64,000 nucleotides of DNA from Chitinophaga pinensis (GTDB lineage: Bacteria > Bacteroidota > Bacteroidia > NS11-12g > UBA955), in assembly GCA_945877575.1 (NCBI GenBank), contig CAMDUE010000002.1, forward strand, positions 1 through 64,000. The letters are read 5' to 3'. The position numbers were made by a program, and so were the translations under genes. The notes under the pieces were generated by a model. That model ran no database searches. It was not told the origin of the DNA and saw only the letters and a program-made list of their open reading frames with translations. Shown piece after piece: positions 1 through 64,000 of the stretch. Numbering within the stretch: position 1 is the stretch's first letter; each line of letters opens with the position of its first letter.

Positions 1-386
1 CTTTCACCTCTATCAAAACCGTCAGATTTGCGATCTCTTCCAAAACCACCTTCACCGCGATTTTCTCTATTAAACCCGCTGCCGCTGCTTCTGTCGTCTG
101 ATCTGCGATCTCTTCCAAAACCACCTTCGCGTTTATCTCTTCCAAAGCCGCCTTCGCTGCGATTTTCTCTATTAAACCCACCGCCGCTGCTTCTGTCGTC
201 TGATCTGCGATCTCTTCCAAAGCCGCCTTCGCTGCGCTTTTCACTATTAAAACCGCCATCAGATGAACGATCTACTTTAGGACGTTCAGTTCTTTCTGGT
301 TTCGGTGAATTTTCGCCATGATTTTGGGATACAGGCTTGCGGTCTTTTAGAGTAAATTTTTTACTCTTGTCATTATTTTCTCTCAT
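1..386 (-). CDS. Partial gene with Arg/Gly/Asp-rich repeat N-terminus (possibly RluB-type pseudouridine synthase)
   Basis: The gene reads leftward from an ATG at 386 and leaves the window, so only about 128 N-terminal residues are seen. It starts MRENNDKSKKFTLKDRKPV, then becomes a basic, flexible repeat region built from GGFGRDRRSDDRSS and GGGFNRENRSE modules. A 102-bp (34-residue) unit is repeated nearly identically at 61-128 and 163-230. In Bacteroidota such RGG/RDR-rich extensions commonly precede the S4 and catalytic domains of large-subunit rRNA pseudouridine synthases, and this is my best guess. No catalytic domain lies inside the window, so an RNA helicase or another RNA-binding protein is equally possible. 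The stop of the Zn-ribbon gene is 23 bp upstream. Confidence 0.6.
   Translation of the reverse strand, partial: MRENNDKSKKFTLKDRKPVSQNHGENSPKPERTERPKVDRSSDGGFNSEKRSEGGFGRDRRSDDRSSGGGFNRENRSEGGFGRDKREGGFGRDRRSDDRSSGSGFNRENRGEGGFGRDRKSDGFDRGE
22..232 (-). repeat. In-frame 102-bp tandem repeat coding for RG/RD-rich segment
   Basis: Two long copies of the same segment (61-128 and 163-230) differ at only a few positions, and a partial third copy lies near 22-60. The 102-bp period is a multiple of three, so the repeat keeps the reading frame of the leftward gene and can change length without disrupting it. Confidence 0.8.
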
Positions 387-409
387 GGCCAACGAATGGA
401 ACCGCAAAT

Positions 410-808
410 TTACGCAATATTATCCACACCTCGATTTAATAAGTCATGTTTAATCAAATGAATGCGTTCTTCGTCTACTTTATTGTATCCGTAGTCATAG
501 CAAAAAAGGTATTCAACCCGGTCGAAAACCCTCTTATGTGTATAAAAATCAAAAACAAAACCGTAAATGCGTATTTCCTCTGATGAAACAAATAACTCAT
601 TATTTTCACGAGTAGAACCAATTTGGCTGAATAACTGCCGTAAAATCTCCCTATTTTTTTTCAATTGATGGTCAATCACCTTTACCATTGGAGATATTTT
701 CCCTCCTTCCCTATTGTGAAATGCTGACCTACAATTATCTGAACAGAATTTCTTGTCAATTCTGCCTTTCAACGTTTCTTCACATTCTAAACAGTATTTC
801 TTTTCCAT
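410..808 (-). CDS. Small zinc-ribbon protein, function unknown
   Basis: This is a 132-residue protein. Its first 35 residues form a probable treble-clef or zinc-ribbon: CLEC near residue 7 and CSDNC near residue 22, followed by RSAFHNR. This is the pattern of DUF2116-like zinc-ribbon proteins. The middle is charged and probably helical (VIDHQLKKNREILRQLFSQI). The C-terminal half (YGFVFDFYTHKRVFDRVEYL) has no motif I recognise. Short proteins of this shape are frequent in Bacteroidota and have no established function. The gene follows the ssb terminator and precedes the repeat-rich partial gene. Zinc binding is inferred from the cysteine spacing only. Confidence 0.8.
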   Translation of the reverse strand: MEKKYCLECEETLKGRIDKKFCSDNCRSAFHNREGGKISPMVKVIDHQLKKNREILRQLFSQIGSTRENNELFVSSEEIRIYGFVFDFYTHKRVFDRVEYLFCYDYGYNKVDEERIHLIKHDLLNRGVDNIA

Positions 809-885
809 ATTCCAAAAACAAGTTAACCATACAACTCCCCTAAATCGACTCGAAACAAAACAATCATATAATTTGCATAAAACGC

Positions 886-908
886 AAAAAAGGCCGCACT
901 AGGCAGCC
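886..908 (-). terminator. Rho-independent terminator after ssb
   Basis: Read leftward, a 6-bp GC-rich stem (903-908 with 892-897, including one G-U pair) and a 5-nt loop are followed by six T residues. It lies 24 bp beyond the ssb stop codon. Confidence 0.75.
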
Positions 909-931
909 CTTCTTGATGTCAATTTAAAATA

Positions 932-1315
932 CTAAAATGGAACTGCTTCTTCTATTTCATCTGCCTCTTGACTTTGGGGTTGTCTTTTTTCAAGAAGCAA
1001 TAAATCCTTCACTAAAATCTCCGAAACTTCCTTTTCAACCCCATCTCTGTTGGTGAACCTTCGATGAATCAACTTGCCTTCCACCGCAATCCTAGATCCT
1101 TTCTTTACAAATGATTCAACCAAGGTGGCTGCATTTCCCCATGCGACCAATTGATGCCACATGACCTCGTCAAACAACTCACCCTTAGCATTTTTTAGTT
1201 TCTCATTTGTGGCCATAGACCATCGAGCTACTTTTCCCCCGTTCTCAAAAATAGTGATTACTGGGTCCTTTCCAACGTTGCCGTACAAACGGACAGAATT
1301 CAATAAATTTTTCAT
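932..1315 (-). CDS. ssb: Single-stranded DNA-binding protein
   Basis: The gene encodes a 127-residue SSB that coats single-stranded DNA during replication, recombination and repair. The OB-fold begins at once (NSVRLYGNVGKDPVI), with the typical WSMATNE strand near residue 32 and W-x-Q-L-V-A-W-G near residue 53. A short acidic tail ends in EAVPF; the terminal Pro-Phe is the usual docking site for partner proteins. At 127 residues it is shorter than E. coli SSB because the glycine-rich linker is almost absent. An ATG at 1315 fits the family start. A 28-bp perfect palindrome lies 57 bp upstream and a terminator follows the gene, so ssb may be its own transcription unit. Confidence 0.95.
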   Translation of the reverse strand: MKNLLNSVRLYGNVGKDPVITIFENGGKVARWSMATNEKLKNAKGELFDEVMWHQLVAWGNAATLVESFVKKGSRIAVEGKLIHRRFTNRDGVEKEVSEILVKDLLLLEKRQPQSQEADEIEEAVPF

Positions 1316-1372
1316 GTTGTTAAATATTTACAACACAAAAATGCACATCCCCAAACTCATTACTCGTAAATC

Positions 1373-1400
1373 AAACGTTTATAATCGATTATAAACGTTT
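1373..1400. promoter_or_regulatory. 28-bp perfect palindrome upstream of ssb
   Basis: Both 14-bp halves (AAACGTTTATAATC and its exact reverse complement) are intact. The palindrome is centred on ATCGAT and contains AACGTT near both ends. It overlaps the last two bases of the rsmE stop codon and lies in the 83-bp gap before ssb. It could be an operator for a dimeric regulator or an RNA hairpin between the two genes. No U-tract follows it leftward, so a classical terminator is unlikely. Confidence 0.7.
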
Positions 1401-2100
1401 ACACCCAATTGGCCCAAGCACATGCAGTGATTGCAGCGGTTTCAGCACGCAAAATATGATCTCCTAATTTTAAAGCACTAAAACCTTGTACTGTAGCAAG
1501 TTTAAACTCATCCAAAGTGAAATCTCCTTCTGGGCCTATACAAATTAGAACATCACCCGCTTTATCAAACAACGCATGTGGATGATTCTTTACCGAAATC
1601 CCGTCCTCTAGATCACAGTAAGCTATAAATTTTAAGGGGGAAGATGAATCTAATACCTGGCGCCAGTCCACTAAATGGATCGTCGGAATCCAAGCGCCAT
1701 GCGATTGTTTCATAGCCGCTATGGCCGTTTTGTGTAGCCGTTCTAAATTGATCTTTGAACGTTCAGAGTTCTTGGTTTCAAGAAAACCGATAGAATGGCA
1801 ACCCAGTTCGGTGCATTTTTCTACCAACCATTCCATGCGGTCAGAATTTTTCAATATACCAACAGCTAAATTAACACGAGATCTCTCATAACTAGTGCAG
1901 CTCACTATTTCTGCCTTTAATGATCGCTTTTGAATCTCTACTATACGAGCTGCGTATTTGTTTCCTAAGCCATTAGAAACTTCAATGTTATCATCTACCT
2001 GAAATCGAAGAACCTGAATAGCATGCCTAGCTTCCGTTTCGTCTAAAACAATGAACCTATCATCTATGTTTTCACTATAAAAGGTAAACTTTCCAGGCAT
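1399..2100 (-). CDS. rsmE: 16S rRNA m3U1498 methyltransferase RsmE
   Basis: The 233-residue protein is predicted to methylate N3 of U1498 in 16S rRNA using S-adenosylmethionine. It has the two-part RsmE layout: a small N-terminal PUA-like RNA-binding domain (about residues 1-70, with RHAIQVLRF) and a C-terminal SPOUT methyltransferase domain. The SPOUT domain shows KNSDRMEWLVEKCTELG at 84-100, the SAM-binding loop GPEGDF at 189-194, and the knot segment LRAETA at 217-222. Length is normal. It lies 6 bp after cysS and probably belongs to the same leftward operon. Confidence 0.95.
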   Translation of the reverse strand: MPGKFTFYSENIDDRFIVLDETEARHAIQVLRFQVDDNIEVSNGLGNKYAARIVEIQKRSLKAEIVSCTSYERSRVNLAVGILKNSDRMEWLVEKCTELGCHSIGFLETKNSERSKINLERLHKTAIAAMKQSHGAWIPTIHLVDWRQVLDSSSPLKFIAYCDLEDGISVKNHPHALFDKAGDVLICIGPEGDFTLDEFKLATVQGFSALKLGDHILRAETAAITACAWANWV

Positions 2101-2106
2101 ATGAAG

Positions 2107-3579
2107 CTAAGACAATTTCCAGTTTGTTCCTTCTTTGGAATCCATTAGTTCTATTCCTCGGGACTTTAATTCATTGCGAATCTGATCGCTTAATGCATAG
2201 TTCTTTTCTGTTTTTGCTTGCGCTCTAAGTTGAATCAATAATTCTACCACACCATCTAAAACCCCTGAATTTTCTTCAATAGCTGCCTTTATTCCAAGAA
2301 TCTCATGAAATACATGATCAAATAACTCCTTGGCCATATTCAGATTAACTAAATCTATGGATTCTTTACCGTCGTTCACCAAGTTGATTCGGCGTGCCAA
2401 TTCAAACAATTGTGCTATGGCAATGGGCGTATTTAAATCATCAGACAAAGCCGCTTCAATAGCCACTTTCAAATCCGAAAATTCTAAAGAAGAACTGTTT
2501 GAAACTTTCAATCCAGACAACAATTTTTCTGCGGCATAAAGCCTTTGTAATCCCTTTTCAGAAGCAATCAAAGCCTCTTCGCTAAAATCTAAAGTGCTTC
2601 GATAATGAGCTTGAAGTACAAAAAACCTCAAAACATCCGCACCAAAACCGCGCGTCAATAAATGATGCTCTCCCGAAAACAACTGCAATACTTGAATACC
2701 GTTATTCAAACTCTTGGCCATTTTCTGACCATTGATGGTGATCATGTTATGATGCACCCAATATTTGGCAGGTGCATGATTGTGCGCAGCCTTGCTCTGG
2801 GCAATTTCGCATTCATGATGGGGAAATAATAAATCCATTCCGCCTCCATGAATATCAAATTCTTCACCCAAATATTTTACAGACATGGCGCTACACTCTA
2901 TATGCCAGCCGGGAAAACCTTTTCCCCAAGGAGACGACCACTGCATGATATGCTCAGGCGAAGCCTTTTTCCATAGGGCAAAATCATGAGCATTTCGCTT
3001 TTCAACTTGTCCTTCTAAATCTCTGCTTTGATTTCCAGCACCAGCTACCAAATCATCCAAAACTCGACCACTGAGTTCACCGTAATTTTCAATCTTACTG
3101 TACGCCGAAACATCAAAGTAAACTGAACCATTAACCTCATACGCCAAACCTCTATCAATAATTGCAGATATCATTTCAATTTGCTCAATGATATGTCCGC
3201 TAGCCCTTGGTTCTATGCTTGGACGTATAACATTCATTTGATCCATGACCCAATTGTAAGAATCAGCATAGGTCTGAGCAACTTCCATGGGTTCAATTTT
3301 CTCCAAACGAGCTTGTTTCTGAAGTTTATCTTCCCCTTCATCGGCATCGCCAACCAAGTGTCCAACATCGGTAATATTGCGTACGAATCGGATTTGATAT
3401 CCCTTAGAAATAAAAAACCTTCTCAATACATCGAATACAATAGGACCTCTAACGTGTCCTAGATGCGGTGGACCATAAACCGTAGGTCCGCACACATACA
3501 TCCCTATTCTGTCAGGAACAATAGATTCAAAAGTTTCGGTTTTTCTACTCAGGGTGTTATACAAATCAACCGAGCTCAT
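2107..3579 (-). CDS. cysS: Cysteinyl-tRNA synthetase
   Basis: This class I enzyme charges tRNA-Cys in the cytoplasm. The HIGH signature appears as PHLGH at residues 38-42, and the KMSKS loop as KMAKS at 286-290. Zinc ligands of the family are visible: Cys in MYVCGPTVY near residue 30, Cys in GWHIECSAMS near 229, and His/Glu in FPHHECE near 255. At 490 residues the length is typical. I chose the ATG at 3579, two bases after the rfbB stop; an in-frame TTG at 3585 would add two residues and overlap rfbB. The gene is part of the nrnA-to-rsmE leftward run. Confidence 0.96.
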   Translation of the reverse strand: MSSVDLYNTLSRKTETFESIVPDRIGMYVCGPTVYGPPHLGHVRGPIVFDVLRRFFISKGYQIRFVRNITDVGHLVGDADEGEDKLQKQARLEKIEPMEVAQTYADSYNWVMDQMNVIRPSIEPRASGHIIEQIEMISAIIDRGLAYEVNGSVYFDVSAYSKIENYGELSGRVLDDLVAGAGNQSRDLEGQVEKRNAHDFALWKKASPEHIMQWSSPWGKGFPGWHIECSAMSVKYLGEEFDIHGGGMDLLFPHHECEIAQSKAAHNHAPAKYWVHHNMITINGQKMAKSLNNGIQVLQLFSGEHHLLTRGFGADVLRFFVLQAHYRSTLDFSEEALIASEKGLQRLYAAEKLLSGLKVSNSSSLEFSDLKVAIEAALSDDLNTPIAIAQLFELARRINLVNDGKESIDLVNLNMAKELFDHVFHEILGIKAAIEENSGVLDGVVELLIQLRAQAKTEKNYALSDQIRNELKSRGIELMDSKEGTNWKLS

Positions 3580-3581
3580 AA

Positions 3582-4631
3582 TCAACGCTTTGAATATAAA
3601 TTTTCGTAATACGATTGATAATTTCCGCTGGTGACATTAGAGAGCCATTCATCGTTTGATAAATACCAATCAATCGTCTTTTCAAATCCTTCGGCGAAAT
3701 TCACAGACGGTTTCCAACCCAATTCAGCTTCAATTTTACTGGCGTCAATGGCGTATCTGAAATCATGTCCAGCTCTATCCGTAACATAAGTAATCAATTT
3801 TGCAGATTCACCAGCAGCCTTGCCGAGTTTGCTATCCATGATTTCGCAAAGTTTGTGAACTAAATCAATGTTTTTCCACTCGTTATTTCCCCCAATGTTG
3901 TAGGTTTCACCGTTTCTACCTTGATGAAAAACTGCGTCAATGGCAGAAGCATGATCTTCAACCCACAGCCAATCTCTGATGTTTTCACCTTTTCCATAAA
4001 CAGGAAGTGCTTTTTCATTTTTGATGTTGTGGATCATCAATGGAATCAGTTTTTCAGGAAACTGATGGCTTCCGTAATTATTCGAACAATTACTGATTAC
4101 TACAGGTAGTTTGAAGGTTTCGTGATAGGCTCTTACAAAGTGATCTGAACTCGCTTTACTTGCACTGTATGGAGAATTAGGCGAATATGGCGTAGTCTCG
4201 GTGAATTTACCTTCATCTCCTAAAGTACCATAAACCTCGTCAGTGCTCACATGATAAAAACGACCGTTTTGAGTGTCACCGTATGCTTTGTATGCATTCA
4301 TTAAAACCACAGTACCAACCACGTTGGTCATTACAAAATCAATGGGGTTTGAAATACTTCTGTCTACGTGACTTTCAGCAGCTAAATGTATCACAGAATG
4401 TATATTGCGACTCTTAAATAAGGCCTCAACATCTGCAATGTTCGTGATATCTGCCTTCAAAAACTCATAATTTTCTGCCCCTTCAATATCCCGCAAATTC
4501 TCCAAATTACCCGCATAAGTCAAAGCATCTAAGTTGATGATGTGATATTCGGGATATTTGTTTACAAATCTGCGAACAACATGTGAACCGATAAATCCGG
4601 CTCCTCCTGTAATAACAATGGTCTTTTTCAT
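3582..4631 (-). CDS. rfbB: dTDP-glucose 4,6-dehydratase
   Basis: The 349-residue extended short-chain dehydrogenase converts dTDP-glucose to dTDP-4-keto-6-deoxyglucose, the second step of dTDP-rhamnose synthesis for surface polysaccharides. Seen in sequence: Rossmann GxxGxxG (residues 9-15, GGAGFIG), the TDE dehydration residues at 130-132 in STDEVYG, and the catalytic YxxxK at 155-159 (YSASK). NCSNNYGSHQFPEKLIPLMI is also characteristic of RmlB. The gene sits between an FKBP-like protein and cysS rather than in an rfb cluster. A possible partner reductase (rfbD-like) is 22 kb away at 26335-27243. Confidence 0.95.
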   Translation of the reverse strand: MKKTIVITGGAGFIGSHVVRRFVNKYPEYHIINLDALTYAGNLENLRDIEGAENYEFLKADITNIADVEALFKSRNIHSVIHLAAESHVDRSISNPIDFVMTNVVGTVVLMNAYKAYGDTQNGRFYHVSTDEVYGTLGDEGKFTETTPYSPNSPYSASKASSDHFVRAYHETFKLPVVISNCSNNYGSHQFPEKLIPLMIHNIKNEKALPVYGKGENIRDWLWVEDHASAIDAVFHQGRNGETYNIGGNNEWKNIDLVHKLCEIMDSKLGKAAGESAKLITYVTDRAGHDFRYAIDASKIEAELGWKPSVNFAEGFEKTIDWYLSNDEWLSNVTSGNYQSYYENLYSKR

Positions 4632-4641
4632 GAATAGGGTC

Positions 4642-5553
4642 TTATTGGATGGGCTTTACGTTATAAATCTTCAAATATAGGGGAGAATATGCAGGAACTC
4701 CGATTCTTCCCGCTGAACCAAACCCCATATCCGATGTAATTACAAATTCCATGGTGACACCAGAAGGCACGAAAAAGGGCAATCTATTGAGCGCTATTAT
4801 AGGATTGATCATGCCGTTTACGTCAGTCTTATACTTGCGATTTTCCAATCTACTGTCAAAGATTAAATCTCCGTTAAGTCTAGTTACCAATACGTCAAAC
4901 TCCAATTGCTCTGCACTTTTATTAATAGCTGCATTTTGTAAAAGGTTAGAAGTATTTGACAAAAACGAATCTGAACCTACTGCCCGATATTTAACCATTG
5001 CATAAGTATCTAAATACCATCTATTGCCTTTAGCCTTTGCGCAGTATTCATCGATGGCCTTATTTTCTTTTATCGTTTTCTTAAAAGATTTATTCGCCAA
5101 ATATTGATAGTAATCTTGGGCTCCTAAGATCTTCTCGACATCAAAAATGACCTTTGCCATTTCTCCATCAGGAAGTAATTGAACCTTGTAATGGCTTGAA
5201 TTCTTCTTTTTCAAGCTGTCTGTAGATACCAATAATTCTACTTTACTGCCTTGAGAAGCCATCTGCAAAGCTTCTGTTAACTCATTGGCATAGGTTGTTG
5301 GATAAGGAACCTCCACAAAAGTATCGTTCCCATATGAAGACTGAATGGTATCGCCAGCTGGACCCAAGATCATATAATTGATCAAACACCAATTATTTCC
5401 ATTCAGAATCATGCCCAATTCCTTTCCCTTTAAAAATCGATATTTCAAGCCCGATTCAGTGGTTTTATACTGAAAATAGGTGCGATACACCCAAAACCCA
5501 CCAGATAATAAGGCTAAAATAATAATGGTTATCAGTAATTTCTTGTTTTTCAT
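4642..5553 (-). CDS. Membrane-anchored tandem FKBP-like peptidyl-prolyl isomerase
   Basis: This is a 303-residue protein with one N-terminal hydrophobic segment (residues 5-23), which is either an uncleaved signal anchor or a signal peptide without a lipobox cysteine. Two FKBP-like domains follow. The first opens with TTESGLKYRFLKG and the second ends with LPFFVPSGVTMEFVI and PAYSPLYLKIYNVKP, which resembles the FKBP end in which Tyr-Ser-Pro precedes the last strand. Probable role: assisting folding of exported proteins. Catalytic residues are poorly conserved, so isomerase activity is uncertain. The start overlaps the nrnA stop by 4 bp and rfbB begins 10 bp downstream, which suggests one operon. 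Confidence 0.75.
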   Translation of the reverse strand: MKNKKLLITIIILALLSGGFWVYRTYFQYKTTESGLKYRFLKGKELGMILNGNNWCLINYMILGPAGDTIQSSYGNDTFVEVPYPTTYANELTEALQMASQGSKVELLVSTDSLKKKNSSHYKVQLLPDGEMAKVIFDVEKILGAQDYYQYLANKSFKKTIKENKAIDEYCAKAKGNRWYLDTYAMVKYRAVGSDSFLSNTSNLLQNAAINKSAEQLEFDVLVTRLNGDLIFDSRLENRKYKTDVNGMINPIIALNRLPFFVPSGVTMEFVITSDMGFGSAGRIGVPAYSPLYLKIYNVKPIQ

Positions 5554-6578
5554 TTATATATTGATTGTAATTCTTCTTTGTACTTAACTAACTCACTTCT
5601 AAATTTCTCTACCGTTGCTTCTAAACTCTCTTCACTTTGTCCACCCGCAGCGTTTTTATGCCCTCCTCCTGAAAAGTAGTTACCTGCAAACTCATTTGCA
5701 GCAAAGTTTCCTTTACTTCTGAAACTCATTTTTACCCGTTCGGTTCTGTCAATAATTAAAACGCTGAACACAATGCCTTTAATTCCCAAACCTAGATTTA
5801 CCAAACCTTCAGTATCACCTGTTACAACTTGAAATTCTTCTAATTCCTCTTTGTTTAAGTAGATCAGCGCAGTTCGGCAATCTTCTATGATTTCTAATTT
5901 CTGATACAAACAATATCCAAACAACCGGCTGCGAGTGGGTGAAAATACGTCGTAAATTCTTTCGTGTATAGCAATATGGTCAGCACCCAATTCCATCATA
6001 TCTGCAGCCACTCTATGTGTATGCGGTTTGGTATTGTTGTACTGGAAGTTTCCTGTATCAGTCATCAAGCCAGTAAATAAACAATTAACGCAATCTTTTG
6101 AAACCACATCCTTACCAAAATTCTTGATGCTCCATTCAAAAATCAACTCACAGGTGCTGCTGGCTTGAGGTGTCCAAAATGCATAGGAATAAAATTCTTC
6201 AGGCTCCAAATGATGATCTATCATTACGGTAGGTTTAGCCGAATTTTTAACCAATTCACCCAATTGATTGATGCGACTTAGCCTATTAAAATCTAAACAA
6301 AAAACTACGTCAGCTTCTCCCAATAAAGCAACAGCCCTGTTTGATTCTTCCTCGAAATTGACAACATGATCATTGCCAGGCAGCCAATTCAAATCTGCTG
6401 AATAATCAGTGGGAGTGACTACAGTTACTTGATCTGAAAAGTTTTTAAGCACATGCCATAATCCTAAAGTTGAACCCATAGCATCACCATCTGGTTTGTG
6501 ATGGGTTGTGATAAAAAATCGTTTGTATTCGCCTGATTTTATCTTATCTACTAAATCAGCGGTCGTGTCTAATCTCAT
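5550..6578 (-). CDS. nrnA: DHH/DHHA1 phosphoesterase, NrnA type (oligoribonuclease / pAp phosphatase)
   Basis: The 342-residue cytoplasmic protein probably degrades short oligonucleotides (nanoRNA) and 3'-phosphoadenosine 5'-phosphate. The DHH domain shows THHKPDGDAMGS at 25-36, LDFNRLSR near 95, the name-giving DHH at 121-123 and GLMTDTGNFQYNNT near 170, which together bind two Mn ions. The C-terminal DHHA1 domain contains GGGHKNAAGG from 304. It is the first gene of the leftward run. A TAnnTTTG element lies 8 bp before the ATG, and only 44 bp separate it from the divergent M16 gene. Confidence 0.92.
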   Translation of the reverse strand: MRLDTTADLVDKIKSGEYKRFFITTHHKPDGDAMGSTLGLWHVLKNFSDQVTVVTPTDYSADLNWLPGNDHVVNFEEESNRAVALLGEADVVFCLDFNRLSRINQLGELVKNSAKPTVMIDHHLEPEEFYSYAFWTPQASSTCELIFEWSIKNFGKDVVSKDCVNCLFTGLMTDTGNFQYNNTKPHTHRVAADMMELGADHIAIHERIYDVFSPTRSRLFGYCLYQKLEIIEDCRTALIYLNKEELEEFQVVTGDTEGLVNLGLGIKGIVFSVLIIDRTERVKMSFRSKGNFAANEFAGNYFSGGGHKNAAGGQSEESLEATVEKFRSELVKYKEELQSIYK

Positions 6579-6586
6579 CTTTACTA

Positions 6587-6594
6587 CAAAAATA
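6587..6594 (-). promoter_or_regulatory. TAnnTTTG promoter element for nrnA
   Basis: TATTTTTG on the minus strand, 8 bp before the nrnA ATG, matches the Bacteroidota -7 consensus. No clear -33 box is seen. Confidence 0.5.
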
Positions 6595-6608
6595 CGGAAT
6601 ACCTAAAG

Positions 6609-6616
6609 TAAATTTG
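6609..6616 (+). promoter_or_regulatory. TAnnTTTG promoter element for the M16 peptidase
   Basis: TAAATTTG lies 6 bp before the ATG at 6623, in the 44-bp divergent gap with nrnA. Transcription would begin at or next to the start codon. Confidence 0.5.
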
Positions 6617-6622
6617 CAGATT

Positions 6623-7888
6623 ATGAGCAGTTCAGATTATCAGTTGTACACCTTAAACAACGGACTTAGGGTTGCTCACCTTAAAACGCCATCCACTTTA
6701 TTGGTCCATTGCGGCTTTGTAATCCTCGCTGGAAGCCGAAACGACGGCGATATTCCAGGGGTGGCTCATTTCTTAGAGCACATGTTTTTCAAAGGAACCC
6801 ATCGTAGAAAAACAATTCATGTACTCAATCACCTAGAAGTGGTTGGTGGCGAACTGAACGCTTTCACCACCAAGGAAATTACTACGTTGTATGCTACCAT
6901 TCAAAAAAAACACTTTGCGAGAGCAGTAGACATACTTTGCGATATTACTTTCAACTCAACTTTTCCTGAACAAGAGATCACCAAAGAAAAGATTGTCATC
7001 AAAGATGAAATCAACATGTACCTTGACACCCCCGAAGAAAATATCTACGACGAGTTTCAAGAGCTCATATTCGGCAATCACCCACTCGCGCACAATATTT
7101 TAGGTACGGCTGATTCTGTTGATTTAATCACAAAATCCTCCATTCAAAACTTCATCTCCGAAAACTACCATCCATCAAATATGGTATTTGTAGTTGTGGG
7201 AAATATACCCGCTGACCGCGTTCTCTCCACCCTCAACAAATTCGTACCTCCGTCACCTGACCCCCGACACCCATCAACCGACCCCCGACACCTGACCCCC
7301 GACCCCCGTCACCCAAAACCCAATTATCTGCCCTTCCGCAACAGAAAAGTTTCTGATTTTTCTCAGGCTTATGGGATTATGGGAATTCCTACGTTTGAAG
7401 AAACTCATGCAAAAAGATTTGAGTTATTGCTCTTAAATAATCTTTTGGGCGGACCAGGAATGAACAGCAGACTCAATTTGGCCATCAGAGAAAAATACGG
7501 ATACACTTACCACATTGAAAGCGGGTATCAAGCCTTCAGCGATAGCGGACTATTCCACTGCTATTTGAGTTGTGAAGAAAAATACTTGAATAAGTCTATC
7601 GATCTTATACAGAAAGAATTAAAAAAACTGAAAGATCAAAAGTTAGGAAAACTTCAACTAAGCCAGGCAAAAAATCAACTTACAGGCCAATTAGTTATTG
7701 CCAATGAAACCAGAAGTGGGCTCTTAGTTCACTTGGGAAAAGGAATCTTGAAATTCGGCAAAGCCCGAACCATGAAGGAAACCATACAATCCATCGAAAA
7801 AATTACCGCCGAAAACCTCCAGGATACCGCCAACGAAGTGTTTGATATTGATAAATTCAGCCACCTACACTACATCCCCGAAAAATGA
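6623..7888 (+). CDS. M16 family zinc peptidase (processing-peptidase-like, single half)
   Basis: This is a 421-residue insulinase/mitochondrial-processing-peptidase type protease without a signal peptide. The inverted zinc motif HxxEH is present as HFLEH at residues 49-53, followed by MFFKGT. Its partner acidic residue is likely in KDEINMYLDTPEEN near 130. A C-terminal peptidase M16C domain follows (GGPGMNSRLNLAIREKYGYTYHIESG). The ATG at 6623 is preferred to an upstream TTG. Oddity: residues about 209-232 are an insert of PDPRHP-like repeats coded by a heptamer-type DNA repeat (7250-7320), lying between the two domains. The 3' end overlaps the next gene by 4 bp. Confidence 0.9.
   Translation: MSSSDYQLYTLNNGLRVAHLKTPSTLLVHCGFVILAGSRNDGDIPGVAHFLEHMFFKGTHRRKTIHVLNHLEVVGGELNAFTTKEITTLYATIQKKHFARAVDILCDITFNSTFPEQEITKEKIVIKDEINMYLDTPEENIYDEFQELIFGNHPLAHNILGTADSVDLITKSSIQNFISENYHPSNMVFVVVGNIPADRVLSTLNKFVPPSPDPRHPSTDPRHLTPDPRHPKPNYLPFRNRKVSDFSQAYGIMGIPTFEETHAKRFELLLLNNLLGGPGMNSRLNLAIREKYGYTYHIESGYQAFSDSGLFHCYLSCEEKYLNKSIDLIQKELKKLKDQKLGKLQLSQAKNQLTGQLVIANETRSGLLVHLGKGILKFGKARTMKETIQSIEKITAENLQDTANEVFDIDKFSHLHYIPEK
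7250..7320. repeat. C-rich heptamer-type repeat inside the M16 peptidase gene
   Basis: Variants of GACCCCCGACACC recur about five times within 71 bp, in sharp contrast to the AT-rich surroundings. The array is read in frame as PDPRHP-like peptide units. Similar units (CCCGACA) appear in the intergenic array at 47217-47281. Confidence 0.85.
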
Positions 7889-8505
7889 ACCCCATTAAGT
7901 CCTTAATTGAAAAGGGCGAGGGAGTCACGCTTGACTTTAAACAAGTGATCAATGATTCCCGAAAGATTGCCAAATCTATGGTGAGCTTCGCAAATACCAT
8001 TGGCGGCACTTTGCTCATAGGCATTAGAGACAATGGAAGTATTGCGGGTGTGAGATCTGAAGATGAAATTCACATGCTCGAATTGGCCTCCTCATTTCAT
8101 TGCAAACCAGAAGTTGAATACACCGTTGAAGAACACCTAATTGAAGGCAAATTGGTGCTCAAAGTTGATGTCCCTGAAGGAAAAGAAAAACCGTATTACG
8201 CACACGGCGATGACGATAAATGGTGGGTTTACATAAGGGTGAATGACCACTGTATTTTAGCTTCTAAAACTACGGTGGATTTCATGCGAACTCAAGATAG
8301 GCCGCTGAAGTTACAAATCGGATCCCTTGAAAGAGAAATTTTGAAATTCATTGCGCAGAGTGAAAAACCCACTCTCAAAGATATTTGCGCAAAATTCAAC
8401 CTCGGAAAACGCCGGGCCGGCAGAATCATTGTAGATCTCATGCGGGCCCAAGCGGTTCAGAGTCATACCACTGAAAAAACAGAATTTTTCAGTGCCGTTT
8501 TATAA
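7885..8505 (+). CDS. AlbA_2 (Schlafen-type) domain protein with C-terminal helix-turn-helix
   Basis: This is a 206-residue protein. Residues about 5-130 match the AlbA_2/Schlafen AAA-4 pattern: EGVTLDFKQVI, then SFANTIGGTLLIGIRDNGSIAGV and YIRVNDHCILA. The C-terminal third (EREILKFIAQSEKPTLKDI plus CAKFNLGKRRAGRIIVDLM) looks like a winged helix. Such proteins are putative nucleic-acid-binding regulators of unknown target. The start overlaps the M16 stop in an ATGA, implying translational coupling. A 10-bp perfect hairpin lies inside its last codons. Confidence 0.82.
   Translation: MNPIKSLIEKGEGVTLDFKQVINDSRKIAKSMVSFANTIGGTLLIGIRDNGSIAGVRSEDEIHMLELASSFHCKPEVEYTVEEHLIEGKLVLKVDVPEGKEKPYYAHGDDDKWWVYIRVNDHCILASKTTVDFMRTQDRPLKLQIGSLEREILKFIAQSEKPTLKDICAKFNLGKRRAGRIIVDLMRAQAVQSHTTEKTEFFSAVL
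8469..8494. terminator. Hairpin inside the 3' end of the AlbA_2 gene
   Basis: A perfect 10-bp stem (8469-8478 with 8485-8494) encloses a 6-nt loop, and a T-rich stretch follows at 8498-8501. It lies within the last 12 codons, just before the convergent sodA stop, so it may terminate the M16/AlbA_2 transcript. The tail is weak. Confidence 0.4.
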
Positions 8506-8515
8506 AAATAATTTA

Positions 8516-9121
8516 TTAGTTAGTTGCAGCAGCAAAAAGCTCAGCAACTTTGTCCCAATTCACTACGTTCCAAAACGCAGAAATGTAATCTGGTCTGCGA
8601 TTTTGGTAATGCAAATAATATGCATGTTCCCAAACATCAAGACCTAAAATAGGTGTTCCTTTTACCTCAGCAACATCCATTAAAGGATTGTCTTGATTGG
8701 GGGAAGAAGTAACAACCAATCTACCTTCGTGAACAATTAACCAAGCCCAACCACTTCCAAAACGAGTAGCTCCTGCTTTAGCAAACTGATCTTTGAACGC
8801 ATCGAAGCTTCCGAAAGCACTCACAATTGCATCCATCAATTTGCCTGAAGGAGAACCTCCCGCATTAGGTCCCAAAATGGTCCAAAAAAGTGAGTGATTG
8901 TAATGCCCACCACCGTTATTTCTAACGGCCATGCTGTGCTTAGAAATTTCACCCATAATAGCCTCTATCGACTTTCCAGCCAAATCAGTGCCTTCAATTG
9001 CAGCATTTAAATTGTTGATATAAGCCTGATGGTGCTTTCCATGGTGAATTTCCATGGTCTTTGCATCGATGTGCGGTTCTAGCGCAGTTAAATCATAAGG
9101 GAGTTTTGGTAATTCAAACAT
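8516..9121 (-). CDS. sodA: Superoxide dismutase, Mn/Fe family (Mn-like)
   Basis: The 201-residue cytoplasmic enzyme dismutes superoxide to hydrogen peroxide and oxygen. Metal ligands by alignment with the E. coli enzymes are His26 (MEIHHGKHH), His76 ([10 protein letters not shown]), Asp162 and His166 ([11 protein letters not shown]). Gln143 in NQDNP, the outer-sphere glutamine position of manganese enzymes, favours Mn, but cambialistic use is common in this phylum. There is no signal peptide. A TAnnTTTG element lies 22 bp upstream. It is convergent with the AlbA_2 gene and separated from it by 10 bp. Confidence 0.96.
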
Positions 9122-9143
9122 AATTTTAGTATTTTAATTGTAA

Positions 9144-9151
9144 CAAATTTA
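9144..9151 (-). promoter_or_regulatory. TAnnTTTG promoter element for sodA
   Basis: TAAATTTG on the minus strand, 22 bp before the sodA ATG. This one leaves room for a short leader. Confidence 0.5.
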
Positions 9152-9192
9152 ACGAAGATTGGTTGGGAGCGCAATAAATTCGCATAAACATT

Positions 9193-9780
9193 ATGAATGA
9201 TTCGTTGAAGGTTTTAGAATGGGTCGCCGCCGCCCTCTCTCTTTGGTGCGTTTGGCTCGCAGCGAAGAATAAAATTCTCAACTGGCCCATCAGCATGTTG
9301 GCTTCCATCGTCTATGCCTATGTCTTCTATTCCAATCGATTTTACTCTGAATCCTACCTGCAGGCCGCCTTCTTCGCGTTTCAATCTTACGGTTGGTGGT
9401 ATTGGTCGAATTTAAATCCCCAGAAATCAAACCAAAATATCAATCATATTTCTTTCAAATCTGCGCTCTATTTGGGGCTCTTTTTTCTCTTGGGATATTT
9501 ACTCTGGTACTCAACCTATACCCATTTTTTCAAAGATGCGCGCTTTCCCTTGGTAGATGTGTTTCTGACCGTTTTAAGCATTACCGCCTTGTATATGCAG
9601 GCGAAACGTTGGATTGAACATTGGTATCTTTGGATCTTAGCAGACATCATCTACGTGCCCATGTTCTATCTGGGCGATCAAAAAATTACCGCCGGCTTAT
9701 ACTTTGTATTTATTGGATTGGCTTACTTTGGACTTCAACAGTGGAAAAAAGAAAAGGCCGCACAAGGCGGCCTTTCTTAA
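9193..9780 (+). CDS. pnuC: Nicotinamide riboside transporter PnuC
   Basis: The 195-residue inner-membrane protein is predicted to import nicotinamide riboside for NAD synthesis. PnuC hallmarks are visible: an early NWPISMLASIVYAYVFY segment, QSYGWWYW near residue 65, and a second W-rich helix (HWYLWILADIIYVPMFY). About six to seven hydrophobic segments are evident and the length is normal. The final codons are part of a strong terminator hairpin shared with the convergent rplY. Confidence 0.93.
   Translation: MNDSLKVLEWVAAALSLWCVWLAAKNKILNWPISMLASIVYAYVFYSNRFYSESYLQAAFFAFQSYGWWYWSNLNPQKSNQNINHISFKSALYLGLFFLLGYLLWYSTYTHFFKDARFPLVDVFLTVLSITALYMQAKRWIEHWYLWILADIIYVPMFYLGDQKITAGLYFVFIGLAYFGLQQWKKEKAAQGGLS
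9754..9778. terminator. Bidirectional terminator overlapping the pnuC stop
   Basis: An 8-bp stem (9754-9761 with 9767-9774) with a 5-nt loop is followed rightward by a T-rich stretch and leftward by runs of T. It serves both pnuC and the convergent rplY, and its right arm encodes the last pnuC residues. Confidence 0.8.
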
Positions 9781-9798
9781 TTATTCGATTTAAGTTGA

Positions 9799-10395
9799 TT
9801 ACTTTTTCTTTCCGGTTGAAGCTTTTTCTTCTGCAGCAGCTTGCATCAAAGCACGAGTTGTCTTCACTGACAAAATAGCGTTTGCTGGAGAATCTAAAAT
9901 CTCAATCTTATCTGCGGTTACATCTTTAACCTTTGCACTTTGACCAATCTCTAAAGTATCTATGCTCACATCAATATAATCAGGCATATCAGCCAATAAA
10001 CCACGAACTTTCAAACGGTTGATTTTCTTAACCAATTTACCACCCGCACGAACTCCTGGAGAGTTACCTACTACGTTTATAGGGATTTCCATGATCACTT
10101 TTTTGCCTTCAGCTACTTCCATGAAATCTGCGTGAATGATAGCCTCAGATACAGGATGGAACTGCATATCTTGCAAAATTGCACTGTGCATATTACCATC
10201 TAAATCTAATTTCACTTTATATACGTTGTGAGTATAAACTAAGTTCTTGAAATCTGCTTGATAAATAGCGAAGTGTATACCTGGCTTGCCATCTGCATAC
10301 ATAACACATGGCACTTTACCTTCTTTTCTTAATTCTTTCGCAGTGCGTGATCCTACTTCACTGCGCATTTCTCCTTTTAATAAAATGGTTTTCAT
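9799..10395 (-). CDS. rplY: 50S ribosomal protein L25 (CTC form)
   Basis: The 198-residue long form of L25, also called CTC/TL5, binds 5S rRNA. The N-terminal L25 domain (KGEMRSEVGSRTAKELRKEG, then VPCVMYADG) covers about residues 1-90. The C-terminal beta domain (VEVAEGKKVIMEIPINVVG, GKLVKKINRLKVRGL) covers about 95-180. A short lysine- and alanine-rich tail ends the protein. It lies 15 bp after prs, the same gene order as in many bacteria (prs-rplY-pth), but pth is not next to it here. Confidence 0.95.
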   Translation of the reverse strand: MKTILLKGEMRSEVGSRTAKELRKEGKVPCVMYADGKPGIHFAIYQADFKNLVYTHNVYKVKLDLDGNMHSAILQDMQFHPVSEAIIHADFMEVAEGKKVIMEIPINVVGNSPGVRAGGKLVKKINRLKVRGLLADMPDYIDVSIDTLEIGQSAKVKDVTADKIEILDSPANAILSVKTTRALMQAAAEEKASTGKKK

Positions 10396-10410
10396 ATTTC
10401 TAAATAATAA

Positions 10411-11394
10411 TTATTTGATTTGTTTGAGTTCTAAGCTCGTTTGTGAGTTAGAAACTTGCTTAAATAAAGAACTGATACTCCCGTGTTCATGAACATTTCT
10501 GATAGCTCGCGCAAACAATGGTGCTACAGACAACACTTTGATTTTATCGATATGTCGTTTCAGTGGAATGGTATCTGTTACTACTAATTCAGTCAACAGA
10601 GAATTTTCAATGTTTTCGTATGCTTTTCCACTCAATACAGGGTGGCAGCATAGTGCTCTTACCGTCCGAGCTCCCTTTTCCGTCAACATGGCAGCTGCTT
10701 TACACAAAGTGCCTCCAGTATCAATGATATCATCAATCAACACCACATCTTTGCCCTCAACATCACCAATAACCGTCATGTTGGCAATTTCATTGGCGCG
10801 TTTTCTCTCCTTATCACAAATAACCATAGGTAAGTTCATTACCTTGGCCACCTCGCGAATACGATTGGACGCCCCAACATCTGGTGCAGCAATGACTAAA
10901 TTCTCCTGATCTAAGGTTCTGATGTAAGGCACAAATACAATCGATGCTTCCAAATGGTCAACAGGCACATTGAAAAAACCTTGTATTTGAGGTGCATGCA
11001 ATTCCATGGTCATCACTCGATTTGCTCCCGCAGTGCTCAACAAATCGGCAACCAACTTTGATGCAATAGATACCCTTGGCTTGTCTTTTCTATCTTGGCG
11101 GGCAAATCCATAATATGGAATCACCGCAGTGATGTAATTTGCACTTGCACGTTTTGCAGCATCAATAGCCATCAATAATTCCATCAAATTATCTGTTGAT
11201 GGATAGGTTGATTGAACAATAAATACATCGCAACCGCGAACACTTTCTAAAAAATTGGGCTGAAATTCACCATCGCTAAAACGACTGATTGCCAACTCTC
11301 CTGGAGAGGTTCCGTAATACTCGCAAATAGCTTGGTTTAATGACTCAGACGCAGAACCGCCGAAAATCTTTACAGGGTGTATAAGTGATGTCAT
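10411..11394 (-). CDS. prs: Ribose-phosphate pyrophosphokinase
   Basis: The 327-residue enzyme makes 5-phosphoribosyl 1-diphosphate (PRPP) from ribose 5-phosphate and ATP for nucleotide, histidine, tryptophan and NAD synthesis. Seen: FSDGEFQPNF near residue 40, the ATP-binding flexible loop RQDRKD near 100, the HAPQIQGFF segment, and the PRPP loop VVLIDDIIDTGGTL near 218. I chose the ATG at 11394, since an upstream in-frame start would lack family support. tRNA-Gln lies upstream on the same strand and rplY follows at 15 bp. Confidence 0.96.
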   Translation of the reverse strand: MTSLIHPVKIFGGSASESLNQAICEYYGTSPGELAISRFSDGEFQPNFLESVRGCDVFIVQSTYPSTDNLMELLMAIDAAKRASANYITAVIPYYGFARQDRKDKPRVSIASKLVADLLSTAGANRVMTMELHAPQIQGFFNVPVDHLEASIVFVPYIRTLDQENLVIAAPDVGASNRIREVAKVMNLPMVICDKERKRANEIANMTVIGDVEGKDVVLIDDIIDTGGTLCKAAAMLTEKGARTVRALCCHPVLSGKAYENIENSLLTELVVTDTIPLKRHIDKIKVLSVAPLFARAIRNVHEHGSISSLFKQVSNSQTSLELKQIK

Positions 11395-11452
11395 AATATG
11401 GATTTTACTTTCTCTCGGGTTTGACCCGGATATCATCAAATCTTTTTGGTTG

Positions 11453-11526
11453 TTGTCCGACTAGGGCTCGAACCTAGACTCTTCTGAACCAAAATCAGAC
11501 GTGTTGCCAGTTACACCATCGGACAA
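11453..11526 (-). tRNA. tRNA-Gln (anticodon TTG)
   Basis: It folds as a complete cloverleaf: acceptor TGTCCGA with TCGGACA, D-arm with GTG/CAC, anticodon stem TCTGA/TCAGA around loop TTTTGGT (anticodon TTG), and T-arm CTAGG/CCTAG with TTCGAGC loop. CCA is not encoded. It lies upstream of prs on the same strand. Confidence 0.95.
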
Positions 11527-11596
11527 TTTTGGGAGTGCAAAAATACATTAGTTTTTCGATTCCTCAAATGATTTCCTGTTTTTTTTATAAAAAAGA

Positions 11597-13180
11597 TCAC
11601 AGTTTTTGTAAAACCTGAGTCTCTGATTTTACGTTACTCCTCAGTTGCAAAATATAATTTCCTGGTTTCAAGCCTCTTAGGTCTAATTTGTACTCATGAG
11701 TGCCCACCGAAAAATCCTCATCGAAATATTCTTGAACCAAATTTCCCAAGGGGTCAAACAATCTCAACTTCAATTTACCCCCGCCGTCTGTTCTAAACTG
11801 AACAATACTGTGGTCAACTGCAGGATTGGGATAAACATTTGAAATAGAAATCTGAGTCATAAAATCAGCAAAATCTTCAATGCTCGCCGAATTATTCTTG
11901 AAAATAGGAAGGGTGTTAAAATCAGCACCCAGTATCGACTTCACCTCAACAGAACTCAATTCAAACCAATCTTTTAAAACAGAGGCGTACACTTGCCTAA
12001 AATCAAATTGCATGGGAACATTATCATTCACTGTGGTAGTGGTTGGAATACTAGGGTTATTCCCAATTACACCTGGTTGCACTCCATCGCCAAATACCAT
12101 CAATGGCGCTGCTGCACCGTGATCAGTTCCAACGCTGGCATTGCTTTGAACACGTCTGCCAAATTCACTGAAAGTCATTCCTGCAACTTTATCACTCACT
12201 CCCAAAAGCTCTAAATCATCTTGGAAAGCCGCAATCGATTGACTTAAATGTGTCATCAAATCAGCGTGTGACCCTTTTGTGGTGTCTGTAGAATCTACTT
12301 GTGCACTGTGTGTATCGAATCCACCCAAACTCACCATATAAACCGGTGTTTTTAATCCCCCGGAAATCAATTTAGCAACAATCTTCAACTGCTCTCCCAA
12401 ATTCATTCGAGTTCCAGATGGATACAACGTTGATTTATTGGATCCCTTTGCTGCAGCCGCTTTAATTACCGTCGCGTATTTATTGGTTTGCTGTGCCAAC
12501 AACCGAATGTAGGCCAATTCATCACCGGCAGGAGTGCTAGGCACGCTACCCGCATTGTTGTCAACCAAATTATAAAAAGTGCTTGGGTCTGTTATGGCCA
12601 TTCCCATATTCGTATTTGAACCCATGAAGTTCAATGAAACCAAAGGACCAATCTGAATCGCTAACGGGTCAGGCATATTGGCGTTCGGATATCCTGTTGG
12701 AAAACCAGAATATTGTTTATCTAAATACCTACCCATCCAACCTGTTGTAACAACAGTGTTGCTATCTGATGCGCTCATCCAAATGTCTGTAGAACGAAAA
12801 TGCGAGAAATTGGGCTGTGGATATCCAACAGACTGCACAATGCTCATTTTCTTTGCAGCGAATAATTTGTTATTTAAAGCAGCCAATCCAGGGTGCAATC
12901 CCACTTTATCAACCCAAGTCTTAATGACTTTAGTTTCATCCATGATTACGTTAGACCTAGCCTTGGTAAGTTTAGAGTATTGGTCTAACGGTATAATGGT
13001 ATTTAAACCGTCATTACCCCCATTCAATTGAACCAACACCAATACTTTTCCGTTGGAAGAACGCTTCCCAAGGGCCGTTAATAATGCCGACTCTTGGAAT
13101 GACTTTAATCCCATACCATTCAAACTAACGGGTAGAACAGTACTTGCTGCAGCCGCTTTAATAAAAGATCTTCTTTTCAT
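11597..13180 (-). CDS. Exported DUF1501 protein with type IX sorting domain
   Basis: This is a 527-residue protein. It begins with a twin-arginine-type signal (MKRRSFIKAAAASTVLPVSL). The body is a DUF1501 domain, a sulfatase/alkaline-phosphatase-like fold, with LVLVQLNGGNDGLNTIIPL near residue 46, GGFDTHSAQVD near 308 and TFSEFGRRVQSN near 350. The last ~80 residues are a Por/type IX secretion C-terminal sorting domain (SNVYPNPAVDHSIVQF and LRGLKPGNYILQLR), so the protein is likely placed on or released from the cell surface. Substrate is unknown. The DUF1800 gene lies 11 bp upstream, and such pairs are recurrent in Bacteroidota and Planctomycetota. Confidence 0.9.
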   Translation of the reverse strand: MKRRSFIKAAAASTVLPVSLNGMGLKSFQESALLTALGKRSSNGKVLVLVQLNGGNDGLNTIIPLDQYSKLTKARSNVIMDETKVIKTWVDKVGLHPGLAALNNKLFAAKKMSIVQSVGYPQPNFSHFRSTDIWMSASDSNTVVTTGWMGRYLDKQYSGFPTGYPNANMPDPLAIQIGPLVSLNFMGSNTNMGMAITDPSTFYNLVDNNAGSVPSTPAGDELAYIRLLAQQTNKYATVIKAAAAKGSNKSTLYPSGTRMNLGEQLKIVAKLISGGLKTPVYMVSLGGFDTHSAQVDSTDTTKGSHADLMTHLSQSIAAFQDDLELLGVSDKVAGMTFSEFGRRVQSNASVGTDHGAAAPLMVFGDGVQPGVIGNNPSIPTTTTVNDNVPMQFDFRQVYASVLKDWFELSSVEVKSILGADFNTLPIFKNNSASIEDFADFMTQISISNVYPNPAVDHSIVQFRTDGGGKLKLRLFDPLGNLVQEYFDEDFSVGTHEYKLDLRGLKPGNYILQLRSNVKSETQVLQKL

Positions 13181-13191
13181 TTTTTGAATGT

Positions 13192-14889
13192 TTAGGAAAG
13201 TTGATATTCTGAAAGATTCATGATTGCTTTAAACAAACTTTGCAACTTCAAGGTTGAAGTTGACAATGCCGAGGCGTGATTTGGATAACTCGTATCAACT
13301 GCAGCATTGTACTCATCTGTCCAGTTATAATCTGGTATTCCACCGGGAAGTAAAATTGCTTTTAAACTAGCCAATTGGGTTGAATCCAAGCTCATAGGCA
13401 ATAAGAACTCTACTGCATCTGTAATGAGGTCGTCCGGATAATTAGGTCTACTAAACTGCTTGGTGATTTTCCAAACATCGACTTTGATATTGAAACCTTC
13501 AACTTTGTGGCCAATCCACAGTAAATAATCTTGGTATTCGTTTCTCTTGGGAAGCGAATCTGAGGTAATCCAACTTCTGTGAAACAATGGCACCTGATAC
13601 CAAGCTTCCCAGCCCGATACGCTCGGTGGATCGCCCAAATTCATTTGGGTTATAGCATTATAAGCTGCACCAAATCCATAAGCCTTATACAATTTCTGAT
13701 GATCTGTTGCATCTGGCAACTCCAATTCCCATTGACGCATGAATCCCGCCACATGTGAGTAAGGGTCTTTTATCATACATGCCCTGTTCCAATTATCGTA
13801 GAAGTGTTCACTTTCCAACAACGCCTTTAAAACAGGTTTAATATCGTAATAGTTATCTCTGAAAATCTTTGCCAAAGGCTCAATTACGTTCGTTTCTGCA
13901 TCAGAATCAATTTTGTAGTAGATAAAGAATTTATATAACCTTCTGCAAATGAACTTTGATACTTCGTTCACTGAAAAAATCATATCCAACAAATCATCCA
14001 GCTCATCTAACCCAGCCGATAATCCTGTTCTACCTTTTACTACTGTGTTTGAATAAAACGATGAAAATTGTTTGTCTACCGTATCATGATTTTTGGAAAC
14101 AAACATGGTGGAGAAGGGCGTGGTTGTATAATTAATGGTAAATCCTGTCAACACCCTTGCCGCGGCCTTAACATCGTCTTCGGTAAATTTGCTCTCGGGG
14201 CCTTTGCCCAATGTAAACAACTCTTGAAGTTCGCGCGAATAATTCTCATCGGGTGCATCTTTGGTATTCAGATGGCCATTTAAATAAAACAGCATAGCTG
14301 GATCTAAAGTCATCTGTTTTGTCAGTTTTTTAAAATTACCCAAAGCATAATCATTTAACACCTTAACATAGTAATAACAATTCGCTGACGGAAGATCTAG
14401 CATTTGAATCGGTAAATGATTGTGCCAAAACACCATCATTTTTTGCATAATCGATTGTTTGTTATTTAAAGCAAGTGACCAAAACCATGATTTGACACTA
14501 TTTTTTCTAACGCCTTCTAAATTGATATCAAACGGGGCATTCACCCATGTTTTTCCATAAGTCACTTGAAGATCAACCGTGCTTTTACCATAGTTATTCA
14601 ATGGTGGATTAAAAGTGTAATTGCTGGTATCTAATAGCTTATCAACCGCCTGACTTAAGGTCAATTTTTCAAACTCTTTTACCTCACCTAAGCTTGGCCC
14701 ATATAAAGTTCTTCGCAATAGATGAATAACCTCCGGCCTGCCCCAACTTCCTTGATATTTAGCTATACCTGTGTTGGTTCTTCGAGTTATTTTTTTTGAC
14801 AAACCATTGGGTTCATCATTACCATCAATCAATGCATTTTCAAATTGATTAGATACAGATTTGGGTTTAAAAAACTCTCTGCGATTCAT
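13192..14889 (-). CDS. DUF1800 domain protein
   Basis: The 565-residue protein is paired with DUF1501. It shows family features: HLLRRTLYGPSLGEVKEF near residue 57, MQKMMVFWHNHLPI near 145, YSRELQELFTLGKG near 220, AARVLTGFTI near 245, FICRRLYKFFIYY near 315 and PPSVSGWEAWYQVP near 420. It begins MNRREFFKP, which has twin arginines, but no hydrophobic core follows directly, so the export route is unclear. No sorting domain is present, unlike its partner. Biochemical role is unknown. It is the first gene of a two-gene leftward operon. Confidence 0.88.
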   Translation of the reverse strand: MNRREFFKPKSVSNQFENALIDGNDEPNGLSKKITRRTNTGIAKYQGSWGRPEVIHLLRRTLYGPSLGEVKEFEKLTLSQAVDKLLDTSNYTFNPPLNNYGKSTVDLQVTYGKTWVNAPFDINLEGVRKNSVKSWFWSLALNNKQSIMQKMMVFWHNHLPIQMLDLPSANCYYYVKVLNDYALGNFKKLTKQMTLDPAMLFYLNGHLNTKDAPDENYSRELQELFTLGKGPESKFTEDDVKAAARVLTGFTINYTTTPFSTMFVSKNHDTVDKQFSSFYSNTVVKGRTGLSAGLDELDDLLDMIFSVNEVSKFICRRLYKFFIYYKIDSDAETNVIEPLAKIFRDNYYDIKPVLKALLESEHFYDNWNRACMIKDPYSHVAGFMRQWELELPDATDHQKLYKAYGFGAAYNAITQMNLGDPPSVSGWEAWYQVPLFHRSWITSDSLPKRNEYQDYLLWIGHKVEGFNIKVDVWKITKQFSRPNYPDDLITDAVEFLLPMSLDSTQLASLKAILLPGGIPDYNWTDEYNAAVDTSYPNHASALSTSTLKLQSLFKAIMNLSEYQLS

Positions 14890-14957
14890 AATTGCTTTTT
14901 GGTTAGACGCAATTAAAGCAGAAAGGTTTGATTAACAACAAGTTTTAATTTAAGATT

Positions 14958-15650
14958 TTACATTTTAATGAATGAAAGTTCCTCACGACTCAAGCTTTTC
15001 GCAAACAATTTATATCCTTTTGCCTTGAGTCCTTCTATCATTTTGGTAGTGAGCAACTTCCCATTCTTAATATATCTCTCATGAACTTCAACCACTAATT
15101 GTTTAATCTCAATATTATCATCTAAAATCTGATCCAAAACCGCATATTCACTTCCTTCAATATCAATTTTCAATAAATCAATACGATCATGCCCAAACTC
15201 ACTCATAATATCAGACAGTTTTTTGACCTCCACCTCTACGGTGTTGCTATCATCTACGTAGGTCATAGCTTCTAAACTACCGGAAACATGATTGGTATTT
15301 TTGGGAAGATGAAATTTCATGGTTCCAGTTTCTGGGGATATCCCTACGGGCGCAGCCTGAAAACCTTCGGGCAGATTCTGACCACTCAACCATTGAATTG
15401 ACCGCGGTGTGGGATCAAAAGCAAATACTTTACACCCAACCTTTTCAATAAGATGCCTATCAAAAGTAATATCTTCCCCTATTCCAAAGGAATAAACAAT
15501 TGAATTGGCATTCAACACAGGTAAATGCACAAAAAAACCAGCACTTCTTACTCCCAACCATGTTCTGGAAATTTTCACACCAATTTTCAGATCAGGCCTT
15601 GGCCTCAACTGATTCCTAACTCGTAACTTAAGATTATTAAACGAAGACAT
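14958..15650 (-). CDS. FkbM-family SAM-dependent methyltransferase
   Basis: This is a 230-residue methyltransferase of the FkbM family, which often O-methylates sugars in surface glycans. Visible motifs: IVYSFGIGEDITFDRHLIEK near residue 50, FAFDPTPRSIQWL near 73 (acidic SAM-binding turn), LSDIMSEFGHDRIDLLKIDIEG near 145 with IDLLKIDIEGSEYAVLDQIL. There is no signal or membrane segment. A TAnnTTTG element lies 7 bp before the ATG. The gene stands alone just left of the accessory island; its exact substrate cannot be told from sequence. Confidence 0.85.
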   Translation of the reverse strand: MSSFNNLKLRVRNQLRPRPDLKIGVKISRTWLGVRSAGFFVHLPVLNANSIVYSFGIGEDITFDRHLIEKVGCKVFAFDPTPRSIQWLSGQNLPEGFQAAPVGISPETGTMKFHLPKNTNHVSGSLEAMTYVDDSNTVEVEVKKLSDIMSEFGHDRIDLLKIDIEGSEYAVLDQILDDNIEIKQLVVEVHERYIKNGKLLTTKMIEGLKAKGYKLFAKSLSREELSFIKM

Positions 15651-15657
15651 TCAATGG

Positions 15658-15665
15658 CAAATTTA
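15658..15665 (-). promoter_or_regulatory. TAnnTTTG promoter element for the FkbM gene
   Basis: TAAATTTG on the minus strand, 7 bp before the start codon at 15650. Confidence 0.45.
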
Positions 15666-15670
15666 AAACA

Positions 15671-15716
15671 AAAAAAGTCGCCACTGATGACGATTTTTTT
15701 CTTTTAGTAGCGGGAG
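15671..15716 (-). other. Left island boundary: displaced tRNA-fMet 3' end plus terminator-like hairpin
   Basis: GTAGCGGGAG at 15707-15716 is an exact direct copy of 19967-19976, the last nine bases of tRNA-fMet plus one. In both places the copy is next to a T-rich spacer and a hairpin with A6 and T-tract flanks (15671-15680 with 15691-15700 here; 19933-19945 with 19950-19962 at the tRNA). The arrangement is that of an attachment-site remnant left by an element integrated at the tRNA 3' end. Confidence 0.6.
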
Positions 15717-15788
15717 ATCAGGCGATTTCTAACTTTTTAGAAGGATATGAATTGGTGGTTGATCTTTGGAAATATATGAATAGGCAAG

Positions 15789-15881
15789 ATGATTAAAATT
15801 TCATGCATGAAAGTCTTGTATCGATTAGGATACAAACTTCTGAAATGGATTATTGAGGAAAAGGCGGAAGAGGGTGAGTAA
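15789..15881 (+). CDS. Possible 30-residue open reading frame
   Basis: It starts with ATG overlapping the stop of an upstream open frame, encodes MIKISCMKVLYRLGYKLLKW and an acidic tail (IIEEKAEEGE), and ends at TAA. The amphipathic composition is plausible for a small peptide, but there is no homology I recognise and chance is a real alternative. Confidence 0.2.
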   Translation: MIKISCMKVLYRLGYKLLKWIIEEKAEEGE

Positions 15882-15952
15882 ATCTCTAATTAGGTGTATG
15901 TAAATAAATGGGGGTAAATTATTATCTTCGAATTCAATGAATTTAATACATC

Positions 15953-16060
15953 TGTAATTGCAAAAAGAATAAAACGAAATAAAGTTTCGCATATCACTCC
16001 ATTATTGTATGGCTAAGGCTAAGCGAAGGTTTGTTTCGGGTATATACAAGTTATTCGTTA
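15953..16060. repeat. Imperfect palindrome 0 (degenerate cassette-type site)
   Basis: A 16-bp stem pairs 15975-15990 with 16023-16038 (13 Watson-Crick and two G-U pairs). To the right the sequence ends in GTTATTCGTT at 16050-16059, which is complementary in 9 of 10 bases to AACGCATAAC at 17137-17146, the left end of the next palindrome. The expected left box is not recognisable. Confidence 0.45.
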
Positions 16061-16187
16061 CCCAAGAAAACGACACCAGTGAGAATTTAAATCTTTTTTA
16101 TGTTGAACAGTTATTTATTAATGATTACTTATTGTTAGCTTTGTTAAATGATTACAAAAAATATACTAATTTTTTTATTAAATAATA

Positions 16188-17129
16188 ATGACTGATATAA
16201 TTCTATCAATTACTGCGGGGTTGGTTTTATTCCTATTTGCAGTAACCAATTTATCGGAAACACTAAAATCTGCACTTGGGGAAAATGCCAACATTTGGAT
16301 TAAAAAATATACATCTAATTCTTTTAGCAGTTTGTTAGTTGGTATTGTTGTTACCACTTTACTTGATTCTTCTTCTGCCGTAATCATTATTACAATTGTA
16401 TTGGTCAATTCGCAGATATTGACTTTTAGACAGGCAATGGGAATTGTTTTAGGGGCAAATATTGGAACAACAGTGAGCAGCCAGATAATTGCGATGGACG
16501 TAGGAAAGTATTCCCCAGTTTTTCTACTTATTGGATTTCTGCTTCTTTTTATTGCTAAGTCAGAAAAGCTAAGTAACATCGGTAAGACTATATTATATTT
16601 TGGAGTTTTATTTTTTGGGCTTTTTACTATGGAAAATGCTGTGGAGCCACTTAAGGATGAGGCGTTTTTTAATGAGTGGATGAAAAAAACAGAGAACCCC
16701 TTTGTTGGGGCAATTGTTGGAGCTATTGTAACTTTGGTTATACAGTCTTCATCAGCAACTGTAGGAATGGCGATTATTTTATCAAAAAAAGGGCTAATAA
16801 GTTTGACAGGTGGCATTGCAGTAATGTTGGGCGCAGAATTAGGGACGTGCAGTGACACTCTATTAGCAACCATTAGAGGAAGCAGACAAGCGCTCAAAAC
16901 GGGTTTGTTTCATGTAACATTTAATCTTCTATCAATAACATTAGGGCTTATATTGTTTTATCCTTTTGTTGAATTAGTGGAAATAATAAGTTCTGGAGCA
17001 TCAGTAGAAAGGACTGTTGCCAATGCTCACATGGTATTTAATATCTTTGGGGTGCTAATTTTTATTTGGACAATCCCATTTTTCGAAAAAGTATTAAATA
17101 AATTATTGCCAGATAAAATAGTTACATAA
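16188..17129 (+). CDS. Na/Pi cotransporter family membrane protein
   Basis: The 313-residue inner-membrane protein has two inverted repeats of the Na/Pi-cotransporter (PF02690) unit. Each has a Ser-rich signature, DSSSA at residues 60-64 and QSSSA at 186-190, followed by GANIGT (89-94) and GAELGT (215-220). About eight hydrophobic segments are visible. It probably couples sodium to phosphate or another anion. It lacks the C-terminal PhoU-like domain of longer homologues. It is the first gene of the island; palindromes flank it on both sides, so it stands as a single-gene unit. Confidence 0.88.
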   Translation: MTDIILSITAGLVLFLFAVTNLSETLKSALGENANIWIKKYTSNSFSSLLVGIVVTTLLDSSSAVIIITIVLVNSQILTFRQAMGIVLGANIGTTVSSQIIAMDVGKYSPVFLLIGFLLLFIAKSEKLSNIGKTILYFGVLFFGLFTMENAVEPLKDEAFFNEWMKKTENPFVGAIVGAIVTLVIQSSSATVGMAIILSKKGLISLTGGIAVMLGAELGTCSDTLLATIRGSRQALKTGLFHVTFNLLSITLGLILFYPFVELVEIISSGASVERTVANAHMVFNIFGVLIFIWTIPFFEKVLNKLLPDKIVT

Positions 17130-17136
17130 ATAAGAC

Positions 17137-17279
17137 AACGCATAACACGGGTTTGGCAAAAGTGGGGCTTTTGTACTAGGCTGAACATTTGTAGTTTCTA
17201 TGAACTTTGGTACAAAATTCGAACTTTGGTACTTTCTAAACCCCACCTTTGTCAAGCCCAAAAACGTTACCACCAATGC
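17137..17279. repeat. Imperfect palindrome 1 (cassette-type recombination site)
   Basis: The left arm GGGTTTGGCAAAAGTGGGG (17149-17167) matches the reverse complement of 17241-17259 in 16 of 19 bases, and weaker pairing continues inward. The left end is AACGCATAAC (17137-17146). The right end is AAAACGTTACCACC (17261-17274). These two ends do not pair with each other beyond GTTA, but each pairs with an end of palindrome 2. There is no gene here; an open frame running through the right arm is not a credible start for the hydrolase. Confidence 0.75.
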
Positions 17280-17292
17280 TAAAAAGATTTTG

Positions 17293-18399
17293 ATGAAAAT
17301 ATTTACATTAATAATTTGCTTTGGAATTATGCAGACAACATTTGGACAAATGACAACTGAAAAAGAGAAACCCCTTCAAACAATCCTTGACAAAACAGTT
17401 GACGGTAAAAAGGTGTTTGGGACATCTTTCGCTATTAAAAAAGATACATTGGTTTGGAACGGAGCATCGGGCAATTTGTTAATAGACCAACCTTATTTCA
17501 TTGCAAGCACAACCAAATTATTTACGACTGCAATAATTCTAAAACTGAGAGCGGAAAGCAAACTCAGTCTTGATGACAAAATCAGTAAATACATTGATAA
17601 ATCAATTTTATCAGGACTGCACATTTACAAAGGGAAAGATTATTCCCAGGAACTAACAATTAAACACCTACTCTCACATACATCAGGACTTCCCGACTAT
17701 TTTCAAGGCAAAGGAACAAGTGGAATAAGTTTGGAAAATGAAATAACAGAAGGCAATGACCAATTTTGGACTTTTGAACAAGCAATTGAAAGAACAAAAA
17801 AAATTATCCCTCTTTTTGCACCCGGGACAAAAGGGAAGGCAAACTATTCAGATGCAAATTTCCAACTTTTAGGAAAAATTATTGAGAACATAACACATAA
17901 ATCGTATGCCGAAAATTGTAGCGAATTTATCATCTATCCACTTGGTTTGACAAAGACCTATCTCTATCAAGACTCAACTGACAAAACACCAAAGACACTT
18001 TATTATAAGAGCAACGAACTGAATATACCCAAAGCAATGACATCTTTTGGGGCGGACGGTGGAATGGTTTCAACTTCCACCGATATGCTTATTTTTATTG
18101 AAGCATTTTTTACAGGCAAATTATTCCCATCAACTTACATTGACGAATTGCAAGAATGGAACAATATATTTTTTCCTATGAAATCTGGTATTGGCATTCA
18201 CTTATTCAAACTTCCTTGGCTTTTTAATCCAACAGGTGCAGTTCCATACTTTATAGGACACTCAGGACTTTCTGGAGCTTTAGCATATTACAGCCCGAAA
18301 GAGAATGTTTTTATAGTTGGAACAGTAAATCAGGTAGCACACCCTGACATTTCCTTTAAGACAATGATAAAATTAACTCAACAAATAATGAAAAAGTGA
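17293..18399 (+). CDS. Exported serine hydrolase, beta-lactamase / penicillin-binding-protein fold
   Basis: This is a 368-residue member of the class C beta-lactamase-like family. A Sec signal peptide (MKIFTLIICFGIMQTTFGQ) ends near residue 19. Catalytic motifs are SxxK at 72-75 (STTK), YxN-like YSD at 185-187 and the third-strand HSG at 323-325. The YSD variant replaces the usual Asn by Asp. Substrate could be a peptidoglycan peptide, a D-peptide or an ester; resistance is not implied. I chose the ATG at 17293 because it begins a proper signal peptide and lies just after palindrome 1. The unit 17266-18534 has complementary ends, like a gene cassette. Confidence 0.88.
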   Translation: MKIFTLIICFGIMQTTFGQMTTEKEKPLQTILDKTVDGKKVFGTSFAIKKDTLVWNGASGNLLIDQPYFIASTTKLFTTAIILKLRAESKLSLDDKISKYIDKSILSGLHIYKGKDYSQELTIKHLLSHTSGLPDYFQGKGTSGISLENEITEGNDQFWTFEQAIERTKKIIPLFAPGTKGKANYSDANFQLLGKIIENITHKSYAENCSEFIIYPLGLTKTYLYQDSTDKTPKTLYYKSNELNIPKAMTSFGADGGMVSTSTDMLIFIEAFFTGKLFPSTYIDELQEWNNIFFPMKSGIGIHLFKLPWLFNPTGAVPYFIGHSGLSGALAYYSPKENVFIVGTVNQVAHPDISFKTMIKLTQQIMKK

Positions 18400-18402
18400 G
18401 AA

Positions 18403-18548
18403 GCACTGGTGGTAACAGCACCTAAAAGAAATTGGCGGTTCAGTGGTTATATGAAGCTTTGTGCTTCGTATCAAGTGCAGTGCTGGCAGACAGTTTTCAT
18501 CTCCGAAATCGCCAACTTCTTTTTGCTGCAAAACGTTATGCGTTATGC
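18403..18548. repeat. Imperfect palindrome 2 (cassette-type recombination site)
   Basis: The left arm 18418-18437 matches the reverse complement of 18510-18529 in 17 of 20 bases. The left end GCACTGGTGGTAAC (18403-18416) is the inverse of GTTACCACCAATGC (17266-17279) with one mismatch. The right end AAAACGTTATGCG (18531-18543) is shared as AAAACGTTA with palindrome 1 and is complementary to AACGCATAAC (17137-17146). The region 18400-18594 holds no gene. Confidence 0.75.
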
Positions 18549-18594
18549 TTTAGAAGAAACCATTCACTTGAAACAGCGTAATTGAGAACGAGAA

Positions 18595-19161
18595 ATGATT
18601 GAAATAAAAAAATATTTCCAAAAAATGGTTCCTATTTCTGAAAAAGATTGGGAGTTCTTTTCATCTAAACTTATAAAACGTGAATTTGCCAAAAAGTCAA
18701 TAATTTTAAAAGTAGGTCAAAAAGAAAACTACTTATCTTTTATTGAAAAGGGAATTGTTAGAAAATGTATTCCTCAAGAATTTGATGATTTAACTTTTGA
18801 ATTTGCATTCGTCAATAATTTTGTGTCTGCATATGATATTTTCTTGACACAAGAACCATCAACTTACCAGTTAGAAACCTTAACAGACACTATACTCTGG
18901 AGTGTAACGTATAATGACTTAAAAGTAATTTATGACAAAACGGAAATTGGCAATACTATAGGAAGATTGGCAAGCGAAGACCTGTTTATGAAAAAATCTA
19001 AGCGAGAATTATCTTTATTAAACCAATCTGCCCAGGAACGTTATTTGAACTTATTTACAGAACAGCCTGAATTGTTGCAATTTATTCCATTAAAGTATAT
19101 AGCCTCTTATATTGGAGTAACGCCACAGGCACTAAGTAGAATAAGGAAACGTATTTCTTAA
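18595..19161 (+). CDS. Crp/Fnr-family transcriptional regulator
   Basis: This 188-residue protein has an N-terminal cyclic-nucleotide-binding-like beta barrel (EFAKKSIILKVGQKENYLSF, GIVRKCIP, TFEFAFVNNFVSAYDIFLT). A long helix and a short C-terminal helix-turn-helix follow (FIPLKYIASYIGVTPQALSR). This shape is typical of the many Crp-like regulators of Bacteroidota that lack conserved cAMP-contact residues. The ligand is unknown. It is followed after 65 bp by an exported NTF2-like protein, a plausible target or partner. Confidence 0.9.
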   Translation: MIEIKKYFQKMVPISEKDWEFFSSKLIKREFAKKSIILKVGQKENYLSFIEKGIVRKCIPQEFDDLTFEFAFVNNFVSAYDIFLTQEPSTYQLETLTDTILWSVTYNDLKVIYDKTEIGNTIGRLASEDLFMKKSKRELSLLNQSAQERYLNLFTEQPELLQFIPLKYIASYIGVTPQALSRIRKRIS

Positions 19162-19226
19162 CCCAAGTTCATTATTTGAATTTTAGCTTATTAGCAATTT
19201 TGCAACTCATCAATTAAAAAAGAGTA

Positions 19227-19754
19227 ATGGAAAAATTATTGTTATCGTTAGTGTTATTTATCGTTGCAGCAACTTCGTTAAATGCTCAAGATTTAAACCC
19301 TTATCATCATATTATAAAGGGAATTGTTAGGAAGAACTTCAAATCTATAACAGAGCATCGTTATGACGAGGTTTTAAAGGGAGTGTCTGATAAAGAATTA
19401 GAACATACTTTTGCAGGAGATAATTGCTTGGGTGGTACACGCCATGATAAAGAAAGCTTGAAAAGATGGTTTGAAAGAGTGGGAATTGTACTTCCAGACC
19501 TTAAATTTGAGGTAACAGATATTCAGGTTAAAGGAAATCCAGCCAAAACCCTTGTTATTGCAAGGTGGACAGCAACTTGTTATTTATTAAATGGTGAGCC
19601 CTACATAAATAAAGGAGTTCATTTTATTACATTGAAATGGGGAAAGGCTGTTAAATTTGATGTTTATGAAGATACTAAAACTGTATCTCATGGTTTAGAT
19701 GTTCAATTTGAATCAGGTATCAAGGAAGCTAAAGCTCCCAAAATTGAAAGCTAA
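19227..19754 (+). CDS. Exported NTF2-like (SnoaL-type) protein
   Basis: This 175-residue protein has a clear signal peptide (MEKLLLSLVLFIVAATSLNA, cleavage after about residue 20). The mature part has the NTF2-like cone fold pattern: HRYDEVLKGVSDKELEHTF, then KESLKRWFERVGIVLPDLKF, KTLVIARWTATCYL and GVHFITLKWGKAVKFDVYED. Related proteins are steroid isomerases, polyketide cyclases or ligand-binding proteins, and no catalytic residues are diagnostic here. It is the last gene of the island and stands downstream of the Crp/Fnr regulator. Confidence 0.8.
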   Translation: MEKLLLSLVLFIVAATSLNAQDLNPYHHIIKGIVRKNFKSITEHRYDEVLKGVSDKELEHTFAGDNCLGGTRHDKESLKRWFERVGIVLPDLKFEVTDIQVKGNPAKTLVIARWTATCYLLNGEPYINKGVHFITLKWGKAVKFDVYEDTKTVSHGLDVQFESGIKEAKAPKIES

Positions 19755-19931
19755 AAATTACATCATTATTGGGATTCTTCAGACCTTGAGACCAAATTAA
19801 AATTACAGAAAACAGTGTTCCCAAAAGGGTTGTAGATTAACCCGTCACATAGGGGTTATCTAACTCGAAATGTAAATGATTTTTTCCGCAGAATCTCTTT
19901 ATTTACGGGGGATATCGAAGGTCGTAAAACG

Positions 19932-19962
19932 AAAAAAGCCAATCATTTCTGATTGGCTTTTT
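19932..19962 (-). terminator. Terminator after tRNA-Glu/tRNA-fMet
   Basis: A 13-bp perfect stem (19933-19945 with 19950-19962) and a 4-nt loop end, read leftward, in six T residues directly beyond the tRNA-fMet 3' end. The T-rich right side makes it potentially bidirectional. Confidence 0.85.
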
Positions 19963-19967
19963 CTTTG

Positions 19968-20039
<72 letters not shown>

Positions 20040-20044
20040 ATTCG

Positions 20045-20116
20045 TAGCCCGTAGGGGAATCGAACCCCTCTTTCATCCGTGAAAGGGACGTGTCCTAACC
20101 GATAGACGAACGGGCC
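20045..20116 (-). tRNA. tRNA-Glu (anticodon TTC)
   Basis: The cloverleaf has acceptor GGCCCGT with ACGGGCT, anticodon loop CTTTCAC (anticodon TTC) and T-arm GGGG/CCCC around TTCGATT. It lies 5 bp upstream of tRNA-fMet on the same strand, so the two are likely co-transcribed. Confidence 0.95.
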
Positions 20117-20175
20117 GTGCTACTTGGGGCTGCAAAAATAAGAAGAATTTCTAACTTCCCAAATATATTTTTATT

Positions 20176-20541
20176 TTAATCGTGCTTTTTTACAATTCCA
20201 TCTCCCCACAGTTCCTCTAAAGCATAAAAATCACGATTGGGCTTTGAGAAAATATGTACCACCACATTGTAATAATCTAACAATACCCATTCTGCTACTT
20301 CCGAACCTTCCCTGTGCGTTGGACGCTCATTCAACACCTTTCGCATCTCATCTTCCACGCTATCTGCTAAAGCATCAATTTGTCTATTCGAAGAACCATG
20401 TGCAATTACAAAAAAATCAGTAAATGCTGATCCTAGTCCTCTTAAATCTATGGTAACTATGTCTAACCCTTTTTTCTCTTGTAATCCTTGAACTGCCACC
20501 GCCGCCATCGCTTCTGAATCTACCGTTTTTATTTTGCTCAT
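20176..20541 (-). CDS. rsfS: Ribosomal silencing factor RsfS
   Basis: The 121-residue protein binds L14 (uL14) and prevents subunit joining under nutrient limitation. The core pattern is intact: KKGLDIVTIDLRG near residue 23, FTDFFVIAHGSSNRQIDALADSV near 40, and WVLLDYYNVVVHIFS near 85, then FYALEELWGD. Length is normal. Its start is only 11 bp from the first possible start of the divergent birA. Confidence 0.95.
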   Translation of the reverse strand: MSKIKTVDSEAMAAVAVQGLQEKKGLDIVTIDLRGLGSAFTDFFVIAHGSSNRQIDALADSVEDEMRKVLNERPTHREGSEVAEWVLLDYYNVVVHIFSKPNRDFYALEELWGDGIVKKHD

Positions 20542-20552
20542 TTGCTGTTATT

Positions 20553-21374
20553 TTGTGCAAAATAAACACAAACCCATTGGAAGTCCTCGAAAAATTATAT
20601 TATGCCCCAAGAATAGAGTCTACTCAGACCCAATTAATTCAGTTTTTCCAAAAAGGGATTACCAACAATCACTACGGCATTTACTCCTTCAATCAAACCA
20701 AAGGAAAAGGCCAAGGCAACAATTCTTGGGAAATGAACCCCGATGACGGATTGGCTATTTCCTTGGGATTTAAAATCAGTTCAAAACACGAAACCTTCGA
20801 CTGGGTGGCCGTTAACAAGCATATCACAACCCTCGTTTGCACTTACCTGCAACGTCATTGCGAAGAGCCACTGTTCATAAAATGGCCCAACGATTTACTT
20901 TGTAAAGACAAAAAACTCGCTGGTATACTTATACAAGTTCTACCCTTCCAAGAAGCCCCTGAAATGATTTCCAATAAAATCAACAGCGAAAACCACGATA
21001 AATTATTTATTCTAGGAATTGGCATTAACATCAATCCTACAGAAACCGAAAGCTCAGAAAACACCGAAAAGAGAATTTCCCTGAATCAAATTAATCAATT
21101 CAAAATTGAAGATCTTCATCAATTTGCCCATTCTTTGGCTGAATTTCTCTTTGAACGCGCATTAAACATCCCCCGAGAAACTGAAAAAATACATCTTTAC
21201 TTTGAACAATGCCTTTGGCGTTTTTCAGAGCTCGTAAACGTTCAAATATCCACTCCCAACGCCAAAATTCATGAAGCAATATTTAAAGGGGTAGACCAAA
21301 ATGGAAGAGCTATTCTAGAGATAGACGGTGAAATCCTGGCGTTTCAACATGGCGATGCACGAATATTATACTAA
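20553..21374 (+). CDS. birA: Biotin-protein ligase (monofunctional BirA)
   Basis: The 273-residue enzyme attaches biotin to carboxylase carrier proteins. It lacks the N-terminal DNA-binding domain of E. coli BirA. Seen: substrate loop IESTQTQLIQFF near residue 22, KGKGQGNNSWEMNPDDGLAIS near 50 (a variant of GRGRRGRxWxSP), the lysine site FIKWPNDLLCKDKKLAGIL near 110 and ILGIGININPT near 153. No in-frame ATG exists early enough, so TTG at 20553 or TTG at 20577 must initiate. It is divergent from rsfS with almost no space between them. The substrate biotin carboxyl carrier is not in the window, although accA is. Confidence 0.9.
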   Translation: MCKINTNPLEVLEKLYYAPRIESTQTQLIQFFQKGITNNHYGIYSFNQTKGKGQGNNSWEMNPDDGLAISLGFKISSKHETFDWVAVNKHITTLVCTYLQRHCEEPLFIKWPNDLLCKDKKLAGILIQVLPFQEAPEMISNKINSENHDKLFILGIGININPTETESSENTEKRISLNQINQFKIEDLHQFAHSLAEFLFERALNIPRETEKIHLYFEQCLWRFSELVNVQISTPNAKIHEAIFKGVDQNGRAILEIDGEILAFQHGDARILY

Positions 21375-21383
21375 CTTCGGGGT

Positions 21384-22598
21384 ATGCATGTTTCATTCTT
21401 GCTAGTTTTTACTTCATTGATCCTGATTGGATATTTATTTGAAATAATTTCACCCAAAACTCGTGTTCCTAACATCATCATTCTTTTGATTTTGGGAATG
21501 CTCTCTCAGAAATTGGTTGATTTTATGCATTGGGAAAAACCCGATTTCTCATCAGTTTTGCCTGAACTTGGAACCATGGGTTTGATTCTCATCGTACTAG
21601 AAGGAACTTTAGAATTAAAACTAACCAAAGAAAAACTTCCCCTACTAAATCAAACATTTCTTCTCGCCTTCCTATCAATAATAACACTGTGCATCTGCCT
21701 TGGCGCATGGTTTACCATTCAAGGTTTCGGATTTAAAAACAGTATTTTAAATGCCATCCCATTATCTATCATAAGCAGCGCAATTGCCATACCCACAGCC
21801 AAAATGCTGAGTAAAAAAGATAAAGAATTCATCATTTTCGAATCCAGTCTCTCTGATATTGTTGGTGTTACGTTATTCAACTTCATCGCACTCAATGAAA
21901 TCATCAATTGGAAAACTTCCCTTTTGTTTTTGGGGGAAATTGGCATTAGTATAATATTTTCTCTCGCAGCCGCTTTGGTACTTACACTCATGATAAGCAG
22001 ACTCAAGCACCGCGTAAAATTCATGCCCATTATAGCCTTGATCATTTTCTTATATGCTTTGGCAAAAGGCTTTCATTTACCCGCCCTGATACTCATTTTA
22101 GTTTTTGGATTGGTGATTGCAAACATTGAAAAAATTAGCACTATTAGATTTTTCAGGAATTTTGAAACATCCCATCTAACTAAAGAAATACATAAATTTG
22201 AAGAGATAACAACAGAACTCACATTTATTGTTAGAGTATCGTTTTTCCTGATTTTTGGCTTTACCATTGACCTTAACACTCTCCTTGATTTAGACACATT
22301 CATTCTCTCCTCCCTCGTCTTTGGAATGATTATTTTACTGAGAATTTTACAATTACTCATTCTGAAGTTGCCCATCTTCCCATTGGCATATGTTTCGCCA
22401 AGAGGACTTATAACCGTGTTGCTTTTTGTAAGTATACCTGCTGGTCAAACAATTGCAGTTGTCAATCAAACACTGATTACTCAGGTCATTTTGATGACTT
22501 CTGTATTCATGATGGTGGCAACCATCTTTAGTAAAAAAGATAAAGACTCAAACACAGATAAGCTAACCCTTATGGGTATAGCACCCTCAACTGATTGA
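21384..22598 (+). CDS. Cation:proton antiporter (CPA family)
   Basis: The 404-residue membrane protein has about 12 hydrophobic segments of the Na+/H+ exchanger fold. Recognisable stretches are SPKTRVPNIIILLILGML near residue 24, ESSLSDIVGVTLFNF near 154 (Asp in the transport helix) and YVSPRGLITVLLFV near 340. It should exchange monovalent cations for protons across the inner membrane. It has no C-terminal TrkA domain. It starts 9 bp after birA, and its 3' end overlaps the convergent hydrolase gene by 29 bp. Confidence 0.87.
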   Translation: MHVSFLLVFTSLILIGYLFEIISPKTRVPNIIILLILGMLSQKLVDFMHWEKPDFSSVLPELGTMGLILIVLEGTLELKLTKEKLPLLNQTFLLAFLSIITLCICLGAWFTIQGFGFKNSILNAIPLSIISSAIAIPTAKMLSKKDKEFIIFESSLSDIVGVTLFNFIALNEIINWKTSLLFLGEIGISIIFSLAAALVLTLMISRLKHRVKFMPIIALIIFLYALAKGFHLPALILILVFGLVIANIEKISTIRFFRNFETSHLTKEIHKFEEITTELTFIVRVSFFLIFGFTIDLNTLLDLDTFILSSLVFGMIILLRILQLLILKLPIFPLAYVSPRGLITVLLFVSIPAGQTIAVVNQTLITQVILMTSVFMMVATIFSKKDKDSNTDKLTLMGIAPSTD

Positions 22599-23472
22599 GC
22601 GCCTTCAAACCTGCTTCGTTCCAAAACAAATAATCATGACCAGAGCTTTCAGGAAAAAACGTATAAACTGGCCAACCTTGATCAATAGAATTCCCTTTTA
22701 ACAAACTATCAGCAAACTCTAAGGAGTGTTTAATTGGTACAACCCTATCTTTCCTTCCGTGAGCTAAATATAAATGCCCGGAAATAGCCCCCCTTTGCAA
22801 TAAATTATTTGAGCCAAACCTCCAACGATCCTTATTTTGGTAATATCTACCCATCGAGTTGATCATCAAAGCATCTGTAGTATCAACTAGTGGATTATAA
22901 TCTCCACTTAAAGCGGCTACAAAGTTCACCGTTAAATAATGATCCTGAGCCAATGCAACTGCTCCTCTAGCACCCGTAGACAATCCGAATACATGTGATT
23001 TTAATCCTTTATAGACATCACTAAAAAAGCCGGCATCTCTGTAAGGCTCCAAAACCTCTTCCCACAACCATTGTCGAGTGGGGTAATTCTTGTAATCTGC
23101 TCGTGTATTGGAGTAAAACGTATCCAAATACACACTCTTTCCCATATCAACCAAAAGCGTAGAATAACCTAAACTCAATGCGCTATCAACCACCTTGGTC
23201 TTTGTTTTCCAATCACTTGCAGGCAAATTCCAGCCAGGTAAAAATAGAATTAGTTGCTGCTTATTGTTCCGTGGAACTTTAAACTGAATGTTATACTTAA
23301 TTCCTTTTAATGTTATGGTATAAGATGTATCAAAAGCTTTCTCATCAAAAACCTTGTTTAACACCCATCCATTGATTTTTTCTGGATATAAATCACCTCC
23401 ATTAACTTGCTTTGCATTGATGCAAGACAACAAGCTAACCAAACACAAAAGATATAATTTACTCTTGGTCAT
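22570..23472 (-). CDS. Exported alpha/beta hydrolase, probable lipoprotein
   Basis: This is a 300-residue protein. The N-terminus MTKSKLYLLCLVSLLSC fits a lipoprotein signal with Cys17 as the lipidation site. The alpha/beta hydrolase fold is supported by LILFLPGWNLPASDW (oxyanion region), the nucleophile elbow GLSTG near residue 165, HGRKDRVVP (acid region) near 240 and SGHDYLFW (catalytic His) near 277. Substrate is unknown; an ester or peptide is possible. ATG at 23472 is preferred to a TTG six bases upstream. Its start overlaps the era stop, so it is translationally coupled to era. Confidence 0.78.
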   Translation of the reverse strand: MTKSKLYLLCLVSLLSCINAKQVNGGDLYPEKINGWVLNKVFDEKAFDTSYTITLKGIKYNIQFKVPRNNKQQLILFLPGWNLPASDWKTKTKVVDSALSLGYSTLLVDMGKSVYLDTFYSNTRADYKNYPTRQWLWEEVLEPYRDAGFFSDVYKGLKSHVFGLSTGARGAVALAQDHYLTVNFVAALSGDYNPLVDTTDALMINSMGRYYQNKDRWRFGSNNLLQRGAISGHLYLAHGRKDRVVPIKHSLEFADSLLKGNSIDQGWPVYTFFPESSGHDYLFWNEAGLKALNQLRVLYP

Positions 23473-24349
23473 ACCCAAATTGTTTGAGCATGTTATTGTT
23501 GTTTCTCCAGTCCTCCCTCACTTTTACATACAATTCTAAAAAGACCTGCTTACCAAAAAAAGCTTCCAACTCTTTTCTAGATTCAATACCCAAGTTTTTA
23601 ATTCCATCGCCTCCTTTACCTATTAAAATGGGCTTTTGAGAATCGCGCTCTACAATGATTTCACAGTTAATTTTAATCAGTTTTTTATTTTCCTTGAAAG
23701 ATAAACTCATGACTTCGCAGGCATATGGAATTTCTTCATCGTATAATTTCAAAATGTTATTTCTGATGATTTCATTCACAAAAAAACGCTCTGACCTATC
23801 TGTAAGCTGATCGTCTGGAAAATACGCTGGGTGCTCAGGTAAAAACTTCTCAATATATTCCTCGAGAACTTCTACTTGAAAACCATGTTCAGCAGAAATG
23901 GGCAAATAAATATCTGCTTTGAAATTCTCTTTGATTTCCTCTAATTTGGCTTCTAAATCAGATTGATTACTCAAATCAACTTTATTCAAAGCAACTATTT
24001 TCTTTGCCTTTGCATGTTCAAACTTCTCCTTAATTTCTTCGGTAAACTGTCGACCTTTGATATCAATCATCAATATCAATACGTCACTATCTGCTACTGA
24101 TTCATTGACAAAATGCATCATTTTTTCATGCATCTTATAGGATGTCTTGTATAAAACTCCCGGAGTATCTGAATACACAATTTGAAAACCGGGTCCGTTT
24201 TTTACTCCTAAAATTCTATGCCTAGTTGTTTGAGCCTTGGGATTGACAATAGCAAGTGTCTCACCCAATAATCTGTTATATAACGTGCTTTTCCCAGCAT
24301 TGGGCATTCCAATAATGCTTACAAATCCGCTTCTAAAGTTTTCATTCAT
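23459..24349 (-). CDS. era: GTPase Era
   Basis: The 296-residue ribosome-associated GTPase is needed for 16S rRNA maturation. The G domain shows GMPNAGKST (G1) near residue 14, DTPG (G3) near 61 and NKVD (G4) near 123. The C-terminal KH domain includes CEIIVERDSQKPILIGKGGDGIK, with the conserved GKGG loop. Length is normal. It overlaps the upstream regulator gene by 4 bp and the downstream hydrolase by 14 bp. Confidence 0.96.
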   Translation of the reverse strand: MNENFRSGFVSIIGMPNAGKSTLYNRLLGETLAIVNPKAQTTRHRILGVKNGPGFQIVYSDTPGVLYKTSYKMHEKMMHFVNESVADSDVLILMIDIKGRQFTEEIKEKFEHAKAKKIVALNKVDLSNQSDLEAKLEEIKENFKADIYLPISAEHGFQVEVLEEYIEKFLPEHPAYFPDDQLTDRSERFFVNEIIRNNILKLYDEEIPYACEVMSLSFKENKKLIKINCEIIVERDSQKPILIGKGGDGIKNLGIESRKELEAFFGKQVFLELYVKVREDWRNNNNMLKQFGYDQE

Positions 24350-26292
24350 ATTAAATTTGGATTCTTTTTGTTTATTTTGATTTCATTCCAATTCTCAGAA
24401 ATATCTAATTTCTTACGAATTCGAGTTCGTGCATTGTTTACATACTGACCAGTTAGTCCAAGAATGCTGCCTATTTCTTTACTGTGATAACCGTTAATTG
24501 ACAACACGAAAATTCGTTTCTCAGTCATGTTCAATTCTGAAACACCAGGAAAATCCAGCTGAATTTCAGAGTAGTCTTCCAATAATTTGTCTGCTAGCTG
24601 GGGCTTTGCTTCAGAAAACGCGTTTTGAATGGCCAACGACTCTGTTTTCAACTCTTTAATTTGATCTTTGAAGTTATTCTCATTCAAGGCCATCAATAGT
24701 TTATTAATGCGATCGGCTTTAGCAATAACTAATTTTGACAAAGCTAGTACTCTGCCATTAATTTCATTTTCTAATTGCAATGCTTCAGCTGACTTCTTTT
24801 CTAAAATAAGTTCTTTCTCTACCAAATCATTTTGAAGTTTCAATCTTCCACGCTCTCTCACAATAATGAATATGATAAATATACCAAGCAAAATAATTGC
24901 TGCCGTAACAAGTCTATACCATAAATAACTATTTCTCTCGTGTTCCAATAAAATATTACTTTCTTCCAGTTTGGCTTGTTGCTCTCGTATGTGAAGTTTC
25001 TCGGTTATATCAGATTTTCTGCTTATCCCATCTTTGATATTTGCTAATTCTTTAATTTCCAAGGCCTTCCTAAAATGGCCAATAGCCTCATTGAGATCTC
25101 CTTCGCTTTGTGCCCTAACTCCCTTGACGGATTCATAAATATCAACCCAATCATAGTAATCATCAGTACTTTGATCTACAAAACTATCAATGAATTTAAT
25201 ATCCTTATCACTAAGTAAATTTGAATTTCCAGGCAATGCATGTTGAATAAATACATACATTTTCTTGATTCCGTCTGGAGGATATGCTATCCAAATAGAT
25301 TTTATGCTATCCAAGTAGGCTGAAGTACTTAACTCCTCATTTTCCATTTGATTTAATATCACTCTATGAAAATCAATCTGCAAATCTGGATAATTTGCCA
25401 CATTCTTAATTTTCTTAATCCAAATTTGAGCCTCTTTGTGTTTTCCTAATTTCTGAAGAATATAAGCTTTGTTAATAATCAATACTTGGTCTTCGTATGA
25501 ATCTGGATCCAATTCTTTATTTGCAAATTCTTGATTCCAAAGTTGTTCAGCATCATAGTAATTCTTTTCTGAAACCAATAAACCTACCAAATTATTTACC
25601 GCCATCGTATGTGGAGAACCCACTTTTTTTGCCGCTTCTAAAGCAGTTTCAAAATATTGTTGGGCAGCACCATACATTGATTTCTTATTAAAAACATATC
25701 CTAAATTGACTCCAAAAAAATGAATATGTACATAATCTCGACTATTATACGCCAAGTCAAAACCCAACTTGGTCAGCATCTCAGCACTATCATTCTTACC
25801 CAAACCAAAATAATTGGAACTCAACTGAGTAATTGCCAAAATTTTCATGGTAGTATCGTTTAATTGATCACCAATTTTTAAAACCTGTTGATTAAGATCG
25901 GTAATGGAATTAGCTAACTCGATATCAGACTTTGTTACACCATGTATCACTAAATTTCTCCGCCTGTCAGCAGATTCCAACAACTTAGAATACCCTACCA
26001 ATTTGAGATTATTCTCTCCTTCTTCTTCAGCTCTTTTACGATATACTTGTAATGCCTTTTTGATGAGTGCCGAAGTATCTCTCATGGTCACCTTTGCAAA
26101 TAAAGTAACACCTACTAACCGCTCATAATTCTCCTTCTTATTGTCTAAATAATCAAAAATCTGATTGGATTTAAGGGGTTTAGTTCCACCTGTTAACACT
26201 ACAAGCTCAGATTTTTCTTTGCTTTTGCAACCGCCTAACAAGATTAAAAACAAAGAGAGAAAAGTCAGTGCTTTGTGCCTAGAAATTTTCAT
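24346..26292 (-). CDS. TPR-containing membrane lipoprotein regulator with LuxR-like HTH
   Basis: This is a 648-residue one-component regulator of a type frequent in Bacteroidota. A lipoprotein-type signal (LFLILLGGC, Cys near 22) starts the protein. An outer region of TPR helices covers about residues 60-430 (AAQQYFETALEAAKKVG, LNEAIGHFRKALEIKE). One membrane segment lies near 455-475 (LVTAAIILLGIFIIFIIV). A coiled coil and a cytoplasmic LuxR-like helix-turn-helix end it (LNMTEKRIFVLSINGYHSKE, then IGSILGLTGQYVNNARTRIR). A lipobox on a protein with a cytoplasmic C-terminus is topologically odd but often seen in this class. Signal and target genes are unknown. It leads the operon with era. Confidence 0.82.
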   Translation of the reverse strand: MKISRHKALTFLSLFLILLGGCKSKEKSELVVLTGGTKPLKSNQIFDYLDNKKENYERLVGVTLFAKVTMRDTSALIKKALQVYRKRAEEEGENNLKLVGYSKLLESADRRRNLVIHGVTKSDIELANSITDLNQQVLKIGDQLNDTTMKILAITQLSSNYFGLGKNDSAEMLTKLGFDLAYNSRDYVHIHFFGVNLGYVFNKKSMYGAAQQYFETALEAAKKVGSPHTMAVNNLVGLLVSEKNYYDAEQLWNQEFANKELDPDSYEDQVLIINKAYILQKLGKHKEAQIWIKKIKNVANYPDLQIDFHRVILNQMENEELSTSAYLDSIKSIWIAYPPDGIKKMYVFIQHALPGNSNLLSDKDIKFIDSFVDQSTDDYYDWVDIYESVKGVRAQSEGDLNEAIGHFRKALEIKELANIKDGISRKSDITEKLHIREQQAKLEESNILLEHERNSYLWYRLVTAAIILLGIFIIFIIVRERGRLKLQNDLVEKELILEKKSAEALQLENEINGRVLALSKLVIAKADRINKLLMALNENNFKDQIKELKTESLAIQNAFSEAKPQLADKLLEDYSEIQLDFPGVSELNMTEKRIFVLSINGYHSKEIGSILGLTGQYVNNARTRIRKKLDISENWNEIKINKKNPNLI

Positions 26293-26334
26293 ACCACAAA
26301 GTAAAGTTAATTTTCTTGTAATGATAACAATATA

Positions 26335-27243
26335 TCACATACCCAAGCAAATTCTTATACCATCCTCTAAAGAATGAGGCTCATAATTCAATATTTCACG
26401 AGCTTTAGAAATATCTAATCCTGTTATAGGGGGTCGTTTGGCTGGTTGGCTTAAAGTATCACTAGACACCATCTCAATGTTAGTCATTTCAAAACCATAC
26501 ATTAAAGCAATTTTTTCAACTAACTCATATATACTCACATAATCCTTTCCAGCAATATTGAAAATTCCATTCTCATTTGATAATGCAGCCAATTTGCATC
26601 CCATTGCTAAATCCTCTGCTAATGTTGGAGTTCTAAATTGATCATCTACTACCTTAGCGTTCTTTTTGTCCTTCAACGTATTATAAGACCAAAGCATGAT
26701 GTTAGACCTACTCATATCTGCCACTTTTCCGTAAACTAAGACCGTTCTTAAAATGGCATAATTCTTTGAAAACTCAAGTACTTTTTTCTCTGCCTCCAAT
26801 TTACTCCAACCATAGTAACTCAATGGATTTGGTTCGTCATCTTCTTTGTACATGGGTTTTGTACCATCAAAAATGAAATCTGTACTTAAATGAATCAACC
26901 TAAAACTCAACTTTTGGCTGAGCCGTGCTAGTTGTTCTACACAATCAATATTCAAGCTTACGCAAAGTTCTTTTTCAAACTCACAATCATCTACTTGCGT
27001 CATTGCAGCAGTGTGTATAACAATGTCTGGTTTTACATCTCTTAATAAAATTTCAACTGATTGACTGTCTGTTATATCCAATTCTATATAGGTATATCCT
27101 GCATCAGAATCACTTATTGGATGTCTGTTCTTTCCCCTTCCTGTTGCAATCAATTCTATCCCACTATCTTGAATCAATAAATCGGTTAATTTTTGACCCA
27201 ATAAACCATTGCTACCGGTTACCAATATTTTATTCTTTTTCAT
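26335..27243 (-). CDS. dTDP-4-dehydrorhamnose reductase-like (RmlD family)
   Basis: This 302-residue extended short-chain dehydrogenase has GSNGLLGQKL (nucleotide-binding loop) at residues 10-19, IVIHTAAMTQVDDCE near 75 and LIHLSTDFIFDGTKPMY near 115, followed by catalytic YYGWSKLEAEK with YxxxK. It is closest to RmlD/RfbD, the last step of dTDP-L-rhamnose synthesis. In Bacteroidota the same family also includes reductases of other nucleotide sugars, so the symbol is withheld. It is a single gene, divergent from the FAH hydrolase. Confidence 0.82.
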   Translation of the reverse strand: MKKNKILVTGSNGLLGQKLTDLLIQDSGIELIATGRGKNRHPISDSDAGYTYIELDITDSQSVEILLRDVKPDIVIHTAAMTQVDDCEFEKELCVSLNIDCVEQLARLSQKLSFRLIHLSTDFIFDGTKPMYKEDDEPNPLSYYGWSKLEAEKKVLEFSKNYAILRTVLVYGKVADMSRSNIMLWSYNTLKDKKNAKVVDDQFRTPTLAEDLAMGCKLAALSNENGIFNIAGKDYVSIYELVEKIALMYGFEMTNIEMVSSDTLSQPAKRPPITGLDISKAREILNYEPHSLEDGIRICLGM

Positions 27244-27302
27244 TTTTATGGTTCAAAGTTCTGAATTCGACGGAGAGTAACCAAGTCTGAATAAGATTAT
27301 TG

Positions 27303-27310
27303 TATTTTTG
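27303..27310 (+). promoter_or_regulatory. TAnnTTTG promoter element for the FAH gene
   Basis: TATTTTTG ends 4 bp before the ATG at 27315, so the transcript should start at or beside the start codon. Confidence 0.55.
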
Positions 27311-27314
27311 AAAC

Positions 27315-28316
27315 ATGAAATTTGTGTCGTTCAGCCACGGAGCCATAGCTCAGGCAGCCTTATTGGTAGATAACAAAGTCTATCCCCTCAGCCTTATAAA
27401 CGCTGAAATTCCCGAAACCATGAAAGCCATTTTGGAAGATTGGGAAACCAATAAAGCTAAAAGTCAAACCATTCAAGATGAAATCATCAACGGAAAGCAT
27501 TCTGAAATAGCATTAGATTATTCTAATCTAAATATACTTGCTCCGGTACCTCAACCAAGCAGCTGTAGAGACGGCTATGCCTTCAGACAACACGTTGCGG
27601 CTGCGAGAAGAAATAGAAAGGTTCCTATGATTGAAGAATTTGATCAATATCCAATTTTCTATTTTACCAATCACAATGCCATACAAGGACCAGGAGAAAT
27701 TGTTTGCATGCCTGACCATTTTCAAAAATTGGATTTTGAACTTGAAGCAGCCATTGTTATAGGAAAGAAAGGCCGTAATATCACAGCCGCTGATGCTGAT
27801 AATTATATAGCCGGTTATATGATCATGAATGATATGAGCGCAAGAACTCTTCAAATGGAAGAGATGCTCCTGAATCTAGGTCCAGCAAAAGGAAAAGATT
27901 TTAGCACCGTCATTGGTCCATTTATGATTACACCTGATGAACTTGAACCTTTCAAAATCCAAGCAAAACCAAACCACACTGGAAACAAGTACAATCTTTC
28001 TATGAAATGTTGGGTAAATGGTGTTCAAGTAAGCGAAGGAAATATGGGTGACATGGACTGGACGTTCGCCGAAATCGTTGAAAGATGCGCTTATGGTGTT
28101 GACATATTGCCAGGCGATGTCATTGGCTCTGGCACCGTTGGTACAGGATGTTTTCTCGAACTCAACGGAACAGGTCTTTTAAACGACCCCAACTATCAGG
28201 TGCAATGGCTTCAGCCAAATGATGTTGTAACCATGGAAATTGAAAACCTCGGAAAACTTGAAAATACTATAAAAGCAGAAAACACCGAATTTTCTATTTT
28301 AAAACTTAAAAAATAA
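27315..28316 (+). CDS. Fumarylacetoacetate hydrolase family protein
   Basis: The 333-residue protein carries the FAH catalytic fold. Visible are [20 protein letters not shown] (metal and substrate region) near residue 110, [18 protein letters not shown] near 142 with acidic metal ligands, [14 protein letters not shown] near 172, [15 protein letters not shown] near 192 and [19 protein letters not shown] near 270. It likely cleaves a C-C bond in a beta-diketone, as in tyrosine catabolism, but family members also act as decarboxylases or isomerases. Neighbouring catabolic genes are missing. It overlaps the AIM24 gene in a TAATG. Confidence 0.88.
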
Positions 28317-29110
28317 TGATACAAAATCACGAAATTGATTACAAACTGCACGGAGAAGAAATGCAGTGTGTAGAAATTGAACTTGATCCTCAAGAAACCG
28401 TCATTGCAGAATCTGGTAGTTTCATGTTCATGGATGAAGGCATTGAGATGCAAACCATCTTTGGCGATGGTAGTCAAGAACAAGGTGGCTTGTTTGGAAA
28501 AATTCTAGGTGCGGGTAAACGACTTCTAACGGGTGAAAGTCTTTTCATGACCGCCTTTACAAACAATGGATATGGTAAACAACACGTGACATTCGCAGCT
28601 CCTTATGCTGGTAAGATTGTTCCTATGAATCTTTCTCACTACGGCCATAAGGTAATTTGCCAAAAAGATGCTTTTTTGTGTGCAGCTAAAGGTGTTAGTG
28701 TTGGTATAGAATTTCAACGCAAATTAGGTACTGGACTTTTTGGTGGTGAAGGTTTTATTATGCAAAAATTAGAAGGCGATGGTATGGCTTTTGTGCATGC
28801 CGGTGGTTATATCATTGAACGCGATTTGAAACCCGGCGAATTGTTAAGAGTTGATACCGGCTGTATTGTTGCCTTTACCGGCGGCGTTGATTACGATATT
28901 CAATTCGTGAAGGGCATTAAAAATGCTGTTTTTGGCGGCGAAGGACTCTTCTTCGCTGTTTTACGTGGACCCGGAAAAGTTTGGCTTCAAAGCTTGCCTG
29001 TTAGTCGATTAGCAAGTCGTATTTTATCATACGCTCAACCCGGAAATCGCAGAGACGAAGGAAGTATTTTAGGTGGACTTGGGAATATGTTTGACGGAGA
29101 CGGATTCTAA
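28316..29110 (+). CDS. AIM24 / TIGR00266 family protein
   Basis: The 264-residue soluble protein has the TIGR00266 pattern: [20 protein letters not shown] near residue 22, [20 protein letters not shown] near 56, [15 protein letters not shown] near 94, [16 protein letters not shown]-like text near 160 and [20 protein letters not shown] near 217. Members form trimeric beta barrels of unknown function; the name comes from a mitochondrial homologue. It is glycine-rich and has no signal. It is coupled to the FAH gene by a one-base stop/start overlap. Confidence 0.9.
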
Positions 29111-29131
29111 TAAATTCGTTGCGTAAACTGT

Positions 29132-31402
29132 TTAAAACCAATAAACGGCTTTAAAGGCTAAACTTCTTCCCCCTAGGGACCAAGCTTCGCGGCTCTGAGG
29201 AGTCAAATAGGTTTGGTCCCAATTTTGAGAATAGACCAAAAAGAAATCACTCATAGGCCTATATCTCCATTGGAATCTTAGATTCATGTTCATGAATCCA
29301 TTTTGAGCATTATACTGCCAGTATCCAATCAAATAAGTAACCGTAGAAAGGCTATAATCTGCTTTAAATCCAATCAAATCAATTTGGTATTGCCCTGAAT
29401 CATTCAAATCAATATCTATATGACGAAGGCTTGCAGTAACCAATAAACGAGGTATTCGCTTCCTACCCAAACCAGGAACCCTGTAATTGAGTTCTGTTCT
29501 GTATTCTTGCTTATTACCTTGGATATAGTATCCACCAAAATCCACTTCTCCATTGACAGTGAGTGGTTTTCGGGTATTGGTTGAAAAAGCTATGTTAACT
29601 CCTTGCCACTGATGCTCGCCAGTTAAATATCCCCTACCGGGAAGAGATACAGGCGCAAAGGGCAAAAATAACCTGCTGTAGAAGGAATATCCCGTCACAT
29701 AAACATAAGCCGTATTCTGGAATTTCAATTCACTCACCAGTGTGGTGTTACTTTCAGTTGGCACAAAAGCGCTATCGTAATAACTGCTGTTGTAAACGTA
29801 TGCTGAAACACTATTGATTGTCTTGCTCTTGGGGTAAAACACCCGCTTTAATTCTGGTTCTAAACGCCAATAATCCCATTTAACCACCTTACCACTTGAA
29901 GGGTCAAAGTTGTCAATTCTAGGAACAAATCCCGTTCTCGCCAAATAACGTCTGCTTACAAATTCATGATTCCACATGAACATCCAATCCAAACTTCGAT
30001 ACATTAAATACGAAGCATGCGCGTAGCCTTTGGCCAAAGGAAGTCCCGGATAATGTGACTTCTGTACAAATGCTTTTCCACTCCACTTATTGTCTGGACT
30101 CAAAAGATTTAATTCCGTTCCCAATACAGTATTAAAATCGCGTTTGGGTAAATTTAATTTTTCATCATGAACCACAATTAAACCAACATTGCTAGCCTTG
30201 AATATCTTGCGTTGCATGGCAAATACAGAATAATTTTTCACCAAGCCACCATATTTTTCTTCATCGGCGGTAGTTACATTCATGATTCCCAAACGCACAT
30301 TATTTCCATATTTCCCTGAAAGTCTCAGTCCTTGTGTAATAGGAATATTTCGCCCAAAATCACTTAAACCGACTCTACGAGAAAAGAATGGCCTTATTTG
30401 CCTGAAGCCGAAGTTGGCAAATAAATCACTGTTTTCAATAAAAAATTGTCTTCGTTCAGGGAAAAACAAACTGTATCTCGTTAAATTGATCTGCTGTACA
30501 TCTACATCAACTTGAGCAAAATCAGGATTTACGGTCACATCCAAATTCAACGACGGAGTGATTCCCAATTTTGCATCAACACCAATTCTTGGAAGCTGTG
30601 TTATGGGGGTATTAGGTCCTTTTGGTTGCGATGTCAAATTACTAACATAAGGTATGAAGACCCCATTAAATAGACGCTTTTCTATGGGTTTCTCCCATAA
30701 CAACGTATCGGCAAAAACCAAAGATGAAATATTAAAATTTCTTGGAACCCTGAATAAACTGCTAATCTCATTATTGACATAATCTATACGAGAAACATTG
30801 AATGTCCAATGCTTTGATCCTCTGACAAATCGTATACTCGAAAATGGGATGGCCATTTCAGCATACCAAACAGAATCCGTTATTCTAGTTTGTGAAAACC
30901 AAACTTGATCCCAAGCTGTAGACACACCATAACCTCCCCCATTTTCAACTGAACCTTCTCGCTGCGCGTTATGCGGAGTAACTCCAAATGAAAATCCATT
31001 TTGCCCATCTAGAAAAGGCGAAATCGTTAAAATTACCGCGTCGTTTGTCAACACGGAAAAATCTCTCTTTAGATTATTTACAACAAATCCCTCGTTTGCA
31101 TTGCGCCTGTAGCACCTAAAAGCTGCGTATAAAAACTTGTCATCACTGTATAGAGCATACTCTGTTTTTGTGATTGAATAACTGGTATCATAAGGATAAT
31201 GCTGTGTAAAGTTTCCAGAAAAACGCGCTGAGTTCCAAACCCGCTCTGAGAGATCCCCATCAATTTTTATTTTTTCTTCAATTGATTTAATATCATTAAT
31301 TTGAACAACATCAATTAAAGTTTTTAATGCATTTTGGGCTTTACCGTATTTGAAGCCACCTATGAAAAAAATGAAGCAGAAAAAAATGGTCTTTTTAATC
31401 AT
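29132..31402 (-). CDS. DUF5916 outer-membrane beta-barrel protein with CBM9-like N-terminus
   Basis: The 756-residue exported protein has a signal peptide at residues 1-22. An N-terminal carbohydrate-binding-family-9-like domain follows (IKIDGDLSERVWNSARFSGN, then FRCYRRN and WYAEMAIPFSSIRF). The rest is the DUF5916 domain, rich in alternating aromatic beta strands (FFPERRQFFIENSDLFANFG, RQIRPFFSRRVGL), ending in an aromatic strand (AFKAVYWF) as outer-membrane barrels do. Role is unknown; ligand binding and transport at the surface are possible. Its start overlaps the upstream transglycosylase-like gene by 8 bp, at the end of the long leftward gene train. Confidence 0.87.
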   Translation of the reverse strand: MIKKTIFFCFIFFIGGFKYGKAQNALKTLIDVVQINDIKSIEEKIKIDGDLSERVWNSARFSGNFTQHYPYDTSYSITKTEYALYSDDKFLYAAFRCYRRNANEGFVVNNLKRDFSVLTNDAVILTISPFLDGQNGFSFGVTPHNAQREGSVENGGGYGVSTAWDQVWFSQTRITDSVWYAEMAIPFSSIRFVRGSKHWTFNVSRIDYVNNEISSLFRVPRNFNISSLVFADTLLWEKPIEKRLFNGVFIPYVSNLTSQPKGPNTPITQLPRIGVDAKLGITPSLNLDVTVNPDFAQVDVDVQQINLTRYSLFFPERRQFFIENSDLFANFGFRQIRPFFSRRVGLSDFGRNIPITQGLRLSGKYGNNVRLGIMNVTTADEEKYGGLVKNYSVFAMQRKIFKASNVGLIVVHDEKLNLPKRDFNTVLGTELNLLSPDNKWSGKAFVQKSHYPGLPLAKGYAHASYLMYRSLDWMFMWNHEFVSRRYLARTGFVPRIDNFDPSSGKVVKWDYWRLEPELKRVFYPKSKTINSVSAYVYNSSYYDSAFVPTESNTTLVSELKFQNTAYVYVTGYSFYSRLFLPFAPVSLPGRGYLTGEHQWQGVNIAFSTNTRKPLTVNGEVDFGGYYIQGNKQEYRTELNYRVPGLGRKRIPRLLVTASLRHIDIDLNDSGQYQIDLIGFKADYSLSTVTYLIGYWQYNAQNGFMNMNLRFQWRYRPMSDFFLVYSQNWDQTYLTPQSREAWSLGGRSLAFKAVYWF

Positions 31403-32768
31403 TTTTAGCTAACTCTCTTTTCTCAATCAATGTCATACTATTGATCTTAGAGTAATAAATCTTCTTTGTTGAGTCAACTTCAAATCTCAATTTTTCTCCA
31501 GCAATCATAAACTGCGATCTACGAATGTTGTTCCATCTGCGAACATCATCTTCTGTGCAGTCAAATACATCTAACAGTGTAAAAAGTGCATCACCTCTTT
31601 TTATGGTGTAATAAACCCAAACTTTTGGCGTAACATCATTACGGGTGCTATCTTGGTTGTTAACCTCTCTAACAGGTGCATTTTCGGTCACTTCTGCGGG
31701 AGGTCTAACCGGTGTTTGAACATTGTGAGGTCTATTAATAACTTCTCCAGTATGTCTGTTTATAGTACCAACTCCACCAACGGGTTGCGAACCGTATCTC
31801 ACTTTTGCAATTTTGAGATTCCATTCAGATACCCAAATGGAAAATGAATCCTGCTTCAGTTTAAAAATATTTGCTTCATTTTCAGGTAGCTTCAAAATCA
31901 ATGGCCTAATACCCGAGTTTTTAGTGCCTAAATAAGGTATAACATCTGCTTTCAGCGCTGGGTTGTATTTCTTTACTAATTCGGCTCCAATACCCGTCTT
32001 TTCCTCTAACATACCTAAAGGCAATTCAAAGCTAGATGAGGCAATACGTTTAAGTTGGCTATAGGCAATCCATTTTGACTCAGATAAAGTCACTCCCTGT
32101 TTTTCCCAAGCCTGAAATGCATAAATAGTGGCTATGAAGGTGCGGTATTGTTTTTTCTCCTCCTCCAAAAAATAAGGAAATATAGAATCAAAACTAAGAG
32201 CTTTTCTAAAGTGCATCACCTGATTTACTCTTGCCGCTCCTAAATTAAAGGCCATTACAGATAAGTTCCAATCTTTGTATATGTTATTTAAATCTAAAAA
32301 ATACTTGATTGCCACTTCGGTTGACTTCTCTACATCTCTTCTTTCATCGTACAAGGAATTTTGAATCAAACCATATTTCTTACCAATGGTATATCCTAAA
32401 GGCCAGATACCTGATTTTCCATCTTTTCCTTTGTAATTGGGATTAACACCCGTATTCGACAATGGTAAAAAGCTCATATACCAAGGCAAATCAGCCAATC
32501 TTCTTTTATTTTCAATCAAATCCCTGAAATAAATGAATCTGTAGACTCCCTGAAAAATTGAATCATTGCGGCCTTCTAAAACCCGTTTACATTCGGAAAT
32601 CAATGAGGTGTCAGTTACATTCAATGAAAGGCCACGCTTTTTGATTTCGCGCAAACCTGAAACTACTTCAGAGGTAGAAGAAGATGGTAAAAAAGAGGAC
32701 TGTCCAAATGCAATTGAACCACTCAAAAACAATATCGAAAAAGCAATGCGCTTTACAAAAAACATCAT
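31395..32768 (-). CDS. LysM protein with degenerate lytic-transglycosylase domain
   Basis: The 457-residue exported protein has a signal peptide (residues 1-22), an SLT/MltD-like domain (about 85-230) and one LysM domain at the C-terminus (YYTIKRGDALFTLLDVFDCT from about 390). The transglycosylase pattern LPWYMSFLPL, then GVNPN, GIWPLGYTIGKKYGL and AFNLGAARV is clear. The usual catalytic Glu of LPLxESG is Asn105 here (LPLSNTG), so lytic activity is unlikely; it may bind peptidoglycan or act as a scaffold. It overlaps gatA by 4 bp and the DUF5916 gene by 8 bp. Confidence 0.83.
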   Translation of the reverse strand: MMFFVKRIAFSILFLSGSIAFGQSSFLPSSSTSEVVSGLREIKKRGLSLNVTDTSLISECKRVLEGRNDSIFQGVYRFIYFRDLIENKRRLADLPWYMSFLPLSNTGVNPNYKGKDGKSGIWPLGYTIGKKYGLIQNSLYDERRDVEKSTEVAIKYFLDLNNIYKDWNLSVMAFNLGAARVNQVMHFRKALSFDSIFPYFLEEEKKQYRTFIATIYAFQAWEKQGVTLSESKWIAYSQLKRIASSSFELPLGMLEEKTGIGAELVKKYNPALKADVIPYLGTKNSGIRPLILKLPENEANIFKLKQDSFSIWVSEWNLKIAKVRYGSQPVGGVGTINRHTGEVINRPHNVQTPVRPPAEVTENAPVREVNNQDSTRNDVTPKVWVYYTIKRGDALFTLLDVFDCTEDDVRRWNNIRRSQFMIAGEKLRFEVDSTKKIYYSKINSMTLIEKRELAKND

Positions 32769-34207
32769 TTGCTGAACTTCAAAACTTCCGAAGAAAGGTC
32801 AAACAACTTGATGTCTTCACCGGGTTTAGTCATCAACTGAACGCCCATGGGTAAACCGCTTTGAGTTTTAAACATAGGAATGGAAATCGCCGGGTTGCCT
32901 GCTAAGTTGGCCTGCACAGTAAATAAATCAGCCAAATACATGGATACTGGGTCTTTTGACTTCTCTCCCAACTTGAATGCAGGGGTAGAAGTAGTAGGAA
33001 TCAATATGGCATCAGCGCTTTCTAAAGTTTTCAAAGTCTCATTTTGTATGATTCTTCTCACTTTTTGTGCTTTTTCATAATATGCATCGTATTGATCAGA
33101 AGATAACACAAAGGTTCCCAACATGATTCTACGTTTAACTTCAGGTCCAAATCCTTCGGAACGAGAAAGCACGTAAGTAGATTCTAAATCAGTGGCATTT
33201 TGACTTCTAAAACCGTACATCATTCCCGAATAACGCGACAAATTGCTGCTTGCCTCTGCTGTAGTTAAAACATAATAGGCTGGCACCAAATGATCTAGTA
33301 AAGGAAAATCAAAATAGGTAATTTCATGTCCTGCCTTTTCCAAATCAGACAATAATGTTTTAAATGATTCAGCCACTTCAGGGTCAATTCCTTCGTGCTC
33401 TACTGCTTGTTTCATCACTGCAAACCGCAACTTAGAAAACCCAGCAACTTCAGCAGAATTAGACTTTTGCCAAACTGGAATGCGATTTTCTTGCAACATG
33501 CTAGCATCTTGTCCATCTGCTCCACTCATGATGGAAGTGAGCAAGGCACAATCTTCCAATGAATGCGTCATGGGGCCGATTTGATCAAAACTTGAAGCAT
33601 AAGCAAGTAAACCCCATCTGGAAATTCTTCCGTAGGTAGGTTTTAGTCCAAAAATACCATTGAATGCTGCGGGTTGTCTGATGGAACCTCCGGTATCTGA
33701 ACCTAAGGCGGCGTGGCACATACCCGCGGCTACTGCAACTGCACTTCCACCGCTAGAACCTCCGGGCACTCTTTCTGGATCAAAGGCATTTTTTACAGGT
33801 CCGAACGCTGAATTTTCGTTGGATGCACCCATTGCGAATTCATCGCAGTTGGTTCTTCCAATAAAAATAGCATCAGCATCATACAATCGCTGAACAGCGG
33901 TTGCCGTAAATACCGACTCAAATCCATCTAATATTTTTGAAGAATTGGAAACCTTATGGCCTTTGTAAGCCATATTGTCTTTTAAAGCAATGACTGCACC
34001 AGCCAACGGGCCGGCGGTTCCTGCCTTTATTTTTAAATCTATTTCAGCCGCTCTTTCACGAGCCTCAACATCCCAAACCTCCAAGAAGGCATTGAGATCT
34101 TTTTTAGATTCGATGACCGACAAATAATTACCTACCAACTCAACACAAGTTGTTGAGCCCGATTCTATTGCAGAACGGATTTCCGAAATTTGGGTAAACG
34201 ACTTCAA
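32765..34207 (-). CDS. gatA: Asp/Glu-tRNA(Asn/Gln) amidotransferase subunit A
   Basis: The 480-residue amidase subunit of GatCAB makes Gln-tRNA(Gln) or Asn-tRNA(Asn) by transamidation. The Ser-cisSer-Lys triad is Lys76 (ALKDNMA), Ser151 (PGGSSGGSAV) and Ser175 (GSDTGGSIRQPA). Length is typical. No ATG is available; initiation is at TTG 34207, two bases after the tatA stop. gatB and gatC are not in the window. Since asnS is present, tRNA-Gln charging is the likelier role. Confidence 0.94.
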   Translation of the reverse strand: MKSFTQISEIRSAIESGSTTCVELVGNYLSVIESKKDLNAFLEVWDVEARERAAEIDLKIKAGTAGPLAGAVIALKDNMAYKGHKVSNSSKILDGFESVFTATAVQRLYDADAIFIGRTNCDEFAMGASNENSAFGPVKNAFDPERVPGGSSGGSAVAVAAGMCHAALGSDTGGSIRQPAAFNGIFGLKPTYGRISRWGLLAYASSFDQIGPMTHSLEDCALLTSIMSGADGQDASMLQENRIPVWQKSNSAEVAGFSKLRFAVMKQAVEHEGIDPEVAESFKTLLSDLEKAGHEITYFDFPLLDHLVPAYYVLTTAEASSNLSRYSGMMYGFRSQNATDLESTYVLSRSEGFGPEVKRRIMLGTFVLSSDQYDAYYEKAQKVRRIIQNETLKTLESADAILIPTTSTPAFKLGEKSKDPVSMYLADLFTVQANLAGNPAISIPMFKTQSGLPMGVQLMTKPGEDIKLFDLSSEVLKFSK

Positions 34208-34209
34208 GA

Positions 34210-34413
34210 TTACTTCTCGCTGGTTTTGTCTTCGTTCATTCCTTTTTCAATTTCAGAACGAATTCCATCTTTGGCATCTTTAAATTCTCTAACTCCACGT
34301 CCTAAACCACGCATCAATTCAGGAATTTTCTTTCCGCCAAACAACAACAAAACAATCAAGGCAACGATTATGATCTCTTGACCACCCATACCTAAGAACA
34401 TTAAACTACTCAT
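34210..34413 (-). CDS. tatA: Twin-arginine translocase subunit TatA/E
   Basis: The 67-residue protein has one N-terminal membrane helix ([20 protein letters not shown]), the conserved [16 protein letters not shown] hinge and amphipathic helix, and a charged tail. It forms the Tat pore for folded proteins. I chose the ATG at 34413, because the longer frame adds a non-conserved, cysteine-containing extension. tatC is not in the window. The DUF1501 protein at 11597-13180 is a candidate substrate. Confidence 0.93.
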
Positions 34414-34454
34414 GTGAAATGAATTATTGAAACAAAGATACACATTATTGCCCA

Positions 34455-35762
34455 TTAGACATTCGTCCAATTGGCTTTGTCGTTAGGATTGAACTGCCAA
34501 GGCGCCCCATTGTTTTCCATATTCGTAAACATAGAGTTCAATTCACTTGGTGCTGCACTTTGTTCCATCACCAGATATTGACGCATTTGAACAATGATAT
34601 CTACCGGATTGATGTTTACCGGACAAGCATCTGCACAAGCATTGCAAGTGGTACATGCCCACAATTCTTCGGCCGAAATATAACTGTGTAAGTCTTTTCC
34701 ATCATCTACTTTTACCGTAGAATTTTGTGTATCCATGGCCTTTCCCACCTCTTCTAATCGATAGCGGGTATCCATCATAACCTTTCTAGGACTCAATAAT
34801 TTTCCAGTCAAATTTGCTGGACAGACACTGCTGCAACGGCCACATTCCGTGCAACTGTAGGCATCCATAAGGTTTTTCCAAGTTAAATCATTCACATCTC
34901 GGGCACCAAATCCAGCGGGAGCTTCATATCCTTCAGGTGGCTGCGCCGATGGATCCATCATGAGTTTGACCTCCGTAGTTACAGATGACATGTTCGCAAA
35001 CTCACCTTTGTTCTTCAAAGAAGAGAAATAAACATTGGGGAAAGCCATGATGATGTGCCAATGTTTACTGAATGGCACATAATTGAGGAACAATAAAATT
35101 CCTATGAAATGCACCCACCAAAGTCCGCGTTCCATAAGGTGAAGAGCAGAATCTGAAAATCCATCAAAAAACGGCACCAAAAACTTACTTACGGGAAAGG
35201 AACCATGAGCTTCCATTACACCTCTAGATTGAAGAACTTGCTCAGCAGCATTCATTTTCAAAAGGGCACCCATCAAGATGATTTCCACCACTAATATGAT
35301 GGTCGCATCTTTGGTAGGCCAACCGGTCATCTCTCTCATGGTGAAACGGGGCACCTTTGTAACGTATCTACGTCCCAAGAAAACCACACAAGCCAAAATG
35401 ACACCAAAGGCCAATATCTCAAAAAATCCGATTGCAAAATTATAAACCTTACCAAGAGGCGCTGCGAATAGGCGATGAGTTCCTAGCAATCCATCAAGAA
35501 TAATTTCAAGAACTTCAATGTTTATTAGAACAAACCCGGCATAAATGAGAATGTGAAAAAAGCCAGCAACGGGTCTTCTCACCATTTTACTTTGGCCCAA
35601 GGCCACAAAAAAGGTCTGTTTCCAGCGTTCGGAAGCGTTGTCTGACAAGTCAATGTCTCGACCTAGATTGATGTTTCGCTTGATTTTGGATACACTTTTC
35701 CAAAAAAAGTAAATTCCCGTTCCCAAGGAAAGGGCAAACAAAATCTGTGAAATCCACTGCAT
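34455..35762 (-). CDS. Membrane Fe-S oxidoreductase (HdrC/NarI-like fusion)
   Basis: This is a 435-residue protein. The N-terminal half has five to six membrane helices resembling the nitrate-reductase gamma (cytochrome b) fold. The C-terminal half carries two [4Fe-4S] motifs, [12 protein letters not shown] near residue 305 and [12 protein letters not shown] near 370, as in heterodisulfide reductase subunit C and succinate-dehydrogenase-type iron-sulfur proteins. It probably moves electrons between quinones and a soluble partner. In many Bacteroidota a CCG-domain (HdrB-like) gene follows; here tatA does, so the partner must be elsewhere. Confidence 0.85.
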
Positions 35763-35782
35763 TAGGGCGAAATTAATAAAAA

Positions 35783-36415
35783 TCAGTCGTTCACCAACCG
35801 TACTACCTCAAATACCTCCGCATATCTACGAGCTACTTGAACTCCTCGCATTCTCAATTGACTGCGTAAAAACTCTTCATTAGCGTAAGGTCTATGAGCC
35901 TGACTTTGATATTGGTTTAAGGCGTTAATTTTACAAATAACATCTTGTTCTTCAACAATTTCAAAAGCACACGTATTGAAATTCAGGTTGTTCCATGGCA
36001 ACTCATAACTTATCACATTGTGAAACTTGAAAGCCCTAAGAGCCTCTTCCGCTATGGTTTTATGGTCTTGATGAATATCGTTCAATGATGGAATTAAAAC
36101 AGTATCAGGCTTATACTCTTCTCTTAATTGAATGAGTAAATCTAGAATTTCTTGTCGGTGATAATTAAACGTTCTCACTTCAAATCTATGCAAAATCAAA
36201 TTCTCAGGTTTGATTCCCAAAGCCGCTGTGGCCCCTTTAACCTCTTGAATCAATATGTCTTTTGGAAACTGCGGCAGCACACTTTGCTCACAAGCACTAA
36301 AAGCCACATATACTACCTCTTTTCCTTGACGTATCAACTTGGCGACAGAAGCTCCGCAGCCCAATTCCCCGTCATCGGTATGGGGCGAAAGGAGTAAGAT
36401 TTTATTTCCAAGCAT
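35783..36415 (-). CDS. PIG-L/LmbE family deacetylase
   Basis: The 210-residue zinc hydrolase has the metal-binding PHTDDGELGCG at residues 11-21 and NDIHQDHK near 114. YVAFSACEQSV and the mixed alpha/beta pattern fit the family. Members remove acetyl groups from N-acetylglucosamine-linked substrates, including surface-glycan precursors or small thiols. It has no signal peptide. It lies between upxY and the Fe-S protein genes. Confidence 0.88.
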   Translation of the reverse strand: MLGNKILLLSPHTDDGELGCGASVAKLIRQGKEVVYVAFSACEQSVLPQFPKDILIQEVKGATAALGIKPENLILHRFEVRTFNYHRQEILDLLIQLREEYKPDTVLIPSLNDIHQDHKTIAEEALRAFKFHNVISYELPWNNLNFNTCAFEIVEEQDVICKINALNQYQSQAHRPYANEEFLRSQLRMRGVQVARRYAEVFEVVRLVND

Positions 36416-36425
36416 TGAATCAAAA

Positions 36426-36983
36426 TTACCACAAAGGTTTAAATTCTTCCATATCTGCTTTACGCTGCACTATTTTCAAAATCTCTTTAGGTAATTTTAC
36501 CTTTACAGACTGATTTAATGCCTCAATAGCTACCAAAATGTAGTTGTCGTCGCCCATTTTGAAAATTTCTGCTTCGTGACCCTTTAAAGGACCATCTAGA
36601 ATTTCTGCAACATCACCCACTTCAAAATGCTCGTTAGCTGATATTTCAGATATATTATAGCCCAATTCCACAAATTGGCGAATCAAATTGATCTGTTTAT
36701 CTGCGACGACAGCATCTTTACCATTGTGACGAATGAATTTTACAACACCCGGTGTTTGCAAAACGATATCACGTTCTATTTCATCTGGACGAACGAAAAT
36801 ATAACCGTTAAACAAAGGCATCTCTACCCACTTTTTACGGTCTTTCCAAAATCTCAAACTCTTGTAAAGGGGCAAATAATGTTCTACCCTTGCTTTTTCT
36901 AAGTATGCAGAAACCTTCTTTTCTTGTCTGCTGGAAGTGTAAATTACCTTCCATCTAAGTTCAGGCTGATCGATACCTTCCAT
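36426..36983 (-). CDS. NusG-like transcription antiterminator (UpxY family)
   Basis: The 185-residue NusG paralogue has an NGN domain (about residues 8-110: WKVIYTSSRQEKKVSAYLEK, LFNGYIFVRP, VVKFIRHNGKDAVV) and a C-terminal KOW domain (VGDVAEILDGPLKGHEAEIF near 122). UpxY proteins promote read-through of long polysaccharide operons. Here it is inside a housekeeping operon between the nitronate monooxygenase-like and PIG-L genes, not at the head of a capsule locus. Its targets are unknown. A general nusG next to ribosomal genes would be expected elsewhere. Confidence 0.9.
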   Translation of the reverse strand: MEGIDQPELRWKVIYTSSRQEKKVSAYLEKARVEHYLPLYKSLRFWKDRKKWVEMPLFNGYIFVRPDEIERDIVLQTPGVVKFIRHNGKDAVVADKQINLIRQFVELGYNISEISANEHFEVGDVAEILDGPLKGHEAEIFKMGDDNYILVAIEALNQSVKVKLPKEILKIVQRKADMEEFKPLW

Positions 36984-36985
36984 AT

Positions 36986-37939
36986 TTATCCAAAGTTAAA
37001 CCCTGCGGCCGTTTGAATCAATGTTTTTTTACAATCTTCCACCAATTCTTTTACAACAGACTCAGCGGTAGTGATCTCATTGATAATAGCTGATACTTGG
37101 CCAATTTCCAGTTCACCATTCACTAGGTCTCCTTCAAACATGCCTTTTTTCGCTCTTCCACGACCCAACAGTTCTAATAATTGCTCTTTACTGAAATTTT
37201 GAGCATAAGCATCTTGAACCTCTTCGTAAAAAGGATTTTTTATCAACCTTACAGGGGTTAATTCCTTCAAGGTCAATTCTGTAGCGCCATCGCCAGCATC
37301 AACCACTGTTTGTTTGAAATTTTGATGTGCGCTGCTTTCTACGGTTGCAACAAATCTGCTTCCCACTTGCACCCCTTGGGCACCTAAGCACAAAGCAGCT
37401 GCCATTGCCTGCCCACTTCCAATGCCCCCAGCGGCAATTACTGGAATTGAAACCGTATTACAAATCAACGGTATCAAACACATGGTTGTTGTTTCTTCCC
37501 TTCCGTTATGTCCGCCCGCTTCAAAACCTTCCGCAACAATGGCATCCACTCCCGCCTCTTCAGCTTTTCTCGCAAACTTTTGATTGGCAATAACATGCAC
37601 CACAGTGATGCCTTTTTCTTTTAACTGGGATGTGTATTTCGCTGGATTTCCGGCGGATGTAAATACAATTTTCACCCCTTCTTCAGCAATGATCTGTAAA
37701 TGTTCATCAATGTTTGGATACAACAACGGAACATTGACCCCAAAAGGCTTGTTAGTTGCTGCTTTGCATTTTTGAATCTGATCTCTAAGAATTTCAGGAT
37801 ACATACTTCCCGAACCCAACAATCCCAATCCACCGGCATTGCTCACTGCAGAGGCTAACTCCCAACCTGAACACCAAATCATACCTCCCTGAATGATGGG
37901 GTATTGAATTCCAAATAATTCAGTAATGGAATTTTTCAT
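36986..37939 (-). CDS. Nitronate monooxygenase / FabK-like FMN enzyme
   Basis: The 317-residue TIM-barrel flavoprotein begins with FGIQYPIIQGGMIWCSG, continues through NAGGLGLLGSGSM, and has FMN/phosphate segments AEGFEAGGHNG near residue 137 and IPVIAAGGIGSGQAMAAAL near 166, then GAQGVQVGSRF. It fits nitronate monooxygenases (2-nitropropane dioxygenase family), which include enoyl-ACP reductase FabK. Its place 10 bp downstream of accA would suit a fatty-acid role, but FabK identity is not proven. Confidence 0.86.
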   Translation of the reverse strand: MKNSITELFGIQYPIIQGGMIWCSGWELASAVSNAGGLGLLGSGSMYPEILRDQIQKCKAATNKPFGVNVPLLYPNIDEHLQIIAEEGVKIVFTSAGNPAKYTSQLKEKGITVVHVIANQKFARKAEEAGVDAIVAEGFEAGGHNGREETTTMCLIPLICNTVSIPVIAAGGIGSGQAMAAALCLGAQGVQVGSRFVATVESSAHQNFKQTVVDAGDGATELTLKELTPVRLIKNPFYEEVQDAYAQNFSKEQLLELLGRGRAKKGMFEGDLVNGELEIGQVSAIINEITTAESVVKELVEDCKKTLIQTAAGFNFG

Positions 37940-37949
37940 GGGTCTAAAA

Positions 37950-38912
37950 TTACCCTTCTACAACTACACCCATTTTTGAGAACTTTTCAATGCGCTGCAT
38001 TACAAGATCTTCTTTATTTATGGATGATAGTTCATTTAGTTCCTTTAAAATTGATTCTTTCAATGAGTTGTAGGCCTCATCAGGATTGTGATGTGCTCCA
38101 CCCACGGGCTCCTTAATGATTGAATCAATCAACCTGTTGCCTAACATATCTGCTGAAGACAGCTTCAAGGCATCTGCTGCCAATTCTTTCTTATCCCAAG
38201 TACGCCATAATATACTGGAGCAACTTTCAGGCGATATAACGCTGTACCAAGTGTACTCCATCATCAATATTCTATCTCCAACGCCAATTCCCAAAGCCCC
38301 TCCCGATGCACCTTCTCCAATAACAATGCACACAATTGGAACTTCCAAAGTAGCCATCTCAAACAAGTTTTTGGCAATCGCTTCGCCTTGTCCGCGCTCT
38401 TCAGCTTCCAATCCAGGGCTTGCACCTGGAGTATCGATCAATGTTACTACCGGGACATTAAATTTCTCAGCCAACTTCATCAATCTCAAGGCTTTTCTAT
38501 AACCTTCGGGATTGGGCATTCCGAAATTTCTCAACTGGCGTTGTTTGGTATTTCTTCCTTTTTGTTGACCAATGATCATTACTGGCTTACCATCAATTTT
38601 GGCAAATCCACCAACTATGGCTTTATCGTCTTTGATTTGTCTATCGCCATGCAGCTCAACAAATTCAGTACAGATATTTTCAATATAATCAAGGGTATAA
38701 GGACGCTCTGGGTGTCGGCTAATTTGTACTTTTTGCCAACCGCTTAAATTTGCATAAACTGCTTGTTGCGCCTCTTTTATCTTACCTTGAATGGTAGAAA
38801 TCATATCAGACATATCCAATTTGCCCTCTTCATGGGTTTTTTGGGCCTTGTCTAATTGTAAATAAAATTCTTGAATGTCTTTCTCAAAGTCAAACCAAAC
38901 GGTATTTGTCAT
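37950..38912 (-). CDS. accA: Acetyl-CoA carboxylase carboxyltransferase subunit alpha
   Basis: The 320-residue subunit transfers the carboxyl group from biotin to acetyl-CoA at the first step of fatty-acid synthesis. Family stretches: [84 protein letters not shown] and [20 protein letters not shown] 38912 is preferred to an upstream TTG. accD is not in the window. Confidence 0.96.
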
Positions 38913-38969
38913 GTTCAATAGATTATTAGGCGCTTATTCAGCGCAGCTCGAATATAAGAAATGATTAAA

Positions 38970-39125
38970 TTAAACCCAATCCATGGCCAAGGCCAATCCG
39001 CCGAAAAACGTAGGCAGACCCAACCAAAACGCTTCTGGAAGGAAAATGGTAAAGTAAGTCAAAGCAATTCCGCTAATGACCATCATCGCCCAATACTTGG
39101 TGTTGTTGCGTTTTTCGTTACTCAT
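38970..39125 (-). CDS. Small membrane protein (51 residues)
   Basis: MSNEKRNNTKYWAMMVISG starts a 51-residue protein with two hydrophobic segments (WAMMVISGIALTYFTIFL and FWLGLPTFFGGLALAM). The ATG at 39125 overlaps the upstream ATP-grasp stop by 8 bp, the same coupling seen throughout this gene train. A longer frame from 39200 would be almost wholly inside that gene and is not favoured. Function is unknown. Confidence 0.55.
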   Translation of the reverse strand: MSNEKRNNTKYWAMMVISGIALTYFTIFLPEAFWLGLPTFFGGLALAMDWV

Positions 39126-40188
39126 AGTGGTCGCGAAGATAATAAGAAATACCAACATCTTTCCAATATCTGCTGAAACGTGTCCCCCAAATTGGTTCAT
39201 CTATCTCACTATCAATAAGTTCCAAATATTGTTTTGCTGTTTTTTGGGGGACATTTACACCGGCAAGTAACAACGCCGAAGTAGTACCTTGCAATCTGGG
39301 ATTGACTTCCAAAAGCTTATAATTTCCTTGTTCATCTGCTCTCCATTGTACACCAATGGGCCCTTCTAAATCCAAACTCAGAATTAACTTTTTAGTTAAC
39401 TCTATCAAAGTCTCATTTTTCTCAATAACCCCAGCAACGCTAATACCGCCAACCATTTTATCCCTACTTCTGGGCACGCAAAGAAGAACTTTATTTTCAT
39501 AGACCAAAGCATCAACACTGTACTCTTTACCCGGTAAATATTCCGTTAATAATAGCTGTAAGTCATCATTGAATGCTTTTTCCAATCGAATTGTCCATTC
39601 ACTCAGTGTCATCCAAATTTCTCCCGGTTTATTAATTGAGTAGTTTAGATCGTTTTCAATACATACAAAACCCAAACCACGAGACCCATTACCTTCTGAT
39701 GGTTTAAAACAAACTTTATAACCTTCACTTAACAACCTGCTAGCTTCATTCTCAAATTGGCTCCAACTTTTTACTAATGAACCCTTGGGCACAGGAATAT
39801 GATGATTCTCAGCCCAGTCTTTAAGCAATGCCTTATTATTGGCAATGGTCAGTTTTTTTAAATCACTCACTACTACTTTAACACCCAATGCCTGAAGCTC
39901 AAATCTATATTTCGCTAAAACTGAAAGTTCACGCGTGGTGATGGGCAATACCAAATCAATCTTCTCATCTAGAATAATTTGTTTCACTTTGGAGAGGTAA
40001 TTCTCCTCATCTGAAGATGGAGGCATCAAATAAAATTGATCAGCCAAAGATTGACCATAAGCATGTTCATTGGAGTCACCTGCAACAACATAAGCAAAAT
40101 TGCCCTGTTTCAAACATTGAAATATCCCTCCAAACCCAGGAGCACCAGCACCAGAAGGAATAAAAATGCGTGGTTTTGTTACAGACAT
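39118..40188 (-). CDS. ATP-grasp protein (carbamoyl-phosphate-synthase-like)
   Basis: The 356-residue protein has a Rossmann-like pre-ATP-grasp domain (RIFIPSGAGAPGFGG, then LVLPITTRELSVLAKYRF) and an ATP-grasp domain with FKPSEGNGSRGLGF (ATP loop) near 155, LLTEYLPGKEYSVDALVYEN near 215 and LEVNPRLQGTTSALL (Mg ligands) near 305. Such enzymes ligate a carboxylate to an amine. The product is unknown; polysaccharide or peptide modification are possibilities. It is the first gene of the long leftward train and diverges from asnS. Confidence 0.83.
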   Translation of the reverse strand: MSVTKPRIFIPSGAGAPGFGGIFQCLKQGNFAYVVAGDSNEHAYGQSLADQFYLMPPSSDEENYLSKVKQIILDEKIDLVLPITTRELSVLAKYRFELQALGVKVVVSDLKKLTIANNKALLKDWAENHHIPVPKGSLVKSWSQFENEASRLLSEGYKVCFKPSEGNGSRGLGFVCIENDLNYSINKPGEIWMTLSEWTIRLEKAFNDDLQLLLTEYLPGKEYSVDALVYENKVLLCVPRSRDKMVGGISVAGVIEKNETLIELTKKLILSLDLEGPIGVQWRADEQGNYKLLEVNPRLQGTTSALLLAGVNVPQKTAKQYLELIDSEIDEPIWGTRFSRYWKDVGISYYLRDHYE

Positions 40189-40252
40189 CGAACAAAAATA
40201 AGAAATAACCCGCCTTCCGTCGTTATAATCAGTTTAATAGATGTTGAAATAT

Positions 40253-40260
40253 TATCTTTG
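40253..40260 (+). promoter_or_regulatory. TAnnTTTG promoter element for asnS
   Basis: TATCTTTG, 13 bp before the ATG at 40274, matches the Bacteroidota -7 consensus; no clear -33 box is seen. Confidence 0.5.
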
Positions 40261-40273
40261 CAGAAAATTGAAT

Positions 40274-41800
40274 ATGAGCACTCATACCTATATTTCAGAT
40301 CTTAAAAAAGCCATTGGATTAACTGTCACGCTCAAAGGCTGGGTTTCCAATAAGAGAGAGGGTAAAGGAATAGCCTTCATCGTATTACGCGATGGCAGTG
40401 GATATTGCCAATGCGTTGTAACCGAAGAAAATTCAAGTGCTTTAAATTTAGAAATAGCACAATCTACAACGCTAGAAACATCGGTTGAAATCACCGGTTT
40501 GGTGCTTGCCGATGAAAAACAAATTGGCGGCGTTGAAGTTCAAGTGAATACCATTAACATTGTTGGTGAAAGCATTGATTATCCCATTGCAAAAAAAGAA
40601 CACGGCATCGAATTTTTGATGGACCAACGCCATTTGTGGCTGAGAAGCACTCGCCAATGGGCCATCATGAAAATCAGAAACACCATCATCTTTTCCATTC
40701 ATAAGTACTTCCAATCAGAAGGGTTCGTTCAAATGGATGCCCCAATCTTTACAGGCAATGCTTGCGAAGGAACCAGCACCCTTTTCGAAACTGATTTCTA
40801 TGGCGCCCCAGCATATTTAAGCCAAAGTGGGCAACTATACGGAGAAGCCATGGCCATGGCTATGGGCAAAATTTATACTTTTGGTCCAACCTTTAGAGCT
40901 GAAAAGTCTAAAACCCGCCGACATTTATCAGAGTTCTGGATGATTGAACCCGAAATGGCTTTCTACGATATCTTCCAAAATATGGATTGTATTGAAGGAA
41001 TGCTTCAAACAGTCATCAAAGATGTTTTAGATCAGTGTCAAGAAGAATTAAAAACCATTGGTAGAGACACAGCCATGCTAGAATCATCACTAAAACCATT
41101 CCCTAGAATGACTTACGATGACGCAGTGAGCATCATTAAAGGTGAGAAATCCGTAAATGGTATCTACTCCATTCAACTTCTAGAAGGCGAGCAAAAGGCG
41201 GCTGAAGCTAAAACAGCTGAAATTGACGCTGAAATTGCCGACAAAGAACAACAAATAAACTCAGGTGGGCTGAAAAAAGGACAAATAAACTTCTTCACTA
41301 CCAAAATCATTCAATTGAAACAAGAACGCGCAGATCTAGAAGAAGATTTACGCAACATCCCCACATGGTTAGAAAGTGCTCGTAACTTCACTTATGGCGA
41401 TGATTTCGGAGGAAGTGATGAAACCGTATTGACAAAATTATTCGATTCCCCCGTAATGGTGTATGATTGGCCCCACGAAGTCAAGGCATTCTACCTAAAA
41501 CGCAATCCCAACGATGCACGTTTCGCAAGAGGTGTAGATGTTTTAGCTCCCGAAGGATACGGTGAAATTGTGGGTGGTGGTGAACGTGAAACCAATGTAG
41601 AATCTCTGGTTGAAAAAATCAACGAGCACGAATTACCCATGGAAGCATTTGAATGGTACTTAGATTTGCGTAGATATGGCTCAGTACCACACTCCGGATT
41701 TGGATTGGGTTTAGAGCGCGTAGTTACCTGGATTTGCAAGTTGAAACACGTGAGAGAATCCATTCCATTCCCAAGAATGTATGGAAGGTTAACACCATAA
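40274..41800 (+). CDS. asnS: Asparaginyl-tRNA synthetase
   Basis: The 508-residue class IIb synthetase has an OB-fold anticodon-binding domain first (VTLKGWVSNKREGKGIAFIV) and a catalytic domain next. Motif 2 is FRAEKSKTRRHLSEFWMIEP, and motif 3 is GFGLGLERVVTWI near the C-terminus. Longer than E. coli AsnRS (466 residues) because of a charged coiled-coil-like insert around residues 310-370 (EIADKEQQINSGGLKKGQIN, IIQLKQERADLEEDL). ATG 40274 is preferred to an upstream in-frame ATG, since the -7 box lies between them. A strong bidirectional terminator follows. Confidence 0.95.
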   Translation: MSTHTYISDLKKAIGLTVTLKGWVSNKREGKGIAFIVLRDGSGYCQCVVTEENSSALNLEIAQSTTLETSVEITGLVLADEKQIGGVEVQVNTINIVGESIDYPIAKKEHGIEFLMDQRHLWLRSTRQWAIMKIRNTIIFSIHKYFQSEGFVQMDAPIFTGNACEGTSTLFETDFYGAPAYLSQSGQLYGEAMAMAMGKIYTFGPTFRAEKSKTRRHLSEFWMIEPEMAFYDIFQNMDCIEGMLQTVIKDVLDQCQEELKTIGRDTAMLESSLKPFPRMTYDDAVSIIKGEKSVNGIYSIQLLEGEQKAAEAKTAEIDAEIADKEQQINSGGLKKGQINFFTTKIIQLKQERADLEEDLRNIPTWLESARNFTYGDDFGGSDETVLTKLFDSPVMVYDWPHEVKAFYLKRNPNDARFARGVDVLAPEGYGEIVGGGERETNVESLVEKINEHELPMEAFEWYLDLRRYGSVPHSGFGLGLERVVTWICKLKHVRESIPFPRMYGRLTP

Positions 41801-41803
41801 ATA

Positions 41804-41838
41804 AAAAAAGCCGCTCTTTTGAAGCGGCTTTTTTTTAT
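41804..41838. terminator. Bidirectional terminator between asnS and susD
   Basis: A 12-bp stem (41804-41815 with 41823-41834) with a 7-nt loop carries an A-run on the left and a T-run on the right, so it can end both asnS and the convergent susD/susC transcript. Confidence 0.9.
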
Positions 41839-41853
41839 CTCTGAATCAAACCT

Positions 41854-43209
41854 TTAGAATAACTCTAACTTAGAGAACAAATCTTTCCCAGTTGCTGGAA
41901 CATTTGCACTGTTAGCGTTAATCTCTGATTGAGGAATCAAGAAACGTGCAGGATGCTGAGTGGTACCTTGATTTAAAGGAATGCCCAAAGCATTGTTGGT
42001 TCTGCGCATATCTGAGAACGTCTCAATTTGTCCGAACAAAGACACGTACTTTTCTTCCAAAATTTCTTTCAAAAGAGCTGCAGATTGATCAGCACCTTCC
42101 TCAATTTGTCCAGGACCAAAATCTGCCAAATCATAGGCATCAAAACCACCGTAAGTGTTATTATTTACGGAACGAACGTTATTCAAATGATCTAAAGCTT
42201 TAGAATTATCTCCTAATCTAGCATGGCATTCAGCAATAATCAATTCATTTTCAACATAAGTAACTAAATCATAGTTTGATGTTGCATAAAAAATACCATA
42301 CATATTAGGATCTAATGGCGTTGCGTAATCAGGTAAGAAATACCATTCATAACGAGCTCTCTCATCTGTTTTTGAATTGAAGCGGCTAGTTGGACTCAAA
42401 GTATCAATTAACGATACGATATGAGCACCATCACAGCTCAAGTAACCTGTGCGGTTCCAATCCAAGAAATCATAATAAAGATTCCAAGCACCTGGTGTTT
42501 CCTGTGAGTGATCAGCCTTAAGATCTTGACCTTCCAAAACTCCATTTTGAGCAGCAGCCAAAGCACCAGCATAATCTTTCTTGCGCAGTAAAGCTCTAGC
42601 TTTCAATGTATTAGCAACTTGTGCCCAATCAAAGCCCGCAACATATGCAGCACCAAATGCAGAACTTCCTGCCATGTTTGGAATTACCTCATCCAACAAG
42701 TCAATGCAGTACTGATGAATATCACTCATTTTATCATACTTAGGCGTCAAAATATTGTCGTTACAAGCTTCGCTTTGAGGGATATCCCCAAATAAAGAAC
42801 TTGCCGTTAACAACAAATGTGCTTCGGTAATTGCAGCCACACCATATAAAGTTTTGTTACCACCTTTAGTAGCTTTTTCCTTTACAATACGACATTGAGC
42901 AATACCTTCAGCATACAATGTACCCCAGATATTATCAAAATCTCCAGCAGTCATTTTGTAACTTTGGTATGAAACATATTGTCTGTCATAACCAGTGAAA
43001 TATCCTGAGAAAATACCCGCCATACGAGCAGCTTCTCCTTCTTGAAACAAGACATTAGCCATTTGAGCTCCTGTAATCATAAGCTCGCCAGAGGCATCAC
43101 TAAATTGATTGGGATTCTCCTTATTTATTTCATCTATGTCTTTTTGGCAAGAATTCAATCCGAACATCGTCAGACCAAGTGCCAAAGGAATTATTAAACT
43201 CTTTTTCAT
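41854..43209 (-). CDS. SusD/RagB-like outer-membrane lipoprotein
   Basis: The 451-residue nutrient-binding lipoprotein has signal MKKSLIIPLALGLTMFGLNSC with Cys21 as the lipid site. It belongs to the SusD-like_2 branch: early text DEINKENPNQFSDASGELMI, TPR-like helices, AITEAHLLLTASSLFGDIP near 127 and LLKEILEEKYVSLFGQIETF near 390. It forms the lid on the SusC barrel encoded 11 bp upstream. This branch often binds peptides or unknown ligands rather than starch; no glycoside hydrolase is adjacent. Confidence 0.92.
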   Translation of the reverse strand: MKKSLIIPLALGLTMFGLNSCQKDIDEINKENPNQFSDASGELMITGAQMANVLFQEGEAARMAGIFSGYFTGYDRQYVSYQSYKMTAGDFDNIWGTLYAEGIAQCRIVKEKATKGGNKTLYGVAAITEAHLLLTASSLFGDIPQSEACNDNILTPKYDKMSDIHQYCIDLLDEVIPNMAGSSAFGAAYVAGFDWAQVANTLKARALLRKKDYAGALAAAQNGVLEGQDLKADHSQETPGAWNLYYDFLDWNRTGYLSCDGAHIVSLIDTLSPTSRFNSKTDERARYEWYFLPDYATPLDPNMYGIFYATSNYDLVTYVENELIIAECHARLGDNSKALDHLNNVRSVNNNTYGGFDAYDLADFGPGQIEEGADQSAALLKEILEEKYVSLFGQIETFSDMRRTNNALGIPLNQGTTQHPARFLIPQSEINANSANVPATGKDLFSKLELF

Positions 43210-43220
43210 TTTACTTTTTA

Positions 43221-46200
43221 TTAAATTTTAACACTAAGACTGAAGATGTACGACTTGGTACCTGGGTTGTTAAAATAATCCAAACCACGTCCATTAGTAA
43301 CACCCGTTAAATTTGTCTCTGGATCAACACCCAATTGAGGTGAGTTAGTCCAAAGTGCCAAGTTTCTACCTGTGAATCCAAGGCTTGCACCTGGAATATG
43401 AAGAGCTTTGCATACCGATTCAGGCAATTGGTAACTTAAGCTCAATTCGCGTAAACGAACCCAAGAAGCATCATAAATGAATTGCTCTCCCACAGGACCG
43501 AATCCACCACCTAAACCAGTATACCAATATTGATCAAGCAATACCTCACCAGCACCGAAATCTTTCAAGTTTCCTCTAACAGTATATGTGCCATCAGCGT
43601 TTGGTGTCGCGAATTGATCTACAGTTGTTCCGCGAGCATTTTTCACTTGTGCAGCTTTATCGGCAGACAAGGTAACTTCATTTGCAGTTTCCATTGAAAC
43701 ACCAAAGTTGTTCATGATACCATACGTACCGCCCCACATTTGATTGCCTTGGCATGCCTCAAACAACACGTTTAAAGTCAATCCTTTGAAAGTCAAGTTG
43801 GTTCCGATTGCACCTCTCCACGTAGGGTTAGGGTCACCCAATAATCCTTCTTCAGGAGCTTGTTGAGGGAATCCGTTAGCATCTAAAACCAATTTATCGT
43901 TTTCATCTCTCAACCATTTTCCACCCCAAAGAGCTCCCATTTGCTGGCCTTCAATTGCGCGTGAAGATGTACCAGTAAATCCTTCTAAGAAAATTGATTT
44001 AGAACCAGCCAAACTCACAACCTCATTCTTATTAGAACCGATGTTACCATAAATGTTCCATTGTAAATTATCCTTCTTTATTGCTGCAAAATTCACATCT
44101 AATTCATAACCAGAGTTTTTCATTTCCGCAGCATTGCTCCACTGATTGGTGTAACCTGTAGATGCAGGTACTGCTACTGCCAAAATAATATCTTTGGTAT
44201 TATTCATATAGTAAGTAGCTCCCACACTTAAACGGTTGTCTAAGAATTTCAAATCAGCACCAAATTCTGTTTCGCGCTTCATTTCTGGACGAATATTCGG
44301 ATTTCCTCTTGTGGTACTTCTGTAAATAGATCCTCCAAAATAAGAAGCATCCATAATTTCACCCCAACCTGATGCAGAACCTGCACTTACATAATTGGTT
44401 CCCCAAATGTATGCCGGAGGCGCAATACCCACTTGTCCCCAAGAAGCTCTTAATTTACCGTATGACATTCCAGGAATTTTCACATCTTTAGAGAATTCAT
44501 AGCTCAAACTTGCGCTGGGTGATAAGAATCTGTCAGCAAAAGTACTAGCACGCTCAGATGCGGCAGCTAATTGCAAGAAGATCTTATCTTTCATAGTAAA
44601 ATCAAACGTTCCATAAACTCTGTTATTCAAAATTCTACTTACAGAATTGAACGGTGTCATGTTTTCAGAAGTCGAATTGTTAAAGGCAAATCGATCTTGA
44701 TCTTTAATAATAAAATTCAAAGCTGAACCACCAATTTGGTAGAAATTTCTATCGGTTGCTAAATACCCCAAAGTTGCATCCAAAGTGATATTCTCATTGA
44801 TCTTGTGAGTAGACTGGTTGATCAAATGAAGACTCAATTCAGATTCAGTGATCATAGCATCTCCAAAAGTACCAGTGGCATTGCTACCCGCTGAACGAAC
44901 AGGGAAATAGGTGATTCTCCTGTCTGAAGACTGATCATAACCTACTCTTGCAATTAAATTGGCATTCTTATTCCACTTGTACGAAGCCTCAGGTGTTACA
45001 ATGAAACGAACAACATCGCTTGTATTAACTTGATTGTTTAATGTCCAACCTGGATTGTTATACGTTGGAACTGCATCGCCCATATAACGTCTGTAACCAC
45101 GATGAGCCCCAAATGTTGCAACGCCAGCCGCATTGTAATAAGTACCTTCAAAAATGCGGTTATCAAAATCTGGTGGAGTTCTCAAATAACCTAAGTAAAG
45201 TCCATTTAAATTAGATCCTTGTTGGATACGATTTGAGAAGATCTTCGCCAATGTACTTTTCATACTTAATGTCAATTTTTCGTTGGCGCTGTATGAAAAA
45301 TTCAACCTTCCTGTTGTTCTACGGTAATCTGAATTACCGTTCAAGACCCCTTTTTGATCCCAATCAGAAACTGAGAAGAAAATAGAACCTTTTTCATTTG
45401 CAGAAGAGATTGAAAGATTGTTGTTCCAAGTGGTTCCTGTGCGGAAAACTTGATCGCGGTTGGCTTGGTTGTAAATGGTTTTATCGCCTTTTTTAGTAAT
45501 AGGATAAATCTTTGTTCCGTCAGCAGCTTCAAAATAAGCACCTGTGGTATTCAATTCATCTGTTCCCGTACGATTTGAAATTTTATCTCCCCAACTATTA
45601 GCAACATTCGCTGCCCATTTGCCCGCAGAACCTTGACCGAATTTGTCTTGTTTTTCAAATTCACGGTTTACTTCATCCATGGCCAATTGGCTGTTGAATT
45701 CAATACTCAATCCCTTCTTACCTTTCTTAGTTGTAATCATAATTACACCATTTGCAGCACGAGTTCCCCAAATAGCAGCTGCTGCTGCACCTTTAAGAAT
45801 CTCAATGTTCTCAATATCAGCAGGGTTAATGTCATTTAAACGAGATTGTTGTACAACCCCATCTATACCCCCACCTAAACTTGAGTTACTAACAGGAACA
45901 CCGTCAACCACAATTAGCGGCTGATTTGAACCGGTTACCGTATTCTGACCACGAATTTGAATGTACGCTCCTGCACCTGGATCACCGGTTGAACGAGTAA
46001 TCTGTACATTTGAAGCCTTACCTGTCATGGCCTGAATAATACCACTCTCACCAGAAGAAACAATACTTTTGCTCTTTATTTGCGAAACACCGTAACCGGT
46101 TTTCCGCGTGCTGGTGGTCAAACCGGTTGCGGTAATCGTTACCTCACCGACATTTACTGTGTCCCCATCGGTAGACTGTGCTTGCGCCCTATCAGACACA

Positions 46201-46262
46201 AACAAAGCCAACCCCAACAGGGTCAGTACTGGAATTTTACTAAACGTAATTTTCATAATCAT
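43221..46262 (-). CDS. SusC/RagA-type TonB-dependent outer-membrane transporter
   Basis: This is a 1013-residue barrel protein with a signal peptide (residues 1-29). A short linker replaces the usual CarboxypepD_reg-like domain, and the text goes almost directly to VNVGEVTITATGL and the plug: SGIIQAMTGKASNVQITRS, IQIRGQNTVTGSNQPLIVVD and IENIEILKGAAAAAIWGTRA with ANGVIMITTKKGK. The C-terminus ends in an aromatic barrel strand (YIFSLSVKI). Two adjacent ATGs (46262, 46256) could start it; the second gives a better signal peptide. It pairs with the SusD gene. Confidence 0.93.
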   Translation of the reverse strand: MIMKITFSKIPVLTLLGLALFVSDRAQAQSTDGDTVNVGEVTITATGLTTSTRKTGYGVSQIKSKSIVSSGESGIIQAMTGKASNVQITRSTGDPGAGAYIQIRGQNTVTGSNQPLIVVDGVPVSNSSLGGGIDGVVQQSRLNDINPADIENIEILKGAAAAAIWGTRAANGVIMITTKKGKKGLSIEFNSQLAMDEVNREFEKQDKFGQGSAGKWAANVANSWGDKISNRTGTDELNTTGAYFEAADGTKIYPITKKGDKTIYNQANRDQVFRTGTTWNNNLSISSANEKGSIFFSVSDWDQKGVLNGNSDYRRTTGRLNFSYSANEKLTLSMKSTLAKIFSNRIQQGSNLNGLYLGYLRTPPDFDNRIFEGTYYNAAGVATFGAHRGYRRYMGDAVPTYNNPGWTLNNQVNTSDVVRFIVTPEASYKWNKNANLIARVGYDQSSDRRITYFPVRSAGSNATGTFGDAMITESELSLHLINQSTHKINENITLDATLGYLATDRNFYQIGGSALNFIIKDQDRFAFNNSTSENMTPFNSVSRILNNRVYGTFDFTMKDKIFLQLAAASERASTFADRFLSPSASLSYEFSKDVKIPGMSYGKLRASWGQVGIAPPAYIWGTNYVSAGSASGWGEIMDASYFGGSIYRSTTRGNPNIRPEMKRETEFGADLKFLDNRLSVGATYYMNNTKDIILAVAVPASTGYTNQWSNAAEMKNSGYELDVNFAAIKKDNLQWNIYGNIGSNKNEVVSLAGSKSIFLEGFTGTSSRAIEGQQMGALWGGKWLRDENDKLVLDANGFPQQAPEEGLLGDPNPTWRGAIGTNLTFKGLTLNVLFEACQGNQMWGGTYGIMNNFGVSMETANEVTLSADKAAQVKNARGTTVDQFATPNADGTYTVRGNLKDFGAGEVLLDQYWYTGLGGGFGPVGEQFIYDASWVRLRELSLSYQLPESVCKALHIPGASLGFTGRNLALWTNSPQLGVDPETNLTGVTNGRGLDYFNNPGTKSYIFSLSVKI

Positions 46263-46319
46263 ATGATTTTAATTTAACAGCGTAGAATGCAATTATGGAA
46301 TAATTCCCGAGAATTCATA

Positions 46320-46350
46320 ATTTTTTGTCTAATTTTTTTCGACAAAAAAT
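46320..46350. repeat. Inverted repeat upstream of susC
   Basis: A perfect 10-bp inverted repeat (46320-46329 with 46341-46350) lies 57 bp before the susC start in an otherwise AT-rich gap. The transcript could form a hairpin flanked by U-runs. The rest of the gap 46263-46523 shows only a degenerate promoter-like GAACTTTG 4 bp before cpsB. Confidence 0.5.
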
Positions 46351-46523
46351 CTAAAAAGTGCGACTAACGTCAAATAGTTCAATTTACATTCAATTGATTT
46401 TCAATTTTTTAAATAATTAAGACTGAAAATTTCTATTTTAATATTTAAATACATTTTAGCAAATCTTATGTTGATTATTAAATCATCAATTCAACGTATG
46501 GGTTAATTGTCGAACTTTGTATT

Positions 46524-47213
46524 ATGCTAGATTTCCACAACCACGTTCTCCCTGGAATCGACGATGGATCACCAGACCTTGAAACTACCTTATTGTTGGT
46601 CAATGGACTAAATACCCTTGGTTTTGATAGCATAAAAGGATCTCCACACATCATTGCTGATACTCATCCTAATAATTTAGAAAGCATTTCAAGTGCTTTT
46701 GACTCAGCCAAGCATTTCTTAAACGAAAACAACCAAAATTCACTAATCGGTTTCTCAGCTGAACACATGATAGATGATGTATTCATGTCAAAAATCAAAA
46801 ACAAAGAACCTTTACTTTGCGTAAAAGATAAAAACATACTCGTTGAGTTGTCTTATGCTCAAAAACCTGATCATCTTGAAAGTGTAAGTTTCCAACTTCA
46901 AATTGACGGTTACATACCTATACTGGCGCACCCTGAAAGGTATCCCTACTACCACAAAGATTACAAAAACACTTATACGTATTTAAAAGACTTAGGGTTT
47001 GATTTTCAACTCAACTTACTCTCTCTTACACCTTATTACGGAAAAGATGTTCAGCAAATTGCTGAAAAACTCCTTGATGAAGGATTTTACGATTACGCTT
47101 GCACCGACCTCCACCATACCCGACATTTAGAAGCCCTAAATACATTCTTTACAAAAGATTCTCTTGAAGAGCTCTTTACAAAGCACAAACTTCGCAACGA
47201 AGAATTGATATAA
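46524..47213 (+). CDS. CpsB/YwqE-type PHP-fold tyrosine phosphatase
   Basis: This is a 229-residue metal-dependent phosphatase of the PHP superfamily. The first metal ligands are in FHNHVLPGIDDGSPD (His5, His7). More family text: LGFDSIKGSPHII near residue 33, SAEHMIDDVFM near 80, PILAHPERYPYY near 130 and ACTDLHHTRHLEAL near 193. Homologues dephosphorylate the tyrosine kinases that control capsule export, so it may regulate polysaccharide export. No kinase is adjacent. ATG lies 4 bp after a GAACTTTG element. Confidence 0.9.
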   Translation: MLDFHNHVLPGIDDGSPDLETTLLLVNGLNTLGFDSIKGSPHIIADTHPNNLESISSAFDSAKHFLNENNQNSLIGFSAEHMIDDVFMSKIKNKEPLLCVKDKNILVELSYAQKPDHLESVSFQLQIDGYIPILAHPERYPYYHKDYKNTYTYLKDLGFDFQLNLLSLTPYYGKDVQQIAEKLLDEGFYDYACTDLHHTRHLEALNTFFTKDSLEELFTKHKLRNEELI

Positions 47214-47216
47214 GGA

Positions 47217-47281
47217 CTGTGGTCCTTAGCCCAGGGTCGGTGGTCCGACACCCGACACCCGAAACCCGACACCCGAAACCT
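47217..47281. repeat. CCCGACA-type heptamer repeat array downstream of the large M16 gene
   Basis: About four units of the form CCCGACA / CCCGAAA occur in a row at 47246-47280, preceded by related GGTCGGTGGTCC text. The array fills the 73-bp convergent gap between cpsB and the M16 peptidase. It resembles the array inside the small M16 gene at 7250-7320. Confidence 0.85.
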
Positions 47282-47286
47282 GGTAA

Positions 47287-50226
47287 TTAGTACCCAAAAA
47301 TATCTTTGGTGCTCAACTTGATTACCTTGCCATATTTAGCTAAGTCTTCTTCCTTGATTCGATCTTTGCTAGCAACTACGCACATAGCATAAACTTTACC
47401 CGCTATATTCAGTTTGTGATATTCTGAAATGTTATCGAATTTCAAGGTCTGTACTAAGTTAAAACCCGTTTTGATTGGATCTTCGGTAATATTCATTTGT
47501 TGCATATAGTACATATAACCTACTCTATCTTCTGGCATTATGCGATAGGTGCGAAGGTTATTCAAGATGCTGTTTTTTGACATCTCGAAGATCTGCTCAT
47601 TCATAGGCAATGCCCCAATGAGTTCATTCATTCCAGATATGGCATCGTGAAACTTGTCTGATTGAGTACCTACAAATGCGGTAAATGAGAAATCACCATC
47701 GGGCTTATTTGGAATTCCAACCGATGCATAAGTACTGTAGGCCAACGCCTTCGACTCTCTGATGGTTTGAAATACTACAGAACTCATATCGCCACCAAAG
47801 TATTGATTAAAGGCATTTACCAATGGTGTCACCTTCGAATTGTAACTGCCAATCTTTGTGTACCAATAAATACTCGATTGTACTTGAGGATAATCAGTAA
47901 AGTAGACAACAGGCTTAGTAATATCTTGCAATTTGAACTTTTGACTAACAGTTTCCGGAATTACTTTGAAAGAACTTCCAACCCAACTCGTTTTTGACAA
48001 TAATTTCTCCACCTGAGCCACATCTGTTGGTCCGAAATAAGAAACTTGACGTGTTGCACTAAGCCAAACCTTTCTTACTTTAAATAACTCTTCGGCCGTT
48101 ATACCCTTTAATTGAGCGTTTGACAAAATATAAGTACGAGGATTGAACGCTCCGTATTTCATGTAGTTACTTAATGCACCAGCAATGGCCTGTGGATTTG
48201 TCTTGCTGTTTTCACGAGACTGAAGAATATCCGAAACCAATTCTTCTAAAACCTCTTTGTTTTTCTCTGGTGAATTGATCAACGATGTCAATAAAATCAT
48301 TGCAGAATCCATATTTTCTTGTGGTCCAGATAAGGTTATGAAGGAGTGTTCATTTCCAACAGAAACAGAATAATTACAACCCCAATGATAAAACTTCTTG
48401 GAAATTTGCTCAGCAGTTAACTTTCCGTTGCCTATCAAAGAAAAATACGAACCCAACATTCCAGCAGTAAGATTGTGGTATTGACCATAGTTTAAGCGTA
48501 CACTCAAGTTGAACAACCTGTTTTCAGAATTTTTAACCGAATAGATGGGGGTGTTTTTAACCATTCTAGTATCAATCTTTCCATCAAAAAATTCCGGCTC
48601 AATATCTTTGGGCTTTTTAGTCAACCAATTAGCCAAAAATTCACTTTGCTTGTCTCTATTTAGTTCTACAGGATTGATTTCGGGTTTAACAATCTTTACA
48701 TTCTCGGGCGTTTCGCCTTTGTACTTATAAATTGCCACTCGATCATTTCCAAAATATTCATTTGCAACCCTGATAATTTCTTCTTTAGAAATTTGCGACA
48801 TTTCCCACAACTGATTAACTGCCTTTTGATGGTCAATACCCTTAATGAAATTATCCATTAAAAACATACAGCGCGTTTCATTTTCTTTATATGCATTTAA
48901 CTCGCTGATTTCTTTGTTTAAAATAATATCCTTGACCAGATTAAAGTCAAAATCTCCGCGCTTCAAACGTTCAATTTCATTTAATACCAATGACTTAACT
49001 GTATCTAATGATTGACCAGATTTAGGTTGACCATATATATAAAACAAGGAATGGTCTTTCATGTCTTCAATAGAACTTCCCGCTTCCAAAACCAGTTGTT
49101 TTTGGTTCAGATTTAAATCAATCAATCCAGCATTGGAATTACTTAAAATTAAATCAACCAATTTAGCCGTTATCAAGTCTTTTGTACCCGCTGCAGGAAG
49201 TTTATATCCGAGCATAATCATCTCTTGACTCGGACCAGTAACTTCTACTTTGCGTTCTACATTTCTTGGTTCCTCATCTTCAAATTTATACTCTGGAACA
49301 TCCTTGCTTTGCATGTACGAAAATTGCTCGTATACCTTATTTGCAACTTCATCCGCATTAAAGTCCCCAGAAAGAATAATCGCCATATTATTGGGCACAT
49401 AATAGGTCTCGTAATACTCTCTTATGGCTTTTAACGAAGGATTTTTCAAATGTTCTATGGTTCCAATAGTGGTTTGTTTGCCGTAGTTATGGTTCTTGAA
49501 AAGTTCCGCAAACAACTTTTCCCAAACTTGCGACATATCTCTATCTATGGAAATATTCTTTTCTTCATAAACCGCTTCCAATTCAGTGTGGAACAATCTA
49601 AATACCGGATTTCTATACCTTTCAGATTCCAAGCTCAACCATTGATCAACCGCGTTCGATGGAATATCGTTGATATAAACAGTCATATCATTAGATGTAA
49701 ATGCATTGGTTCCCTGAGAACCCATTGCTTGACACATTTTATCAAATTCATTGGCAATCGAATGCTTTGCAGCCAACTGACTCACGCTATCAATCTGACG
49801 ATAAATATTCTTACGAACAACTTCATCGGTTGTATGGTTATATTTTTCATAAAGAGCTTCAATTTGATCCAAAAAAGGCTTCTCCTTACTGAAATCTTGC
49901 GTTCCGTATTTATCTGTACCCTTAAACAACAAATGCTCTAAATAATGTGCCAATCCGGTATGATCAGCCGGGTCATTCTTTGAACCCGTTTTCACCGCAA
50001 CCATGGTATAAATTCTCGGTGATCTGGCGTTCTCTGAAGTAATTAACGTTAAGCCATTATTTTTAAAGGTATAATGACGCGTCTTCATTGGGTCGTTATT
50101 ATAAACCCTTACATCCCATTTATCATTGCTCGAAGTACTGTATGAACTGATTCTATTTTGGCTCTGAAGGATATTAACAGCCCCTATAAACCAGAGAACT
50201 ACAACAAAAATTGATTTTCTGAACAT
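47287..50226 (-). CDS. Exported full-length M16 zinc peptidase (pitrilysin/insulinase type)
   Basis: This is a 979-residue protease with a signal peptide (residues 1-22). The active half has HxxEH at residues 94-98 (HYLEHLLFKGT) and downstream ELEAVYEEKN, which supplies the distal Glu. The second, inactive half begins near residue 510 and lacks the zinc motif (LFNLSVRLNYGQYHNL, then SVGNEHSFITLSG). It is a periplasmic or surface oligopeptidase. The gene is bracketed by two unrelated-looking heptamer repeat arrays (47217-47281 and 50258-50404). Confidence 0.92.
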   Translation of the reverse strand: MFRKSIFVVVLWFIGAVNILQSQNRISSYSTSSNDKWDVRVYNNDPMKTRHYTFKNNGLTLITSENARSPRIYTMVAVKTGSKNDPADHTGLAHYLEHLLFKGTDKYGTQDFSKEKPFLDQIEALYEKYNHTTDEVVRKNIYRQIDSVSQLAAKHSIANEFDKMCQAMGSQGTNAFTSNDMTVYINDIPSNAVDQWLSLESERYRNPVFRLFHTELEAVYEEKNISIDRDMSQVWEKLFAELFKNHNYGKQTTIGTIEHLKNPSLKAIREYYETYYVPNNMAIILSGDFNADEVANKVYEQFSYMQSKDVPEYKFEDEEPRNVERKVEVTGPSQEMIMLGYKLPAAGTKDLITAKLVDLILSNSNAGLIDLNLNQKQLVLEAGSSIEDMKDHSLFYIYGQPKSGQSLDTVKSLVLNEIERLKRGDFDFNLVKDIILNKEISELNAYKENETRCMFLMDNFIKGIDHQKAVNQLWEMSQISKEEIIRVANEYFGNDRVAIYKYKGETPENVKIVKPEINPVELNRDKQSEFLANWLTKKPKDIEPEFFDGKIDTRMVKNTPIYSVKNSENRLFNLSVRLNYGQYHNLTAGMLGSYFSLIGNGKLTAEQISKKFYHWGCNYSVSVGNEHSFITLSGPQENMDSAMILLTSLINSPEKNKEVLEELVSDILQSRENSKTNPQAIAGALSNYMKYGAFNPRTYILSNAQLKGITAEELFKVRKVWLSATRQVSYFGPTDVAQVEKLLSKTSWVGSSFKVIPETVSQKFKLQDITKPVVYFTDYPQVQSSIYWYTKIGSYNSKVTPLVNAFNQYFGGDMSSVVFQTIRESKALAYSTYASVGIPNKPDGDFSFTAFVGTQSDKFHDAISGMNELIGALPMNEQIFEMSKNSILNNLRTYRIMPEDRVGYMYYMQQMNITEDPIKTGFNLVQTLKFDNISEYHKLNIAGKVYAMCVVASKDRIKEEDLAKYGKVIKLSTKDIFGY

Positions 50227-50257
50227 ACTACAAATCTAAGATATTATCTTTGAAATG

Positions 50258-50404
50258 GTACCTAGTACCGGGTACCTAGTACCGGGTACCGGGTACCGGG
50301 TACCGGGTACCGGGTAGCAGGTACCGGGTAGCGGGTAGCGGATGTCTGACCTCAGACCAATGACCAGGTACCAGGTACCCTCTACCATGTACCAGGTATC
50401 AGGT
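50258..50404. repeat. GGTACC-rich heptamer repeat array
   Basis: At least seven units of GGGTACC with TAGC and CAGG variants occupy 50258-50341, followed by a looser set of CCAGGTA units to about 50404. Each GGTACC is self-complementary, so the array can fold into several alternative hairpins. It fills the gap between the M16 peptidase start and the folK start. Confidence 0.9.
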
Positions 50405-50422
50405 ACCATAGACAATAGACCA

Positions 50423-50908
50423 ATGTTCACCCTACTCTCTACCGGAAGTAACCAAGGAAACTCTCTCGAAATTTTGAGTAAAGCAAATGCGCTCATTGAA
50501 AAACACGCAGGTATCATTACAAAACAATCGCATGTTTATAAAACTGCTGCTTGGGGAAAAACCGACCAACCCGATTTTTACAATCAAGCATTAGCCGTTG
50601 AAACCCCGTTTTCTCCTATACTGCTATTTAGAAAATTACAACACATTGAACAACAATTAGGCAGAAAGAGAATAGAGAAATGGGGGCCGCGAATTATCGA
50701 TATTGATATAGTTTTCTTCGATCAGTACATTCTAAAAAATGATCTTTTGACCATTCCGCACCCCGAAATGCAAAATCGAAATTTTGTGCTTTTCCCATTG
50801 GCTGAAATTGCACCCAAATTTGTTCATCCCTCGCTGAAAATATCACTTGAGACCCTTGCGCGAAAATCAGACGATCCGCTAAAAGCCGAAAAAATCTATG
50901 TTTATTGA
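50423..50908 (+). CDS. folK: 6-hydroxymethyl-7,8-dihydropterin pyrophosphokinase
   Basis: The 161-residue enzyme transfers pyrophosphate from ATP to hydroxymethyldihydropterin in folate synthesis. Seen: LLSTGSNQGNSLEIL at the N-terminus, the HPPK signature WGPRIIDIDIVFFD near residue 95 and IPHPEMQNRNFVLFPLAEIAP near 112. I chose ATG 50423 because the family starts there; a longer frame from 50342 would translate the repeat array into a meaningless leader. It overlaps the next gene by 11 bp. Confidence 0.95.
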   Translation: MFTLLSTGSNQGNSLEILSKANALIEKHAGIITKQSHVYKTAAWGKTDQPDFYNQALAVETPFSPILLFRKLQHIEQQLGRKRIEKWGPRIIDIDIVFFDQYILKNDLLTIPHPEMQNRNFVLFPLAEIAPKFVHPSLKISLETLARKSDDPLKAEKIYVY

Positions 50909-51452
50909 TTCGGTGTTCCCTTCGGTTGAGTGGTATTCAAATAGAATTGAAGCACAATCTTTTGGTATAAATCCCAATGAAAACACACCACATTCTGTTC
51001 ATCACTACCAAATTGCAACGGCACAAGGTCCACAAACTTTGATTATACCGTTGGTGAAAGACACCAAAAACCAACCTTGGGCGTACAGAAAAATCAGCTA
51101 TCAACATAAATGGATCAAAGAACATCAGAATGCCCTTCAAACCGCTTACGGTAAAAGTCCTTTTTTTGAGTTTTACGATTATAAAATTTTTCAGGTCTGG
51201 AAAAACAAGCCCGAAAATTTAGGTGAATTATTCATCCAAACGGCTCAAGTAATTCACCCCTATTTGGGGTTGGGTCACTTAATACTTGAATGGGCTGAAT
51301 CTGAAATCAAAGAAAAGCAAGAAAAAACATCCCCCGAAAACAAAAAAAATTATCCTCAAGTTTTTTCTGATGTGATTGGTTTTCTTCCACATATGAGCAT
51401 CATTGACCTTTTATTTAATCTGGGCCCAGAGGCACCGGAACACTGGATTTAA
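50898..51452 (+). CDS. WbqC-like family protein
   Basis: This 184-residue protein is of the WbqC-like family. It has text IATAQGPQTLIIPLVKD near residue 40, KISYQHKWIKEHQNALQTAY near 68 and SPFFEFYDYKIFQVW near 89, ending DLLFNLGPEAPEHW. The family is linked to polysaccharide loci but its reaction is not established. It has no signal peptide. It is translationally coupled to folK by an 11-bp overlap. Confidence 0.83.
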   Translation: MFIDSVFPSVEWYSNRIEAQSFGINPNENTPHSVHHYQIATAQGPQTLIIPLVKDTKNQPWAYRKISYQHKWIKEHQNALQTAYGKSPFFEFYDYKIFQVWKNKPENLGELFIQTAQVIHPYLGLGHLILEWAESEIKEKQEKTSPENKKNYPQVFSDVIGFLPHMSIIDLLFNLGPEAPEHWI

Positions 51453-51524
51453 ATCTTTGGCACGGTATTTGAAAAACACCAATTCAACTTAGAAACTTAG
51501 ATTCCTTTTGAACTCAAACTGTGG

Positions 51525-51558
51525 AAGAGGCTCCCCTAACAGGAAGCCTCTTTTTTTT
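51525..51558 (+). terminator. Terminator after the folK/WbqC-like operon
   Basis: An 8-bp stem (51525-51532 with 51545-51552) and a 12-nt loop are followed by eight T residues, upstream of the wzx gene. Confidence 0.85.
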
Positions 51559-51569
51559 ATTATTACTCG

Positions 51570-51577
51570 TACCTTTG
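51570..51577 (+). promoter_or_regulatory. TAnnTTTG promoter element for wzx
   Basis: TACCTTTG ends 4 bp before the ATG at 51582; the predicted transcript start coincides with the start codon. Confidence 0.55.
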
Positions 51578-51581
51578 TTGC

Positions 51582-53051
51582 ATGTCTGGAATTCGGAAAT
51601 TAGCCTCGCAAACAGCGGTTTACGGCCTAAGTACTATGCTGGGTAGACTGCTGAATTATTTGCTTGTTCCTCTATATACGGGAATTCTTGCTGAAGTTGC
51701 TGATTATGGAGTTGTGGGTGTCATGTTCAGCTATGCTAGCTTGTTTGCTGTGCTTTTCATGTTTGGACTAGAAACAGCATTTTTTCATTTTTCTCAAAAA
51801 AGCGATGAAACAGATCGAGTATTCTCTACTGCCGCTAATTTCTTGATTTTTACTGGCTTTATTTGGATCATTCTAGCTCGCACCTTTTCTCAACAAATCA
51901 TGGATTTTGTTGAGTACCCAACTCACCCAGAATATGCAGTTTGGTTTGCAATAATTTTAGCTGCAGATGCTATAACGAGTATAGGTTTTGCCAGACTTCG
52001 ACAAAATGAACAACCTTGGACTTTTGCCATCATTAAATTTGGTAACATATTCATTAACATTGGTTTAAATGTATTTTTCTTGGTGGTTTGTCCGTATTTT
52101 GCATCCAAAGGTCAACTTTGGGCTCAAGATTTGGTTTATTCCAGAAACCAAGTTTCGTTTATTTTCATTGCCAACGTAATTGCCAGTTTAGCCACCTTTG
52201 TAATGCTTCTTAAAACTTGGAAAACCATTCGATTAGGAATTGACATAGACCTGCTCAAACGCATGTTAAAGTATAGCTATCCACTGATTTTTATTGGGTT
52301 AGCTGGCATGATCAACGAGACATTTGATAGAATTCTATTGAAAAAACTGCTTCCCGATAACATTGCAGACCACGAAGTCAGCATTTACAGTGCATTTTAT
52401 AAGCTCAGCCTAGTTTTAACCCTCTTTGTTCAGGCATTCAGATTTGCCGTTGAGCCTTACTTTTTCAAGCAAGCAAAACAATTGAATCCCCAACAGAGCT
52501 ATGCCTATGTCATGAAGTATTTTATTTATGCCGTGACATTAATCTATTTAGGAACCATCGCAATTTTGCCTTACATCGCCCCAATTTTCATTCAAAATCC
52601 TGATTATTTCGCTGATACTAGGGGCATGGAAATTGTACCCATCTTGTTAGCAGCCAACCTGTTTCTCGGAATTTACTATACCCTTTCTGTTTGGTATAAG
52701 GTGAGCGAACAGACCAAAATTGGCTCGCTACCTGCTTTTGCTGGTGCTACAATCACCTTGATACTCAATCTCTTTCTCATTCCTAAATTTGGGTTTGTGG
52801 GCTCGGCTTATACCACCCTTTTCACATACATAGTTATGGTTTTGGCCGGATTCCTACTCTGTCGTAAATATTATCCCATTCCCTACAACCTCAAGCTCAT
52901 TCTTCCTTTACTCTTGGGGTGTTTTTTCTTGGGATGGATGATTCAACAAATGCCTTCTGATATTTTGGGTGTTTTTTACAGATCTGTTTTGTTTTTCGTC
53001 TTTTTCGGGGGAATTTACCTCGCCGAAAAGAAGTCGTTAGCTAAAATATAA
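51582..53051 (+). CDS. Polysaccharide flippase (Wzx/MATE superfamily)
   Basis: The 489-residue inner-membrane protein has about 14 hydrophobic segments. The opening [20 protein letters not shown] and [20 protein letters not shown] are typical of O-antigen flippases. The PolST domain continues through [20 protein letters not shown] near 260. It should flip lipid-linked oligosaccharides across the inner membrane. It heads a rightward operon (wzx, dut, nucleotidyltransferase, TPR, DUF4292, envC), a gene order I recall from several Bacteroidota. Confidence 0.9.
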
Positions 53052-53056
53052 GTACC

Positions 53057-53500
53057 ATGAGCCAAAAATTAGCCGTTAAAATCATCAACCAATCCAACAA
53101 CCCCCTTCCCCAATATCAAACCTCACAAAGTGCAGGTATGGACCTTCATGCTAATCTCTCTGAAACTATAACGCTACATCCTGGTGAACGAAAATTAATT
53201 CCAACAGGATTATTCATGGAATTACCCGAAGGATATGAAGCGCAGGTGCGTCCGCGAAGCGGATTGGCTTTAAAACACGGTATAACCGTGTTGAATTCCC
53301 CCGGAACTATAGACGCTGATTACCGCGGAGAGATTCAAGTATTACTGATAAATCACTCTCAAGTAGACTTCATAATTAACCACGGTGAACGCATTGCGCA
53401 AATGGTTATTGCCAAACACGAACAGGTAAAATGGATTGAAAATGAAGTCCTCAACAACACAGAAAGAGGTGCCGGCGGTTATGGTAGTTCAGGCAAATAA
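53057..53500 (+). CDS. dut: dUTP diphosphatase
   Basis: The 147-residue trimeric enzyme hydrolyses dUTP to dUMP. All five dUTPase motifs are visible: SAGMDLHA near residue 25, [12 protein letters not shown] near 68, [15 protein letters not shown] near 81, RIAQMVI near 112 and the P-loop-like [11 protein letters not shown] at the C-terminus. It starts 5 bp after wzx. Confidence 0.97.
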
Positions 53501-53569
53501 CCCTCTCTTAACGATTTTTTAATAAAGTATCCCTTAATTTGCAGTCCTTTTTTTGATACGAATACACGC

Positions 53570-54571
53570 ATGAGATTGATCATACCAATGGCCGGAATGG
53601 GTAAACGCATGAGACCCCATACCCTTACAACTCCAAAACCTCTTTTAAAAGTTGCTGGAAAGTCAATTGTACATTGGCTGATTGAAGATATTGCCGCAGT
53701 TTGCGGTGAAACCATCGAAGAAATTGGTTTTGTAGTAGGTCATTTTGGTGAAGAAACCGAAAAAGAACTCATCAGCATTGCTGAATCAGTGGGTGCTCAA
53801 GGAAAAATCTTTTACCAAGACAAAGCAGAAGGCACTGGTCATGCCATTCTTTGTGCACGTGAGTGCCTCAAAGGTGATGTCATTGTTGCATTTGCAGATA
53901 CCCTATTCCGTACCAAATTCAATTTAGACAAAACCAAAGACGGTGTTATTTGGGTGCATAAAGTAGAAAATCCCAGTTCTTTCGGGGTTGTTAAATACAA
54001 CTCAGACAACATCATCACAGATTTTGTAGAAAAACCCCAAGAATTTGTTTCTGATCTCGCAATTATAGGAATTTATTACTTCCAAAGTGGTGAAACTCTA
54101 GAAAGCGAACTGCAATATCTCATTGATAACGATATCAAAGAAAAGGGAGAATACCAATTAACCAACGCCATGGAAAACATGAAAAATAAAGGCATGTTAT
54201 TCGTACCTGGTGCTGTTGATGAATGGTTGGATTGTGGAAATTACAGTGCTACTGTTTACACCAATCAAAGGGTACTGGCAAATAAATCAACTCAATTTGA
54301 AGGCGTTGCAAAACGTTTCGGAAACGATGTAGTAATCCATGAACCGTGCTTCATTGGAGAAGGCGTTGAACTGAAAAATTGTGAAATTGGTCCGTTTGTG
54401 AGCATTGGGAACAATTCCAAACTAGAAAATTGCGTTATTCGCAACAGTATCATCCAAGAGTCTTGCGATATCAAAGAATTTGAATGCGAGAACTCCATGA
54501 TTGGTAACCACGTATGTTTGAACGGAAAAACAAAAGAATACAGCCTCGGCGACTACTCAGTTTTGGCTTAG
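53570..54571 (+). CDS. Sugar-phosphate nucleotidyltransferase with left-handed beta-helix tail
   Basis: The 333-residue protein has an N-terminal NTP-transferase domain: MAGMGKRMRPHTLTTPKPLL (residues 7-26, nucleotide and metal site), DKAEGTGHAILCA near 83 and FADTLF (DxD-like). A C-terminal hexapeptide-like tail (CFIGEGVELKNCEIGPFVSI, KLENCVIRNSII) follows. It is close to glucose-1-phosphate thymidylyl- or uridylyltransferases, so it may supply dTDP-glucose for RfbB, but the sugar cannot be fixed. A TTAATTTG element lies about 30 bp upstream. Its 3' end overlaps the TPR gene by 58 bp. Confidence 0.86.
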   Translation: MRLIIPMAGMGKRMRPHTLTTPKPLLKVAGKSIVHWLIEDIAAVCGETIEEIGFVVGHFGEETEKELISIAESVGAQGKIFYQDKAEGTGHAILCARECLKGDVIVAFADTLFRTKFNLDKTKDGVIWVHKVENPSSFGVVKYNSDNIITDFVEKPQEFVSDLAIIGIYYFQSGETLESELQYLIDNDIKEKGEYQLTNAMENMKNKGMLFVPGAVDEWLDCGNYSATVYTNQRVLANKSTQFEGVAKRFGNDVVIHEPCFIGEGVELKNCEIGPFVSIGNNSKLENCVIRNSIIQESCDIKEFECENSMIGNHVCLNGKTKEYSLGDYSVLA

Positions 54572-55413
54572 TAGTTCTTCTGTTTTCCCTAATTTCAACC
54601 GCTGATATTCCTCTTTTTCAAAGACTATCTGCCCAGCCATTTACTCCCCTTCCTGAGCCAAAATTTCCCCCTCCTGCAAAAAAAGTAGCTTGGGAAGATT
54701 CATTCCGTAAAGCCGAAACGCTTCGAATTAACTCACCTTCAAACTCCTATTCAAATTATTTGCGTTTAGCGCAAAATTGTAACGATTCATCTATTTCAGC
54801 TTTTTCATATTACAGGCTGGCTCAATTAGAAAGTCAACCTGTTTATGCTGAAAACTTCATCAATAAAGCACTTGAGCTGTACCCCCAACAAGAAGACTTT
54901 CTAATATTGAAATCGAACATTTTAGAAAAATCGTTCAAATACAATGAAGCTTGGCCCAACAGAAGTCAACTGATTCGGCAAAAACCAAGATTTATAAGCA
55001 GGTATAGACAAGGTATTTACACTGCTACCATGGCAGGATTTGAAGATAGTGCTGAACATCTGCGTATGATTTGGAAGTTAGAATTTGGAGAAACCCCGCC
55101 CGAAGGGTTCATAAAATTTAAGAAAACTCCATTGTCAGATAAAACCGTTCAAACTATTCACAATGAAATCAATGATTTTGAAACAAAAATACTTTCAACT
55201 TTCGGTCAACGAGAAATAAATACTTTTTTACAATTGACCGAAGAATTTGAAGTAACCTATCCCTTTTTATTTAATCACCACAAAAGTCATTCAGCCATGT
55301 TATTGGAATTGAACCAAAAATGTGAAGAAGCAAAAAAAATATGGCATGAAATTAGTGTTAAACCCGAAAATATCCCTTCTAATTATAAATCCCTCCAACA
55401 TTTATGTCCATGA
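54514..55413 (+). CDS. TPR-like membrane-anchored protein
   Basis: This is a 299-residue protein with one N-terminal hydrophobic segment (LLSFGLVVLLFSLISTADI, residues 14-32) and helical-repeat text (YYRLAQLESQPVYAENFINK, ALELYPQQEDFLILKSNILE). No enzyme motif is seen. The start lies 58 bp inside the nucleotidyltransferase gene; moving it downstream would remove the signal anchor, so the overlap is probably real. It overlaps the DUF4292 gene by 10 bp. Function unknown, likely envelope assembly by context. Confidence 0.75.
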   Translation: MFERKNKRIQPRRLLSFGLVVLLFSLISTADIPLFQRLSAQPFTPLPEPKFPPPAKKVAWEDSFRKAETLRINSPSNSYSNYLRLAQNCNDSSISAFSYYRLAQLESQPVYAENFINKALELYPQQEDFLILKSNILEKSFKYNEAWPNRSQLIRQKPRFISRYRQGIYTATMAGFEDSAEHLRMIWKLEFGETPPEGFIKFKKTPLSDKTVQTIHNEINDFETKILSTFGQREINTFLQLTEEFEVTYPFLFNHHKSHSAMLLELNQKCEEAKKIWHEISVKPENIPSNYKSLQHLCP

Positions 55414-56036
55414 ACAAGTTCAAATTGACCATAATAATCTTGATTATTACTCTTATTTCAAAAAATGGATTGCGAGCTCAAGACCTTAATTTCAACAACG
55501 ATAATTGGAATCACATAACCGCCAGTTATTTGGTTGATCTCAATCTAGACGGAAATGAAATGGCAGGTAAAATGTCTATCAGAATTCGAAAAGACAGTAT
55601 TATCTGGTTCTCCATTTCTGCAAGTATTGGAATTCAAATAGCTAAGGGCATCATCAACAAAGATTCCATCCACTTTCTTGATCTTTATAACAGACATTAT
55701 TACGCACAAAGTATTAAAGATTTACCGCTAGCCATTCCACAAGCAGATTCGGGCATTTATGCCTTGCGATTTATGCAAGGAATATTCACAGGCAATATAG
55801 CCACAGGCGGACAGTTCAACTACGAGAATGGTTTTGGAAAAGCCAATATTACTTACGATTCAGCTTCAAACTCATTTCCTCCACCCAATTTTTATATCAA
55901 AGTAGAAGGGAAAAACCCTGAAAAAGCTCAAAATGGCCTGAATAACATACGCTTGGATGCTGAGTTAAAAACTGTTCGTTTTGATGCTATACCTTCGTAC
56001 CCATTCTCGGTGTCTGCCGATTATGAACGAAAATGA
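55404..56036 (+). CDS. DUF4292 protein (LolB-like)
   Basis: This is a 210-residue exported protein with a signal peptide (about residues 1-25, ending LRAQ) and no lipobox. The DUF4292 pattern follows: YLVDLNLDGNEMAGKMSIRI, RKDSIIWFSISASIGIQIAK, DSIHFLDLYNRHYYA and SFPPPNFYIKVEG. The domain resembles LolA/LolB lipoprotein carriers, so lipoprotein transfer is a plausible role. The ends overlap both neighbours, an arrangement of tight coupling. Confidence 0.84.
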   Translation: MSMNKFKLTIIILIITLISKNGLRAQDLNFNNDNWNHITASYLVDLNLDGNEMAGKMSIRIRKDSIIWFSISASIGIQIAKGIINKDSIHFLDLYNRHYYAQSIKDLPLAIPQADSGIYALRFMQGIFTGNIATGGQFNYENGFGKANITYDSASNSFPPPNFYIKVEGKNPEKAQNGLNNIRLDAELKTVRFDAIPSYPFSVSADYERK

Positions 56037-57280
56037 GAATTTGGAATTTTTTGATCATTCTATTAGCATTACCCACAATGGGTTATGGTCAGTCTCGCAA
56101 GACATTGGAAGCGAGGCGATTAAAAATTGAAAAAGAACTAGCCGAAAGTCAAAAAATACTCAAATCCACACAAAAAGAAAAAAACGCCACCCTTCATCAA
56201 CTCAATACTATAAGTCGCATTATTGAACAGCGCGAGGTATTGATATCCAATTTAAACATTGAAGTTGTTGCTGCAGAATCTGAAATTCAACATCAATCTC
56301 GCTTATTAGACACCCTCATGGTCCACCTACAGGTGGAAAAATCAAAATTAAGTAAGACGGTTAAGAAAGCTTACAAAACCAGAAAATCTGGAAGAGAAGT
56401 GGCATTCGTATTCACCTCAACCAACCTTAAACAGGCACTCCGACGCTGGAAATATCTCAGGAAACTCTCAGATTACCGCAGGTTTCAAATTTCTCAACTC
56501 AATATACAACAAACAGAAGTTGAGACGGCTCTGACCAAGTTAAATGTAATCAAATCAGAAAAAACTTCATTGCTGGGAACCAAAGAGCAAGAAAAACAAA
56601 AACTCGAAGTAGACAAAGAGTCTAAAGTGCAAATTGTAAAAACTCTTTCTGCAAAGGAAGATGAACTCCAAGATAAAATCAGGCAAAAACGCAAACAGAT
56701 GGCAAAACTCGACCGAGCCATAAAACTTGCCATTGCCAGAGAAATAGAAGCTGAGCGAAAACGACAAGCTAGAAATACTCAAAGAACTTCTACTTCATCA
56801 AAATCAAGTGGTACAACCAAATCTGAACGATCTGAATCTTCCCTTACACCAGAATCAAGAGCCCTAAGCAATTCATTTTCTTCTAATCGAGGTGGACTTC
56901 CATGGCCGGTAGATCGCGGATATATTTCACAACGTTTTGGTGTACATGCCCACCCTGAATTCAAAAACATCACCCTTGAAAATAACGGTGTAGACATTAC
57001 TACTTCTTCCGGATCTAGGGCAAAAGCTGTTTTCAAAGGTTCTGTGAGTGCCATTCTTTCCATTCCTGGACAAGGTGAGGCTGTTTTGGTCAACCACGGC
57101 GAGTATTTTACCGTGTATTCTAGGTTAAGCAGTGTAACAGTCACCAAAGGTGAACAAATCAATACCGGAACAACCATTGGACAAATTATGGAAGACGATG
57201 ACGGAAAATTCGTTTTGCAATTCCAAGTATGGCAGGGTCAAGACAAACAAAATCCTGAAGGCTGGTTAAAATCTCGTTAA
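56033..57280 (+). CDS. EnvC-like murein hydrolase activator (degenerate M23/LytM)
   Basis: This is a 415-residue exported protein. After a signal peptide (residues 1-19), a long coiled coil (about 22-250) is followed by a Ser/Thr-rich linker and a LytM domain (about 290-415). The zinc-binding residues are lost: the HxGxD position reads NNGVDI and the HxH position reads LQFQVW. As in E. coli EnvC, it should activate amidases rather than cut peptidoglycan itself. It overlaps DUF4292 by 4 bp and ends the wzx operon. Confidence 0.87.
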   Translation: MRIWNFLIILLALPTMGYGQSRKTLEARRLKIEKELAESQKILKSTQKEKNATLHQLNTISRIIEQREVLISNLNIEVVAAESEIQHQSRLLDTLMVHLQVEKSKLSKTVKKAYKTRKSGREVAFVFTSTNLKQALRRWKYLRKLSDYRRFQISQLNIQQTEVETALTKLNVIKSEKTSLLGTKEQEKQKLEVDKESKVQIVKTLSAKEDELQDKIRQKRKQMAKLDRAIKLAIAREIEAERKRQARNTQRTSTSSKSSGTTKSERSESSLTPESRALSNSFSSNRGGLPWPVDRGYISQRFGVHAHPEFKNITLENNGVDITTSSGSRAKAVFKGSVSAILSIPGQGEAVLVNHGEYFTVYSRLSSVTVTKGEQINTGTTIGQIMEDDDGKFVLQFQVWQGQDKQNPEGWLKSR

Positions 57281-57285
57281 ATTTG
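57278..57285 (+). promoter_or_regulatory. TAnnTTTG promoter element for hbd, over the envC stop
   Basis: TAAATTTG uses the envC stop codon TAA and ends 4 bp before the ATG at 57290. Confidence 0.55.
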
Positions 57286-57289
57286 TAAT

Positions 57290-58132
57290 ATGAAGACGGT
57301 AGCAATTATTGGTTCTGGTGTTATGGGATCAGGTATTGCGCTTTGCTCGGCGCAAAGTGGCTATGAAACCATGGTTTACGACATCAATACCGATGCATTA
57401 AATAAAGCCAAATCCTACATTACTCAGCTCATTGATACATCTATTTCCAAGGGAAAATCAACCGAGGAACAGAAAATAAATACTCTAGCTAAATTAAAGT
57501 TCACAAATAATTTTGAAGACTTAAAAGCGGACCTAATTCTAGAAGCAATTCTTGAAAAACTTCCTTTGAAACAAGACCTCTTCCAAAAATTAGAAGATCA
57601 AAATAGCCCCAATTGCATATTTGCCACAAATACTTCCTCTATTCCTATCACCCAAATTGCCTCGGTGCTTAAACACCCCGAAAGATTGGTTGGTGTTCAC
57701 TTTTTCAATCCGGCGCATCTGATGAAATTGGTGGAAATCATCAAAGGTGCGGCAACCGCTGATTCAATAGCTGTAACCGCGTTTGAGTGGGCCAAATCCC
57801 TTGGGAAAACTGCTGTTTACGCTCAAGACTCTCCCGGTTTTATTGTAAATAGAGTTGCTCGGCATTACTATGTAGAAGCCCTAAAAGCTCTAGAAGAAGG
57901 CGTTGCAGATTTCGAAACTATTGATCGTTTAATGGAAAGTATCGGATTCAAGATGGGTCCATTCAGGTTGATGGACTTAATTGGGGTTGAAACCAATTAT
58001 TCGGTTACAAGCTCTATGTTTGAGCAATTTCAATTTGATCCTAAATTCAGACCCAGCAGAATTCAGAAACAGAAAGTAGATGCCGGTTTTCATGGCCGAA
58101 AAACTAAAAAAGGATTCTACAATTATGAATAA
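57290..58132 (+). CDS. hbd: 3-hydroxyacyl-CoA (3-hydroxybutyryl-CoA) dehydrogenase
   Basis: The 280-residue NAD-dependent enzyme has the dinucleotide loop GSGVMGSGIA at residues 8-17, ATNTSSIPITQIA near 112, catalytic His in GVHFFNPAHLMKLVEII near 138 and DSPGFIVNRVARHYYVEAL near 183. The C-terminal domain ends in the standard KTKKGFYNY. It oxidises or reduces short-chain hydroxyacyl-CoA in fatty-acid or butyrate metabolism. Its stop overlaps the next gene's start. Confidence 0.93.
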   Translation: MKTVAIIGSGVMGSGIALCSAQSGYETMVYDINTDALNKAKSYITQLIDTSISKGKSTEEQKINTLAKLKFTNNFEDLKADLILEAILEKLPLKQDLFQKLEDQNSPNCIFATNTSSIPITQIASVLKHPERLVGVHFFNPAHLMKLVEIIKGAATADSIAVTAFEWAKSLGKTAVYAQDSPGFIVNRVARHYYVEALKALEEGVADFETIDRLMESIGFKMGPFRLMDLIGVETNYSVTSSMFEQFQFDPKFRPSRIQKQKVDAGFHGRKTKKGFYNYE

Positions 58133-58583
58133 ATCTACTCTTTGGGCAGTTTCCTTTTTCAGTATACTATCTGTTTTCTCGGGGTGCGATAAATCACGCA
58201 GAGTTACCGAAAACATTCCCAAAGGATTGGTTAATCTCATTATTGACCTTGATTTACCCTCCTACATGCACCTCAGCAATGTTGGAACTCATGCCTACTT
58301 TGACGGCGGTGTTCGAGGAGTACTTATCATTCATGATTTTGACGATCAGTGGTATGCTTTTGAAAGGACCTGCGCTTATCAACCTGGTAATCAATGTTCA
58401 AACATCTGGGTTGACTCTATAAATATCCAACTGAAATGTGGAAATTATAAAGGAACCGAATTTGAACCATGCTGTAAGAGCACCTATATGTATCAAGGTT
58501 TTCCGTTATCTGGACCGGCCGCTGGCCGACTTGCGCAGTATACCATTTCCCGAAACGGCAATGTTGTACAGGTATACAACTAA
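58125..58583 (+). CDS. Rieske-fold-like lipoprotein without Rieske ligands
   Basis: This 152-residue protein has a lipoprotein signal MNKSTLWAVSFFSILSVFSGC. The mature part resembles a Rieske-type lipoprotein common in Bacteroidota (DGGVRGVLIIHDFDDQWYAF, ERTCAYQPGN, GFPLSGPAAGRLAQYTI). The canonical CxH and CxxH pairs are missing: the text reads TCAYQP and KCGNYKG, leaving cysteines without histidines, so a [2Fe-2S] cluster is unlikely. ATG 58125 overlaps the hbd stop; an in-frame start at 58080 would lie inside hbd and spoil the signal. Confidence 0.7.
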   Translation: MNKSTLWAVSFFSILSVFSGCDKSRRVTENIPKGLVNLIIDLDLPSYMHLSNVGTHAYFDGGVRGVLIIHDFDDQWYAFERTCAYQPGNQCSNIWVDSINIQLKCGNYKGTEFEPCCKSTYMYQGFPLSGPAAGRLAQYTISRNGNVVQVYN

Positions 58584-58694
58584 GTTCTTTAGCATTACCC
58601 CAAAATTTTCAAGCATTCTGCATTTCATCTCAAAAAAAATGTGGTAAACCTGTGTAAAATTTTCAAAAATCCTTTTTTTTAATATTGAGTTTCC

Positions 58695-58702
58695 TATATT
58701 TG
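58695..58702 (+). promoter_or_regulatory. TAnnTTTG promoter element for the ompA-like gene
   Basis: TATATTTG lies 43 bp before the start, so this gene has a real leader. A T-run about 20 bp upstream may serve as the -33 region. Confidence 0.5.
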
Positions 58703-58745
58703 TCAACTACTATATCTATAAACAACCAAAAAAATCGGACGGAAT

Positions 58746-60395
58746 ATGATGAAACACTACCTTAAGCATTCCTTCATCGCTTGTCTATCCATGATCTCAG
58801 CATCAGGATTTTCACAAGCTCCCGGAACACACAGCATCGAACTAAACGGTGGACTTAGAGAATATATTGGAGACATGGGTTCTTCTTTGTTCTTTTCAAA
58901 AGCACCTAATTACCAAGGTGGAGGCGCTGCCTTCGCTTATTACCTTAGCCCTAGCATTGATGCAGTAGTTAATTTAAGCGCTGGTGAAGTTGGTTTCAGT
59001 CAAGATATTTCAAATTTCGTTGCTGAAAGAGACATCCTTTGGCGTAGTTTCCGTGCTCAAACTGGTGATCTAATTTTTGGAGCACGTTACAAACTAAACA
59101 ACGGAAGTATTTTAGCTGAAGACGCTAAATTCGCTCCTTATGTTTACGGTGGAGCCGGTGCATATTACACCCACTCTACAATCAAATGGGGTCCTCACCC
59201 TTACACTGCTGCTAACCGCCCAGACCAATGGGGTAACGAACACTTGGTTCAAAATACCATCACCGATTTAGGTTTTGCACTTCAAGGTGGATTAGGATTT
59301 AAATTCTTCATCAATGATGCACTTGCTCTTCATTGGCAATACACTTTGACATATACCTACAATGACCGTTGGGATGGTGCAAACTATGCTGATCCAAATC
59401 CTTCACCCGATAAACCGTTGGTGAATCAATTGTATCGTACTAACGATGCATGGGGTTATCATGCTTTAGGTTTCTCTTATGCCATTGGCGAAGGTGGAAT
59501 GTCTGGCGGAGGTTCTAAGCGCATGAAAGACGAAGACGAAGACGGCGTACCTAACAAGTACGATAAGTGTAAGAAAACACTTCCAAAATACAGAAAATTT
59601 GTTGACTCTGAAGGTTGTCCAGTTGATACAGACCAAGATGGTGTGTTAGACGGTGATGACGAATGTATTGACATCAAAGGATATCCAAACCTTAACGGTT
59701 GCCCTGACGCTGATGGTGATAGCATCCCAGACAAAAACGACGCTTGTCCTAAAATTGCTGGTTTGCCTGAGTTCAAAGGTTGCCCTGACACCGATGGTGA
59801 CAAAGTAGCTGATAACTTAGACCGTTGTCCAACAGTTGCAGGTTTGGCTAGCATGAAAGGTTGTCCTGATAAAGACGGCGATAACGTAGCTGACATTGAC
59901 GATAAGTGTCCTGAAAAACCAGGTACAGCAGGTTCAGAAGGTTGCCCAGATACAGATGGCGACGGAGTATTTGACAATGTTGACCGTTGTTTAGACAAAC
60001 CAGGTAAAGCTGAAAGCAAAGGCTGCCCAGTTATTGAAGAGAAGGTACTTGAACAAGTGAAGAAATACACTCAAGGTATCAACTTCGAAAACAACAGTGC
60101 AGTAATTGCTGCTGCTTCAAACAAGAGCTTAGATGCTTTGGTTGACATTTTGAACAACTATCCAGAAGCGATGGTTGAAGTTCAAGGCCACACAGACAAC
60201 GTAGGTGATGCTGCGGCTAACAAGCAATTGAGCCAAGATCGCGCTGCCGCCGTTGTTAATTACCTTACTGGTAAAGGCGTAAACGGTGCTCGTTTGAAAG
60301 CTGTAGGATACGGACAAGAAATGCCAATCGCTGATAACTCTACGAAAGCGGGTAAAACTAAAAACCGCAGAGTTGATTTTGTATTGACTTACTAA
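58746..60395 (+). CDS. OmpA-family outer-membrane protein with thrombospondin type 3 repeats
   Basis: This is a 549-residue surface protein. After a signal peptide (residues 1-24) comes a beta-barrel domain (about 25-250). Five to six calcium-binding TSP3-like repeats of the form DxDxDGVxDxxDxCP follow (about 258-430), then a peptidoglycan-binding OmpA domain (INFENNSAVIAAAS, EVQGHTDNVG, LSQDRAAAVVNYL, NRRVDFVLTY). It should tether the outer membrane to the wall. It has its own promoter and a strong terminator, which suggests high expression. Confidence 0.94.
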   Translation: MMKHYLKHSFIACLSMISASGFSQAPGTHSIELNGGLREYIGDMGSSLFFSKAPNYQGGGAAFAYYLSPSIDAVVNLSAGEVGFSQDISNFVAERDILWRSFRAQTGDLIFGARYKLNNGSILAEDAKFAPYVYGGAGAYYTHSTIKWGPHPYTAANRPDQWGNEHLVQNTITDLGFALQGGLGFKFFINDALALHWQYTLTYTYNDRWDGANYADPNPSPDKPLVNQLYRTNDAWGYHALGFSYAIGEGGMSGGGSKRMKDEDEDGVPNKYDKCKKTLPKYRKFVDSEGCPVDTDQDGVLDGDDECIDIKGYPNLNGCPDADGDSIPDKNDACPKIAGLPEFKGCPDTDGDKVADNLDRCPTVAGLASMKGCPDKDGDNVADIDDKCPEKPGTAGSEGCPDTDGDGVFDNVDRCLDKPGKAESKGCPVIEEKVLEQVKKYTQGINFENNSAVIAAASNKSLDALVDILNNYPEAMVEVQGHTDNVGDAAANKQLSQDRAAAVVNYLTGKGVNGARLKAVGYGQEMPIADNSTKAGKTKNRRVDFVLTY

Positions 60396-60428
60396 GACAC
60401 AACAACAACCAAACTATACCAATAAGAG

Positions 60429-60458
60429 GAGGGAGTTTTCGGACTCCCTCTTTTTTTT
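60429..60458 (+). terminator. Terminator after the ompA-like gene
   Basis: An 8-bp stem (60429-60436 with 60443-60450) and a 6-nt loop are followed by eight T residues. Confidence 0.92.
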
Positions 60459-60492
60459 GATATAGCGACCACCAATATCGGGACCATTTCCA

Positions 60493-60500
60493 TAATTTTG
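60493..60500 (+). promoter_or_regulatory. TAnnTTTG promoter element for the acetyltransferase gene
   Basis: TAATTTTG ends 4 bp before the ATG at 60505, again placing the transcript start at the start codon. Confidence 0.55.
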
Positions 60501-60504
60501 AACC

Positions 60505-61080
60505 ATGAGTAATTTCTTCGCTCACCCTACTGCAATTATTGATGAAGGTGCACAAATTGGTGAAGGTTCAAAAATTTGGCACTTCAGCCATGTAATGCCA
60601 AAATCTACTTTGGGCAAAAGCTGTAACATTGGACAGAACGTCTATATTGACAACAATGTAAGTATTGGAAATGGGGTAAAAATTCAAAACAATGTATCTG
60701 TTTATGCAAATGTTACGGTTGAAGATGATTGTTTTTTGGGCCCGAGTATGGTTTTCACCAACGTCATGAACCCTAGGGCTTTTGTTGAGAGAAAACATGA
60801 ATTTAGAAATACTCTCTTGCAAAAAGGTTGCAGCGTAGGTGCAAATGCCACCATTGTTTGTGGTTCAACCTTGGGTGAATACTGTTTTGTTGGTGCCGGA
60901 TCTGTTGTAAATAAAGATGTGCCGCCTTATGCAATAGTTGTGGGTGTTCCCATGAGAATCATCGGATGGATGAGCAAGCACGGTGAAAAACTTAATTTTG
61001 ACCAAAATGGCTTTGCCACTTGTCCAACTACAGGTGAGAAATACCAGCAAATAGGTCCTGAACAGGTAATTGCATTATAA
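60505..61080 (+). CDS. Hexapeptide-repeat N-acetyltransferase (WbpD/WlbB-like)
   Basis: The 191-residue left-handed beta-helix enzyme opens with [20 protein letters not shown] and [20 protein letters not shown]. Residues 70-110 carry [20 protein letters not shown] and [19 protein letters not shown], characteristic of the N-acetyltransferases that act on UDP-3-amino-sugars such as UDP-2-acetamido-3-amino-glucuronate. The matching aminotransferase and dehydrogenase are not here. It abuts galE with no gap. Confidence 0.87.
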
Positions 61081-62097
61081 ATGAAACAAAAAATTCTCGT
61101 TACAGGTGGCCTTGGATTTATAGGTTCCCACACCGTAGTTGCACTCCATGAAGCCGGCTTTGAACCCATCGTCATTGATAATTTAAGCAATACCAATCTT
61201 GAAGTTATTGACCGACTTGAAAATCTCATTGGTTTCAAACCCGTTACTGTCATTGGCGATGTAAATAACAGTCAACTTTTAGATACATTATTTAAAGAAC
61301 ATCAGCCCTCAGCTACCATCCATTTTGCCGCATACAAAGCGGTTGGGGAAAGTGTAGAAAAACCGCTTGAATACTATCAAAATAATGTGGGTGGACTTTT
61401 AAGTCTTCTTAACGCAATGAAAAATAACGGATCTCAAAACATCGTTTTCAGCTCCAGTTGTACCGTTTACGGTGAACCTGATGAAATCCCCGTAAAAGAG
61501 TCCACCAAAACAAAACCCGCTGAATCACCCTATGGAGCAACCAAACAAATGGGTGAGGTGATATTAAAAGACAACCAAAATTGGCTCAAAACCCAATGTT
61601 TACGGTATTTTAATCCTATTGGTGCCCACCCCTCAGGGATAATTGGTGAACTTCCTTTGGGAATACCCAATAATCTCATTCCTTACCTCACACAATCGGT
61701 TGCTGGAATTAGAGGCGAATTGACCATTCATGGCAATGATTACGACACCCCTGACGGAACATGCATCAGAGATTATATTCATGTGGTTGATCTTGCCGAA
61801 GCACACGTTCACGCTCTTAAACGTCTCTTAAACTCTCAATTTGAGCACAATTTTGAAGTGTTTAATATTGGAACAGGAAATGGAAGTTCAGTTTTAGAGG
61901 TGATTCAAACCTTCGAAAAGGTAAACAATCTAAAAGTCCCTCATAAAATGGGTCCAAGACGACCCGGAGATGTGGTAAAAGTTTGGGCAGAAACCACTAA
62001 AGTTGAAACTGTTTTGGGCTGGAAGGCAAAAAAAGATTTGAGCGACATGCTCAAAGACGCTTGGCATTGGCAATCGCTCCAAAAATCAAATACATAA
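61081..62097 (+). CDS. galE: UDP-glucose 4-epimerase
   Basis: The 338-residue extended short-chain dehydrogenase has GGLGFIGSHTVVALHEAG (residues 8-25, NAD loop), DNLSNTNLEV near 38, FAAYKAVGESV near 81, FSSSCTVYGEP near 121 (catalytic Ser) and SPYGATKQMGE with YxxxK near 148. C-terminal HVVDLAEAHVHAL and FNIGTGNGSSVLEV are standard. It interconverts UDP-glucose and UDP-galactose (or the N-acetyl forms). Its 3' end overlaps the convergent lnt by 47 bp. Confidence 0.95.
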   Translation: MKQKILVTGGLGFIGSHTVVALHEAGFEPIVIDNLSNTNLEVIDRLENLIGFKPVTVIGDVNNSQLLDTLFKEHQPSATIHFAAYKAVGESVEKPLEYYQNNVGGLLSLLNAMKNNGSQNIVFSSSCTVYGEPDEIPVKESTKTKPAESPYGATKQMGEVILKDNQNWLKTQCLRYFNPIGAHPSGIIGELPLGIPNNLIPYLTQSVAGIRGELTIHGNDYDTPDGTCIRDYIHVVDLAEAHVHALKRLLNSQFEHNFEVFNIGTGNGSSVLEVIQTFEKVNNLKVPHKMGPRRPGDVVKVWAETTKVETVLGWKAKKDLSDMLKDAWHWQSLQKSNT

Positions 62098-63700
62098 ACA
62101 ACAAAACCCCAATCACTATCAAATCATTGATTTTGGAATAAAATGTTCTAATCTCATTTGCATAGATGTTCTGAACAATGCATTTCTTCTCGTACCAATC
62201 CGTTTTTTGATATTCTTGACCCACAGGATCAATAAATCCACTAATACCCGTATTCGCTGACCTAGCAACCCATTTGCGCGTCTCTATGGCTCTCAAACGA
62301 GCATATGAAAAGTGCTGTTTGTAACCTGGCGTATTTTCCCACCAAGCATCGTTGGTGATTATTCCCAACCACTGAGCCCCGTTTTTTACGTAATCACTTA
62401 CATATTCACCGTAAATACTCTCGTAACAAATGATTGGTGCAATGGCATTATCCACTCCAAGTGCTGAAGCACTATCACTGACCCCTAAACTTCCCGTTGT
62501 GCTGTTTTCATCTAAGGTAACAGCCAATTTTTCTAAAATTGGAAACGTCTGAATGAACGGCATCTGCTCTGTACCAGGTACCAACTTACTTTTATGATAT
62601 ACTTGTGCAGCCGCAGAATTATTCAAAAACAACGCCGAATTATACAAATTCAAATATACACTGCTATCGTACCTGCTCTTTCTCGCACTTCTATTGGGCT
62701 TAACCGTTGTATTGTAATATCGAATTCCTGAAAAACCTGTTAGAAGGCTCAATTTAGGGTTCAAACTGTCTTGCAGCAAATACCTCCGCAACAATGCCAC
62801 TTGGTAATTGCTTTCAATTTGATCAACGTCCACACTATTAACCAGGCACGTTTCAGGCCATAAAAGCCAGTCTACTGAATCGCCAGATTCGGTCATGCCC
62901 TGTTTTGATATACGCAGCATTTCATTTTGCATATCAATGGGGTCTCTGACAAACTTTTCATTCCATGGATCAAAGCTGGGCTGTAGAACGGCCACCTTTA
63001 TTTTTTTTCCCTGTTGGATATTTATTTCTGCAAGCTTCCCAAGAATCAACGAAAAGGAAATGGGCAATATCCAAAACAAGGGCACTAGAACTTTTGAACT
63101 GCGATTAATTTTACTCGGCGATGGATAAACCACCAAAAGACGATATAAAATAACATTCCCAACCAGCACCCAAAACGAACCGCCCAGAGTACCTGTGTAT
63201 TCATACCATTGAACAATAGGAATGGCCGTTGAAAGCCCATTTCCCAATGCAAGCCAAGGCCAACTCAAATCCCATCGGTGATGCCCGTATTCATAAAACA
63301 ACCAAGAGAATATGAAAATTCCCCATACAAAAAACTCACTTTTCAACTTATTGCCGTCATTCAGCCTCCGTTTAATGAATCTCCAAATTCCAAAAGGAAT
63401 CAACATAAACAAAGAGTTCAAAAAGAGCATACTGACCGCACCCCATGCCGATGCAAACCAAACCCACCAAGTGGTTGAAATATTCCAGCCCAAAATGGCT
63501 AAGAACAGAAAGCCGTAAAATTTTGTTTTGGAATCAAAATATCCTGAATATCGTTCCCCCAAAAGAAATAAAGGAATGAAAGAAACAAATAATAAGGGCC
63601 AAATACCCACGGGTTCCCAGGCTAAAACAAATAAAACTGCGGGCAATAGAACCAATGCCCATGTAGGCAAAGTTCTGAATTTATTCATCATCTGATTCAT
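62051..63700 (-). CDS. lnt: Apolipoprotein N-acyltransferase
   Basis: The 549-residue inner-membrane enzyme adds the third acyl chain to lipoproteins. It has about six N-terminal membrane helices, then a nitrilase domain with Glu in KLVPGTEQMPFIQTFP near 371, a conserved Lys in between and catalytic Cys in PIICYESIYGEYV near 420. TRKWVARSANTGISGFIDP near 485 is typical. Length is normal. ATGs at 63700, 63691 and 63688 are all possible; the start overlaps the rsmI stop. The many lipoproteins in this window are candidate substrates. Confidence 0.93.
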   Translation of the reverse strand: MNQMMNKFRTLPTWALVLLPAVLFVLAWEPVGIWPLLFVSFIPLFLLGERYSGYFDSKTKFYGFLFLAILGWNISTTWWVWFASAWGAVSMLFLNSLFMLIPFGIWRFIKRRLNDGNKLKSEFFVWGIFIFSWLFYEYGHHRWDLSWPWLALGNGLSTAIPIVQWYEYTGTLGGSFWVLVGNVILYRLLVVYPSPSKINRSSKVLVPLFWILPISFSLILGKLAEINIQQGKKIKVAVLQPSFDPWNEKFVRDPIDMQNEMLRISKQGMTESGDSVDWLLWPETCLVNSVDVDQIESNYQVALLRRYLLQDSLNPKLSLLTGFSGIRYYNTTVKPNRSARKSRYDSSVYLNLYNSALFLNNSAAAQVYHKSKLVPGTEQMPFIQTFPILEKLAVTLDENSTTGSLGVSDSASALGVDNAIAPIICYESIYGEYVSDYVKNGAQWLGIITNDAWWENTPGYKQHFSYARLRAIETRKWVARSANTGISGFIDPVGQEYQKTDWYEKKCIVQNIYANEIRTFYSKINDLIVIGVLLFMYLIFGAIANAKRL

Positions 63701-64000
63701 TTTGGTCTAACTTGGAATAATCCTTGCCTTCCAAAACTACAACAAATTCTCCTTTGGGCGCATGCTGTTTAAAATGAGATAAAACCTCATTTAACGTACC
63801 GTTAATGGTTTCTTCAAATTTCTTGGTTAACTCCCTTGAAACGCTAATTCTTCGATGTGGCTCACACAAGGAGGCTAAGGCTTCTAAAGATTTTAATAAC
63901 TTATGAGGACTTTCATAAAAAGCGACGGTAATTCCAGAATTGACCAATTCATTTATTTTGGTTTGTCGTCCTTTTTTCTGAGGAAGAAATCCCTCAAAAA
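63681..64000 (-). CDS. rsmI: 16S rRNA 2'-O-methyltransferase RsmI (C-terminal part)
   Basis: The gene reads leftward and enters from the right edge, so only the last ~106 residues are present. The family segment FEGFLPQKKGRQTKINELVN, then ITVAFYESPHKLLKSLEAL and HRRISVSRELTKKFEE and GTLNEVLSHF are RsmI/YraL hallmarks. The enzyme methylates the ribose of C1402 in 16S rRNA. The C-terminus is short and acidic (LDQNESDDE). It overlaps lnt by 20 bp. Confidence 0.93.
   Translation of the reverse strand, partial: FEGFLPQKKGRQTKINELVNSGITVAFYESPHKLLKSLEALASLCEPHRRISVSRELTKKFEETINGTLNEVLSHFKQHAPKGEFVVVLEGKDYSKLDQNESDDE

Follow-up and report, generated by a model that had tools for sequence, protein, structure and literature searches.

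Two imperfect palindromes on either side of a serine hydrolase gene in the window (the whole 64,000-nucleotide stretch of DNA analysed here) are very probably the sites at which cassettes recombine in a gene-capture system resembling integrons, served by a recombinase of the XerA/IntI superfamily with its crossover at the GTT after AAAAC. Comparison between genomes brings out conserved sites, a box pairing specific to each cassette, a linkage with an integrase and attI, and a cassette difference between two species; that the recombinase is the enzyme and circles are its substrate, we infer.

Palindromic sites and cassettes in the window

We propose the following reading of the locus.

15945–16052, plus strand: attI-like site with crossover GTT at 16050–16052 (identity to the post-integrase stretch of genome G025, to congener G006 and to a second copy in the window's own genome)
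16051–17266, plus strand: putative cassette 1, Na/Pi cotransporter (start-box pairing; gene and site on the same strand)
16188–17129, plus strand: Na/Pi cotransporter gene, 313 aa (PF02690, E 3e-54; NF037997)
17137–17279, plus strand: putative recombination site 1, an attC-like palindrome whose outer boxes are hybrid (sequence, folding, scanner; covariance model R1, 92 bits)
17267–18535, plus strand: putative cassette 2, 1269 nt, the originally predicted mobile unit of serine hydrolase and its own site (end-box pairing; absence in G006)
17293–18399, plus strand: beta-lactamase-fold serine hydrolase gene, 368 aa (PF00144, E 8e-43)
18403–18548, plus strand: putative recombination site 2, an attC-like palindrome whose outer boxes are hybrid (sequence, folding, scanner; covariance model R1, 106 bits)
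18536–19763, plus strand: shared distal segment with a Crp-like regulator (18595–19161) and a SnoaL-like protein (19227–19754) (identity to G006)

The original prediction described two palindromes whose outer boxes pair across the sites and which share AAAACGTTA; palindromes, coordinates, pairing and shared motif are all present in the sequence. AACGCATAAC (17137–17146) is the exact reverse complement (10/10) of GTTATGCGTT (18535–18544), and GTTACCACCAATGC (17266–17279) is complementary to GCACTGGTGGTAAC (18403–18416) in 13 of 14 positions, a repeat search of the window giving 93% over 15 nt for the inverted repeat at these last two boxes. AAAACGTTA occurs exactly twice, once per predicted crossover, two copies alone not being rare (at least two in 29 of 100 shuffled windows). 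As they stand in the window, both sites fold mostly by pairing of the inner arms. Computed for the recombined state, the empty site and the circle site each fold over their whole length, and the predicted DNA energies improve from about −18 to −25 and from about −25 to −30 kcal/mol. Covariance model R1, built from 69 sites with these two included, gives them E-values of 2e-18 and 2e-15.

It had also been proposed that a unit inserted into an older site. The locus instead appears to be a platform that has an attI of its own at 16050 and holds two cassettes or more, lacking an integrase: attI is followed by the Na/Pi cassette, the serine hydrolase cassette and then the shared distal segment. The attI stretch is 81.7% identical to the stretch directly 3′ of the integrase stop codon in G025 (locus L050), which ends in the same GTATATAC, A or G, and A before the GTT. 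Identity is 89.8% in G006 and 89.5% at the second place in the window's own genome, and it stops at the GTT. The start box of cassette 1, GTTATTCGTT at 16050, pairs with the left box of site 1 at 9 of 10 positions, and the end boxes of cassette 2 pair at 9 of 9 scored positions.

The serine hydrolase gene is present in only 8 of 97 genomes, its own included. No hydrolase relative (47–76% identity) adjoining a site was found in the relatives, so transfer of exactly cassette 2 was not seen; nor was any Na/Pi homologue adjoining a site found there. Downstream of the crossover, the distal segment and G006 share 97.7% identity, which falls to about 78% in the next genes (19764–20600). It may have been transferred recently and is likely a third cassette; no recombination site was found at its distal end.

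No integrase lies in the window, as noted from the outset, and no relic of one was found upstream of the attI (best tblastn E 0.046). Model A1 detects no array integrase in the window's genome (best match 182 bits, a Xer) or in G006. The search for IntI-like or other tyrosine recombinases, originally suggested for the whole genome, thus came out empty for the array integrase there and positive in relatives. The platform might be served in trans or be a relic, or the gene may be missing from the assemblies of both genomes.

Cassette differences at the crossovers

The left flank in G006 matches the window at 90% identity up to TATATACAA before the GTT, and the right flank at 97.7% from the TTATGCG that follows GCTGCAAAACG. 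Between the same two crossovers cassette 2 is missing, and G006 holds one different cassette with its own paired ends and a gene that we call DinB-like from reading its sequence, with no family search behind the name. This base-exact replacement with both flanks kept points to precise gain or loss of cassettes at the crossover, and so does the second attI copy on contig C1, which carries another cassette. An empty site with one intact palindrome, as envisaged originally, was not found; the exchanged cassette of G006 is what the congener offers in its place.

The second attI-like copy (L206, G000:C1:370001–381908, minus strand) is 89.5% identical over 353 nt, with its crossover at about 8572, and ends at the same GTT. 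One cassette comes after it, with an ORF of 253 aa and a site at 7631–7753; the start box of this cassette pairs with its own site at 9 of 10 positions. On contig C15 (L205), a site at 6015–6138 closes an orphan cassette with its start box, ATAATCGA followed by GTTAGGTGC, 781 nt upstream (8/10). Model R1 counts six or seven sites in this genome. Weaker site-like matches occur on contig C17 at 35301, 36448 and 45267 (L176–L178, L044). The genome also encodes two 417-aa arm-domain integrases, one on C27 and one on C17, the contig with the weaker matches, where there is possibly a mobile island.

A family of sites across Bacteroidota

With site 2 as query, BLASTN detects related cores in 45 of 97 genomes. 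Most of the long alignments start at TAAC and end near CGTTA, so that conservation covers the core and leaves out the outer boxes. A scanner for the pattern AAC, stem, loop, stem, CGTT picked out 32 sites from relatives (370 kb of DNA) as well as the window's two, and none from shuffled DNA; since it required CGTT and AAC, the conservation of those bases is partly built in. With model R1, sites appear in 68 of the 97 relatives. The suggestion that other Bacteroidota be searched for such palindromes proved fruitful, with sites in 123 of 247 genomes drawn evenly across the phylum and in none of 20 control genomes reached via non-Bacteroidota loci. No Rfam family matches the sites.

The arrays of relatives consist of cassettes ending in palindromic sites, their genes in one orientation. 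Across 67 adjacent pairs of sites, the right box of one site pairs with the left box of its successor at a mean of 6.25 of 9 positions, 41 pairs reaching at least 7. Within-site comparison gives a mean of 3.04 and random pairing 2.97 (1.6% at least 7). Each cassette therefore carries its own matched pair of ends. The 26 pairs scoring below 7 probably reflect missed intermediate sites or decay. In the opposite comparison, of the left box with the right box of the next site, the mean is 3.2 and 3 of 67 pairs score high, which equals random. The pairing taken originally as the trace of an older site is thus not a general rule, and in the window it most likely reflects a common box type, because GTTATGC is the commonest right box.

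Boxes at cassette ends pair over about 9 bp, are never Watson-Crick at position 11, and then pair over about 4 bp. The 41 chained cassettes have a median length of 889 nt, and in all but one (40/41) the longest ORF lies on the strand of the site. The integron consensus GTTRRRY fits 10 of 126 right boxes and 8 of 130 left boxes, both sides in 2 sites; the misfit noted for the window's boxes is confirmed. Together with G006, these arrays bear out the idea of integron-like cassette insertion with a crossover at GTT after AAAAC.

Linkage to an integrase and attI

In relatives, a XerA/IntI-like tyrosine recombinase of 340–400 aa is encoded directly upstream of arrays on the same strand. Among 103 sites in integrase loci, 85 lie downstream on the same strand, 3 upstream on the same strand and 15 on the opposite one. 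Genomes with the integrase hold a median of 7.5 sites against 1 in those without (p=6e-9), and at least 7 sites occur in 19 of 34 against 2 of 63.

If the model is right, the complement of the first site's left box should open the first cassette somewhere between the integrase and that site. Such a box, pairing at 8 or more of 10 positions within 500 nt of the integrase stop, is present in 28 of 36 loci; with the boxes of other loci, the control gives 21 of 1260. The bases preceding the GTT there resemble ATATAAACNA, and inverted repeats lie just upstream in several loci. A start box near the integrase stop together with conserved preceding bases would mark attI, placed at the location where it was expected and sought, with the control above. 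Its sequence is kept in the window, in the second own-genome copy, in G006 and in G025, where it lies 3′ of the integrase stop. Relatives thus have an integrase beside the attI for cassette entry, and the window platform has the attI without one.

Identity of the integrase

The best models for the integrase are NF040815 (XerA, 'tyrosine recombinase/integron integrase') and TIGR02249 (IntI). NF040815 scores 199–245 bits, some members exceeding its cut-off of 220; that of TIGR02249 is passed in none of the 97 genomes. A structure search with the whole predicted model returns mostly XerA, IntI4, XerH and other integrases, the best PDB entries being XerA 5hxy and 4a8e, and the IntI4 alignment splits around the IntI-specific insert. 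The spacing from KG..R to H.LRH is 62–71 aa in almost every array integrase, the exceptions being a few fragmentary or atypical sequences that gave no value, against 106–107 aa in IntI1 and Vibrio IntI. This short spacing means that the IntI-specific insert (I2) is missing. In a tree with weak deep forks, IntI groups with archaeal and Patescibacteria relatives, apart from the array integrases. The array integrase was also considered as the single housekeeping Xer acting at dif; we rejected this, as it occurs in addition to Xer genes and scores higher with model A1 (276–560 bits against about 140–210 for Xer).

An extra N-terminal domain of about 60 aa is predicted to fold as beta-beta-alpha-beta-beta-alpha. 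Its Foldseek matches are weak, the best being the SMARCAL1 HARP domain 4o66 (E 0.78, TM 0.39), with the N-terminal half of XPB also listed, and the Pfam scan gives it no HARP model; the modelled likeness to HARP is only a lead. The domain, found in L057:1095–1292 (minus strand) and homologues, carries a KWSxTxKxW motif.

Several further integrases deserve mention. Four with the N-terminal region (L121, L122, L134, L138) come from records labelled Undinarchaeales, Firmicutes, Spirochaetota and Saccharibacillus; model R1 finds no sites in their genomes, and they may use another site type. The Chryseobacterium plasmids NZ_CP041688.1 and NZ_CP094530.1 encode integrases with 67–69% DNA identity to part of the F. 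aciduliphilum array integrase, and mobile forms may thus exist. Array-type integrases in L104, L105, L106, L145, L147, L152 and L154 have much longer N-terminal parts, in ORFs of 539–718 aa.

Proposed mechanism and its alternatives

In our model, the XerA/IntI-superfamily recombinase would place a circular cassette into attI or into the site of another cassette, with the crossover at the GTT after the AAAAC spacer. A cassette would run from a TT-box through the gene and a complementary box to a palindrome core whose last base is G. The two box halves of a free circle would flank the palindrome, pair and complete a long hairpin; in an array, each site would carry one box from each neighbour. 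Cassette sites of integrons fold as single strands (PMC2727003, PMC7790495). By analogy, we infer that in a circular cassette the site's bottom strand would fold and recombine, single-stranded, with attI.

The same cassettes could instead recombine at double-stranded sites, as for ordinary Xer and phage integrases, the palindrome being a protein-binding dyad or a terminator. We hold this to be unlikely, while giving it real weight: the integrase lacks the I2 helix by which IntI grips folded attC (PMC7790495), and the outer boxes of hybrid array sites pair poorly, so that the R duplex would be weak if folded. Yet a cassette-specific complementarity of about 9 bp is hard to account for unless the ends pair. 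Mismatches that wobble only on the bottom strand (T.G) outnumber top-strand wobbles 227:49, the stem has a near-invariant A.C, and box position 11 is C/A in 31 of 41 cases; the asymmetry and the position that is never Watson-Crick suggest strand-specific folding. Moreover, attI and cassette sites have different bases next to the crossover (ATACAA and AAAAC, respectively), and these bases are not swapped, unlike in a double-strand exchange with homologous overlap.

A canonical integron remnant (CALIN) with IntI and attC would share the array logic, the gene orientation, the GTT crossover and the attI, and TIGR02249 is among the best models of the integrase. We regard it as highly improbable, given the unpassed IntI cut-off, the absent insert, the misfit to GTTRRRY, and an attI 3′ of an integrase that reads toward the array. 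In the strict sense, this reading is refuted. Slighter still is the chance that these are dispersed repeats of another kind (REP-like elements, transposon ends or terminators), with box pairing left by insertion of an inverted-end transposon. The cores are indeed dispersed and alike within genomes, and the missing Rfam family excludes little. However, the sites are linked to one group of integrases and to attI, each unit has a private box sequence, unlike transposon ends, replacement at the GTT is base-exact with both flanks kept, and the window's units contain no transposase.

Significance and comparison with known systems

An earlier survey of integrons took the additional domain or IntI patch as its criterion for integrases (PMC2426708); the domain has been described as essential (PMC8138268). 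The I2 helix is regarded as the basis of attC processing and the innovation enabling recombination of folded single-strand sites; a 'lack of intermediates' is said to stand in the way of reconstructing how it arose (PMC7790495). In Bacteroidetes, IntegronFinder 2.0 reported In0 elements and one complete integron, in Salinibacter ruber (PMC9024848). The original prediction knew of no assigned mechanism for such palindromes; no description of the sites or the system was found in the open-access literature, preprints and most subscription papers lying outside the search.

We lean, with some reserve, towards a second, separate class of integron in about half of Bacteroidota. Its XerA-like integrase would lack I2, with the HARP-like N-terminal domain as a possible substitute, and would recombine folded single-stranded sites recognised by their structure; each cassette would bring a self-complementary box of its own in place of a common consensus. 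A phylum-wide system of this kind would alter what is known of the range of gene capture in a major phylum of gut, soil and marine habitats. It would also hold a large unread pool of cassettes and offer a natural test of how single-strand recombination arose.

As in class 1 integrons and the Vibrio superintegron, cassettes mostly carry a single gene and end in an imperfect palindromic site with the R''-L''-L'-R' layout. The GTT crossover, the attI beside a tyrosine recombinase gene and the cassette genes on one strand are likewise shared, and bottom-strand folding may be a further likeness. Unlike in integrons, the integrase has no I2 insert, has an extra N-terminal domain and reads in the direction of the array, attI lying at its 3′ end. 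A box consists of GTTR and a variable part private to the cassette (about 9 bp, the non-Watson-Crick position 11, about 4 bp), and sites have conserved A.C and T.G mismatches in gapless stems without obvious extrahelical bases.

XerA and XerD provide the closest sequence models and folds; in contrast to XerA and to XerC/D, which resolve chromosome dimers at dif, the array integrase is encoded at cassette arrays and has the additional N-terminal domain. The window platform and G006 resemble CALIN or orphan cassettes (attC clusters without integrase) in having cassettes and no integrase gene, whereas, unlike CALIN, the window's genome keeps attI in two copies. On these comparisons, the system appears integron-like in its working and departs from IntI/attC in two defining features, the I2 insert and the GTTRRRY consensus.
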